Assembly (NCBI RefSeq): GCF_000739875.1
Contig: NZ_BBJR01000056.1
Coordinates: forward strand, 1-43,245
Length of the DNA: 43,245 nt
DNA from: Comamonas aquatica NBRC 14918
Lineage (GTDB): Bacteria; Pseudomonadota; Gammaproteobacteria; Burkholderiales; Burkholderiaceae_C
Direction: 5' to 3'
Positions 1-43,245 of the stretch are shown piece after piece. A program made the translations under genes and the position numbers. Below the pieces are notes generated by a model. It was not told the DNA's origin. It saw only the letters and a list, made by a program, of their open reading frames with translations, and searched no databases. The first letter of the stretch is position 1; each line of letters starts with the position of its first letter.

Positions 1-290
1 TTCTTGAAACCCGGGGCGATTCACCAAGACCCTAGGCTTCATTGGAAAATTGAGCAGGCTGCCTTTGTTGAGCTAGGACTTCAACACCCCTTAGCACTGA
101 AGCTATTGTTTTTGCTCCGATAGTAGCTCACTTTTTTAAGCTATTTTAGCGATGGTTGGAATGAGCGCAACACTTAACCAACGTCCCAAGTATGTGAATA
201 GGTTGCCGGATATCTCAATGTAAGCTGTATTCAATAACTAAATAAAAAAGCGCTGACCTCCCGATCAGCGCGGGCTCGAATCTGCGTGGC
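1..290. other. Gene-poor left edge of window
   Basis: No complete gene is visible. This stretch is clearly more AT-rich than the rest of the window. Forward frame 1 is open from base 1 to a TAG at 121-123 (40 codons) and could be the tail of a gene cut by the window edge, but no family is recognisable. The AT-rich part around 108-165 contains agctat/atagct words like those in the palindrome family found elsewhere in the window. The right-hand end holds the terminator of the isochorismatase-like gene. Confidence 0.5.
243..272 (-). terminator. Rho-independent terminator of isochorismatase-like gene
   Basis: On the minus strand the arms GCGCTGA and TCAGCGC enclose a short loop and are followed by a TTTTTTATT tract. 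It lies 20-50 bases past the stop codon at 291. Confidence 0.8.
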
Positions 291-899
291 TTACTTGACC
301 AGTTCCAGCATCTGCTTGAAGGCAGGGTGCTCGCAGCTGCGGATCCATTCGAAAGCCACCATCTCGGTCGTGACCAGCTCGGCCCCAGCGCTAGCCAGAC
401 GGTCGAACGCCGCATCACGGTTGCGCTCACTGCGCGAACTGCAGGCATCCGTCACCACCCACACTTCCATCTCCTCTTCCAGCAGTTGCAAGGCGGTCTG
501 CAGCAGACAGACATGGGCCTCACAGCCGGCAATGATGATGGAAGGACGCTCGGGCTCTGCCGGTGCGGCCGGCTTTTGCAGGTGCTTGGGCAGGCTGCGC
601 GCATTACCGCCCTGCTGCTTGCGCACAGGCGGGCGCAGCAGATTGATCAGGCCATCCTCGGCCGCGCTGAAGCTCATCTTGGCCAATGTCTGGTCGCACA
701 GTGCGCGCAACTCGGCCGCGTTCGGACCCAGGCGGGAAGGGTTTTGCTCCGTGCCCCACACCGGCACCTGCATCAGGTTCGCCAGCTTGGCCAGCTTGAC
801 CGCATTGGCCAGAACCTGCGGTCCTTCAAAAATCGCGGGCAACAGCTTTTCTTGGTAGTCGATCAACACCAGTTGCGAGTCATCGGCGTCCAGCAGCAT
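291..899 (-). CDS. Isochorismatase-like cysteine hydrolase
   Basis: A 202-residue protein of the isochorismatase-like (YcaC/nicotinamidase) superfamily, cytoplasmic hydrolases acting on amide or ester-like bonds of small molecules. The expected catalytic triad is visible: Asp14 in LVLIDYQEKLL, Lys74 in LAKMSFSA, and nucleophile Cys131 in AGCEAHVCLLQTA. The C-terminal VVTDACSSRS and MVAFEW blocks are also typical. Odd feature: a basic, Pro/Gln-rich stretch at about residues 88-120 separates the Lys and Cys segments and looks longer than in YcaC-type enzymes. It is transcribed divergently from the NlpC/P60 gene and ends in its own terminator. The substrate cannot be inferred. The family call is firm; the specific function is unknown. 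Confidence 0.88.
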   Translation of the reverse strand: MLLDADDSQLVLIDYQEKLLPAIFEGPQVLANAVKLAKLANLMQVPVWGTEQNPSRLGPNAAELRALCDQTLAKMSFSAAEDGLINLLRPPVRKQQGGNARSLPKHLQKPAAPAEPERPSIIIAGCEAHVCLLQTALQLLEEEMEVWVVTDACSSRSERNRDAAFDRLASAGAELVTTEMVAFEWIRSCEHPAFKQMLELVK

Positions 900-1095
900 G
901 TAATTCTTCCTTCAGAGGTTCTTCAAAGCCACATTGTCGCAGTGAAGCCTGCAAGCGGGCACACAAAATGCATGTCCAGAAACTCTGTCATATATCAATT
1001 ACGACATAACCAACCCGTACAAATCGGCAATTAGATGCACTTTGTGCGCCAATTTCCGCCCACAATGTCAGACAAGCGTGATAACCTCTGTGCCC

Positions 1096-1671
1096 ATGAC
1101 TTGCAAATGGCTATTGTTTATCGCCCTCGGCTGTGGAAGCGTGCAAGCCGCTCCCACCAACAGCGAACCGTTGACCCAGGAACGTCTGGCAGACATCGTG
1201 CATGAGCGCGGCCTCGGCGCGAACCTGCAGAGCATGGGCCATTCCGTGGCCAGCAACACGTCCAGCCTGATCAACACGGCCATGGGCATGATCGGCATCC
1301 CCTACCGTTTTGGCGGTACCAGCGCTGAAACCGGCTTTGATTGCAGCGGTTTCGTGCGTGCCATCTACCAGGATACCGTCGGCCATTTGCTGCCACGCCG
1401 TGCCGACGAGCAGGCCAAGGCCACCCAGAAGATTGACAAGAAAGAACTGCGTCCCGGTGACTTGGTGTTCTTCAACACCATGCGCCGCACCTTCAGCCAT
1501 GTGGGCATCTACGTGGGCGAAGGCAAGTTCATCCACTCCCCCCGCAAGGGCAAGAGCGTGCGCGTGGAAAGCATGAACGACAGCTACTGGGCCAAGCGTT
1601 TCAACGGCGCTCGCCGCGTGGATGTGGCGGATGCACAGCCTGCGTTGCTGGAAGCCTCCACCGCTCCTTGA
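1096..1671 (+). CDS. NlpC/P60 (C40) family peptidoglycan peptidase, secreted
   Basis: A 191-residue cell-wall endopeptidase. ATG at 1096 is preferred over 1042 because it begins a clean signal peptide (MTCKWLLFIALGCGSVQA, cut before about residue 19). The NlpC/P60 domain covers about residues 60-175 with catalytic Cys83 in GFDCSGF, His135 in FSHVGIYV and a third polar residue, His147, in FIHSPR. Family members cleave gamma-D-Glu-diaminopimelate or related cross-peptide bonds in the periplasm. No LysM or SH3 targeting domain is present. It is monocistronic, with a terminator directly after the stop. The family is certain; the exact bond cleaved is not. Confidence 0.92.
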   Translation: MTCKWLLFIALGCGSVQAAPTNSEPLTQERLADIVHERGLGANLQSMGHSVASNTSSLINTAMGMIGIPYRFGGTSAETGFDCSGFVRAIYQDTVGHLLPRRADEQAKATQKIDKKELRPGDLVFFNTMRRTFSHVGIYVGEGKFIHSPRKGKSVRVESMNDSYWAKRFNGARRVDVADAQPALLEASTAP

Positions 1672-1689
1672 CACTGATCAACTCCCACC

Positions 1690-1720
1690 AAGGCCTGCTT
1701 TCATGCAGGCCTTGTCTTTT
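1690..1720 (+). terminator. Terminator after NlpC/P60 gene
   Basis: Perfect 9-bp arms aaggcctgc / gcaggcctt with a 6-base loop, followed by gtctttt. It lies 18 bases after the stop codon. Confidence 0.85.
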
Positions 1721-1743
1721 GTCACTCACCCATTGGTTTTGCT

Positions 1744-2013
1744 ATGCCCGACCAAGCCACTCCCAAACCCAAACTGGTTCGCTGGATCATCGGCCTGCCG
1801 GTGGCGATGTTTGCCATCCTCATGCTGATCAGCCAGCTGTTGTTCAACGCCTCGCCCGACAAGGAAACGCAATGGGTGGAGCGCGAAACCATCCGCCTGT
1901 GCTGGAAGGAACGCGAAAAGGGCCCGAAGGAAGGCACACCGGCGCAGTTCGCCGAAGGACAGTGCGAGAAGCTGGAATTCGACTTCAAGACCCGCTGGGG
2001 CATGAACCCCTGA
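1744..2013 (+). CDS. Small single-span membrane protein, unknown function
   Basis: An 89-residue protein. After a short basic start (about residues 1-13), residues 14-34 form one hydrophobic helix (WIIGLPVAMFAILMLISQLL). A polar, charged C-terminal region follows (about residues 35-89) with two Cys (in RLCWKE and GQCEKLEF) and aromatic residues near the end. The topology suggests an inner-membrane anchor with a soluble tail. No family is recognised. It sits between the NlpC/P60 terminator and dusA. No convincing Shine-Dalgarno sequence precedes ATG 1744, so the start is less certain than the frame. Confidence 0.6.
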   Translation: MPDQATPKPKLVRWIIGLPVAMFAILMLISQLLFNASPDKETQWVERETIRLCWKEREKGPKEGTPAQFAEGQCEKLEFDFKTRWGMNP

Positions 2014-2117
2014 GCCAGCGGCACAAAGCCTTGCGCCTGAAGCGATTGCACAGGCTGGGCACAATAGCGCCCCGGATTGGCCTGCACGCTGGCAGGCACC
2101 GTGCCTGCATTGTTTGA

Positions 2118-3131
2118 ATGAATACTTCGCCCCCTACCTCGCCTGCCACGTTCAACCCCTGGCGCATGTCCGTGGCCCCGATGCTCGACTGGACGGACCG
2201 GCACTGCCGCTACCTGCACCGCCTGCTGAGCCGCCACACCCTGCTCTACACCGAGATGATCACCACCGGTGCCTTGCTGCACGGGGATGTGCCGCGCCAC
2301 CTGCGCTTCAACGCCGAGGAACACCCCGTGGCCCTGCAGCTGGGCGGCAGCGAACCGGGTGATCTGGCCAAGGCCGCCAAGATTGGCCAGGACTGGGGCT
2401 ATGACGAGATCAACCTCAATTGCGGCTGCCCCAGCGAACGGGTGCAGCGTGGCGCCTTTGGCGCCTGCCTGATGAACGAGGCCAGTCTGGTGGCCGAGGG
2501 CGTCAAGGCCATGCGCGATGTGGTGGACATTCCCGTCACCGTCAAGCACCGCATCGGCATCGACAAGATCGAGAGCTATGACTTTGTGCGCGACTTTGTC
2601 GGCACCGTGGCCGAGGCCGGCTGCGAGGTCTTCATCGTCCATGCCCGCAACGCCTGGCTGCAAGGCCTGTCGCCCAAGGAAAACCGCGACATTCCGCCGC
2701 TGCGCTACGAGATCGTGGCCCAGCTCAAGCGCGAATTCCCGCACCTGACGATTGCCATCAATGGCGGCATCAAGACCGACGCGGTGGTGCAGGAGCAGCT
2801 GCAGCTGGTCGATGGCGTGATGGTGGGCCGCGAGGCCTACCACAACCCCTGGTGGATGGCCCGCTGGGACGAGCTGTACTTCGGCGCGCCTGCGTCCACA
2901 TTGACCCACCTGGACATCGAGCAGGCCATGGTCGCGTACATGGAACGCGAAGCGCGCGAGCACGACACCCACTGGTACGCGATTGCCCGCCACATGCTGG
3001 GTCTGCGCCACGGCCTGCCGGGCGCGCGCCGCTGGCGCCAGGTGTGGAGCGACCACCGCCTCAAGCACCTGCCGGCCCGCGAAGTCTCGGCGATTGCCAA
3101 CACCCGACCGGACGGTTCCCAGCCCGAATAA
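2118..3131 (+). CDS. dusA: tRNA-dihydrouridine(20/20a) synthase DusA
   Basis: A 337-residue FMN enzyme that reduces uridine 20/20a in the tRNA D-loop using NADPH. The N-terminal TIM-barrel starts with WRMSVAPMLDWTDRHCRY. The catalytic Cys104 lies in INLNCGCPSERVQ, FMN-contacting VTVKHRIGID follows, and the block ARNAWLQGLSPKENRDIPPL is characteristic of DusA rather than DusB or DusC. The C-terminal helical tRNA-binding domain ends with HMLGLRHGLPGARRWRQVWS. Length matches the family (about 330). A short palindrome (gcaggcac/gtgcctgc, 2093-2109) and a cacaat hexamer (2060-2065) lie just upstream. Confidence 0.95.
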   Translation: MNTSPPTSPATFNPWRMSVAPMLDWTDRHCRYLHRLLSRHTLLYTEMITTGALLHGDVPRHLRFNAEEHPVALQLGGSEPGDLAKAAKIGQDWGYDEINLNCGCPSERVQRGAFGACLMNEASLVAEGVKAMRDVVDIPVTVKHRIGIDKIESYDFVRDFVGTVAEAGCEVFIVHARNAWLQGLSPKENRDIPPLRYEIVAQLKREFPHLTIAINGGIKTDAVVQEQLQLVDGVMVGREAYHNPWWMARWDELYFGAPASTLTHLDIEQAMVAYMEREAREHDTHWYAIARHMLGLRHGLPGARRWRQVWSDHRLKHLPAREVSAIANTRPDGSQPE

Positions 3132-3152
3132 ACCCCGTATGGGCGACGGCGC

Positions 3153-3195
3153 CATGCAGGAGCGGGCGTGCGACGAGCATGTTTGCTCCTGCATG
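3153..3195. repeat. REP-like hairpin after dusA
   Basis: Perfect 11-bp arms catgcaggagc (3153-3163) and gctcctgcatg (3185-3195) around a 21-base loop. It begins 22 bases after the dusA stop. There is no T-tract, so it may be a REP-type element or an mRNA 3-prime stabiliser rather than a terminator. Confidence 0.5.
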
Positions 3196-3452
3196 ACAGA
3201 TATCTGCCAGCGCCACCAGCGTGCAGGCCTCGCCATCCCCTACAGGCCCCGCACCGGTCGGTTGGAGGGAGTTCCGTTCTGCCGTCCCGCACCACAGCCC
3301 TGGGCCCAACCTCACCAGAGCTCTATCCGGGCCTGCCGCATGCCTGCACCGTGGCCACCGCCCTGGGGTCCCATCGCCACGAACTGCAGACCGCGCGATT
3401 CTGTAGGTGCCAGCGCATTTGATTGGTCTAGGCTACAGACCCGCAGCGCGCC

Positions 3453-3602
3453 TATGGCTATGGCTATGGCTATGGCTATGGCTATGGCTATGGCTATGGC
3501 TATGGCTATGGCTATGGCTATGGCTATGGCTATGGCTATGGCTATGGCTATGGCTATGGCTATGGCTATGGCTATGGCTATGGCTGTGGCTGTGGCTGTG
3601 GC
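3453..3602. repeat. Hexanucleotide microsatellite (tatggc)22(tgtggc)3
   Basis: Twenty-two perfect copies of tatggc (3453-3584) followed by three copies of tgtggc (3585-3602), counted directly: 150 bases with only one kind of variant unit. All three forward frames read through it, as Met-Ala, Leu-Trp or Tyr-Gly dipeptide repeats. It lies in the dusA-phaZ spacer, about 300 bases before phaZ. Such arrays change length by replication slippage. Confidence 0.97.
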
Positions 3603-3608
3603 TGGATG

Positions 3609-3655
3609 AAAATCAAAAAAACGTAGCTGCTGGCGCTTGCACAGCTTGATTTTTG
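3609..3655. repeat. Palindrome-family element, AT-rich stem-loop
   Basis: aaaatcaa...agctg and cagcttgatttt pair around the core ctggcgcttgc. The word gtagctgctggcgcttg matches the left half of the palindrome family described at 5993, 15559 and 29929. It sits directly after the microsatellite. Confidence 0.55.
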
Positions 3656-3868
3656 AATGATTTATCCTTTAACCCCCCGCTCGCACGAGCGCTGAGCGCT
3701 ATGCTTTCCTGCAAGGCCCTTTCGCCATCCAGGGCTTGTGCAAGGCCGCCGGGGAGGCCACCTATTTCAATTCTTGCAGCACGCGGACGGGCTGGCGCAC
3801 GCTTGTCGCCTGCGCGACGCCCTCCCCTGGATAGTGCCATTCCGCGCCGACGTCGCATGCTGTTATAT

Positions 3869-3877
3869 TGCACTGCA
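3869..3877. promoter_or_regulatory. Possible PhaR-type site upstream of phaZ
   Basis: TGCACTGCA fits the TGC-N3-GCA pattern reported for PhaR regulators of PHB metabolism. It overlaps a -10-like tatatt and lies 21 bases before the phaZ start. The same 9-mer occurs at unrelated places (for example 33263-33271 and inside the CheW-fusion gene), so only its position supports it. Confidence 0.25.
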
Positions 3878-3898
3878 ACATAACGAGGTATGCCCGCC

Positions 3899-5314
3899 AT
3901 GCTCTACCAGCTCTACGAAACCCAACGCGCCCTGCTGGCACCCTTTGCCGACTTTGCGCAAGCCACCTCCAAGCTGTACACCAATCCGCTGCTGCCCATG
4001 GCACAGTGGCCCTTCGCCCAACGCATCTCGGCCGGTTTTGACCTGTTCTACCGCCTGGGCAAAGGCTATGAAAAGCCCGAATTCGGCATCCAGTCCGTGC
4101 CCGTGCATGGCGTCAAGGTCACCATCCTGGAGCGTGTCGAGATCGACAAGCCATTTTGCGAGCTGCGCCGCTTCAAGCGTTTCTCGGACGATCCCGAGAC
4201 GCTGGACACCCTGCTCACCCAGCCCCCGGTGCTGGTCGTCGCCCCGCTGTCGGGCCACTACGCCACCTTGCTGCGTGACACGGTCAAAAGCCTGCTGAGC
4301 GACCACAAGGTCTTCATCACCGACTGGAAGAACGCCCGCCTGGTGCCCCTGGAAAACGGCGAGTTCCACCTGGACGACTACATCAACTACGTGCAGGAAT
4401 TCATCCGCTACCTGCAACAGCAGTACGGCAACTGCCACGTCATCAGCGTCTGCCAGCCCACGGTGCCAGTGCTGGCCGCCGTGTCGCTGATGGCCAGTCG
4501 CGGCGAGACCACGCCGCTGACCATGACCATGATGGGTGGCCCGATTGATGCGCGCCGCACCCCCACGGCCGTCAACAACCTGGCCGTGCAGCGCAGCTTC
4601 GAGTGGTTCGAGAACAATGTCATCTACCGCGTGCCGGACAACTACCCGGGCGCCGGCCGCCGCGTCTACCCTGGCTTCTTGCAGTACTCCGGCTTTGTGG
4701 CCATGAACCCCGACCGCCACGCCAACAGCCATTACGACTACTTCAAGAACCTGGTCAAGGGCGATGACGCCAGCGTCGAGCAGCACCGCAAGTTCTACGA
4801 CGAGTACAACGCCGTGCTGGACATGGACGCCGATTACTACCTGGAAACCATCCAGACCGTGTTCCAGGACTTCAAGCTGGTCAACGGCACCTGGGACGTG
4901 CGCGCGCCGGACGGCACGCTGGAGCGCGTGAAGCCCCAGGACATCACCAGCACCGCGCTGTTCACCATCGAAGGCGAGCTGGACGACATCTCCGGCTCCG
5001 GCCAGACCCGCGCCGCGCAGGAGCTGTGCGCCAACATTCCTGCCACCATGCGCCTGCACTACGACGTCATGGGGGCCGGCCACTACGGCATCTTCAGCGG
5101 CCGCCGCTGGCGCGACATGGTCTATCCCAAGGTGCGCGGCTTCATCTACGCCCACCAACCCGCCCCGGCCGCCGACAGCGCACCGGTCAATGACGGGGAA
5201 TTGGTGCACGCCGAAGACGCCGCCCCCCAAGTTGCGCCACACTCTGCCCCCAGGACACCGACCACCGCCAAGCCGGCCCCCGCGTCCAGGGCGCGCCGGC
5301 GCGGCACCCGCTAG
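3899..5314 (+). CDS. phaZ: Intracellular polyhydroxybutyrate depolymerase
   Basis: A 471-residue intracellular PHB depolymerase that hydrolyses granule-bound amorphous poly(3-hydroxybutyrate). The start at 3899 ([10 protein letters not shown]) fits the usual family N-terminus and has gaggt 9 bases upstream; ATG 3890 lies too close to that site. The nucleophile is Cys185 in [10 protein letters not shown], as in Cupriavidus PhaZ1, which uses Cys rather than Ser. The late [15 protein letters not shown] block carries the catalytic His. Odd feature: after about residue 420 there is an Ala/Pro-rich, finally Arg-rich tail of about 50 residues (ending SRARRRGTR), beyond the usual family length. The gene is only 5 bases from the rnfB-like gene, suggesting co-transcription. 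The biosynthetic pha genes lie elsewhere in this window. Confidence 0.93.
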
Positions 5315-5319
5315 ACTGC

Positions 5320-5967
5320 ATGCCTGAAATTCAGCCCAAGCCAGTCCTCACCGGACTGGCTTTTTCCATTGATGCCGCCCTGCCGCAAACGCAATGCACC
5401 CGTTGCGGCTACCCCGACTGCGCCCGCTACGCCCAGGCGATTGCCGAGGAAGGCGCGCCGATCAACCAGTGCCCGCCCGGGGGCACGGAAGGCATTGCGC
5501 GGCTGGCGGCCCTGACCGGCCAACCCGTGCAGCCGCTGAACCCGCAGTTCGGCATCGAAGGACCGCTGACGCTGGCACGCATTGACGAAGACTGGTGCAT
5601 CGGCTGCACCCTGTGCCTGAAAGCCTGCCCCACCGACGCCATCCTGGGCGCCAACAAGCAGATGCACACGGTGATCCCGGCACACTGCACCGGCTGCGAG
5701 CTGTGCATCCCCGTCTGCCCGGTGGACTGTATCGAGCTGGAGGTCGTCAGCGGCGCGCGCACCGGCTGGGAGGCGTGGACGCCCGCACAGGCGCAACACG
5801 CCAAGCAGCGCTACCACGCGCGCCAGCAGCGGCTGCAGGCCCAGGGGCTGACGGACAGCATCAACGCCAATGCCCAGGCCACGGCCCCCGTGCCCGAGGT
5901 GGTGCCCGACAAGAAAGCGGCGGTTGCCGCCGCCCTGGCCAAAGCCCGCGGCCTGCGCGGCCACTGA
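5320..5967 (+). CDS. RnfB-like iron-sulfur ferredoxin, soluble form
   Basis: A 215-residue electron-transfer protein related to RnfB. Residues 22-60 hold the RnfB-type [4Fe-4S] motif ([10 protein letters not shown] then QCPPGG). Residues 88-140 hold two ferredoxin clusters, [12 protein letters not shown] and [12 protein letters not shown]. Unlike RnfB of the membrane Rnf complex, it lacks the N-terminal transmembrane helix and no other rnf genes are nearby, so it is probably a soluble ferredoxin-like partner of unknown redox enzymes. The C-terminus (about residues 145-215) is Gln/Ala-rich and basic. It starts 5 bases after phaZ and is probably translated from the same transcript. Confidence 0.88.
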
Positions 5968-5992
5968 GTCCGTCCGATTGCCGAAGGTCCTG

Positions 5993-6040
5993 TATTGATA
6001 GCTGCAGGCGCACGATCCATCAGCGCTGCAGGCCATTTTG
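5993..6040. repeat. Palindrome-family element between rnfB-like gene and MCP
   Basis: ttgatagctgcaggcgc, a short centre, then cagcgctgcaggcc and attttg. This has the two-half organisation (tagctgc.ggcgc ... agcgct..aggcc) seen in the other copies. It lies between two convergent genes and may help terminate both. Confidence 0.6.
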
Positions 6041-6180
6041 AGGCCCAGTGCGACATGCCTGTACACCCGATATTGGTGGCGTTACCCGCGTGTCACGGCA
6101 TGCGCTGCCTGCATGCCTGCCTGCCGTAGCGGCCCCTTGCGCCCCTGCCACCAGGGCCACGCCAAGGGCATCAAGGGCAC

Positions 6181-7677
6181 TCAGCCCGCAAAGCTCTTGT
6201 AGACGCCGCAGCCCAGGTACACGCCATCCTGCTTGCAGACATAGGACATCTTGGCCTGCACCTTGCCCGACACGGGGTTGGTGAAGTCGTACTCGACCCA
6301 ACCCGGCCCCTGCTCGGCCTGGGCAATAATGGCGCGCAGCAGGGCATCGCCATCCACACCCTTGACATCCTGCACCCGGGTGCCGCGCTTGCCCGGGTTA
6401 CCACCGAACGCCAGGTACTGCCCACCGGCATCCAGCACAAAGACATACATGTCGCGGTCGTGAAAGGGTTGCTGCGGGTCCGTCAGCGCTTGCCAGTACT
6501 GCTGCTGCGCCATGCCCATGCGGCGCAGCGCCACGGCCCGCTCCACCAGGGCAACGGCCTCGACCGCCGTGCCCTGCTGCAGCCGAAAACGCTCCACCGC
6601 CTCCGACAGCGTGGCCGCGCGCTGCTCCAGCGCCTGCGCTTCCTGCACCACATGGCGCACCATCAGCGCGTTCTCTTGGGTGACCTGGTCGATCTGGTGC
6701 ACCGCCTGGTGGATCTGCTGCAGCCCGGTGCCCTGGCTGTTGCCGGACTCCGAAATCGCCTCCACATGCCCGGCCACGCTACGCACGCCCTGCGCCACCT
6801 GGTGCATGCCCTGGCCCGCCTGGCGGATCAGCTGCGTGCTGCTGGCCACCTGCCGCACGGAGTCCTCGATCAGCAGGCGGATCTCCTTGGAGGCCTCGGC
6901 GGAGCGCTGCGCCAGGCTGCGCACCTCGGAAGCCACCACAGCAAAGCCACGCCCCTGCTCGCCCGCGCGCGCCGCCTCGACGGCGGCATTCAGCGCCAGG
7001 ATGTTGGTCTGAAAGGCAATCCCGTCGATCACGGCAATGATCTCGGACATGCGTCCAGCGCTGCGCTCGATCGCCTCGACCGACTGCACGGCCTGCTCCA
7101 TCACGCCGCTGCCCTGCTCCACCGCCTGGCGCACCTGGGCCGTGCAGCGGTCGGCGGCCACGGCCGTTTCGGCATTGTTCTGCACCACGGCCGTGACCTG
7201 TTCCACGCTGACCACGGTTTGCGCCACGTTCGAGGCCTGCAGCTCGGTGCGCGCCGCCAGGGCCTGGTTGTCATGGGTGAGCGTATGCCCGGCCTGCGTG
7301 ACCAGGGCTGCGTTGCTGCGGATTTCGGCCACCATGCTGGACAGGGCCACCACCATGCTGTCCAGCAGGCGGGCCATCTGCGCCAGTTCATCGGCCCCGT
7401 GCGCCGTGATGCGGTGGGCCAGATTGCCCTGGGCCGCGTGCTCCATGGCCGTCAGCAGGCGCGCCACCTCATGGGCCAGGCTGCTGTAGACGCTGTACAG
7501 CACATACAAGAACCACAGGCCTGCCGCCACCGGCAGGCCCACCTGCAGCCCAGGCGCCCAGCCCTGGCCCGCAGCCAGCCATGCGGCCAGCATGGCCAAC
7601 CCGCCGCTGACGCCGATCAGCGCCAGCTTTCCGCCCAGCTTGCAGTGCCTGAGCACCCAACGCATTGGCTTGTGCAT
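6181..7677 (-). CDS. Methyl-accepting chemotaxis protein with C-terminal Cache domain
   Basis: A 498-residue chemoreceptor. Two membrane helices (about 17-36 and 45-66) are separated by only about eight residues, so there is no periplasmic sensor. A HAMP domain (about 67-120) and the methyl-accepting signalling domain follow, with the conserved hairpin tip at about 210-265 ([20 protein letters not shown]). After the signalling helices, residues 395-498 form a single-Cache-like sensor ([20 protein letters not shown], then [21 protein letters not shown]). This puts the presumed ligand-binding domain in the cytoplasm, downstream of the output domain. The ligand is unknown; energy or redox taxis, or an internal metabolite, is inference. 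It is convergent with the rnfB-like gene. Confidence 0.92.
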
Positions 7678-7863
7678 GCTCCCCCTCCCCGCGTTCGCAC
7701 ACGATGAAATTCGTTACAAAGGGTTGTAACTCCGGGAAGCGGTGCCAGCCTTGGGGGTTTTCCCAGCTAGCCTTGTTCGTTTTTCGCTGCACCACCCGCA
7801 CGCCTGCGGCCTGCAGCCCCCCGGCATCACGCATCAAGCACAAAGCGGGCGACATTCTGACCC

Positions 7864-7871
7864 CATAATAT
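7864..7871 (+). promoter_or_regulatory. -10-like element abutting dapC start
   Basis: cataatat lies 7-15 bases before the dapC ATG (7879). If it is the -10 hexamer, transcription would begin within a few bases of the start codon and give a leaderless mRNA. No clear Shine-Dalgarno sequence is present. The -35 region is weak. Confidence 0.4.
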
Positions 7872-7878
7872 TTGGACC

Positions 7879-9084
7879 ATGAATCCCCTGCTCCAACACC
7901 TTCAGCCCTATCCCTTCGAGCGGCTGCGCCAACTTTTTGCGGGGGTGACACCACCCGCCGATCTGCGCCCCATCAGCCTGGGGATTGGCGAGCCACGGCA
8001 CGACACGCCGGAATTCATCAAGACCAGCCTGTGCGGCAACCTGGCGGGTCTGGCCAACTACCCCGCCACCGCCGGCGACCTGCGCCTGCGCCAGGCCTGC
8101 AGCGACTGGATGCAGCGCCGCTATGGCATCGCAGTGGACGCGGCCACCCAGATCCTGCCCGTCAACGGCTCGCGCGAAGCCCTGTTTTCCTTCGCACAAA
8201 CCATCATCGACCCCACGCAGCCCGGCGCCACGGTGCTGTGCCCCAATCCCTTCTACCAAATCTACGAAGGCGCCACGCTGCTGGCCGGCGCGCTGCCCTA
8301 CTTCGTGCCCAGCGATCCCGCGCGCAACTTCGCCGTGGACTGGGACAGCGTGCCGGACGAGGTCTGGGCCCGGACCCAACTGATCTACGTCTGCTCGCCC
8401 GGCAACCCCACGGGCGCGGTCATGCCCTTGTCGGAATGGGAGAAGCTGTTCACGCTGTCGGACCGCCACGGCTTCGTGATTGCCTCGGACGAGTGCTACA
8501 GCGAAATCTATTTCCGCGAAGAAGCGCCCCTGGGCGGCCTGGAAGCCGCCGTGCAACTGGGCCGCAGCGACTACCGCAACCTGGTGGCCTTCACCAGCCT
8601 GTCCAAGCGCAGCAATGTGCCGGGTCTGCGCAGCGGTTTTGTGGCCGGCGACGCCAAGCTGCTCAAATCCTTCCTGCTGTACCGCACCTACCACGGTGGC
8701 GCCATGGGCCTGCCGATCCAGCACGCCAGCATCGCCGCCTGGTCGGACGAGGCCCATGTGGACCACAACCGCCAGCTCTACCGCGACAAGTTCGCCGCCG
8801 TCATGCCCATCCTGGAGCCCGTGATGGACGTGCGCCTGCCGGATGCCGGTTTTTACCTCTGGCCCCGCATTCCCGATGCTTTGGGCATGACGGACACCGA
8901 GTTTGCACAGGCCTTGTACGCGCAAAACCATGTTACTGTCCTGCCCGGCAGCTACCTGGCCCGCGATGCACGCGGCCACAACCCGGGGGCCCAGCGTGTG
9001 CGCCTGGCCCTGGTGGCAGAAACCTCCGAATGCGTGGAAGCCGCTCAGCGCATCGCCGATTTCATCCAAAAACATTTGAAGTAA
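7879..9084 (+). CDS. dapC: N-succinyldiaminopimelate aminotransferase DapC
   Basis: A 401-residue PLP-dependent class I/II aminotransferase that converts N-succinyl-2-amino-6-ketopimelate to N-succinyl-LL-diaminopimelate in the succinylase branch of lysine and peptidoglycan precursor synthesis. PLP-site features are visible: SPGNPTGA (Asn176), SDECYSEIYF (Asp204) and Schiff-base Lys243 in TSLSKRSNVPGLRSGF. The functional assignment rests on the next gene being dapD (9 bases downstream), with dapE in the same block. Related aminotransferases share the fold, but this context makes DapC the best call. Confidence 0.92.
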   Translation: MNPLLQHLQPYPFERLRQLFAGVTPPADLRPISLGIGEPRHDTPEFIKTSLCGNLAGLANYPATAGDLRLRQACSDWMQRRYGIAVDAATQILPVNGSREALFSFAQTIIDPTQPGATVLCPNPFYQIYEGATLLAGALPYFVPSDPARNFAVDWDSVPDEVWARTQLIYVCSPGNPTGAVMPLSEWEKLFTLSDRHGFVIASDECYSEIYFREEAPLGGLEAAVQLGRSDYRNLVAFTSLSKRSNVPGLRSGFVAGDAKLLKSFLLYRTYHGGAMGLPIQHASIAAWSDEAHVDHNRQLYRDKFAAVMPILEPVMDVRLPDAGFYLWPRIPDALGMTDTEFAQALYAQNHVTVLPGSYLARDARGHNPGAQRVRLALVAETSECVEAAQRIADFIQKHLK

Positions 9085-9093
9085 TTTGTTCCT

Positions 9094-9927
9094 ATGACAC
9101 AGCAACTCCAACAGATCATCGAAACCGCTTGGGACAACCGCGCCGAGCTGTCCGCAGCCTCTGCCCCCAAGGAAGTCGTAGAAGCCGTCGAATTCGCCCT
9201 GCAGCAGCTGGACAACGGCACGCTGCGCGTGGCCACCCGTGAAGGCGTCGGCCAATGGACCGTGCACCAGTGGCTCAAGAAGGCCGTGCTGCTGTCCTTC
9301 CGCCTGAACGACAACAAGCTGATGTCCGCCGGCGCCCTGAACTTCTTCGACAAGGTGCCCACCAAGTACGAAGGCATGAGTGAAGCCGACATCGCCGCCA
9401 CCGGCGTGCGCGTGGTGCCGCCTGCCGTGGCGCGCCGCGGCTCCTTCATCGCCAAGGGCGCCATCCTGATGCCTTCCTACGTGAACATCGGCGCCTACGT
9501 GGACTCCGGCACCATGGTCGACACCTGGGCCACCGTCGGTTCCTGCGCCCAAGTGGGCAAGAACGTCCATCTGTCGGGCGGCGTGGGCCTGGGCGGCGTG
9601 CTGGAACCCCTGCAGGCCAACCCCACCATCATTGAAGACAACTGCTTCATCGGCGCACGCTCCGAGGTGGTCGAGGGCGTGATCGTGGAAGAGAACTCCG
9701 TGATCTCCATGGGCGTGTACATCGGCCAGTCCACCCCCATCTTCAACCGCGAAACCGGTGAAATCACCTACGGCCGCGTGCCTGCGGGCTCCGTGGTGGT
9801 CTCGGGCAACCTGCCCAAGAAGACCAAGGACGGCAAGGACTACTCCATGTATGCGGCCATCATCGTGAAGACCGTGGACGCCAAGACCCGCTCCACCACC
9901 AGCCTGAACGACCTGTTGCGCGATTGA
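9094..9927 (+). CDS. dapD: Tetrahydrodipicolinate N-succinyltransferase DapD
   Basis: A 277-residue trimeric left-handed beta-helix acyltransferase (E. coli DapD is 274). It transfers succinyl from succinyl-CoA to tetrahydrodipicolinate, the step before DapC. The N-terminal helical domain (about 1-100) precedes hexapeptide repeats (about 110-220: [39 protein letters not shown]). The C-terminal block [20 protein letters not shown] is characteristic of the family. It starts 9 bases after the dapC stop and is followed by a strong terminator. Confidence 0.96.
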
Positions 9928-9961
9928 TGCGCATCAAGCATTTAGACAAGCTCTAAATCGC

Positions 9962-10015
9962 AAACTGGGGGTTTTGCTGCAGACTACAGGCCTGCAACAA
10001 AGCCCCCAGTTTTTT
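9962..10015 (+). terminator. Terminator after dapD
   Basis: Long arms aaactgggggttttgctgca and cctgcaacaaagcccccagt pair with few mismatches and are followed by tttttt. It separates dapCD from the pilU-type gene, so pilU and dapE need their own promoter or read-through. Confidence 0.8.
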
Positions 10016-10031
10016 AATCAGAGGTTTCGGC

Positions 10032-11207
10032 ATGAGCATGATGGAACGCATCCTGCGCCTGATGGCGGAAAAGCACGCCTCGGACGTTTACCTGTCCGCC
10101 AATTCCCCCGCGCTCATCAAGATCGACGGGGTCTGCGTGCCCATCAACAACCAGCTCCTGCCGCCGGACGCGCCGCGCGCCCTGCTGGCCGAAGTGGTGT
10201 CTCCGCACGACATGGAGGTGCTGCAGGACACGGGCGAACTCAACATGGCCGTCCCCCTCAAGGGCGTGGGCCGCTTTCGCGTCAGCGCCATGCGCCAGCG
10301 GGGTTCGGTGGCCGTCGTGGTGCGCTTCATCGCCCAGCAGATCCCCAAGCTGGAAGAACTCAAGCTGCCGCCCATCCTGAACCAGCTGATTCTGGAAAAG
10401 CGCGGCCTGCTGCTGGTGGTCGGTGCCACCGGCTCCGGCAAGAGCACCACCCTGGCGGCCATGATCGACAGCCGCAACGAGCAGCGCTCGGGCCACATCC
10501 TGACCATCGAGGACCCGATCGAATTCCAGTTCCGCAACAAGCGCTCCATCGTCAACCAGCGCGAAGTGGGTTCCGACACCCAGTCGCTGCAGGTGGCACT
10601 GAAAAACGCGCTGCGCCAGGCGCCGGATGTGATCCTGATCGGCGAGATCCGCGACCGCGAAACCATGTCCGCCGCAATCGCCTACGCGCAATCGGGCCAC
10701 CTGGTGCTGGCCACGCTGCACGGTAACAACAGCTACCACGCCCTGAACCGCATCCTGAGCTTCTACCCCGTGGAGGTGCGCGCCACCATGCTGGGCGACC
10801 TGTCCTCGTCGCTCAAGGCCGTGGTCACCCAGCGCCTGCTGCGCACGCCGGCGGGCAAGCGCGTACCGGCCGTGGAAGTGCTGCTCAACACCAAGCTGGT
10901 GTCCGAGCTGATCGAAAAGGGCGACTTTTCCGGCGTGCGCGACAACATGGAGCAGTCCATGGCCGAAGGTTCGCAAACCTTCGAAGAAGACCTGGCGCGC
11001 CTCATCACCAGTGGCACAATTGACCGCAGTGAAGGCTTGGCCAATGCCGACTCGCCCACCAACTTGATGTGGCGCCTGCAAAATGCGCCCCAAAAAGCCG
11101 CTCCGGCCAGCAGTCCCCTGGAAGCGCTGGCCCCTGCGGTGGAGCAGAACGTCCCGGCCCTGCCCGAGTTTGGCGACTTGTTGCTGAACACCGGTCTTAA
11201 AACATAA
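10032..11207 (+). CDS. pilU: PilT/PilU-family type IV pilus ATPase (PilU-like)
   Basis: A 391-residue hexameric AAA+ secretion ATPase. An N-terminal PAS-like domain (about 1-100) precedes the ATPase core with Walker [10 protein letters not shown] (131-139), Asp box LTIEDPIEF, Walker [11 protein letters not shown] (201-210) and His box [12 protein letters not shown]. The C-terminal [19 protein letters not shown] block favours PilU over PilT. PilU is an accessory retraction motor that normally acts with PilT in twitching motility, at the inner face of the pilus machine. No pilT is adjacent; the gene is flanked by dapD and dapE. The ATPase family is certain; the PilU subtype is likely. Confidence 0.88.
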
Positions 11208-11229
11208 GCCCCCGTGCAGACTGGGGGCC
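11208..11229. other. GC-rich hairpin between pilU and dapE
   Basis: gcccccgtgcagactgggggc forms a 6-bp G-C stem immediately after the pilU stop. It has no T-tract, so it may be a pause or processing site rather than a true terminator. Confidence 0.4.
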
Positions 11230-11268
11230 AGGTTGCCCGCAAGGTGCAGCCCATTTTGGATTTCTCGC

Positions 11269-12456
11269 ATGTCCCGCACCCTGCAACTGGCTGAGCAACT
11301 GATCAGCCGCCCCTCCATCACCCCCGAAGATGCCGGCTGCCTGGAAATGCTGGCCGACCGCCTGGCCCCCCTGGGCTTTGCCTGCGAGCGCATGGACGGC
11401 GGCCCCGACAGCTTCCGCGTGCACAACCTCTGGGCCGTGCGCCGCAGCGGCCACCCCGCGGCCAAGACGCTGATCTTCGCTGGCCATACCGACGTGGTGC
11501 CCACCGGCCCGGTGGAGCAGTGGGGCAGCCCGCCGTTCACCCCCTCCTACCGAGATGGCAAGCTGTTCGGCCGCGGTGCCAGCGACATGAAGACCTCCAT
11601 CGCCGCCTTTGTCGTGGCCGTCGAGGAATTCCTGGCCCAGCAGACCGACACACCCCTGGACATTGCCTTCCTGCTGACCAGCGACGAGGAAGGCCCCGGC
11701 CATGACGGCACCAAGATCGTCTGCCAGGCCCTGCACGCCCGCGGCGAGCCCATGGACTGGTGCATCGTGGGCGAGCCCACGGCCGTGCAGCAGACCGGCG
11801 ACATGATCAAGAACGGCCGCCGTGGCTCGCTCAGCGGACGCCTGACCGTGGAAGGCATCCAGGGCCACATCGCCTACCCCCAGCTGGCGCGCAACCCCAT
11901 CCACCAGGCCCTGCCGGCACTGGCCGAGCTGGCCAGCATCGAATGGGACCAGGGCAACGCCTTCTTCCCCGCCACCAGCTGGCAGATCAGCAACATGCAT
12001 GGCGGCACGGGCGCGTCCAACGTGATCCCCGGTGAGGTCGTGATCGACTTCAACTTCCGCTACAGCACCGAGAACACGGCCGAAAGCCTGAAGCAGCGCG
12101 TCAAGTCCGTGCTGGACCGCCACGCGCTGGAGTACGACCTGACCTGGAGCCTGTCGGGCGAGCCCTTCCTGACCACGCCCGGCGACCTGGTCCACGCCAC
12201 GCAGCAGGCCATCCGCGCCGAAACCGGGCTGGAGACCGAGCTGTCCACCAGTGGCGGCACCAGCGACGGTCGCTTCATCGCCAAGGTCTGCCCCCAGGTG
12301 ATCGAGCTGGGCCCGCCCAACGCCACCATCCACAAGATCGATGAGCACATCGTCGTGGCCGATGTGGAGCCGCTGAAGAACATCTACCGCCGCGTGCTGG
12401 AAAACCTGCATGCGCAGCTGCAGTCCGCCGCCGCCGTGCAAGGGGCCGCCGCATGA
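11269..12456 (+). CDS. dapE: Succinyl-diaminopimelate desuccinylase DapE
   Basis: A 395-residue M20 metallopeptidase-family enzyme that removes succinate from N-succinyl-LL-diaminopimelate, the step after DapC. Start ATG 11269 ([16 protein letters not shown]) fits the family N-terminus; an upstream in-frame TTG at 11233 would add 12 unconserved residues. Zn-ligand regions are visible: [11 protein letters not shown] (His73, Asp75), [10 protein letters not shown] (Asp106), SDEEGPG (Glu140/141), VGEPT, and [15 protein letters not shown] near the end. The last bases overlap the prmB start (ATGA), indicating translational coupling. Confidence 0.96.
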
Positions 12457-13382
12457 GCCACACGTACACCCTGCCCCACGGCACCACCGTCGGCGCCCTG
12501 ATAGCCTCCGGCGCGCAATGCCTGACCCAGGCTGGCGTGGGCTTTGGCCACGGCACGGCGAACGCCGAGGAAGAAGCCATCTGGCTGGTGCTGTGGCAAC
12601 TGGGCCTGCCGATTGACGCCCCGCTGGGCGACGACGAAGATTCGGTGGAAAATCAGCCCGTCACGCCCGAGCAGCAAGCGCTGGTAGCTACTCTTTTCAA
12701 AGAACGCATCGCCAGCCGCAAACCCGCCGCCTACCTGACGCGCGAGGCCTGGCTGATGGGCGTGCCCTTCTACGTGGACGAGCGCGCCATCGTGCCGCGC
12801 AGCTTCATTGCCGAGCTGCTGGCCGACGGCAGCATCGACCATTTCCTCTCGGACAAGACCCGCCAGGTGCTGGACCTGTGCACCGGCAATGGCTCGCTGG
12901 CCTGCCTGGCCGCCATGGCCTGGCCCGAGGTGGCAGTGACCGGCGCCGACATCAGCACCGACGCCCTGGCCGTGGCCCGCATCAACGTCGACAAGCACGG
13001 CCTGCAGGAGCGCGTGACCCTGGTCGAGACCGATGGCCTGCGCCAGGTGCCCGGCCCCTGGGACCTGATCCTGTGCAACCCGCCCTACGTCAACGCCGAC
13101 AGCATGGCCAAGCTACCCGCCGAATACCTGGCCGAGCCCGAGCTGGCCCTGGCCGGCGGCACGGATGGCATGGACTTCATCCGCCAGTTGTTGGCCGATG
13201 CGCCCGCCTGCATGACCGACGACGCCGTGCTGGTGCTGGAAATCGGCAACGAGCGCCCCTTCTTCGAGGCCGCCTTCCCCGAGCTGCTGGTCTACTGGCT
13301 GGACACCAGCGTGGGCGAAGACGCCGTGCTGCTGGTCACCCGCCAGGAACTCGTCGCCCAGGCCCAGCGCACGGCACAATAG
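12453..13382 (+). CDS. prmB: Ribosomal protein L3 N5-glutamine methyltransferase PrmB
   Basis: A 309-residue SAM-dependent methyltransferase modifying a glutamine of ribosomal protein L3 (HemK family). The N-terminal helical region (1-85) precedes the PrmB marker [23 protein letters not shown] motif [10 protein letters not shown] (141-150) and catalytic NPPY (209-212, [18 protein letters not shown]). It overlaps dapE by 4 bases. Odd feature: bases 12675-12701, encoding ALVATLFKE in the linker, match one half of the repeated palindrome family, so this piece may be an in-frame insertion. PrmB is preferred over PrmC because of the N-terminal block. Confidence 0.93.
12675..12701. repeat. Palindrome-family half-element inside prmB
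   Basis: caagcgctggtagcta followed by cttttcaaa is the reverse complement of the half-site pattern ttttga..tagct.c.agcgcttg found in intergenic copies. It lies in frame, in a linker region of PrmB. Confidence 0.45.
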
Positions 13383-13411
13383 GCGCCGTGCCACCGGGCT
13401 TGAAGTTTCAA

Positions 13412-13466
13412 GCCTTTTTGGCCTCTAGCGCTTATCCGGCTTGTGCCAAGCGCTATTTATTTTTTC
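13412..13466. repeat. Palindrome-family element upstream of ABC-F gene
   Basis: gcctttttggcctctagcgctt, a short GC-rich centre, then caagcgctatttatttttt. This is the gcctctagcgctt half plus a shortened partner. It lies between the prmB stop and the ABC-F start and may fold in the leader or terminate prmB transcripts. Confidence 0.6.
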
Positions 13467-13518
13467 AACACCCGCACGATGGACCCCGTCTGCGGGTGCG
13501 CTTTTTTTCTCGCTGCAG

Positions 13519-15507
13519 ATGATCACCCTGAAAAACGTCACCCTGCGCCGCGGCACCAAAGTGGTGCTCGACAGCGTCAACGCCACCATCAACCCCGGTG
13601 AACACGTGGGTCTGGTCGGCCGCAACGGTGCCGGCAAATCCTCGCTGTTCGCCCTGCTGAGCGGCACGCTGCACGAAGACGGCGGCGACTTCTTCATCCC
13701 GACGCAGTGGCGCATGGGCCAGGTGGCCCAGCACATGCCCGAGACGGAGGACTCCGCCACCCAGTTCGTGCTGGACGGCGACACCCGCCTGATGGAAGTG
13801 CAGGCGCGCCTGCAGGCCGCCGAACGGGCGGGCGACGGCATGGCCATCGCCCAGGCCCATGCCGACCTGCAGGACGCTGGCGCCCACGACGCCACGGCAC
13901 GCGCCCAGGCGCTGATCCAGGGCCTGGGTTTCAAGACCGGCGAGCTGAACCAGCCCGTCAACAGCTTCTCCGGCGGCTGGCGCATGCGCCTGCAACTGGC
14001 GCGCGCGCTGATGTGCCCGTCCGACCTGCTGCTGCTGGACGAACCCACCAACCACTTGGACCTGGACGCCCTGGTCTGGCTGGAAGCCTGGCTCAAGCGC
14101 TATCCCGGCACCATGATCGTCATCTCGCACGACCGGGAGTTCCTGGACGCGGTGACCACCGTCACCCTGGAGCTGGCCAGCGGCCAGATCACGCGCTACG
14201 GCGGCAACTACAGCAAGTACGAAGAGCTGCGTGCCCAGCAGCTGGAGCTGCAGCAGTCGGCGTTCGAGAAGCAGCAGGACAAGATCGCCCACCTGCAGAA
14301 GTTCATCGACCGCTTCAAGGCCCAGGCCACCAAGGCCAAGCAGGCCCAAAGCCGCGTGAAGATGATCGAGCGCATGGAAAAAGTGGCGCCGGTACTGGCC
14401 GATGCGGAATTCACCTTTGAATTCAAAGCCCCGGCCAGCCTGCCCAACCCCATGCTGGCGATCACCGATGCCAGCTTCGGCTACACCGATGAGGCCGGCC
14501 AGACCACCACCATCCTGCGCGGCGTGAACCGCTCCGTGCTGGCGGGCCAGCGCATCGGCATCCTGGGCGCCAACGGCCAGGGCAAGTCCACCCTGGTCAA
14601 GACGATTGCCCGCACCATGCAGGCCCTGGGCGGCAAGATCACCGAGGGCAAGGGGCTGAACATCGGCTACTTCGCCCAGCAGGAGCTGGACGTGCTGCGC
14701 CCGGACGAAGACCCGCTGCAGCACATGACGCGCCTGGCCAAGGACCTGGGCGCCGACGCCCCCGCCGCCAGCCGCGAGCAGGACCTGCGCAACTGGCTGG
14801 GCACCTTCAACTTCACCGGCGACATGGTCAAGCAGACCGTGGGCAGCATGAGCGGCGGCGAAAAGGCCCGCCTGGTGCTGGCCATGATCGTCTGGCAGCG
14901 CCCCAACCTGCTGCTGCTGGACGAACCCACCAACCACCTGGACCTGGCCACGCGCGAGGCCCTGGCCATGGCCATCAACGACTTCGATGGCACCGTCATG
15001 CTGGTCTCGCACGACCGCCACCTGCTGCGCGCCGTGTGCGAGGACTTCTGGATGGTGGGCCGCGGCGTGGTCGGCCCGTTCGACGGCGATCTGGACGACT
15101 ACCAGCGCTACCTGCTGGACGAGTCCAAGCGCCTGCGCGAGGAAGCCAAGCTGGCCGAACAGGCCACCGCCATGCCCACCAGCAGCGCCAGCGACGCTGG
15201 CACAGCCCCCCCGGTCGACCAGCGCGAGGCCCGCCGCCTGGCCGCCGCCGCGCGCCAGCAACTGAGGGAAAAGACCAAGCCCCTGAAAAAGGAACTGGAG
15301 CAGGTCGACAAGCAGATGGCCACCCTGTCCGCCGAAAAGGCCGCGCTGGAGGACAAGCTGGCCACGCCACTTGCGCCGGCTGACATCGCCGAAGCCGGCA
15401 AGCGCCTGAAAACCGTGGGCGACGCCCTGGATACGCTGGAAGAGCGCTGGCTGGAGCTGAGCGAACAGATCGAGCAGCTGACGCAGGAAGCCGGCCTGGC
15501 CGGCTGA
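13519..15507 (+). CDS. ABC-F family ATPase, YheS-like
   Basis: A 662-residue soluble protein with two ABC cassettes and no membrane domain, as in ABC-F translation factors that bind the ribosomal E site. ATG 13519 (MITLKNVTLRRGTKVVLD) is preferred over 13441, which would add 26 residues encoded partly by the upstream palindrome. Cassette 1: Walker A GRNGAGKSS (34-42), signature SFSGGWRMR (about 149), LLLLDEPTNHLDLDALVWLE. The interdomain linker contains KAKQAQSRVKMIERME. Cassette 2: GANGQGKST (about 350), SMSGGEKAR (about 444), LLLLDEPTNHLD. The C-terminal coiled coil spans about 540-662. It resembles E. coli YheS more than Uup or EttA. The physiological role is unknown. Confidence 0.92.
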   Translation: MITLKNVTLRRGTKVVLDSVNATINPGEHVGLVGRNGAGKSSLFALLSGTLHEDGGDFFIPTQWRMGQVAQHMPETEDSATQFVLDGDTRLMEVQARLQAAERAGDGMAIAQAHADLQDAGAHDATARAQALIQGLGFKTGELNQPVNSFSGGWRMRLQLARALMCPSDLLLLDEPTNHLDLDALVWLEAWLKRYPGTMIVISHDREFLDAVTTVTLELASGQITRYGGNYSKYEELRAQQLELQQSAFEKQQDKIAHLQKFIDRFKAQATKAKQAQSRVKMIERMEKVAPVLADAEFTFEFKAPASLPNPMLAITDASFGYTDEAGQTTTILRGVNRSVLAGQRIGILGANGQGKSTLVKTIARTMQALGGKITEGKGLNIGYFAQQELDVLRPDEDPLQHMTRLAKDLGADAPAASREQDLRNWLGTFNFTGDMVKQTVGSMSGGEKARLVLAMIVWQRPNLLLLDEPTNHLDLATREALAMAINDFDGTVMLVSHDRHLLRAVCEDFWMVGRGVVGPFDGDLDDYQRYLLDESKRLREEAKLAEQATAMPTSSASDAGTAPPVDQREARRLAAAARQQLREKTKPLKKELEQVDKQMATLSAEKAALEDKLATPLAPADIAEAGKRLKTVGDALDTLEERWLELSEQIEQLTQEAGLAG

Positions 15508-15558
15508 ACCCAGCACCCCGTGCGCCTGCGGCTCCGGCCCTGGGTGCACGGTGCAGAA

Positions 15559-15654
15559 TATAAAAAATAGCTGCTCGCGCTCACCCTGCTTTGTTTTCAG
15601 AAGCTTTTCACTTTGAAAGCAAGGCAGAACAAGCGCCAGCAGCTATATTTTTAT
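15559..15654. terminator. Bidirectional terminator made by a palindrome-family element
   Basis: Outer arms ataaaaaatagctgctcgcgct and agcgccagcagctatatttt pair almost completely, with a second inner stem (cctgctttgttttcag / ctttgaaagcaaggcag). A-tracts and T-tracts on the two sides suit terminating both the ABC-F gene (+) and the LysE-type gene (-). It is one of the two longest, most complete copies of the family. Confidence 0.75.
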
Positions 15655-15711
15655 CCAGGCTTCCACTCAGGCAGCCCACGCATGCTGCGCGGCGCCACCA
15701 GTGCGCAGGCC

Positions 15712-16368
15712 TTAACGGTTGGTGGCCGCCAGCAGCCCGCCCGCCGCGATGAAGGCACCGCCCGTCACGCGGTGGAACCAGCGCCCGGGGCCACTGCGGC
15801 CCAGGCGGGCCGCCACCTTGGCGCCGCCGACGGCATAGGCAGACATGATGCTGCCATCCAGCACCATCCAGGTCACGGCCAGAATGGCCAGTTGCCCGGC
15901 CACCGGCTCGGCCGGGTTCATGAATTGCGGAAACAGGGCGCTGAAGAACAGCAAGTCCTTGGGGTTACCAATCCCCACCATGAAGCCCTTGCGGTACAGC
16001 TGACCCCAGGTGGCCGAGGGCAAGGAGGTCGCGGGCACGGCCACCTCGGCGGACTGCGCCGCTGGCGATGCGGGGGCCGCCTGGGGCCGGCTGCGCCAGG
16101 TGCTGATGCCCAGATAGACCAGGTAGGCGGCGCCAGCCCACTTGATCGCGTGGAACAGCGTGTCGGAAGCCGCAATCACCGCCCCCAGGCCCAGGGCCGA
16201 CAGCAGCATCAGCGTCATCGAGGCGGTAATCCCCCCCAGCACCGTGCCCAGGGTGCGGCGCACACCGTGGCTCACGCCGTGTGAGACGCACAGCAGGGCC
16301 GACGGCCCGGGCGACACGATCAGCGCCCCCGCCAAAGAGACATACAGCAACCAGAGATTCCACGACAT
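15712..16368 (-). CDS. LysE/RhtB-family amino-acid exporter
   Basis: A 218-residue inner-membrane translocator with about six hydrophobic helices. The start SWNLWLLYVSLAGALIVSPGPSALL carries the typical PGP motif of LysE/RhtB exporters in the first helix. GNPKDLLFFSALFPQFM matches the family GNPK/FFxALFPQF block. ATG 16368 is chosen over the in-frame GTG at 16377; gaagg lies about 11 bases upstream. A Pro/Ala/Ser-rich loop (about 100-120) joins the two halves. The substrate (amino acid or derivative) is unknown. It is divergent from the micro-ORF cluster. Confidence 0.9.
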   Translation of the reverse strand: MSWNLWLLYVSLAGALIVSPGPSALLCVSHGVSHGVRRTLGTVLGGITASMTLMLLSALGLGAVIAASDTLFHAIKWAGAAYLVYLGISTWRSRPQAAPASPAAQSAEVAVPATSLPSATWGQLYRKGFMVGIGNPKDLLFFSALFPQFMNPAEPVAGQLAILAVTWMVLDGSIMSAYAVGGAKVAARLGRSGPGRWFHRVTGGAFIAAGGLLAATNR

Positions 16369-16494
16369 CGCACCCACCCGCCTTCAGACAGCAAAGCCTT
16401 CGATTCTAGGCAATCCGCACGCGCTGCGGCCCCCTGAACGCACCGCAGACCCATCGCACAAACAGGCGGCCGAACACCCCACATTTTTTTACGT

Positions 16495-16528
16495 CAACGT
16501 GTCAACGCGGGCGATTCACCCCACGTTG
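16495..16528. promoter_or_regulatory. Inverted repeat upstream of the first micro-ORF
   Basis: caacgtg (16495-16501) and cacgttg (16522-16528) form a 7-bp inverted repeat with 20 intervening bases. It lies between divergent lysE-like and micro-ORF genes, 29 bases before the first micro-ORF. It could be an operator; nothing else supports this. Confidence 0.3.
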
Positions 16529-16556
16529 TTGGTCATACATAAGGAGTACATCCCCC

Positions 16557-16631
16557 ATGACCGCAACCACCATCCTGTCTGTCTGGCCCGAAGACGAACG
16601 CGACCGCAAGCGCAGCCCGGCTCGCCTCTGA
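16557..16631 (+). CDS. Micro-ORF copy 1 with WPEDERDRKR core (24 residues)
   Basis: A 24-codon reading frame preceded by aaggagtacatccccc, a strong Shine-Dalgarno sequence about 9 bases before ATG. The peptide begins MTATTILSV, continues with the invariant core WPEDERDRKR and ends SPARL-stop. Two more copies follow at 16741 and 16984 in the same orientation. Start, core and stop are kept in frame in all three, and the single difference inside the core codons is synonymous (CGC/CGT). The peptide is very hydrophilic and Arg-rich, with no membrane segment. No known family is recognised and the function is unknown. It may be a translated small protein or the ORF of a dual-function small RNA. Confidence 0.65.
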   Translation: MTATTILSVWPEDERDRKRSPARL

Positions 16632-16740
16632 TGGCGTTGCGGCCACTCCTGCACCAGGTACCGGCCATCCCATTCAAAAAAATGATTGTTGCTGTCAACC
16701 GCAGAAATTTGACAGCGTTGAATCTCTAAAGGACACCACC

Positions 16741-16809
16741 ATGAACATCATTGCCTCGATCTGGCCCGAAGACGAACGTGACCGCAAGCGCGCTCCCCTG
16801 CGCGGTTGA
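16741..16809 (+). CDS. Micro-ORF copy 2 with WPEDERDRKR core (22 residues)
   Basis: A 22-codon frame: MNIIASI, then the core WPEDERDRKR, then APLRG-stop. The leader aaaggacaccacc supplies a Shine-Dalgarno sequence 8-9 bases before ATG. This copy carries the one synonymous change in the core (CGT for Arg15 of copy 1). The N-terminal segment is two residues shorter than in copies 1 and 3 but keeps the small-hydrophobic pattern before the Trp. A good terminator (16850-16877) follows 40 bases later, so this copy could be its own short transcript. The function is unknown. Confidence 0.65.
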   Translation: MNIIASIWPEDERDRKRAPLRG

Positions 16810-16849
16810 AGCCCCTTGCTGCAGGTGGTCCCACGCCGCCTGCTCCCAC

Positions 16850-16877
16850 AGCCCGCTCTGCCAGCGGGCTTTGTTTT
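16850..16877 (+). terminator. Terminator after micro-ORF copy 2
   Basis: Perfect 8-bp arms agcccgct / agcgggct with loop ctgcc, followed by ttgtttt. It separates copy 2 from copy 3. Confidence 0.8.
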
Positions 16878-16983
16878 GGGCCCAGGCTTGTTACAAACAG
16901 GGACGCTTCATGCAAACGCTTGCGTCCCCATCGTCAACCCGAACGCCCCGCAACACGTTGAACAGGTACAAAGGAGTGAAACG

Positions 16984-17058
16984 ATGACACAACCCCAAAT
17001 TCTGTCTGCCTGGCCCGAAGACGAACGCGACCGCAAGCGCGCCCCTTCCCGCCTGTAA
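16984..17058 (+). CDS. Micro-ORF copy 3 with WPEDERDRKR core (24 residues)
   Basis: A 24-codon frame: MTQPQILSA, then the core WPEDERDRKR, then APSRL-stop. aaaggagtgaaacg gives a near-ideal Shine-Dalgarno sequence. It is closest to copy 1 (shared ILS before the core and RL at the end). The 106 bases between copy 2's terminator and this ATG probably hold its own promoter; a direct look finds no clear -35/-10 pair. A terminator shared with the convergent phaB follows at 17129-17156. The function is unknown. Confidence 0.65.
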   Translation: MTQPQILSAWPEDERDRKRAPSRL

Positions 17059-17128
17059 GGCTGCGGCCCGTGCCAACCGGCGCCGCCGGTGACTTGGCAG
17101 GCACTTCACAAGTTTCCTGTTCTCCATG

Positions 17129-17156
17129 AAAAAAGCCCGCATTGCGCGGGCTTTTT
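17129..17156. terminator. Bidirectional terminator between micro-ORF 3 and phaB
   Basis: aaaaaagcccgc / gcgggcttttt with loop attgc. The A- and T-tracts on each side allow it to end the phaCAB transcript (-) and the micro-ORF transcript (+). Confidence 0.88.
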
Positions 17157-17174
17157 GCTGGGCGCCAGAAGCGC

Positions 17175-17912
17175 TCAGTGCATGTGCAGACCACCGTTGA
17201 CCGAGAAATCGGCACCGGTCGAATAGCTGCCATCTTCCGAAGCCAGCCACGAGACGATGGACGCAATTTCCCGGGGCTCGCCCAGGCGCTTGACGGGGAT
17301 GGTGCCCACGATCTTGTCCAGCACATCCTGGCGGATCGCCTTGACCATGTCGGTGCCAATGTAGCCAGGGCTGACGGTGTTCACCGTAACGCCCTTGCTG
17401 GCCAGCTCCTGCGCCAGGGCCATGGTGAAACCATGCATGCCCGCCTTGGCCGCCGAGTAGTTGGTCTGTCCGGCCTGGCCCTTGGCGCCGTTGACCGAGC
17501 TGATGTTGATCACCCGGCCCCAGCCCTTTTCCACCATGTCGCCCACGACCTGCTTGGTCACGTTGAACATGGAGTTCAGGTTGGTCTCGATCACAGCCTG
17601 CCAGTCGTCCGGGGTCATCTTCAGGAACATGCGGTCCCGCGTGATGCCGGCGTTGTTCACCAGCACATCGATGCTGCCATGCTCCTGCTTGGCCTGGCCG
17701 AAGGCCTCGACGGTGGAAGCCCAGTCTCCGACGTTGCCGACGGAGGCGTAGAAGGTGTAGCCCAGGGCCTTTTGCTCGTCCAGCCACTTCTGGAAGTCGC
17801 GAGTGGGGCCGCAGCCCGCAATCACTTTGAAACCATCGTCATGCAGACGCTGGCAAATGGCAGTGCCAATGCCGCCCATCCCTCCGGTGACATACGCGAC
17901 TTTCTGACTCAT
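17175..17912 (-). CDS. phaB: Acetoacetyl-CoA reductase PhaB
   Basis: A 245-residue short-chain dehydrogenase that reduces acetoacetyl-CoA to (R)-3-hydroxybutyryl-CoA with NADPH, the second step of PHB synthesis. Start ATG 17912 (MSQKVAYVTGGMGGIGTAIC) has aaggag about 7 bases upstream; the longer frame to 17951 adds unconserved residues. The nucleotide-binding TGGMGGIG, VLVNNAGITRD, catalytic NISSVNG and YSAAK motifs, and the C-terminal GADFSVNGGLHMH are all as in Cupriavidus PhaB. It is third in the phaC-phaA-phaB order, 140 bases after phaA, and ends at a shared bidirectional terminator. Confidence 0.96.
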   Translation of the reverse strand: MSQKVAYVTGGMGGIGTAICQRLHDDGFKVIAGCGPTRDFQKWLDEQKALGYTFYASVGNVGDWASTVEAFGQAKQEHGSIDVLVNNAGITRDRMFLKMTPDDWQAVIETNLNSMFNVTKQVVGDMVEKGWGRVINISSVNGAKGQAGQTNYSAAKAGMHGFTMALAQELASKGVTVNTVSPGYIGTDMVKAIRQDVLDKIVGTIPVKRLGEPREIASIVSWLASEDGSYSTGADFSVNGGLHMH

Positions 17913-18052
17913 TGCTGATCTCCTTGTACTTGCTGTACTTGCGTTGCTCAAATCCGTATCAATGACTGTAGCGGGCCCGCCCCTCCAGACGCGTTGCGGT
18001 TAACCCGCTGGCCACTGTCGTGCGGCGGCCACGCCACAGTCCTTGCACATGC

Positions 18053-19231
18053 TTAGCGCTCAACCGCCAGGGCCACGCCCATGCCGCCGCCGATGCACAG
18101 TGCCGCGACGCCCTTCTTGGCATCCCGGCGCTGCATTTCGTGCAGCAGGGTCACCAGCACGCGGCAGCCCGAGGCCCCGATGGGGTGGCCAATCGCGATG
18201 GCACCACCATTGACATTGACCTTGTCCGCATCAATGCCCAGCACCTTGTTCACGGCGCAGGCCTGGGCGGCGAAGGCTTCGTTCAACTCAAACAGGTCCA
18301 CATCGCCGACCTGCCAACCCGCGCGCTGCAGCGCCTTGCGCGTGGCGGACACCGGCCCCATGCCCATGGTGGCGGGGTTCAGGCCGCTGGTGGCATAGGC
18401 CTTGATCGTAGCCAGGGGCTTCAGGCCGAGGGCGGCCGCCTTGCTGGCCGACATCACCACCACGGCGGCCGCGCCGTCGTTGATACCCGAGGCATTGCCT
18501 GCGGTCACCGTGCCGGCCTTGTCAAAGGCCGGTTTCAGGCTGGCCAGCGCCTCGGCGTTGGTCTTGCGGTTGATGTACTCGTCCGCTTCAAACACCAGTG
18601 GGTCGCCCTTGCGCTGGGGAATGAGCACGGGCACGATTTCATCCTTGAACTTGCCCGCGTCCTGCGCCGCGGCGGCCTTGTGCTGGCTGCCGATCGCCAG
18701 CTCATCCTGCTGGCCGCGCGAAATGTCGTTTTCCTTGGCCACGTTCTCGGCGGTGATGCCCATGTGGTACTGGTTGTACACGTCCCACAGGCCGTCTACG
18801 ATCATCGTGTCCTGCATCTTCCAGTCACCCATGCGCTGACCTTCGCGCGAACCCTGCAGCACGTGGGGCGACAGGCTCATGTTTTCCTGGCCGCCCGCCA
18901 CCACGATTTCGCTGTCACCGGTCGCCACGGCCTGGGCCGCCAGCATCACGGCCTTCAGGCCCGAGCCGCACACGGCGTTGATGGTCAGCGCCGGCGTTTC
19001 CTGGGCCACGCCGGCCTTCATCATGGCCTGGCGCGCAGGGTTCTGGCCAACACCGGCCGTGAGCACCTGGCCCATGATGACTTCCCCCACCTGGTCCAGC
19101 GGCACCTGGGCACGCTGCAAGGCGGCCTTGATCACGGTGGCGCCCAGGTCGACGGCCGGCACTTTGGCCAGGCCACCCCCAAACTTGCCCACGGCAGTGC
19201 GCACGGCGGAAACGATGACGATGTCTTCCAT
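18053..19231 (-). CDS. phaA: Acetyl-CoA acetyltransferase (beta-ketothiolase) PhaA
   Basis: A 392-residue thiolase that condenses two acetyl-CoA to acetoacetyl-CoA, the first step of PHB synthesis. Start ATG 19231 (MEDIVIVSAVRTAVGKFGGG) matches the family N-terminus. The acyl-accepting Cys88 lies in NAVCGSGLKAV. The C-terminal active-site blocks NVNGGAIAIGHPIGASG and CIGGGMGVALAVE are intact. Length equals Cupriavidus PhaA (393). It lies between phaC (111 bases upstream) and phaB. Thiolases of this group can also serve other pathways, but the position makes PHB the main role. Confidence 0.95.
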   Translation of the reverse strand: MEDIVIVSAVRTAVGKFGGGLAKVPAVDLGATVIKAALQRAQVPLDQVGEVIMGQVLTAGVGQNPARQAMMKAGVAQETPALTINAVCGSGLKAVMLAAQAVATGDSEIVVAGGQENMSLSPHVLQGSREGQRMGDWKMQDTMIVDGLWDVYNQYHMGITAENVAKENDISRGQQDELAIGSQHKAAAAQDAGKFKDEIVPVLIPQRKGDPLVFEADEYINRKTNAEALASLKPAFDKAGTVTAGNASGINDGAAAVVVMSASKAAALGLKPLATIKAYATSGLNPATMGMGPVSATRKALQRAGWQVGDVDLFELNEAFAAQACAVNKVLGIDADKVNVNGGAIAIGHPIGASGCRVLVTLLHEMQRRDAKKGVAALCIGGGMGVALAVER

Positions 19232-19342
19232 GTGATGGGTCCCTTGTCGTTGATTGATTCTGCGCCGCGGCCCGTGTTGCTCTGCGTACAGCACACCCCC
19301 TGGGCCGGCGGCAATTCACATTGTGCAGGGGTTCTGTGTCAG

Positions 19343-21037
19343 TCAGGCCTTTTGCAGCACATAACGGCCCGGTGCCGGCTCGATGGCCTTGTACTGGTTG
19401 CCCTTGCCATAGCGCTTGGGAGCGGCCACCAGCTTGCCGGCATGCCCCTTGAGCCACGCGGACCAGTCCGTCCACCAGCTGCCCGGATGCTCTTGCGCTC
19501 CCTGCAGCCATTCGGCATGCGTGGCGGGCAAGGCGCCATCGGCGCGAATCCAGTGGCTGCGCTTGTTCTTGGCGGGTGGGTTGATGACGCCGGCAATGTG
19601 CCCGGACGCCCCCATCACGAAACGCTTGTCGCCCGGGAACACCTGGGTGGATGCATAGGAACCGCCAATCGGCACGATGTGGTCCTCGCGCGAGCCGTAG
19701 ATGTACAGGGGCACGTCCACACGGCCCAGATCCAGGGCTTGGCCGCACACCGTCAGATGCCCGGGCTTGACCAGGTTGTTCTCCAGGTACATGTTGCGCA
19801 GGTACCAGGCATACCAGGGCCCGGGCAGGTTGGTGGCGTCGCTGTTCCAGTACAGCAGGTCGAAGGGTGGCGGGGTCTCGCCCTTCAGGTAATTGCCGAC
19901 CACGTAGTTCCAGACCAGATCGTTGGGGCGCAGAAAGCTGAAGGTGGAGGCCAGCTCCTGGCCTTGCAACAGCCCGCCCTTGCCCATTTGCAGCTCCCGC
20001 ATCTGGACAAAAGCTTCGTCGATGAAGACATCCAGCACGCCGGTGTCGGTGAAGTCCACCAGGGTGGTCAGCAAGGTGGCACTGGCCACCGGCGCCTGCT
20101 GGCGCGCCGCCAGTACGGCCAGGGCCGCCGACAGCATGGTGCCGCCAACGCAAAAGCCCAGGGCGTTGATCTGGTCGGCCCCGCCGATCTCCTGCGTGAC
20201 GGCAATCGCCTGGAGCACGGCATGCTCGATGTAGTCATCCCAGGTCAGGTGGCCCAGCGATTCGTCCGGGTTGCGCCAGCTGACGACAAAGGTGCGGTGG
20301 CCCTGGCTGACCGCATAGCGGATCAGCGAATTTTCTGGCTGCAGGTCCAGGATGTAGTACTTGTTGATGCACGGTGGCACCAGCAGGAAGGGTCGTTCAT
20401 GCACCTTGGCCGTGAGTGGCTTGTACTCGATCAGCTGGAAGATGTCGTTCTCGTAGACCACCGCACCTTCGCTGGTGGCCACGTTTTTGCCCACCTCGAA
20501 CACGCTCTCGTCGGTCATCGAGACATGGCCCTGCCCCATATCGTGCAGCAGGTTCTGGATGCCCTGGGCCAGGCTTTGGCCCTTTGTGGCAATCGCTTTT
20601 TGCTGGGCCTCGGGGTTCAAGGCCAGGAAGTTGCTGGGCGACATGGCCGCCACCCATTGCTCCACGGCAAAGCGGATGCGCTCGCGCGTCTTGGCGTCGG
20701 CCTGCACGGCCTCGGCCATGCCGGTCAGGGCCTGGGCGTTGAGCAGGTAGGCATTCGCCGTCCACGCGGACAAGGGGTTCTCGGCCCAGGCGGCCGCGCC
20801 GAAGCGCTTGTCCTTGAGGGCCGAAGGCTGGGCCACGCCCTGGCTCCAGAGAGCGGTGGCTTCGCGCACATACTGCTGTTGCAGTTCCTGCAGCTTGGCC
20901 GCATCCAGCTGCACTGCGGCAGGACCCGCAGCGCCTGCCGGCGCTGTCGGAAAGGCCGCCACGGCCTTGGCCCACTGGTCGGCAAAGAATTGCTGGAACT
21001 GTTGCGCGCTCTGATCCCAAGAAGCTTCCGAAGCCAT
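19343..21037 (-). CDS. phaC: Class I poly(3-hydroxyalkanoate) synthase PhaC
   Basis: A 564-residue polymerase that joins (R)-3-hydroxyacyl-CoA units into PHB on granule surfaces. Start ATG 21037 (MASEASWDQSAQQFQQFF) is preferred: ggagacaac precedes it, and upstream in-frame codons are unlike a PhaC N-terminus. The variable N-terminal domain (about 1-165) is followed by the alpha/beta-hydrolase core. The lipase-box-like ALGFCVGGTML carries nucleophile Cys near residue 296; YIYGSREDHIVP (catalytic Asp region) and GASGHIAGVINPPAKNKRS (catalytic His region) are clear. It is first gene of phaCAB, downstream of pgeF on the same strand. Confidence 0.96.
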   Translation of the reverse strand: MASEASWDQSAQQFQQFFADQWAKAVAAFPTAPAGAAGPAAVQLDAAKLQELQQQYVREATALWSQGVAQPSALKDKRFGAAAWAENPLSAWTANAYLLNAQALTGMAEAVQADAKTRERIRFAVEQWVAAMSPSNFLALNPEAQQKAIATKGQSLAQGIQNLLHDMGQGHVSMTDESVFEVGKNVATSEGAVVYENDIFQLIEYKPLTAKVHERPFLLVPPCINKYYILDLQPENSLIRYAVSQGHRTFVVSWRNPDESLGHLTWDDYIEHAVLQAIAVTQEIGGADQINALGFCVGGTMLSAALAVLAARQQAPVASATLLTTLVDFTDTGVLDVFIDEAFVQMRELQMGKGGLLQGQELASTFSFLRPNDLVWNYVVGNYLKGETPPPFDLLYWNSDATNLPGPWYAWYLRNMYLENNLVKPGHLTVCGQALDLGRVDVPLYIYGSREDHIVPIGGSYASTQVFPGDKRFVMGASGHIAGVINPPAKNKRSHWIRADGALPATHAEWLQGAQEHPGSWWTDWSAWLKGHAGKLVAAPKRYGKGNQYKAIEPAPGRYVLQKA

Positions 21038-21215
21038 GTTGTCTCCTGTGTGTGCAGGCCAGCACGGTGCGTGCTGTGCCGCTGGATTGATTGTTGCGCA
21101 GCAGCATGTGTCTGGCAATCCAGCGCCGCCCCTGCCCCAAGCAAAAACCGGGCTCATTGACGCGAATCAAGCCCACTATCTCCCAGGGACGTGCTGCATC
21201 AGGCACATTTCAGCC

Positions 21216-21533
21216 ATGTACCTGATTGTCATTGCCTGGTTCTATGTGACGCTGATGATGGCGCTGGCCGAGGCGGCCAGCCCGCAAGGCAGTATCCTGG
21301 GAGCCGTCATCACTTTTGTGCTGTATGGGCTGCTGCCCATGTCCATCCTGGTTTACATCCTGGGCACGCCCGCACGCAAGCGCCGCCTCAAGGCCCGGCG
21401 GGAGGCCGAGCAACGCGCCTGGGATGCGGCCCAGGCGGCCGCCGCCCCGTCAGCCCGTCTTCCAGATGCAGGCGGCCATGCGCCCGGTACTGCCGAGGAC
21501 GCCGGCATCGCGGCGGTGCGAAAAGAACCTTGA
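21216..21533 (+). CDS. Small two-span membrane protein, unknown function
   Basis: A 105-residue protein starting at MYLIVIAWFYVTLMMALAEA. Two hydrophobic helices (about 1-19 and 27-48) are followed by a basic stretch (ARKRRLKARREAEQR) and an Ala/Pro-rich cytoplasmic tail. By the positive-inside rule the tail is cytoplasmic. The last 84 bases overlap the 3-prime end of pgeF on the opposite strand. The Shine-Dalgarno sequence is weak. No family is recognised, and the tail beyond about residue 75 could be constrained mainly by pgeF. It starts 178 bases from phaC, divergently. Confidence 0.6.
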   Translation: MYLIVIAWFYVTLMMALAEAASPQGSILGAVITFVLYGLLPMSILVYILGTPARKRRLKARREAEQRAWDAAQAAAAPSARLPDAGGHAPGTAEDAGIAAVRKEP

Positions 21534-22328
21534 GGCGTCGCTGAACGTGCACCAGGCCGCCGTGCCATCGTTGCCATACAGCTGCGTCAGACCCAGTTGC
21601 GCCAACCGCCGCCGGGCCAGGCCCGACAGGTCGGCCATCCACTTGCCCGGAGCCCCGTCACGCGCCTGAAAGCATGGGCCGGCACCCGCGTCACGGCCGG
21701 TGAACGCAGCCCGCACATCCTCCCCCACCTCGAAGGCTTGCGGGCCGATGCACGGTCCCAGCCAGACCTGGGTCTGCGCAGCCAGTGTGGCATCGGCAGG
21801 CATGCCCAGCTGGCGGGCATAAGCCAGCCACAGGGCCTCCAGGACACCATGCCCGCCTTGGCCCGCCAGCCCGCGCCAGCCAGCATGCGCCGCTGCCACG
21901 ACACGGCCCGAGCGATGGGCCATGAGCACGGGCAGGCAATCGGCCACCATGATGGTGCAGACCATGCCGACCTGGTCGGTCACACAGGCATCGAAGGTCT
22001 GCGCCTGCGGCACGCCCTCCTCCAGCACCTGCACGCCACAGCCGTGCACCTGCTGCATGAAGACCGGCTGCACCCACCGGTCTGCGGCGTCCTGGATCAC
22101 GCGGCCCAGCAACTGGCGGTTGGCCGCCACCGCCTGTGGAGCGTCACCCACATGGTCGCCCAGGTTCATCGTGTTCCATGGCGGCGCGCTCACACCCCCC
22201 TGGCGTGTGGTGAACAAGGCCTGCACGCCGGGAATGGCAGGCCAGTCGGGCTGCAGCCATTGCTGCAAAAGATGCTTGGTATCAGTCACCCAGGCAGCAT
22301 ACCCTGCCCAACCGGCGCCATAACTCAT
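21450..22328 (-). CDS. pgeF: Peptidoglycan editing factor PgeF (YfiH, multicopper-oxidase-like)
   Basis: A 292-residue YfiH/DUF152 protein. The family removes non-canonical amino acids from cytoplasmic peptidoglycan precursors and was earlier called polyphenol oxidase or laccase. Zn/active-site blocks are visible: QQVHGCGVQVL, VADCLPVLMAH and AAAHAGWRGLAGQG, with WLGPCIGPQAFEVGEDV after them. ATG 22328 has ggagg 13 bases upstream; a GTG at 22289 would give a family-typical N-terminus (279 residues) and is a possible alternative. It lies upstream of phaC on the same strand. Confidence 0.93.
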   Translation of the reverse strand: MSYGAGWAGYAAWVTDTKHLLQQWLQPDWPAIPGVQALFTTRQGGVSAPPWNTMNLGDHVGDAPQAVAANRQLLGRVIQDAADRWVQPVFMQQVHGCGVQVLEEGVPQAQTFDACVTDQVGMVCTIMVADCLPVLMAHRSGRVVAAAHAGWRGLAGQGGHGVLEALWLAYARQLGMPADATLAAQTQVWLGPCIGPQAFEVGEDVRAAFTGRDAGAGPCFQARDGAPGKWMADLSGLARRRLAQLGLTQLYGNDGTAAWCTFSDASRFFSHRRDAGVLGSTGRMAACIWKTG

Positions 22329-22366
22329 GGCACACTTTCAGCCTCCATCCCTTTGTCTGTTTTGCC

Positions 22367-23065
22367 ATGCAGTTTGCATTCCCCCCCGCCCCCCAGGCCT
22401 CGCTGCCGATTGTTGACAGCGCCGACCGTTTCCCCGTGCACCGCATCTACTGCGTGGGCCGCAACTACACCGAACATGCCAAGGAGATGGGCTTTACCGG
22501 CCGTGAAGCCCCGTTCTTTTTCATGAAGCCCGCCGACGCGATCGTGCCCCCCACAGGCCATGCCCCCGTGCAGATGCCCTACCCCAGCCTGACCAGCAAC
22601 CTGCACCACGAAATCGAGCTGGTGGTGGCGATTGGCAAGGGCGGCAAGAACATCCCGGCCAGCGAGGCTTTCGCACACATCTGGGGCTACGCCGTGGGCC
22701 TGGACATGACCCGCCGCGACCTGCAAAACGAGATGAAGAAGCAAGGTCGCCCCTGGTGCATTGGCAAGGCCTTCGAGCACAGCGCGCCCATCGGCCCTGT
22801 CACCCCCGCCGCCCAGGTTGGCGACATCGAACAGGCCGACATCTGGCTGCAGGTCAACGGCCAAGACCGCCAGCGCAGCCAGATCGGCCAACTGATCTGG
22901 AACATTGCCGAAACCATCGAACACCTGTCCCAGGCCTGGGAACTGCAACCGGGCGACCTGATCATGACCGGCACCCCCGAAGGCGTGGGGGCCGTGCAGG
23001 TGGGCGACCTGCTGGAAGGCGGCATCACAGGGCTGCCCCCGCTGCGCGTATCCATCACGGCTTGA
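22367..23065 (+). CDS. Fumarylacetoacetate hydrolase-family protein
   Basis: A 232-residue FAH-fold enzyme, cytoplasmic. Metal-binding and core motifs are present: YCVGRNYTEHAKEMG, SNLHHEIELVVAIGKGGKNI, GYAVGLDMTRRDLQ, and the C-terminal PGDLIMTGTPEGVGAVQVGD. The size and motifs resemble fumarylpyruvate hydrolases (NagK type), but FAH members also include acylpyruvases and oxaloacetate decarboxylases, so the substrate is not settled. The next gene, a Nudix hydrolase, starts 8 bases downstream, so they are probably co-transcribed. It is divergent from pgeF. Confidence 0.88.
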   Translation: MQFAFPPAPQASLPIVDSADRFPVHRIYCVGRNYTEHAKEMGFTGREAPFFFMKPADAIVPPTGHAPVQMPYPSLTSNLHHEIELVVAIGKGGKNIPASEAFAHIWGYAVGLDMTRRDLQNEMKKQGRPWCIGKAFEHSAPIGPVTPAAQVGDIEQADIWLQVNGQDRQRSQIGQLIWNIAETIEHLSQAWELQPGDLIMTGTPEGVGAVQVGDLLEGGITGLPPLRVSITA

Positions 23066-23073
23066 CCCCCGAC

Positions 23074-23625
23074 ATGTACCAGCGCCCCGCCATCCAGTTC
23101 TGCAGCCTCTGCGGGCACGCTACACGCCACGCCATCCCCGACGATGGCGACACGCGCGTGCGCGCCATCTGCACCGGCTGTGGCACCGTGCACTACCAGA
23201 ACCCGCTGAACGTGGTGGGGGCGATTCCCGTGGCCGACGATGGCCGCATCCTGCTGTGCAAGCGCAACATCGAGCCCCGCTGGGGCAAGTGGACCTTGCC
23301 CGCCGGCTTCATGGAACTGGGCGAAACCGCCAGCCAGGGCGCCGCGCGCGAGACGGACGAGGAAGCCGGCGCCGACATCGAGATGGGCCGGCTGTTTTCC
23401 GTCATCAGCGTGCCCCGCGTCGGCCAGGTGCACCTGTTCTACTGCGCGCGCCTGCGCAGCGACATCCTCGACCCCGGGCATGAAACGATTGAAGCGCGCC
23501 TGTTCCCTGCCGACGACATCCCCTGGGACGAACTGGCATTTCGCACCGTCAGCGTCACCCTGCAGCGCTACCTGGAAGACCGCCAGGCCGGCCTGACCCA
23601 GGTGCACAGCATCGACCTCGACTGA
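23074..23625 (+). CDS. Nudix hydrolase with N-terminal zinc ribbon
   Basis: A 183-residue protein. Residues 8-40 form a zinc ribbon (FCSLCGHATRHAIP, then ICTGCGTVHYQNP). The Nudix domain follows, with a complete Nudix box GFMELGETASQGAARETDEE and the continuing AGA. The domain order resembles NudC-like enzymes, but it lacks the long N-terminal NudC domain; related betaproteobacterial proteins are annotated simply as Nudix hydrolases. It probably cleaves a nucleoside diphosphate derivative. Start ATG 23074 is 8 bases after the FAH gene. Confidence 0.9.
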   Translation: MYQRPAIQFCSLCGHATRHAIPDDGDTRVRAICTGCGTVHYQNPLNVVGAIPVADDGRILLCKRNIEPRWGKWTLPAGFMELGETASQGAARETDEEAGADIEMGRLFSVISVPRVGQVHLFYCARLRSDILDPGHETIEARLFPADDIPWDELAFRTVSVTLQRYLEDRQAGLTQVHSIDLD

Positions 23626-23929
23626 GCCCGCCTCTGGCGTTGCCCCCCTGAGGGTCGCACGCCAGGGCCTGGTGCCCCCGGCGTACTCCTCCCCCTACGT
23701 CCTGACCGTGGGCACTGCATCCCGGCAGGCAGCGCAATTGCACAAGCCCTGGCACGCCGGCAGCCAGGGTACGTTCAGCATCCCCTTTCAGCTTTGACCG
23801 CTGTCGGGCTGGTGACACCCAGCCCCTGTGCGCAGGGCTCGCGTGGCCCGATTTTTGCATCTGTTTCAAAAAGTAGAAGCGGGACTGACTTCATGAACGT
23901 TCCGCACATTGCACGCAAGGAGGACTGAC
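23626..23929. other. Spacer between Nudix gene and CheW-fusion gene
   Basis: About 300 bases with no gene seen. It contains a hairpin shortly after the Nudix stop (ctggcgt 23634-23640 pairs with acgccag 23659-23665, with a smaller ccct/aggg inside), GC-rich sequence, a sigma-54-like promoter at 23844-23859, and a strong Shine-Dalgarno sequence (aaggagg) before the next gene. Confidence 0.7.
23844..23859 (+). promoter_or_regulatory. Sigma-54 (-24/-12) promoter-like sequence
   Basis: TGGCCCG, four bases, then TTGCA. This fits the sigma-54 consensus TGGCACG-N4-TTGCW with one change and the required ten bases between GG and GC. Transcription would start near 23870, about 60 bases before the CheW-fusion gene. 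Confidence 0.5.
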
Positions 23930-26503
23930 ATGGCACGAGACAACGACATCCATATCGACACTTTCATCCCCTACATGCGGGATGTCGCACGCTGCGAACG
24001 CTCCTTGCACGAGCTCAACCTGCTGTGGCGCCTGATCGAATCCTCCGCCAAGATGAACTGCGCCGAAGAAGCCCACAGCATGCTGCCCATGATGGCCGCC
24101 ACCCGCGAAGGCTTCCAGCGGCTGGAGCTGGACCTGGTGCACTCTATGGTCTCCGAATCGGTCCACGAGGTCATGTCGGAGATCGCCACCTGCGCCCACC
24201 ACGTCATCGACATCGTGGTGCGCAATCTGTATGAACGCACCGCCGATGTCGGCTTCTTGGCCACGGACCGCACGTTGTGCAACTACGTGGCCGGCATCAC
24301 CGATGGCCGCGGCATCATGGAACGGCTGGGCGAATACCGCAGCAAGTACACGGTCTACGACGAGATCATGCTCGTCAACACCGAGGGCACGGTGCTGGCG
24401 CAGATCGACGAATCCTCGCCCGTGGAAGGCAGCCTGGACCCGCTGCTGGCGCAGACGCTGGCCAGCGACGGCTACCTGGAAACCTTCCGCGCCTGTGACC
24501 TGCGCCCGCACAAGCAGCAGGCCCTGCTGTACACCCAGCGCATGCTGCATCCCAGCACGGGCGAACCCTGCGGGGTGCTGTGCCTGTCCTTCGACTTCGA
24601 GGGCGAAATGGCCGGCATCTTTGCCGGCAGCAGTGCCGCCCAGGGGCGCAGCGTGGCCCTGCTGCTGAACGCCCAGAACCGGGTCATCGCCAGCAGCGAC
24701 AGCGACTGGATCGCACTGGGGGTGAAGCTGCCCACCAACCAGGATGGTGCACCGCATCTGTATACACACTCCGGCCGCACCTACCTGGTGCAAACCGTCT
24801 TTGCCACAGATTACCAGGGCTACCCGGGGCCAGAGGGCTGGAAGGGCCAGGTCATGATCCCGATCGAACAGGCCTTCGGCACCAAAATCATGCACTGCAT
24901 CGACAACCTGCCCCAAGATGTGGCACAAGGTCTACTGGGGCACGCCAAGAGCTTTTGCCCACCGCTGTACGACATCATCAAGGCGGCCGATGCCATCCGC
25001 CGCGTGGTCTGGAACGGCCAGGTCATGACGGCGGGGCAGCGCGGTGGCTCCAGCCGGCTCAAGTCGGTGCTGGAGCAGATCGGGGAAACCGGGGCGCGCA
25101 CGAACGTGGTGTTCACCCAGTCCATCCGCGACTTGTATGACACCGTGCTCAGCGCCGGCCTGCGCGACAGCCAGTCGCTGACCCAACTGCTGGTCGACCT
25201 GCTGGACCGCAACCTGTACGAGCGCGCCAACGACTGCCGCTGGTGGGCTCTGTCACCGGTGCTGCGCCAGCTGCTCTCGCACACCGCGGCGCAAGGCGCC
25301 CCCAGTGCGGAGCTGCTGGAGCAGGCCACACGCGTGCTGGAGCACATCAACAGCCTCTACACCGTCTACACCCGGCTGATGGTCTATGACCGCCAGGGCC
25401 GTATCCTGTGCGCCAGCCACCCCGACATGGCGAATGGCCACAGCGTGCTCGAGCAGCACATCGACCCAGCGACGCTGGCGGCCGTGCTGCAGCTCAAGGA
25501 CAGCCAGCAGTACCACGTCAGCCCCTGGAGCGATGCCCAGGCCGGCGCGGAAGGCGCCACCTACGTCTACCACGCCGCCATCCGCCAGGAGGGCGACAGC
25601 AGCGTGACCGTGGGCGGCATTGCGATTGTCTTCAACGCCATCCCGGAAATGCAGGCCATGCTGACCAATGCCCTGGTGGGCAAGCCCAAGCACCAGGCCC
25701 TGTACGTCAACCGCCAGGGCCTGGTGCTGGCCAGCACCGACCCCGCTTCGCCACCCGGCAGCACCGTGCAGCTGCCCTTCCCGCGGCTGCTGCAGGTGCA
25801 GGCCGGCCAGAGCGAAGCCGTGATCGCGGTCCACCAGCAGCAATACAGCATCGTGGGGGCCAGCGTGTCACGCGGCTACCGCGAGTTCAAGACCACGGAC
25901 GGCTACGGCGACGATGTGCTGGCCCTGTCCATCGAGACCTTCGGCCAGGTCGAAACCGACACCCATGGCTTGGTGCAGGCCGCGCACGCGGTGGATGGCA
26001 CGGGCAGCGGCATCGGCGGGGTGGAAATGGCCACCTTCTATGTGGGCGCCCAGCTGTTTGCCCTGCGCGCCGAGTCCGTGCTGGAAGCCCTGCCCGCCGC
26101 GGCCATCAGCCCGGTTTCCGCCGGCCGCCTGCCCTATTGCCTGGGCACGCTGGCGCGCCACGCCCAGGGCCAGGTCACGGGCTACGTCTGGGTGTTCGAC
26201 CTGGGCGAGTTGCTCACGGGCCAGCGTACCCGGTTGACGGAGCAAAGCCAGGTCGTGGTGCTGGAGCACGGTGCGCGCAAGCTGGGCGTGCTGGTCAGCG
26301 CCCTGCATGGCGTGCACCACTTCGAGCACGCCAGCATCATCCCCGCCCCCAGCATGACCGGCGGGGGCGACATGCTGGTCAGCGAATTGATCAAGGCCAA
26401 CCAGGGCGCGCTGCTGGTGCAGTGCATCAACCCGCACAGCCTGCTCAACACCCTGCAGCGCAAACCCGGTGAGGTGGCCATCGCCGCGCCGGCCGTGGAG
26501 TGA
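23930..26503 (+). CDS. Large soluble chemotaxis protein: two sensor modules fused to CheW
   Basis: An 857-residue protein with a C-terminal CheW domain (about 697-850: MATFYVGAQLFALRAESVLE, GYVWVFDLGELL, QVVVLEHGARKLGVLV). The N-terminal 690 residues contain two related sensor-like modules. Each starts after a helical region with NLYER (residues about 98 and 428, an offset of 330) and continues with Cache-like blocks (VYDEIMLVNTEGTVLAQID in the first; VYTRLMVYDRQGRILCAS in the second). No signal peptide or transmembrane helix is visible, so the whole protein should be cytoplasmic. It may couple intracellular ligands to CheA. Start ATG 23930 follows aaggaggactgac. It ends 6 bases from the convergent MFS gene. 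The CheW part is certain; the Cache assignment is likely. Confidence 0.85.
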   Translation: MARDNDIHIDTFIPYMRDVARCERSLHELNLLWRLIESSAKMNCAEEAHSMLPMMAATREGFQRLELDLVHSMVSESVHEVMSEIATCAHHVIDIVVRNLYERTADVGFLATDRTLCNYVAGITDGRGIMERLGEYRSKYTVYDEIMLVNTEGTVLAQIDESSPVEGSLDPLLAQTLASDGYLETFRACDLRPHKQQALLYTQRMLHPSTGEPCGVLCLSFDFEGEMAGIFAGSSAAQGRSVALLLNAQNRVIASSDSDWIALGVKLPTNQDGAPHLYTHSGRTYLVQTVFATDYQGYPGPEGWKGQVMIPIEQAFGTKIMHCIDNLPQDVAQGLLGHAKSFCPPLYDIIKAADAIRRVVWNGQVMTAGQRGGSSRLKSVLEQIGETGARTNVVFTQSIRDLYDTVLSAGLRDSQSLTQLLVDLLDRNLYERANDCRWWALSPVLRQLLSHTAAQGAPSAELLEQATRVLEHINSLYTVYTRLMVYDRQGRILCASHPDMANGHSVLEQHIDPATLAAVLQLKDSQQYHVSPWSDAQAGAEGATYVYHAAIRQEGDSSVTVGGIAIVFNAIPEMQAMLTNALVGKPKHQALYVNRQGLVLASTDPASPPGSTVQLPFPRLLQVQAGQSEAVIAVHQQQYSIVGASVSRGYREFKTTDGYGDDVLALSIETFGQVETDTHGLVQAAHAVDGTGSGIGGVEMATFYVGAQLFALRAESVLEALPAAAISPVSAGRLPYCLGTLARHAQGQVTGYVWVFDLGELLTGQRTRLTEQSQVVVLEHGARKLGVLVSALHGVHHFEHASIIPAPSMTGGGDMLVSELIKANQGALLVQCINPHSLLNTLQRKPGEVAIAAPAVE

Positions 26504-26509
26504 CCGACC

Positions 26510-27940
26510 TCAGCGCGGCAGCGGCGGTGCCACCGGCGTGTGACGCAGTCCGCTGAAGCAGGCCGCCAGCACGGCAAAACCACCGGCCAGCCACATCGCG
26601 CGCTGCTCGGCCAGCCCCTCGGTCCCGGGCCACAGCACAAAACAGGCGGCCAGGCAGACCGCACCCAGGCCCTGGCCGGTGTGGCGGGCCGACCCCAGCA
26701 TGCCGCTGGCCGCGCCGCTGCGGTGCACCGGGGCCGAGGTCACGATGGTGTGGTTGTTGGGTGACTGGAACATGGCAAAGCCGGCGCCACACAGGGCCAT
26801 GCGCCAGGCCACATCCCAGACCACCGCGCCGATGGGCAGCAGCGCCAGCGCCCACAGCCCGCTGGCAAACAGCACCATGCCCATGGCCCCCAGGCGCCCG
26901 GCCGGAATGCGCCCAATGCGCCGCCCCACCAGCGGTGCCACCACCGCCAGCGCCACCGGCCAGGCGCTGATCAGCAGGCCCGCGCGCCCGGTGCTCAGCC
27001 CATGGGTTTCGATCAGCAGGAATGGCAGGGCCAGAAATGCCATGGTCTGCGCGCTGAAGGCGCTGATGGAGGCCCCCATCGACAAGGCAAACACGGGGAT
27101 GCGCAGCAGGTCCAGCGGCAGCATGGGTTGCGTCTGCCGCTTTTGCCGGCGCACATACCAGCAGCCCGCGGCCAGGCCCAACGCCAGCCACAGCCCCGCC
27201 CACGCCAGGCTGGCGGCGCCGGGCTGGTAATGGCTGATGCGGTCCAGCGCCAGAAAGATGGCGCCGAACATCAGCACGTTCAAACCTACATCCAGCCAGG
27301 ACAGCCCCGCCTGTGCGGCCCGGCCCGCGTGCGGCGGGGGCAAGGCCTTGCGGCCCAGCCAGCACACCCACAGCGACAGCAGCAGGTGCAGGCTGAACAG
27401 CCAGCGCCAGTCGAACTGGGTCAGCACTGCCGCGGCCAGCACCGGCCCGGTGACCGTGCTCAGCGCCACCACCATGGAATTCAGCGCCATGCCCTGGCCC
27501 AGCAGGCCGCGCGGGTAGATCTGCCGCACTAGAGCGCCGTTGACGCACAGCGCCCCGGCCATGCCCATGCCCTGCAGGGCGCGGGCCACGATCAGCCAGG
27601 GTAAGGAAGGCGCCAGCGCCGCCAGCACGCTGGCCAGCCCGAACACCAGCATGCCCCACAGGTACACGCGCTTGTAGCCCAGGCGGTCACCCAAGGCCGC
27701 CAGCGGCAGCAGCAGCACCAGGGATGCGATCTGGTTGGCATTCACCACCCACAGGGTGTAGGCCGGGTCGATCTGCCACTGGCGCGCCATCTGCGGCAGC
27801 GCCAGGTTCAGCATGGTGCTGTCCAGCACACAGAGCATCAGGCCGCACACGATCACCGCCATGGCCAGTTGGCGGGCACGCCCCTGCATGCCATCGGGCG
27901 CTTCAGGCGCGGGCGTTGCGGACACAGTAGAAAGACTCAT
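26510..27940 (-). CDS. MFS drug/metabolite exporter, DHA2-like
   Basis: A 476-residue inner-membrane permease with about 13-14 hydrophobic helices, in the size range of DHA2/EmrB-QacA antiporters. The helix-1 motif LDSTMLNLALPQM and motif A GDRLGYKRVYLWGM are present; motif C-like MVVALSTVTGPVLAAAVL lies in the fifth helix. These proteins export drugs or metabolites by proton exchange; the substrate is unknown. No membrane-fusion (EmrA-like) partner is adjacent. Start ATG 27940 lies next to a palindrome-family copy. It ends 6 bases from the convergent CheW-fusion gene, with no visible terminator between them. Confidence 0.9.
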   Translation of the reverse strand: MSLSTVSATPAPEAPDGMQGRARQLAMAVIVCGLMLCVLDSTMLNLALPQMARQWQIDPAYTLWVVNANQIASLVLLLPLAALGDRLGYKRVYLWGMLVFGLASVLAALAPSLPWLIVARALQGMGMAGALCVNGALVRQIYPRGLLGQGMALNSMVVALSTVTGPVLAAAVLTQFDWRWLFSLHLLLSLWVCWLGRKALPPPHAGRAAQAGLSWLDVGLNVLMFGAIFLALDRISHYQPGAASLAWAGLWLALGLAAGCWYVRRQKRQTQPMLPLDLLRIPVFALSMGASISAFSAQTMAFLALPFLLIETHGLSTGRAGLLISAWPVALAVVAPLVGRRIGRIPAGRLGAMGMVLFASGLWALALLPIGAVVWDVAWRMALCGAGFAMFQSPNNHTIVTSAPVHRSGAASGMLGSARHTGQGLGAVCLAACFVLWPGTEGLAEQRAMWLAGGFAVLAACFSGLRHTPVAPPLPR

Positions 27941-27945
27941 ATTGC

Positions 27946-27983
27946 ATAGCTGTCAGCGCTGATGGAATCAGCGTTGACAGCCA
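27946..27983. repeat. Palindrome-family element between MFS gene and icd
   Basis: tagctgtcagcgctgat, loop gga, then atcagcgttgacagcca. The 15-base arms pair with one G-T mismatch. It keeps the agct..cagcgct core of the family. It lies in the MFS leader, just beyond the icd terminator. Confidence 0.6.
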
Positions 27984-27992
27984 ATTTGGTAA

Positions 27993-28019
27993 TAAAAAAA
28001 CCCCGCACGGCTGGCGGGG
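27993..28019 (-). terminator. Terminator after icd
   Basis: On the minus strand CCCCGC, a seven-base loop, GCGGGG, then TTTTTTT. It lies 24 bases after the icd stop. Confidence 0.88.
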
Positions 28020-28042
28020 TGGCAGCAGCCCCGAAAGCGGGC

Positions 28043-29302
28043 TCAGAGCTGCTGGATCACGACCTGGCCGAAGCCCGAGCACGAGACCTGCGTGGCGCCG
28101 TCCATCAGGCGCGCGAAGTCGTAGGTCACCTTCTTGCTCTGGATGGCCTTTTCCATGGCCTGGATGATCAGGTCCGCGGCCTCGGTCCAGCCCAGGTGGC
28201 GCAGCATCATCTCGGCGCACAGGATCATGGAGCCCGGGTTCACATAGTCCTTGCCGGCGTACTTGGGCGCCGTGCCGTGCGTGGCCTCGAACACCGCCAC
28301 CGCACCCGACATGTTCGCGCCGGGTGCAATGCCGATGCCGCCCACCTGTGCGGCCACCGCGTCCGAGATGTAGTCGCCATTCAGGTTCAGCGTGGCGATT
28401 ACGCTGTACTCGGCCGGGCGCAGCAGCACCTGCTGCAGGAAGGCGTCGGTGATGCTGTCCTTGATCAGGATGTGCTTACCGGTCTTGGGGTTGGGCACCT
28501 GCACCCAGGGGCCGCCGTCGATCAGCTCACCGCAGAACTCCTGCAGCGCCAGCTCGTAGCCCCAGTCCCGGAAGCTGCCTTCCGTGAACTTCATGATGTT
28601 GCCCTTGTGCACCAGCGTGACCGAGGGCTTGTCGTGGTCGATGGCGTACTGGATGGCCTGGCGCACCAGGCGCTGCGAGCCTTCCTTGGACACGGGCTTG
28701 ATGCCCAGGCCCGAGGTCTCGGGGAAACGGATCTTGTCGATGCCCAGTTCGTCGCGCAGGAAGTCGATCAGCTTGCGCGCCTTGTCGGTGCCGGCGGCAA
28801 ATTCGATGCCGGCATAGATGTCTTCCGAGTTCTCGCGGAAGATGACCATGTCGGTCTTCTCGGGCTCGCGCACGGGCGAAGGCACGCCCTTGAAGTAACG
28901 CACAGGGCGCAGGCAGACGTACAGGTCCAGCGCCTGGCGCAGCGCCACGTTGAGCGAACGGATGCCGCCGCCCACGGGCGTGTTCAGCGGGCCCTTGATG
29001 GACACCACATACTCGCGCACGGCGTCCAGCGTTTCTTCGGGCAGCCACTCATCGGGGCCATACACCTGGGTGGATTTCTGGCCAGCATAGACCTCCATCC
29101 ACTGGATCTGGCGCGCGCCGCCATAGGCCTTGGCCACGGCCGCGTCCACCACCTTGCGCATCACCGGCGTGACATCCACCCCCACGCCATCGCCTTCGAT
29201 GAATGGAATGATGGGCTGCAGCGGCACGTTCAGCGACATGTCCGCATTGACCGTGATCTTCTGGCCGTGCGCAGGGATCTGGATGTGGGTGGTGGTGCTC
29301 AT
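28043..29302 (-). CDS. icd: NADP-dependent isocitrate dehydrogenase (dimeric type)
   Basis: A 419-residue homodimeric TCA-cycle enzyme that oxidises isocitrate to 2-oxoglutarate and CO2 with NADP (E. coli Icd is 416). Substrate-binding loop [13 protein letters not shown] contains the Ser phosphorylated in E. coli. [34 protein letters not shown] and the cofactor block [20 protein letters not shown] are intact. Start ATG 29302 ([19 protein letters not shown]) is chosen; the long upstream extension is not conserved. It is separated from a second, unrelated isocitrate dehydrogenase by the DUF192 gene. Confidence 0.96.
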
Positions 29303-29422
29303 AAAAAGGCGGTCTCCGGGCTCTGATTCCAAGGCCCATGCAGGGCTTGCATGGTGTGGCGGGTTTATTCTAGGGGAGCTTGCGCCGCGCTCCAGGCTTA
29401 CGCAGGCGCCTGCATGACACTG

Positions 29423-29428
29423 CACAAT
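29423..29428 (+). promoter_or_regulatory. -10-like cacaat next to DUF192 gene start
   Basis: cacaat lies 6 bases before ATG 29435. The same gcacaatag word occurs at 2059 (upstream of dusA) and near 13374 (end of prmB, upstream of the ABC-F gene). If it is the -10, this mRNA would be leaderless. Confidence 0.35.
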
Positions 29429-29434
29429 AGCCGC

Positions 29435-29905
29435 ATGAACGCATTGCCCCATCGACGCATCCTTGGCTGGGCCCTGATGGCCTGGCTGTCCGCCACGCTG
29501 AGCGCCCACGCCCAGTCCTCGAACGAACCCCAGATGCACCTGCCGCGCACCGAGCTGCGCGCCGGCATGTACCGCATCGATGCCCAGGTGGCCCAGCGCT
29601 TTGCCGACCGCCAGCACGGCCTGATGTTCCGCCAGAGCATGCCGGCGCACGAAGGCATGCTGTTCGTGTTCGAGCAGCCCGCCGTGCAGTGCTTCTGGAT
29701 GAAGAACACGCTGATCCCGCTGACCGCGGCATTCGTTGCCGACGATGGCACGATTGTCAACTTGGCAGACATGCAGCCGCACGACGAGAACTCGCACTGC
29801 TCGGCCAAGCCCGTGCGCTTCGTGCTGGAGATGAACCAGGGCTGGTTCAAATCCAAGCATATCCAGGCCGGCGCCAAACTGACCGGCGCGCCTTTCAAGC
29901 CCTGA
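29435..29905 (+). CDS. DUF192 family exported protein
   Basis: A 156-residue protein. Residues 1-27 form a signal peptide ([20 protein letters not shown], cut after the Ala-rich AHA). The DUF192 domain covers about 40-150: ERA-type [50 protein letters not shown] and [17 protein letters not shown]. The biochemical role of DUF192 is not established; it is predicted periplasmic here. Start ATG 29435 is favoured by the signal peptide; no good Shine-Dalgarno sequence is seen. It lies between the two isocitrate dehydrogenase genes and ends at a bidirectional hairpin. Confidence 0.9.
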
Positions 29906-29928
29906 GGCACACCGCCCCGGCATCACAC

Positions 29929-30020
29929 AAAAAAAGAGCTGCCAGCGCTTGATGGGCTTGGCTTTCAGATAGTTTCCTATCTCAAAGCCAGCCCACACAG
30001 GCGCTGGCAGCTCTTTTTTT
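29929..30020. terminator. Bidirectional terminator, complete palindrome-family element
   Basis: Nearly perfect long hairpin: aaaaaaagagctgccagcgc, inner arm gggcttggctttcagatag, loop tttc, then the complementary arms ending gcgctggcagctcttttttt. It ends the DUF192 gene (+) and monomeric idh (-). It shares arm sequence and two-level stem with the copy at 15559. Confidence 0.88.
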
Positions 30021-30059
30021 CATGGCCCGCCGAACAGCTTCAGCGGGCCGGACTCACCC

Positions 30060-32294
30060 TCAGGCCAGCGAAGCGATCGCGGCGTTGAAGGTGGCGCTGG
30101 GGCGCATCACGGCGTCCAGCTTGGACAGGTCGGGCTGGTAGTAGCCGCCGATGTCGGCCGCCTTGCCTTGCACGGCGCCCAGTTCGGCCACGATCTTGGC
30201 TTCGTTCTCGGCCAGGGCCTTGGCCAGGGGCGCAAACTTGGCCGCCAGGCCTGCGTCTTCGGTCTGCGACGCCAGGGCCTGGGCCCAGTACAGCGACAGG
30301 TAGAACTGCGAGCCGCGGTTGTCGATCTGGCCGACCTTGCGCGATGGCGACTTGTTCTCGTCCAGCAGCTTGCCGGTGGCCTGGTCCAGGGTCTTGGCCA
30401 GCAGCTTGGCCTGGGCGTTGCCCGTCTTGATGCCCAAGTCTTCCAGCGACACGGCCAGCGCCAGGAATTCACCCAGCGAGTCCCAGCGCAGGAAGTTCTC
30501 TTCCACCAGCTGTTGCACGTGCTTGGGCGCGGAGCCGCCGGCACCGGTTTCGTACATGCCGCCACCGGCCATCAGCGGCACGATGGACAGCATCTTGGCC
30601 GAGGTGCCCAGCTCCATGATGGGGAACAGGTCGGTCAGGTAGTCGCGCAGGATGTTGCCGGTCACCGAGATGGTGTCCAGGCCACGGGCCACGCGCTCCA
30701 GGGTGTAACGCATGGCGCGCACCTGGCTCATGATCTGGATGTCCAGGCCGGTGGTGTCGTGGTCCTTCAGGTACTTCTGCACCTTCTTGATCAGCTCGGC
30801 TTCGTGCGGACGGTAGGCATCCAGCCAGAACACGGCGGGCATGCCGGAGTTGCGGGCGCGGGTCACGGCCAGCTTCACCCAGTCGCGGATCGGCGCGTCC
30901 TTGACCTGGCACATGCGCCAGATGTCGCCGGCTTCCACGTTCTGCGACAGCAGCACTTCACCGGTGGCCAGATCGACGATGTTGGCCACGCCGTCTTCCT
31001 GGATCTCGAAGGTCTTGTCGTGCGAGCCGTACTCTTCGGCCTTTTGCGCCATCAGACCCACGTTGGGCACGGTGCCCATGGTGCGGGGGTCGAAGTTGCC
31101 GTGCCACTTGCAGAAGTTGATCATCTCCTGGTAGATGCGGGCAAAGGTCGACTCGGGCATCACGGCCTTGCAGTCGTAAGGCTTGCCATCAGCACCCCAC
31201 ATCTTGCCGCCCTGGCGGATCATGGCGGGCATGGAGGCGTCCACGATGATGTCGTTGGGCGAGTGGAAGTTGGTGATGCCCTTGGCGGAATCCACCATGG
31301 CCAGTGCCGGACGGTGTTCCTGGCAGGCGTGCAGGTCACGGATGATCTCTTCGCGCTTGGAGGCAGGCAGCGTCTCGATCTTCTCGTACAGCGTGGACAT
31401 GCCGTTGTTCACGTTGATGCCCAGCTCGTCGAACAGCTTGCCGTGCTTCTCGAAGGCTTCCTTGTAGTAGATCTTCACGCAGTGGCCGAACACGATGGGG
31501 TGCGAGACCTTCATCATCGTGGCCTTGACGTGCAGCGAGAACAGGATGCCGGCTTCCTTGCAGTCGTCCAGCTGCTTTTCATAGAAGTCGCACAGCGCCT
31601 TCTTGCTCATGAACATCGAGTCGATGATCTCGCCGTCCTTGAGCGCCACTTTTTCTTTCAGCACGATGGACTGGCCGGACTTGGTCTCCAGCACCATCTT
31701 CACGTCACGGGCCTTGTCCAGGGTCATGGACTTTTCGCCGTGGTAGAAGTCGCCTTCGTGCATGTGCGAGACATGGGTCTGCGACCACTGCTTCCACTCG
31801 GCCATCGAGTGGGGGTGCTTCTTGGCGTAGTTCTTCACGGCCGCAGGTGCGCGGCGGTCGGAGTTGCCTTCACGCAGCACGGGGTTCACGGCCGAACCCA
31901 GGCACTTGCCATAACGGGCCTTGATGGCCTTTTCTGCGTCGTTGGCAGGGTTCTCGGGGTAGTCGGGGATGGCGTAGCCCTTGCCTTGCAGCTCCTTGAT
32001 GGCGGCTTGCAGCTGCGCCACGGAGGCCGAGATGTTGGGCAGCTTGATGATGTTGGCTTCTGGCGTCAGCGTCAGCTGGCCCAGTTCGGCCAGGGTGTTG
32101 GGCACACGCTGGCTCTCGGGCAGCAGGTCGCTGAACTCGCCCAGGATACGCGCCGCCACGGAAATGTCGCTGGTCTCGACTTTCACGCCAGCAGTGGAAG
32201 CGAAAGCTTGCACGACGGGCAGGAATGCGCTGGTGGCCAGACGGGGCGCTTCATCCGTCAGGGTGTAGATGATGGTGGATTGCTGTGTTGTCAT
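30060..32294 (-). CDS. NADP-dependent isocitrate dehydrogenase, monomeric type
   Basis: A 744-residue monomeric IDH (family size about 740), unrelated in sequence to the dimeric Icd upstream but catalysing the same reaction. Recognisable blocks include [20 protein letters not shown] at the start, [19 protein letters not shown], the conserved [52 protein letters not shown] and [20 protein letters not shown]. Start ATG 32294 ([12 protein letters not shown]) has caagag just upstream. Two TCTT-N4-AAGA palindromes lie about 190-220 bases upstream and may be operators. It ends at the bidirectional hairpin shared with the DUF192 gene. Confidence 0.95.
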
Positions 32295-32475
32295 CTCTTG
32301 CTTTTGGCTCAATGGATTGCTGGGATGTGGATAGGCCTTCGTCGCCTGCTCCCGACCGGGTTGCCCACTGCGCGCAGCGGTCTTGCCTGTGCCTGAAGCC
32401 ACAGTTAATTTCGCATGACTGAAGCGGACTCCCACTATGCAAAATTCTAACCGTTGATCCACAGTTTTTCGCAAG

Positions 32476-32512
32476 TCTTGTAGAAGAGTTAGCGAAAAAG
32501 TCTTCTATAAGA
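32476..32512 (-). promoter_or_regulatory. Pair of TCTT-N4-AAGA palindromes upstream of idh
   Basis: TCTTgtagAAGA (32476-32487) and TCTTctatAAGA (32501-32512), centres 25 bases apart, which would place them on about the same face of the helix. The same pattern, TCTTgtacAAGA, occurs upstream of adk at 38204-38215. They are probably binding sites for one dimeric regulator; its identity is unknown. Confidence 0.5.
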
Positions 32513-32570
32513 CCTGATGGACGCACACAGGGTTTTGTGCTTGCCCCTGTGCAATCTACCAGGGCGGTAA

Positions 32571-32603
32571 AAGAAAAGCCCGCGGGCTTTCACCAGCGGG
32601 CTT
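32571..32603 (-). terminator. Terminator after sodB
   Basis: On the minus strand AAGCCCGC, a loop, GCGGGCTTTTC and TTTT. It lies 35 bases past the sodB stop at 32638. Confidence 0.78.
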
Positions 32604-32637
32604 GACCGACCTCACGGTCTGCGATGACAGGCTAACG

Positions 32638-33222
32638 TCAGGCAGCGAAGTTGGCTTCGGCAAACTTCCAGTTCACCAGGTTGTTCAGGAAGGTTTCCAC
32701 GAACTTGGGACGCAGGTTGCGGTAGTCGATGTAGTACGCGTGCTCCCACACGTCCACGGTCAGCAGGGCCTTGTCGGCGGTGGTCAGGGGGGTGCCTGCG
32801 GCGCCGGTGTTGACGATGTCCACGGAACCGTCGGCCTTCTTCACCAGCCAGGTCCAGCCCGAACCGAAGTTGCCCACGGCCGACTTCACGAAGGCTTCCT
32901 TGAAGGCATCAAAGCTGCCCCACTTGGCGTTGATGGCATCGGCCAGCGCGCCGGTGGGTGCACCGCCACCGTTGGGGGCCATGCAGTTCCAGAAGAAGGT
33001 GTGGTTCCAGATCTGGGCTGCGTTGTTGTAGATGCCGCCGGAAGACTTCTTGACGATTTCTTCCAGGGTCATGGATTCAAACTCTGTGCCCTTTTGCAGG
33101 TTGTTCAGGTTCACCACGTAGGCATTGTGGTGCTTGCCATGGTGGTACTCCAGAGTTTCCTGGCTGTAGTGGGGGGCCAGGGCATCGATCGCATAAGGCA
33201 ATGGGGGCAGGGTGTGTTCCAT
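32638..33222 (-). CDS. sodB: Superoxide dismutase, Fe type
   Basis: A 194-residue cytoplasmic enzyme that dismutates superoxide to peroxide and oxygen. Metal ligands are in the expected places: [12 protein letters not shown] (first His), [11 protein letters not shown] (second His), and [13 protein letters not shown] (Asp and third His). [11 protein letters not shown], with Gln two residues before the Trp, and [10 protein letters not shown] favour the Fe type over Mn. Start ATG 33222 has cgaggattcagc in front (gagg 9 bases upstream). It lies downstream of xseA on the same strand, but 260 bases apart, so it probably has its own promoter. Confidence 0.95.
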
Positions 33223-33482
33223 GCTGAATCCTCGTCGTGGTTCAAATAGTTAGAAGAAAAGCTGCACTGCACATTGCGCGCAGCGTGGAGAAGGGGCGCG
33301 TGTATTTTGACGTGGCGCAAACTACCTGCGGTGTCAGCCATTGTAGGAAGAAGATCGGCGGCGTGCAGCTAAAACTTAAATCCCTTCGCTATCAAAGCCA
33401 AAGCAGTCCACAGCCTGACACCAAGCCCGGACAGCCCTGCCGCCCGGCACACCGGCGGCACGGATCGGGCCTGCGTTGGCGC

Positions 33483-34802
33483 TCACAGCAGCTTGGGCTG
33501 CGTGACCGTCACATCCAGGCTGCCATCGGCCAGCAAGGCCTTCAGGGCCGCCCCCACCGGGGCCTGGCCGACACGCGACACCACCTGCCCGCTGGGCGTG
33601 GTCAGCACGCTGTAGCCGCGCTCCAGCACGCGCTGCGGGTTCAGCAGCTCCAGCCGCAGGCCCAACTGTTCCAGGCGCTGGCGATGGCGCTGCAGCTGGC
33701 GCTGGGTTTTTTGAAAAAAATCAGCCTCTAGCGCTTGATAGGACTGCGCTTGCCGCTGCACTTTCATGAGCATCCCGTAGCGCATGCGCTGGCCCAGTTG
33801 CGACAGCCGCAGGCGTTGCTGGGCCATGTGTTGGCTGGGCCGCCCCAGGCGCTGGGTGGCCGCATCCAGCCGCTGCCCCTGCCGGTCGATGTGGCGCAGC
33901 ACGGCATCCTGCAGGCGCTGCTGCACCTGGGCCAAGCCCTCCAGCCAGACCTGGCGCGGCTGCGCCACCAGCTCGGCCGCGGCGGTGGGTGTGGGCGCGC
34001 GCAGGTCCGCGCTGAAGTCGGCAATCGTGAAATCGGTTTCGTGCCCCACCCCGCTGATCACGGGCACCGGGCTCTGCACGATGGTGCGGGCCACGCGCTC
34101 GTCGTTGAAGGCCCACAGGTCTTCCATGGAGCCGCCACCGCGCACCAGCAGGATCACATCAATGGGCGGCACCCCAGCCTCACCCTGGCGCTGTGCCAGG
34201 CCGTACAGCTGCTGCAGGGCCCGGCTGATCGACGCGGGCGCCTCCGCGCCCTGCACCAGCGAGGGCACCAGCAGCACCGGAATGTGCGGCACCCGACGGC
34301 GCAGCGCCGTCACCACATCGTGCAGCGCGGCCGCGCCGGCCGAAGTCACCAGGCCAATGCCGCGCGGCATGACTGGCAGGCGCCGCTTGCGCGCGGCGTC
34401 GAACAGCCCCTCGGCCTCCAGCTGGGCCTTGACGCGCAGGAATTGCTCGAACAGCGCGCCCTGGCCGGCACGCTGCAGGCTGTCCACGATCAGTTGCAGC
34501 TCGCCGCGCTGCTCGTACACGCCCAGCTTGCCGCGCACCTCCACCAGCTCGCCATCGCGCGGCAGAAAGTCCAGCGCTGAGGCCGCACGGCGGAACATGG
34601 CACAGCGCAACTGCCCGGCCACGTCCTTGATGCTGAAGTAACAGTGCCCGCTGCCCGCGCGGGAAAAACCCGTGATCTCGCCGCGCACGCTCACGGGGTT
34701 GAAGCGCGCTTCCAGGCTGTCGGCAATCGCGCGGCACAGCGCCCCCACCTCCCAGACGCGGGACGTGGCGGTGGCAACGGAGGGACGGTCAAAGAGGGAC
34801 AT
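33483..34802 (-). CDS. xseA: Exodeoxyribonuclease VII large subunit XseA
   Basis: A 439-residue large subunit of ExoVII, which with XseB degrades single-stranded DNA. ATG 34802 (MSLFDRPSVATATSRVWEVG) is preferred over 34850; ATG 34814 is also possible. The N-terminal OB-fold has WEVGALCRAIADSLEARF and VRGEITGFSRAGSGHCYFSI. The catalytic core has DVILLVRGGGSMEDLWAFND and VPVISGVGHETDFTIADFSA. A long coiled coil follows (about 290-400). Odd feature: within it, bases 33711-33752 encode SYQALEADFFQKT and match the gcctctagcgctt half of the palindrome family, an apparent in-frame repeat insertion. No xseB is nearby. Confidence 0.94.
   Translation of the reverse strand: MSLFDRPSVATATSRVWEVGALCRAIADSLEARFNPVSVRGEITGFSRAGSGHCYFSIKDVAGQLRCAMFRRAASALDFLPRDGELVEVRGKLGVYEQRGELQLIVDSLQRAGQGALFEQFLRVKAQLEAEGLFDAARKRRLPVMPRGIGLVTSAGAAALHDVVTALRRRVPHIPVLLVPSLVQGAEAPASISRALQQLYGLAQRQGEAGVPPIDVILLVRGGGSMEDLWAFNDERVARTIVQSPVPVISGVGHETDFTIADFSADLRAPTPTAAAELVAQPRQVWLEGLAQVQQRLQDAVLRHIDRQGQRLDAATQRLGRPSQHMAQQRLRLSQLGQRMRYGMLMKVQRQAQSYQALEADFFQKTQRQLQRHRQRLEQLGLRLELLNPQRVLERGYSVLTTPSGQVVSRVGQAPVGAALKALLADGSLDVTVTQPKLL
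33711..33752. repeat. Palindrome-family element inside xseA
   Basis: ttgaaaaaaatcagcctctagcgcttgataggactgcgcttg has the half-site gcctctagcgctt and a degenerate second half. It is lower in GC than the flanking xseA codons and is read through in frame within the coiled coil. Confidence 0.55.
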
Positions 34803-34924
34803 GGGCACAAACATCCGGCGGATGCAGAAAACAACAGCCCGCCGTGGCAATCCGGTGCAGACTGGGCGGCGCAGCGAATTGCACGGAATCCACCGCTGCG
34901 ATCACTGCGCAGCGCAGGGGCTGC

Positions 34925-34930
34925 GCGATA
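34925..34930 (+). promoter_or_regulatory. Possible -10 of the exbB-adk gene run
   Basis: The stretch gcgataatgcgc carries a -10-like gataat about 45 bases before the exbB-like TTG start. No clear -35 accompanies it. Confidence 0.3.
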
Positions 34931-34972
34931 ATGCGCGGCTGCACGCACACCACATACGCACGGGAGAAAAAG

Positions 34973-35605
34973 TTGCTGTCGATCATACAGGCCGCTGGCT
35001 GGCCCATCTGGCCTCTTATTGCATGTTCCATCTTCGCCCTGGCCCTGGTTTTTGAGCGTTTCATATCCCTCAAGACCGCGCGCGTGGCACCACCCCAGTT
35101 GCTGGACGAAGCCATGGCCGTGTCCAAGGATCGCCTGCCGTCCAAGGACACCGTGCAGCAACTGGCCCAGAACAGCGCCCTGGGCGAGGTGCTGGCCAGC
35201 GGCCTGCAGCAACTGCACGCCCACCCCCAGAGCACCGAGGACGAGCTGCGCGCCCGCATGGAATCCAGCGGCCGCGCCGTGGCCCACCGCCTGGAAAAAT
35301 ACCTCAGCGCGCTGGCCACCATCGCCTCGGCCGCCCCGCTGCTGGGCCTGCTGGGCACGGTGATCGGCATGATCGAGATCTTCGGCTCCCAGTCCGGCGC
35401 GGGCGCCATGGGCACGGGCAACCCCGGCCAACTGGCACACGGCATTTCGATCGCGCTGTACAACACGGCCTTCGGCCTGATCGTGGCCATTCCCGCCCTG
35501 ATCTTCTGGCGCTACTTCCGCAGCCGCGTCGATGGCTATGTGCTGCAGCTGGAGCTGTCCAGCGAGCAGTTCGTGCGCCACCTCAGCCGCCTGCGCAGCA
35601 AATAA
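34973..35605 (+). CDS. exbB: MotA/TolQ/ExbB proton-channel family protein
   Basis: A 210-residue inner-membrane channel subunit. No ATG fits the family N-terminus; TTG 34973, with gggag about 8 bases upstream, gives LSIIQAAGWPIWPLIACSIF as the first membrane helix. Two further helices lie around residues 103-130 (LSALATIASAAPLLGLLGTV, with family motif GLLGTVIGM) and 155-180 (GISIALYNTAFGLIVAIPAL). With ExbD it converts proton-motive force into work for a TonB- or TolA-like partner. The partner gene is not here. It is first gene of a tightly spaced exbB-exbD-lpxK-trm112-kdsB run. Confidence 0.9.
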   Translation: MLSIIQAAGWPIWPLIACSIFALALVFERFISLKTARVAPPQLLDEAMAVSKDRLPSKDTVQQLAQNSALGEVLASGLQQLHAHPQSTEDELRARMESSGRAVAHRLEKYLSALATIASAAPLLGLLGTVIGMIEIFGSQSGAGAMGTGNPGQLAHGISIALYNTAFGLIVAIPALIFWRYFRSRVDGYVLQLELSSEQFVRHLSRLRSK

Positions 35606-35618
35606 GGCGGGGCTGGCC

Positions 35619-36047
35619 ATGGCACTGAACTTTCGCCCCCGACGCACGGAAGAACCGGAGATCAACCTGATCCCCTTCATCGACGTGCTGCTGGTGGTGC
35701 TGATCTTCCTGATGCTGAGCACCACGTTCAGCAAGTTCACCGAAATGCAGCTGACCCTGCCCACGGCCGATGCCGAGCAGATGCGCAACCGCCCCAAGGA
35801 AGTGATCATCACCATCGCCGCCGATGGCCGCTACGCGGTCGACAAGACCGCGCTGGAGGACCGCTCGGTGGATGCCATCGCCAGTGCGCTGGCCGGTGCC
35901 TCTCCGGCGGGTGGCGAGAGCATCGTCATCATCAGCGCCGATGCGGCCGCCCCCCACCAGTCGGTGATTTCCGCCATGGAAGCCGCGCGCCGCGCGGGAC
36001 TGACCCAGATCACCTTCGCCACCCAGTCCGCCGCAGCGGGCAAATAA
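35619..36047 (+). CDS. exbD: ExbD/TolR-family biopolymer transport protein
   Basis: A 142-residue protein with one N-terminal membrane helix and a periplasmic domain. The key channel Asp22 sits in INLIPFIDVLLVVLIFLM. The periplasmic part contains KEVIITIAADGRYAVDKTAL and ISADAAAPHQSVISAMEAAR, both typical of ExbD/TolR. ATG 35619 (MALNFRPRRTEEPEINL) is preferred over 35532. It starts 13 bases after exbB and is followed by lpxK 14 bases later, so they are probably one transcript. Confidence 0.92.
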   Translation: MALNFRPRRTEEPEINLIPFIDVLLVVLIFLMLSTTFSKFTEMQLTLPTADAEQMRNRPKEVIITIAADGRYAVDKTALEDRSVDAIASALAGASPAGGESIVIISADAAAPHQSVISAMEAARRAGLTQITFATQSAAAGK

Positions 36048-36061
36048 GCCAGGCCCGCCAC

Positions 36062-37099
36062 ATGCCCGCCCCCGCCCACCAGGGCACCCGCTCGGACCGG
36101 CTGCGCGCCATCTGGCGCCACCGCGGGCTGGCCGCCTGGGCCCTGCGGCCACTGGCCAGCCTGTACGGTGCCCTGTCTGGCCTGCAGCGCGCGCTGTATG
36201 CCTGGGGCCTGCGCCAGGCCCAGCACCCCGGCGTGCCCGTGATCGTGATCGGCAATGTGATTGTCGGCGGCGCGGGCAAGACCCCGGTCACCCTGGCCAC
36301 CGTGGCCCACCTGCAGGCCCGCGGGCGGCGCCCCGGCATCATTTCGCGTGGCTATGGCCGCAGCATCCAGGATGTGCGCCAGGCCACGCCCGACGCGCAC
36401 CCGCAGGAAGTGGGCGATGAGCCCCTGCTGATGGCCCGCGCCAGCGGTGTGCCGGTGTTTGTGGCGCGCCAGCGCATCGATGCGGCCCGCGCCCTGCTGG
36501 CCGCCTACCCCGACACCGACATCCTGGTCTGCGACGACGGCCTGCAGCACCATGCCCTGGCGCGCGACCTGGAAGTGTGCGTGTTCAACAGCGATGGCGT
36601 GGGCAACGGCTGGCTGCTGCCGGCCGGCCCGCTGCGCGAGCCCTGGCCGCGCCCGGTCAGCGCCGTGCTGCACGCGGCGGCCACCCCCCCGGCCGGCACC
36701 CCGGCAGACACCCCCTGCTTTGGTTTGCAGCGCCAGCTGGCCCCGTTCGCCCTGACGCGCGACGGCCAGCGCGTGCCCCTGGTCGGCCTGCAGGGCCTGC
36801 GCCTGCACGCCCTGGCGGCGATTGCCCGCCCGGAAGACTTTTTTGCCATGCTGCGCGCACAGTCTCTGGAACTGGCGCACACCGAAGCCCTGCCCGATCA
36901 CTACAATTTTGAAAGCTGGCAACGCTCGTCAAATTTAGGCTTGCAGGTGATTTGCACCGAAAAAGATGCCGTCAAGCTGTGGCCCCACGTGCCCCAGGCC
37001 CTGGCCGTGCCGCTGCACCTGCGCATCGCGCCCGGTTATTTCGACCTGCTGGACGCGCGGCTGTGCCTATCATCGACCCCATTGAACACCAACCGTTAA
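36062..37099 (+). CDS. lpxK: Tetraacyldisaccharide 4-prime-kinase LpxK
   Basis: A 345-residue membrane-associated kinase that phosphorylates the 4-prime position of the lipid A disaccharide precursor. The P-loop is [17 protein letters not shown] (about residues 61-77). [33 protein letters not shown], and [19 protein letters not shown] (catalytic DDGLQ) are all present, with [11 protein letters not shown] near the end. An AT-rich patch at about 36906-36940 within it resembles the palindrome family weakly. It is third in the exbB-exbD-lpxK-trm112-kdsB run; LPS genes lpxK and kdsB are thus neighbours. Confidence 0.94.
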
Positions 37100-37106
37100 T
37101 ACGCCC

Positions 37107-37289
37107 ATGGACCCCAAACTGCTTGAACTCCTGGTTTGCCCCGTCACCAAAGGCCCGCTGCGCTTTGACAAGGAGCGCCAGGAACTGATCTCGCACAGCG
37201 CCCGCCTGGCCTACCCCGTGCGCGACGGCATCCCGATCCTGCTGGAGAACGAGGCGCGCCCCCTGGAAGACAGCGAGCTGGAGGCCTGA
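37107..37289 (+). CDS. Trm112-like (YcaR) small protein
   Basis: A 60-residue protein with the Trm112/YcaR motif: [19 protein letters not shown] at the start and [20 protein letters not shown] at the end. In bacteria this short family often sits between lpxK and kdsB, as here. The eukaryotic relative is an activator of methyltransferases; the bacterial role is not established. Only one Cys remains of the zinc-binding set. It starts 7 bases after lpxK and ends 5 bases before kdsB. Confidence 0.92.
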
Positions 37290-37294
37290 GCGCC

Positions 37295-38056
37295 GTGAGC
37301 TTCACCGTCCTGATCCCGGCCCGCCTGGCCTCCAGCCGCCTGCCCAACAAACCCCTGGCCGACATCGCCGGCCTGCCCATGGTAGTGCGCGTGGCCCTGC
37401 AGGCCCGCCAAAGCGCCGCCCAGCGCGTGGTGGTGGCCGCCGACAGCCCGCTGATTGCCGAGGCCTGCGCAGCACATGGCATCGACGCCGTACTCACCCG
37501 TGCCGACCACCCCAGCGGCAGCGACCGCCTGGCCGAGGCCTGCACCCTGCTGGGCCTGGATGGCAACGACCTGGTGGTCAACGTCCAGGGGGACGAACCC
37601 CTGATTGACCCGGCCCTGATCGACGCTGTGGCCCAGGTGCTGGCCCGTTCGCCCAATGCCAGCATGGGCACGGCGGCCCACCCAATTGCCAGCCGGGACG
37701 ACTACCTGAACCCCAACGTGGTCAAGGTGGTGTGCAACGCCCAGGGCCTAGCCAGCTATTTCAGCCGTGCGCCCATCCCCTTCCACCGCGACCAGGCCGG
37801 CACCCAGTGGTGGGATGCGCACAGCAGCTTCGCGCCGCTGCGCCACGTGGGTATATACGCATACAAGGCAGGGTTTTTGCGCAGCTTTCCGCAGCTCACG
37901 CCCGCGCCCACCGAAGGCGTGGAAGCACTGGAGCAGCTGCGGGCGCTGTGGCATGGCCACCAGATCGCTGTGCACCTGACCTTGCAGGCCCCAGGCGCCG
38001 GCGTCGACACGCCGGAAGACCTGGCGCGCGTGCGCGCCCTGCTACAGCCGTCTTGA
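37295..38056 (+). CDS. kdsB: CMP-KDO synthetase (3-deoxy-manno-octulosonate cytidylyltransferase) KdsB
   Basis: A 253-residue enzyme that activates KDO with CTP for lipopolysaccharide core synthesis. The start is GTG 37295 ([20 protein letters not shown]), the standard KdsB N-terminus; no ATG is suitable. [22 protein letters not shown] and the [14 protein letters not shown] block are typical. It begins 5 bases after the Trm112-like gene. A 404-base gap, with a 28-base perfect palindrome 4 bases after the stop, separates it from adk. Confidence 0.95.
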
Positions 38057-38060
38057 GCCA

Positions 38061-38088
38061 TCAATTTTCAGAAATTTCTGAAAATTGA
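38061..38088. other. Perfect 28-base AT-rich palindrome after kdsB
   Basis: tcaattttcagaaa followed by its exact reverse complement (tttctgaaaattga). It starts 4 bases after the kdsB stop. It has no loop and no long T-tract, so it may be a terminator/stabiliser or an operator. Confidence 0.6.
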
Positions 38089-38201
38089 ACGAAAAATAAG
38101 AGCAGTTAGCGCACGGTTGCCAAGGCTTTGCAGATCACTCGACCTGCAAACCGCCATCAACCCAGCGCTGACCGCTCCTGTTTTGCAGATCAGCCACATC
38201 C

Positions 38202-38217
38202 TGTCTTGTACAAGACA
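38202..38217. promoter_or_regulatory. TCTT-N4-AAGA palindrome upstream of adk
   Basis: TGTCTTGTACAAGACA is a perfect 16-base palindrome and matches the pattern of the two sites upstream of idh. It lies about 244 bases before the adk start. Confidence 0.45.
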
Positions 38218-38343
38218 TGCACGGCTTTCATGACCACCCCAGGCTTTGCACATAATCCGCAAGCATTGTCTGCCGCCGCTGTCAAGCCGCACGGCAGCCG
38301 CCACCCCGGGTCTGCACCGAGGACCGTCGTGCCCGATTTGTAA

Positions 38344-39117
<774 letters not shown>

Positions 39118-39160
39118 TCAGGCTACTGCTGCGGAGTACGCTCCACACGCGCAAAAAATA

Positions 39161-39189
39161 AAAGGCTGGTGGCAACACCAGCCTTTTTT
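39161..39189. terminator. Bidirectional terminator between adk and asparaginase gene
   Basis: Perfect 11-bp arms aaaggctggtg / caccagccttt with loop gcaa and tttttt after. An A-rich tract on the left side allows it to work on the minus strand too. Confidence 0.88.
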
Positions 39190-39270
39190 GTGCCCGAAAG
39201 CCCTGGCGGCCAATCATCCCGATAGATAGCAGTCAACGCGCGCCCGCATGGCCGCACAAGCCTCCAACAC

Positions 39271-40227
39271 CTAGGCTTGGTGCGCCTGCTGGAGCAATTC
39301 CAGCATAAGGCTGATGCGGGCCTTGAGCGGACTCAGTGGGCTGACCAACGAATCCTCCTCGCCCTGCGCCAGCACGATCCGTCCCTGCTCACAGCGCGTG
39401 CTGCGCCAGACCCGCACCCCACGGTCCTGCGCGCGCTTCAAGGCCTGCTGCAGCGCCTGGTGCACCGAGCCATTGCCCGTACAGGCCACCACCAGCCCCT
39501 GCACCCCGGCCGCCACCAGTGCATCCACCGCCGCCGGGCGCGCTCCCGCCGTGCTGGTCACAATTTCCACCCAGGGCCAGGCGTCGGCCACCGGCCATGC
39601 CTTCCATGCAGCGGCATACGGCAAGGTGGCCTCGCTACCGCCCACCCAGCGCACACTACCTTCCTCCACCCACCCCGCAGGCCCTGCCTCGCCAGAGGTG
39701 AAAGCATGCACACGGTAGGGATGGGCCTTGTGCACCTGCTGCGCACTGTGCACCTCCCCGACCGCCACCGCCCACACCCCGGCCCGGCCCTGCGCCGTGC
39801 AAGCCAGGGCATCGCGCAGATTGGCGGGCCCGTCGGCGGACAAGGCCGTGGCCGGGCGCATGGCGCAGGTCAGCACCACCGGCTTGGCCGGTTGCAGGAC
39901 GCACTGCAGAAACCAAGCCGTCTCCTCCAAGGTGTCCGTGCCATGCGTGATCACAACACCAGCCACCTCAGGCTGCAGCAGCCAACGCTGGCAGGCCCGG
40001 GCCAGCTGCAGCCACACGGTGACATCCATGTCCTTGCTGTCCAGTTGCGCCACCTGCTCCAGCTCCAGAGACCACCCCTGGGGCACTGCCTGGTCCGCAA
40101 TCGGCTGTAGCAGCTGCGCAACGCCCAGCTGCCCCGCCTGGTAGCCCACGCCACCGCCCTGCGCATCCCCCAGGCCAGCAATGGTGCCCCCCGTTCCCAA
40201 GATAGCGATTTTTCTGCCTTCAGACAC
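39271..40227 (-). CDS. L-asparaginase family protein
   Basis: A 318-residue bacterial-type asparaginase, hydrolysing asparagine to aspartate and ammonia. The first catalytic motif is [12 protein letters not shown] (residues 9-20) and the second is [37 protein letters not shown] follows. No signal peptide is seen, so it is predicted cytoplasmic. The start is GTG 40227, with gaggg 7 bases upstream. It is divergent from lexA, and the two SOS boxes lie 18-52 bases before its start, so LexA could also influence it; this is inference. Confidence 0.9.
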
Positions 40228-40244
40228 TTGCGGCCCTCACAAAA

Positions 40245-40260
40245 CTGGTTAAAAATACAG
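40245..40260. promoter_or_regulatory. LexA (SOS) box 1 upstream of lexA
   Basis: CTGgttaaaaataCAG is the CTG-N10-CAG consensus with an AT-rich centre. It lies 40-55 bases before the lexA start and 18 bases from the asparaginase start. Confidence 0.85.
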
Positions 40261-40263
40261 GTA

Positions 40264-40279
40264 CTGGATAAAACATCAG
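40264..40279. promoter_or_regulatory. LexA (SOS) box 2 upstream of lexA
   Basis: CTGgataaaacatCAG is a second CTG-N10-CAG box, centred 19 bases after the first. Tandem boxes at lexA fit negative autoregulation. Confidence 0.85.
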
Positions 40280-40299
40280 TTATCCATACAAGGACTGGC

Positions 40300-40971
40300 A
40301 TGGAGCACACCCCCCTCACCCCACGGCAACAGCAGATTCTGGATCTTATCCAGGACGCGATTGCCCGCACCGGCGCACCGCCCACCCGGGCTGAAATTGC
40401 GCGCACCCTGGGCTTTCGCTCCGCCAACGCGGCCGAGGAACACCTCAAGGCCCTGGCGCGCAAGGGCGTGTTGGAACTGGTCAGTGGCACCTCGCGCGGC
40501 ATCCGCCTCGTCAGCGATGCTGTGCGCCACATCAATGCCGCCCGGGGCACGCACTTCGATCTGCCCATGACTGCCATGCAACCCCTGCTGCTGCCCCTCG
40601 TCGGGCGTGTGGCCGCCGGTTCTCCCATTCTGGCGCAAGAGCACATCGACCAAAGCTTTGCCGTGGAAAGCAGCATGTTCCCCACCAAGCCGGACTACCT
40701 GCTGCGGGTGCGCGGCATGTCCATGCGCGACGCGGGCATCCTGGACGGCGACTTGCTGGCCGTGCAATCCACACGCGATGCACGCAACGGCCAGATCGTG
40801 GTGGCGCGCCTGGGCGACGAAGTGACCGTCAAGCGCCTGCGCAAATCGGCCCACGGTATTGAGTTGCTGCCGGAAAACCCGGAATACCCCGTCATCCAGG
40901 TTGGCGAAGAAGACAACTTCGCCATCGAAGGGTTGGCGGTCGGACTGATCCGCAACAGCCTTCTGCTCTAA
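40300..40971 (+). CDS. lexA: LexA repressor
   Basis: A 223-residue SOS repressor. The winged-helix DNA-binding domain (1-70: [16 protein letters not shown], then [19 protein letters not shown]) precedes the self-cleaving protease domain. The Ala106-Gly107 cleavage site is in GRVAAGSP, and the catalytic pair is Ser141 ([10 protein letters not shown]) and Lys178 (VTVKRLRK). ATG 40300 is chosen because the longer frame to 40228 would run through both LexA boxes. Tandem boxes upstream indicate autoregulation. It is followed by two small genes of unknown function. Confidence 0.96.
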
Positions 40972-41076
40972 AACCACCCACCGCCCAGTGCTTCTTCGGA
41001 TGCTTATGCTGCCTTTCGAGAGCGGCAGTGACAGCCATCGCCTGTAATTGACTGCAACCACCCCAAGGAATCGACC

Positions 41077-41340
41077 ATGACCACGCTGCACTGTGAACTG
41101 CCTTTGCCCAGATCCACCTGCCGCCCCCGGGTGGCCAGCAACCAGGACCAGTTTCATGCGCTCACCACGCCGCTGCCAGCCAGCGGCGCCTGCCACGGCA
41201 ACGTCCGCCTGATGCGCCGCCCCAAGGATACCGACAGGGCACGCTTTGCCCTGTCTGGCAAGCTGGCCGACGTCTGTGCGGCGCTGGAAGCATTGGCAGC
41301 CCAGGAGGCCCGCCACCGCTTGCGCTGCGCAGCCAACTGA
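41077..41340 (+). CDS. Small protein downstream of lexA, unknown function
   Basis: An 87-residue protein beginning MTTLHCELPLPRSTCRPRVA. The Shine-Dalgarno sequence aaggaa lies about 7 bases upstream. The C-terminal half (GNVRLMRRPKDTDRARFALS, then ADVCAALEALAAQEARHRLR) is basic and probably helical; no membrane segment or known domain is seen. It starts 105 bases after lexA on the same strand and might share its SOS control. The function is unknown; the frame is supported by its ribosome-binding site and codon use. Confidence 0.6.
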   Translation: MTTLHCELPLPRSTCRPRVASNQDQFHALTTPLPASGACHGNVRLMRRPKDTDRARFALSGKLADVCAALEALAAQEARHRLRCAAN

Positions 41341-41495
41341 TGGCCATCGCCCTTGGCTGGCAATGCACGATGGAAAACGCCTGACAAGAAACATCGCCAG
41401 ACCGGCCAACACAAGCCCCCACGCCCACACGAACATGTGTCATGCCTGCGCAAGCTGATGAAACTGCTGCATGACTTGCCCGGACAGGAGGACTT

Positions 41496-41675
41496 ATGAG
41501 CCACACACCTTCTTCCACACCACGCCAACCCACGCTGCCCAGCAGCGGTGGCCTGATGGGACGCAGCTTCATTTACCGCACCGCGGAGAAAACCGACGTG
41601 CGCCTGACCTGGGCGCGCGCCAAGGCCAACCTGCCATTGCTCAACGCACAGGTCGCCAAACTCTCCAATCCATAG
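41496..41675 (+). CDS. 59-residue small protein, unknown function
   Basis: A 59-codon frame (MSHTPSSTPRQPTLPSSGGL, then a basic helical region RSFIYRTAEKTDVRLTWARA and KANLPLLNAQVAKL). It has an excellent Shine-Dalgarno sequence (ggagg, 4-5 bases before ATG). The N-terminal third is Ser/Pro-rich and probably disordered. Its TD.R basic core loosely resembles the 87-residue protein before it, but they are too divergent to call paralogues. No family is recognised. Confidence 0.6.
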   Translation: MSHTPSSTPRQPTLPSSGGLMGRSFIYRTAEKTDVRLTWARAKANLPLLNAQVAKLSNP

Positions 41676-42039
41676 CATTCGGTGCTCACCAGCTTTGGGA
41701 GATTGGCCTGTTTGCACGTCTAAGTTGGAATACAGCAAGCTGGATGCGCTGCATGCCTGCTGAAGTGCTGCGCAGTCTTGCAACAATGTGTTTGCAGCAC
41801 AGATGCACCTACATAGCCACATAACATCGCAATACTGCTGCCACGTACAGTTGGCAAGCACCTTTAGGGTCGCCCCCTACACACTGGTGGAGCGCTCCAC
41901 CCCATTGCCCATACCCAACCACTGCCGCCGCACTGGCACAGCATCAGTGTCCCGTCCTACTGCGCCATGGATTGCTGGAACACCCGCCTTGGCATAGATT
42001 GTCTGGAACGCAGCATTCGCGCCACCCAGGAGGCTGGAC
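41676..42039. other. Spacer between 59-residue ORF and universal stress gene
   Basis: About 360 bases, lower in GC than the surroundings. It contains one perfect 16-base palindrome, ggtggagcgctccacc (41886-41901), and the leader of the universal stress gene with a strong aggagg. No gene seen. Confidence 0.65.
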
Positions 42040-42507
42040 ATGTTCAAACACCTGCTGATCCCCACCGATGGTTCCGAACTCTCGAAGGAGGCAGTGCGCT
42101 CGGGCATCCGCCTGGCGCATGAACTGGGCGCCAAGGTCACTGCCCTGTATGTGATGCCGGATTACAACGCGCTGATTTATGGTGCTGAAGCCTTACTGAC
42201 CATCAACGCAGCAGAATTTGATGCACATGTGCAGAAGTACGCAGACAAAGCCTTGCACTTCGTGGAACACTTAGCGCGCGAGCAAAACGTCCCCTGCGCC
42301 ACGGTCCGCACGGCTAGCGCCTCCATATACCGTGCCATTGTCAAGCAGGCCCAGGACCTGGATTGCGACCTGATCTGCATGGCCTCCCATGGACGCAAGG
42401 GAATCAGCGAACTGTTGCTGGGCAGCGAAACCCAGAAGGTGCTGACACATTCCAGCATTCACGTGCTGGTCCACCGCGCAGTTCCCAAAGAGCGTAAAAA
42501 AACCTAG
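42040..42507 (+). CDS. Universal stress protein (UspA family)
   Basis: A 155-residue single-domain Usp protein, starting MFKHLLIPTDGSELSKEAV. The ATP-binding motif G-x2-G-x9-G-S region is present as MASHGRKGISELLLGSETQK, followed by VLTHSSIHVLVHR. Such proteins bind ATP and help in survival under starvation or stress; the exact role here is unknown. A strong Shine-Dalgarno sequence (caggaggctggac) precedes ATG. It is the last non-IS gene of the window on the + strand. Confidence 0.94.
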   Translation: MFKHLLIPTDGSELSKEAVRSGIRLAHELGAKVTALYVMPDYNALIYGAEALLTINAAEFDAHVQKYADKALHFVEHLAREQNVPCATVRTASASIYRAIVKQAQDLDCDLICMASHGRKGISELLLGSETQKVLTHSSIHVLVHRAVPKERKKT

Positions 42508-42642
42508 CACCGGGCACGATCCCCGTACCGCCGATTGCACGACCTTGATGGTGTCGGCAGTGGGCCTCACCATCCTGCAAGGCGTCCGCCCAAGCCCGCT
42601 TCACGACGACCTGGCCACGCTCGCTCAGTACATGCCGTACTG

Positions 42643-42711
42643 TTAGAGAAAATACAGCGCTGCCAGTACGCCGATCACGGACAGCACAGTCATTGCACGG
42701 TACATACCCAT
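42643..42711 (-). CDS. Possible 22-residue hydrophobic micro-protein
   Basis: A minus-strand frame of 22 codons, MGMYRAMTVLSVIGVLAALY and two more residues, then TAA. It reads as one short membrane helix after a basic turn. A weak gaaaga lies just upstream. The IS5 inverted repeat begins 17 bases upstream of the ATG, so the native promoter may have been removed by the IS insertion. No family is recognised; it could be a chance frame. Confidence 0.3.
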   Translation of the reverse strand: MGMYRAMTVLSVIGVLAALYFL

Positions 42712-42727
42712 TCTTTCGTTGCGACAC

Positions 42728-43245
42728 GGCGTTGTTGCATAAATGCCGGTCGCAGGTGAGGTAGGCTCGGGAGATGAGTGAGATGAGCTGGGGTCGGGTT
42801 AAGTACCGCACAACGAACTGGAAGGCGTACAACGCAGCGTTGAAAGCGCGAGGAGACCTGACCATCTGGCTGGATAAGGACATGCAGTGGCTGGCCCAGC
42901 CCAGGGGCAAGCGTGGTCGTTGCCAGAAGTTCTCAGATGCGGCCATCCAGTTTTGCCTGACCATCAAGGGCTTGTTTGGGCAGCCCTTGCGCCAGACACT
43001 GGGCCTGGTGCAATCGCTATTGCGTATGGCAGGCCTGCCTTGGTCAGTGCCCGACTACAGCACGGTGTGTCGCAGACAAAAGAGCTTGAATGTGCAGGTG
43101 CACTACCGAGCAAGCGAGAAAGGCTTGCACCTGCTGGTCGACTCCACGGGCATCAAGTTCTTGAGCGAAGGTGAGTGGAAAACCAAAAAGCACGGTGCCG
43201 AGCGCCGCCGCCAGTGGCGCAAGGTGCATCTGGGTATTTGAATCG
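42728..43245 (+). mobile_element. IS5-family insertion sequence, left part
   Basis: The sequence ggcgttgttgcataaat (42728-42744) is a typical IS5-family left terminal repeat. The transposase start follows within 50 bases. The right end lies outside the window, so the target duplication cannot be checked. Confidence 0.82.
42774..43241 (+). pseudogene. IS5-family transposase, N-terminal half, possible frameshift
   Basis: The frame encodes 155 residues with the IS5 N-terminal domain (VKYRTTNWKAYNAALKARGD, LRQTLGLVQSLLRMAGLPWS, PDYSTVCRRQKSL) and the first DDE block LLVDSTGIKFLSEGEW, where the first catalytic Asp sits. It stops at TGA 43239-43241, just where the family continues after WRKVHLGI, so the second half of the DDE domain is missing. 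Reading att-gaa instead of att-tga would keep the frame open; this could be a real mutation or a sequencing error at the window end. ATG 42783 (gggag 10 bases upstream) is an alternative start. Confidence 0.75.

Follow-up and report, generated by a model that had tools for sequence, protein, structure and literature searches.

Between a LysE/RhtB-type exporter gene and the phaCAB genes of Comamonas aquatica NBRC 14918 lie three very short open reading frames in tandem. Are these frames genes, and if so, what do they encode and what switches them on? The question was addressed in the window, meaning the whole 43,245-nucleotide stretch of DNA that was analysed (contig NZ_BBJR01000056.1), and in related genomes.

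Three microgenes in tandem

The open reading frame list and direct reading of the window revealed three microORFs of 22–24 codons, all on the + strand, with the common core WPEDERDRKR. Each begins with ATG behind a Shine-Dalgarno sequence of the AAGGAG or AAAGGA type and contains the identical 10-residue core, five further residues and a stop, exactly as the original prediction had described. Copy 1 (24 residues, MTATTILSVWPEDERDRKRSPARL) occupies positions 16557–16631 (+), with its Shine-Dalgarno sequence AAGGAG at 16541–16546 (+), and was identified by its frame, by a profile match and by an orthologue in Comamonas avium (locus L046). Copy 2 (22 residues, MNIIASIWPEDERDRKRAPLRG) lies at 16741–16809 (+) behind AAAGGA at 16728–16733 (+), and copy 3 (24 residues, MTQPQILSAWPEDERDRKRAPSRL) at 16984–17058 (+) behind AAAGGAG at 16970–16976 (+); both were identified by frame, profile match and comparison with C. 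avium. The three Shine-Dalgarno sequences were assigned by direct reading.

The core DNA had been called nearly identical with one synonymous difference, and this was found to be the case: in the 29-nt core pattern, the sole difference among the three copies is a CGC/CGT exchange in copy 2. At up to three mismatches the pattern occurs in the C. aquatica genome at the three window places only, while a reversed-pattern control gave no match. The further claim that the flanks are unrelated did not hold. All three copies are preceded by GTCAAC-N16/17-CGTT, and all three have similar hydrophobic, Ser and small residues before the Trp. The promoter-like motif of copy 1 spans 16501–16529 (+; GTCAAC at 16501–16506, N17, CGTTGT at 16524–16529), with a T tract just 5′ of it at 16484–16490. 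That of copy 2 spans 16694–16721 (+; GTCAAC at 16694–16699, N16, CGTTGA at 16716–16721) and that of copy 3 spans 16933–16961 (+; GTCAAC at 16933–16938, N17, CGTTGA at 16956–16961). A search for sigma-70-type promoters at 16380–17200 found none.

Separate terminators had been proposed for copies 2 and 3, and GC hairpins with T-runs were indeed read 3′ of both, at 16850–16877 and 17129–17156. The first, on the + strand, has the form AGCCCGCT-CTGCC-AGCGGGCT followed by TTGTTTT and resembles an intrinsic terminator. The second, AAAAAAGCCCGCATTGCGCGGGCTTTTT, lies between copy 3 and the convergent phaB gene and is possibly a bidirectional terminator; it was seen by direct reading and is absent from the list returned by the consensus scan. 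That scan of the window copies returned the copy 2 hairpin only, a count of 1 against a shuffle mean of 1.7 and thus no excess. Direct reading showed no terminator-like hairpin after copy 1. Candidate identities as tRNA or tmRNA were also considered, and none was found.

A family of predicted microproteins in Comamonadaceae

Of 299 genomes sampled from the bacterial family to which C. aquatica belongs, 29 contained the exact core. A profile built from 24 members (A1) matched 52 of 298 genomes of the family at E ≤ 0.01 and 47 of 298 at E ≤ 1e-3, the latter distributed over 19 of 141 genera. In a sample of 399 genomes of the order, the relaxed core WxxD[DE]RDRKR was found in six, all of them among the 12 genomes of the same family; the profile likewise matched six of these 12, and neither search gave a match in the 387 genomes sampled from the other families in that order. 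A named scan yielded at least 118 loci, with taxon titles for 80 of them. Two loci, L045 and L070, were dropped as chance matches lacking both the promoter and a proper start, which left 116. Acidovorax, Comamonas, Delftia, Simplicispira, Curvibacter, Paracidovorax, Giesbergeria, Diaphorobacter and others, all Comamonadaceae, are among the matches listed, as are Xylophilus, which does not appear in the 40 taxa shown of the Comamonadaceae listing, and several metagenome-assembled genomes (MAGs). One locus (L109, NZ_CACSJA010000005.1) comes from a record titled Pantoea sp. 18069; with its ABC-F and phaB genes the locus is typical of Comamonadaceae, and the record is perhaps mislabelled or contaminated.

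Relatives across genera were found to keep start, core and stop, the conservation that the original prediction had proposed to look for. Because relatives in different genera retain the start, the stop and the promoter as well, a chance origin of the frames is excluded. Members are 18–42 residues long, with a median of 24 in 144 instances, and follow one pattern: after Met come residues that vary, then a small patch of hydrophobic residues and Ser, then W-P-x-D-[E/D]-R-D-R-K-R, and finally a stop or a tail. The tail reads A/S-P-x-R-x in most members, and members without the A-P tail exist. Core residue 3 can be E, D, W, F, H, Y, S or G while its neighbours stay fixed. The invariance of the core is in part imposed by the pattern searches, which fix most of its residues; the profile search is freer, and the 20 stretches obtained following that search included three deviating cores (WPEDERDRRR, WPYDARDRKR and WPSDDRDRRR).

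The module has been duplicated both in tandem and in frame. More than one copy is present in 20 of the 116 listed loci. In five of the loci (L057, L066, L073, L128 and L140) a second copy without a promoter of its own lies close behind the first, an arrangement that suggests a bicistron. Two in-frame modules occur in the single open reading frames P0001–P0004, for example P0001 (MNTTAILSAWPDDERDRKRAPMLAAWPDDERDRKRAPAGF); P0002 carries the name of an Acidovorax MAG. A single-sequence structure prediction of the double-module form is helical, with low confidence (pLDDT 62.7).

Tiny frames in tandem arrays are also a feature of type I toxin-antitoxin toxins. That the microproteins are such toxins is extremely unlikely: the peptide is by inspection strongly charged and has no hydrophobic membrane span, and the plasmid, phage and viral collections gave no match at the sensitivity used. 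Plasmids and phages were searched by tblastn, whose filter for low complexity may mask the charged core, and viral contigs by DNA pattern.

Selection and codon usage

The same ordered three-copy array is present in C. avium (L046), where two long aligned blocks around the array are 71–78% identical to the C. aquatica sequence. Over the 45 core and tail codons of the three copies, the two species differ at 15 codons. The comparison of synonymous and nonsynonymous changes that had been suggested as a check thus gave 15 synonymous and 0 nonsynonymous differences, an outcome that would have a probability of about 4e-10 under random single changes. No search pattern fixes the tails included in this comparison. 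The N-terminal stretches of the copies differ in their residues between the two species. These substitutions indicate that purifying selection acts on the microprotein at the protein level.

Codon choice within the core was compared with two reference sets, namely ten ribosomal-operon open reading frames of C. aquatica with at least 7% Lys (55 Pro and 122 Arg codons) and the matches to the window ABC-F, LysE and phaBAC genes in other loci. The core Pro is encoded by CCG in 4 of 162 cases, compared with 5.5% in the ribosomal-operon frames and 36.5% in the neighbour genes. For core Arg, CGG was used in 0 of 486 cases, compared with 0% and 9.2%, respectively. Since this avoidance of CCG and CGG matches that of the ribosomal-operon frames, the codon usage of the microgenes is, on this measure, that of highly expressed genes such as those for ribosomal proteins. 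As the ribosomal frames of C. aquatica avoid both codons alike, the avoidance does not count as evidence for an RNA signal. Conserved start, core and stop, synonymous changes, high-expression codons and double-module frames together lend strong sequence-based support to the predicted small family of translated microproteins.

The prediction had offered dual-function small RNAs as an alternative, and a short transcript that base-pairs through the conserved core, with the peptide secondary, has several points in its favour. The predicted transcripts are short and stand alone, part of the loci have a terminator-like hairpin after the frame (63 of 135 predicted transcripts compared with 37 of 405 control windows), and the codons at core positions 3 and 4 are unusually fixed. 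Against a base-pairing core, every core codon except that for Trp varies at its third base, the core and tail codon differences between orthologous copies are all synonymous, residue 3 changes while its neighbours stay, and the module has been duplicated in frame. The window also contains no Rfam family at the gathering score. A regulatory or dual-function RNA is therefore an unlikely account of the locus. A dual function is superfluous to the explanation, yet the choice of Glu and Asp codons leaves room for some role of the RNA.

This codon bias was recorded as a separate observation at window positions 16587–16607 and in the family. Core Glu3 is GAA in 121 of 123 cases, Asp4 is GAC in 151 of 162 and Asp7 is GAT in 83 of 162, a bias above that of the C. 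aquatica ribosomal frames. Some constraint at the RNA level may therefore exist at core positions 3, 4 and 7.

A probable ECF-type promoter upstream of the microgenes

The motif GTCAAC-N16/17-CGTT was located 5′ of all 31 instances seen first, including the three window copies. In its strict form it was found upstream of 146 of the 161 instances with enough flanking sequence (139 with N17 and 7 with N16), compared with 4 of 2424 random 150-nt windows from the same loci. Six of 167 instances were left out for short flanks, start codons were picked downstream of the promoter, and the counts are unweighted over instances related by descent. The motif was absent from the search criteria that retrieved the instances; because the promoter played no part in retrieval, its co-occurrence with the microgene constitutes independent evidence. 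A median of 25 nt (19–37) separates the −10 six-mer and the ATG. An in-frame ATG follows in 144 of the 146 motif-bearing instances, being absent in L069 and L095, and a Shine-Dalgarno-like sequence is present in 136 of these 144 and not recognisable in 8. The 15 instances without the strict motif comprise five with GTAAAC-N17, two with GTCATC-N17, five in which the microgene is the second member of a close pair, and L059, L076 and L088.

An ECF-type −35/−10 pair (AAC ... CGT) at fixed spacing was thus found upstream of the microORF, and from its sequence GTCAAC-N16/17-CGTT looks like an ECF-sigma-type promoter. For EcfG, the consensus is given as GGAAC-N16-CGTT with a near-invariant AAC (PMC7083833). 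The microgene motif resembles it in having a −35 element with AAC, a −10 element CGTT and nearly equal spacing. It differs in the −35 sequence GTCAAC and in a spacer of 17 in 139 of 146 instances, and the EcfG-regulon consensus itself was not matched. The hosts differ as well: EcfG is reported to be confined to Alphaproteobacteria (PMC3892343), whereas the relatives of the microgene are found in Comamonadaceae, which are Betaproteobacteria.

The two halves of the motif are partly inverted (CAACG/CGTTG) and give the alignment partial dyad symmetry, as would suit an operator bound by an activator or repressor on a gene read by another holoenzyme. The invariant parts are asymmetric, with GTCAAC on one side and on the other CGTT followed by GT, GA, AA, TT or other bases, and the variant GTAAAC retains AAC. 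In addition, the spacing of 16–17 and the distance to the ATG suit a promoter, and the search for a sigma-70-type promoter at the three window copies found none. An operator is for these reasons improbable. Pairing of GTCAAC with CGTTG as an RNA hairpin was also considered and set aside, with the fixed spacing and asymmetric invariant bases making a promoter likelier.

Other carriers of the motif and candidate sigma factors

In 12 microprotein-positive genomes, the stricter form TGTCAAC-N17-CGTTG gave 11 matches in nine genomes, compared with five for the reversed pattern; the other three genomes had no strict match. Nine of the 11 matches precede a microgene, and two, in two genera, precede one and the same other type of gene, for a small exported Lys/Ala-rich protein (MKKLLAVL...AQ...). 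When the motif was sought 40–70 nt before ATGAAAAAAC, it was found in 14 of 284 genomes, with none in the control. Of these 14, nine are of the Lys/Ala-rich exported gene type and come from genomes positive for the microprotein; the other five are three further genes for Lys-rich exported proteins and two unrelated ones. This search gave no second target in the C. aquatica genome. The loose form GTCAAC-N17-CGTT in two genomes yielded 13 matches compared with 22 for the reversed pattern; three precede a microgene and one the exported gene, and none of the remaining nine was recognised as a promoter. This exported protein, rich in Ala, Lys and His (MKKLLA...AQ...) and with GTCAAC-N17-CGTT upstream of its gene, was noted at L163, L164, L251–L254 and L257–L261, and at L163 and L164 its gene adjoins what we take to be a gene for isocitrate dehydrogenase.

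Very few genes per genome carry the motif. So few targets are odd for a sigma regulon, and their number counts in favour of the operator discussed above. So does the failure to find an autoregulated ECF gene. Three ECF sigma genes were recognised in C. aquatica, picked by eye among ten PF08281 matches in a search that covers sigma genes with that domain: an RpoE-like gene assigned by eye, a PRK09047-type gene over the cut-off of NF006550, and a SigK-like gene below the cut-offs. The stretch examined upstream of these three contained no copy of the motif, and the test for autoregulation was thus negative. Autoregulation of a cognate ECF sigma factor from its own motif is usual, not universal.

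The SigK-like factor is an unlikely driver, because at least six genomes that carry the microprotein (G128, G003, G004, G010, G016 and G018) gave no match to it at E ≤ 1e-25. By elimination, the PRK09047-type factor is the leading candidate for the driver in C. aquatica. RpoE is a possible driver there; its promoter is of the GGAACTT type, which differs from GTCAAC-N16/17-CGTT.

Proposed role and relation to known proteins

On the sequence evidence as a whole, the locus probably encodes a highly translated, ECF-controlled stress microprotein. Each copy is, as judged from its parts, a largely self-contained microgene. The unit would consist of an ECF-sigma-type promoter, a very short leader with a Shine-Dalgarno sequence, a frame of 18–42 codons and, at some loci, a terminator. 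The functional unit of the peptide would be the small hydrophobic patch together with W-P-x-D-[E/D]-R-D-R-K-R, usually ending in A-P-x-R-x. The original interpretation as a microprotein family is strongly supported by sequence; it had overlooked the shared ECF-type promoter motif and its presence before another gene in other genomes.

We propose that some stress would free an ECF sigma factor, which would switch on the microgene and, in some genomes, the small exported Lys/Ala-rich protein together with it. The charged helix after Trp-Pro may then dock in a dose-dependent manner on an abundant partner, conjecturally a ribonucleoprotein or RNA polymerase as the most likely ones; this is the weakest step of the proposal. 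Copy number might adjust the dose, and dose-dependent docking would account for both the strong predicted expression and the extra copies. A broader version of the proposal is more tentative and on balance rather doubtful. It holds that the motif marks an undescribed betaproteobacterial ECF stress response with very few targets, namely the microprotein, produced as efficiently as ribosomal proteins, and in some genomes the exported Lys/Ala-rich protein. In this version the module would be an autonomous, dose-dependent modulator of the ribosome or RNA polymerase that has been amplified by duplication in tandem and in frame.

No known family had been recognised for the peptides, and the database searches agree. 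The three peptides and one longer relative matched 0 Pfam families at E ≤ 10, one family member had 0 NCBIfam matches at E ≤ 0.001, and of 130 relatives in the protein collection the 120 listed are all hypothetical, uncharacterized or unnamed. The core string was found in no paper of the literature searched, and a search of that literature by topic returned no description of the microgene or of such an ECF response in Comamonadaceae.

Small stress proteins under ECF sigma control are a known general kind. Like them, the microgenes are very short, stand alone and follow a promoter of ECF type, but no sequence relation of the microprotein to them was found by Pfam or, for the one member compared, by NCBIfam. 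DUF1127/YjiS-like proteins are small and rich in Arg. The microprotein is also short and Arg-rich; it differs in that the three peptides and the longer relative had no Pfam match at E ≤ 10. An ECF-controlled small protein is of a known kind; this microprotein family, its module and its promoter are undescribed in the literature and databases searched. Gene callers readily overlook proteins of about 24 residues. The microprotein, found in 19 of 141 sampled genera at E ≤ 1e-3, almost always behind one promoter motif and under strong selection, offers a clean test case for what a conserved core of 10 residues is capable of, and the promoter motif gives a starting point for studying what may be an ECF response in Comamonadaceae.

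Genomic neighbourhood

The usual upstream neighbour of the microgenes is a gene for an ABC-F ATPase, located in the window at 13519–15507 (+) and just over the cut-off of the NCBIfam model for ribosomal-protection-like ABC-F proteins. It is followed by the LysE/RhtB-type exporter gene at 15712–16377 (−), with best matches to homoserine/threonine efflux models that are below the cut-offs. Downstream and convergent is phaB (acetoacetyl-CoA reductase; 17175–17912, −; TIGR01829 over the cut-off), then phaA and phaC. The setting between a LysE-type exporter and phaCAB given in the prediction is thus true of the window, but a LysE-type exporter is adjacent in only 4 of 116 listed loci (L046, L057, L128 and L140). 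The ABC-F gene ends no more than 400 nt upstream of the microgene in 77 of 105 listed loci, and convergent phaB lies no more than 500 nt downstream in 74 of 104. Both are present in 57 of the 93 listed loci with enough flank, and neither is close by in 17 of the 93; these 17 include L059, where the ABC-F gene is 1.1 kb upstream. From their translations, the alternative neighbourhoods presumably include DUF808/mntP, thiD/chaC, ahpC-ahpF and metK.

The frequent convergent phaB gene raises the idea that transcription of the microgene regulates the phaB-phaA-phaC operon in cis or by antisense. This is very unlikely, given that selection falls on the peptide and that most of the 17 loci with neither phaB nor ABC-F nearby keep promoter and peptide. 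Because neither neighbour is close by in these loci, the link to PHB metabolism is positional only, as had been suspected. A short frame with W-P and R-A-P residues, which may resemble arrest motifs, might also be a leader or arrest peptide that controls a downstream gene. In the window and in the 74 loci with phaB, the next gene downstream is the convergent phaB, and some members have no A-P tail, so the microprotein is almost certainly not a peptide of this kind.

The window also contains a palindromic element that is REP-like (AAGCGCNNGCAGCTAT and complement), with eight matches at up to two mismatches compared with 0.44 expected. Its sites lie at 15567–15646 and at 3623, 5998, 12676, 27946, 29935 and 29999. 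The pair between the ABC-F and LysE genes folds as a long hairpin (−50.4 kcal/mol, z −7.3), and inspection by eye showed sequences like this element 5′ of the microgene in other genomes as well.
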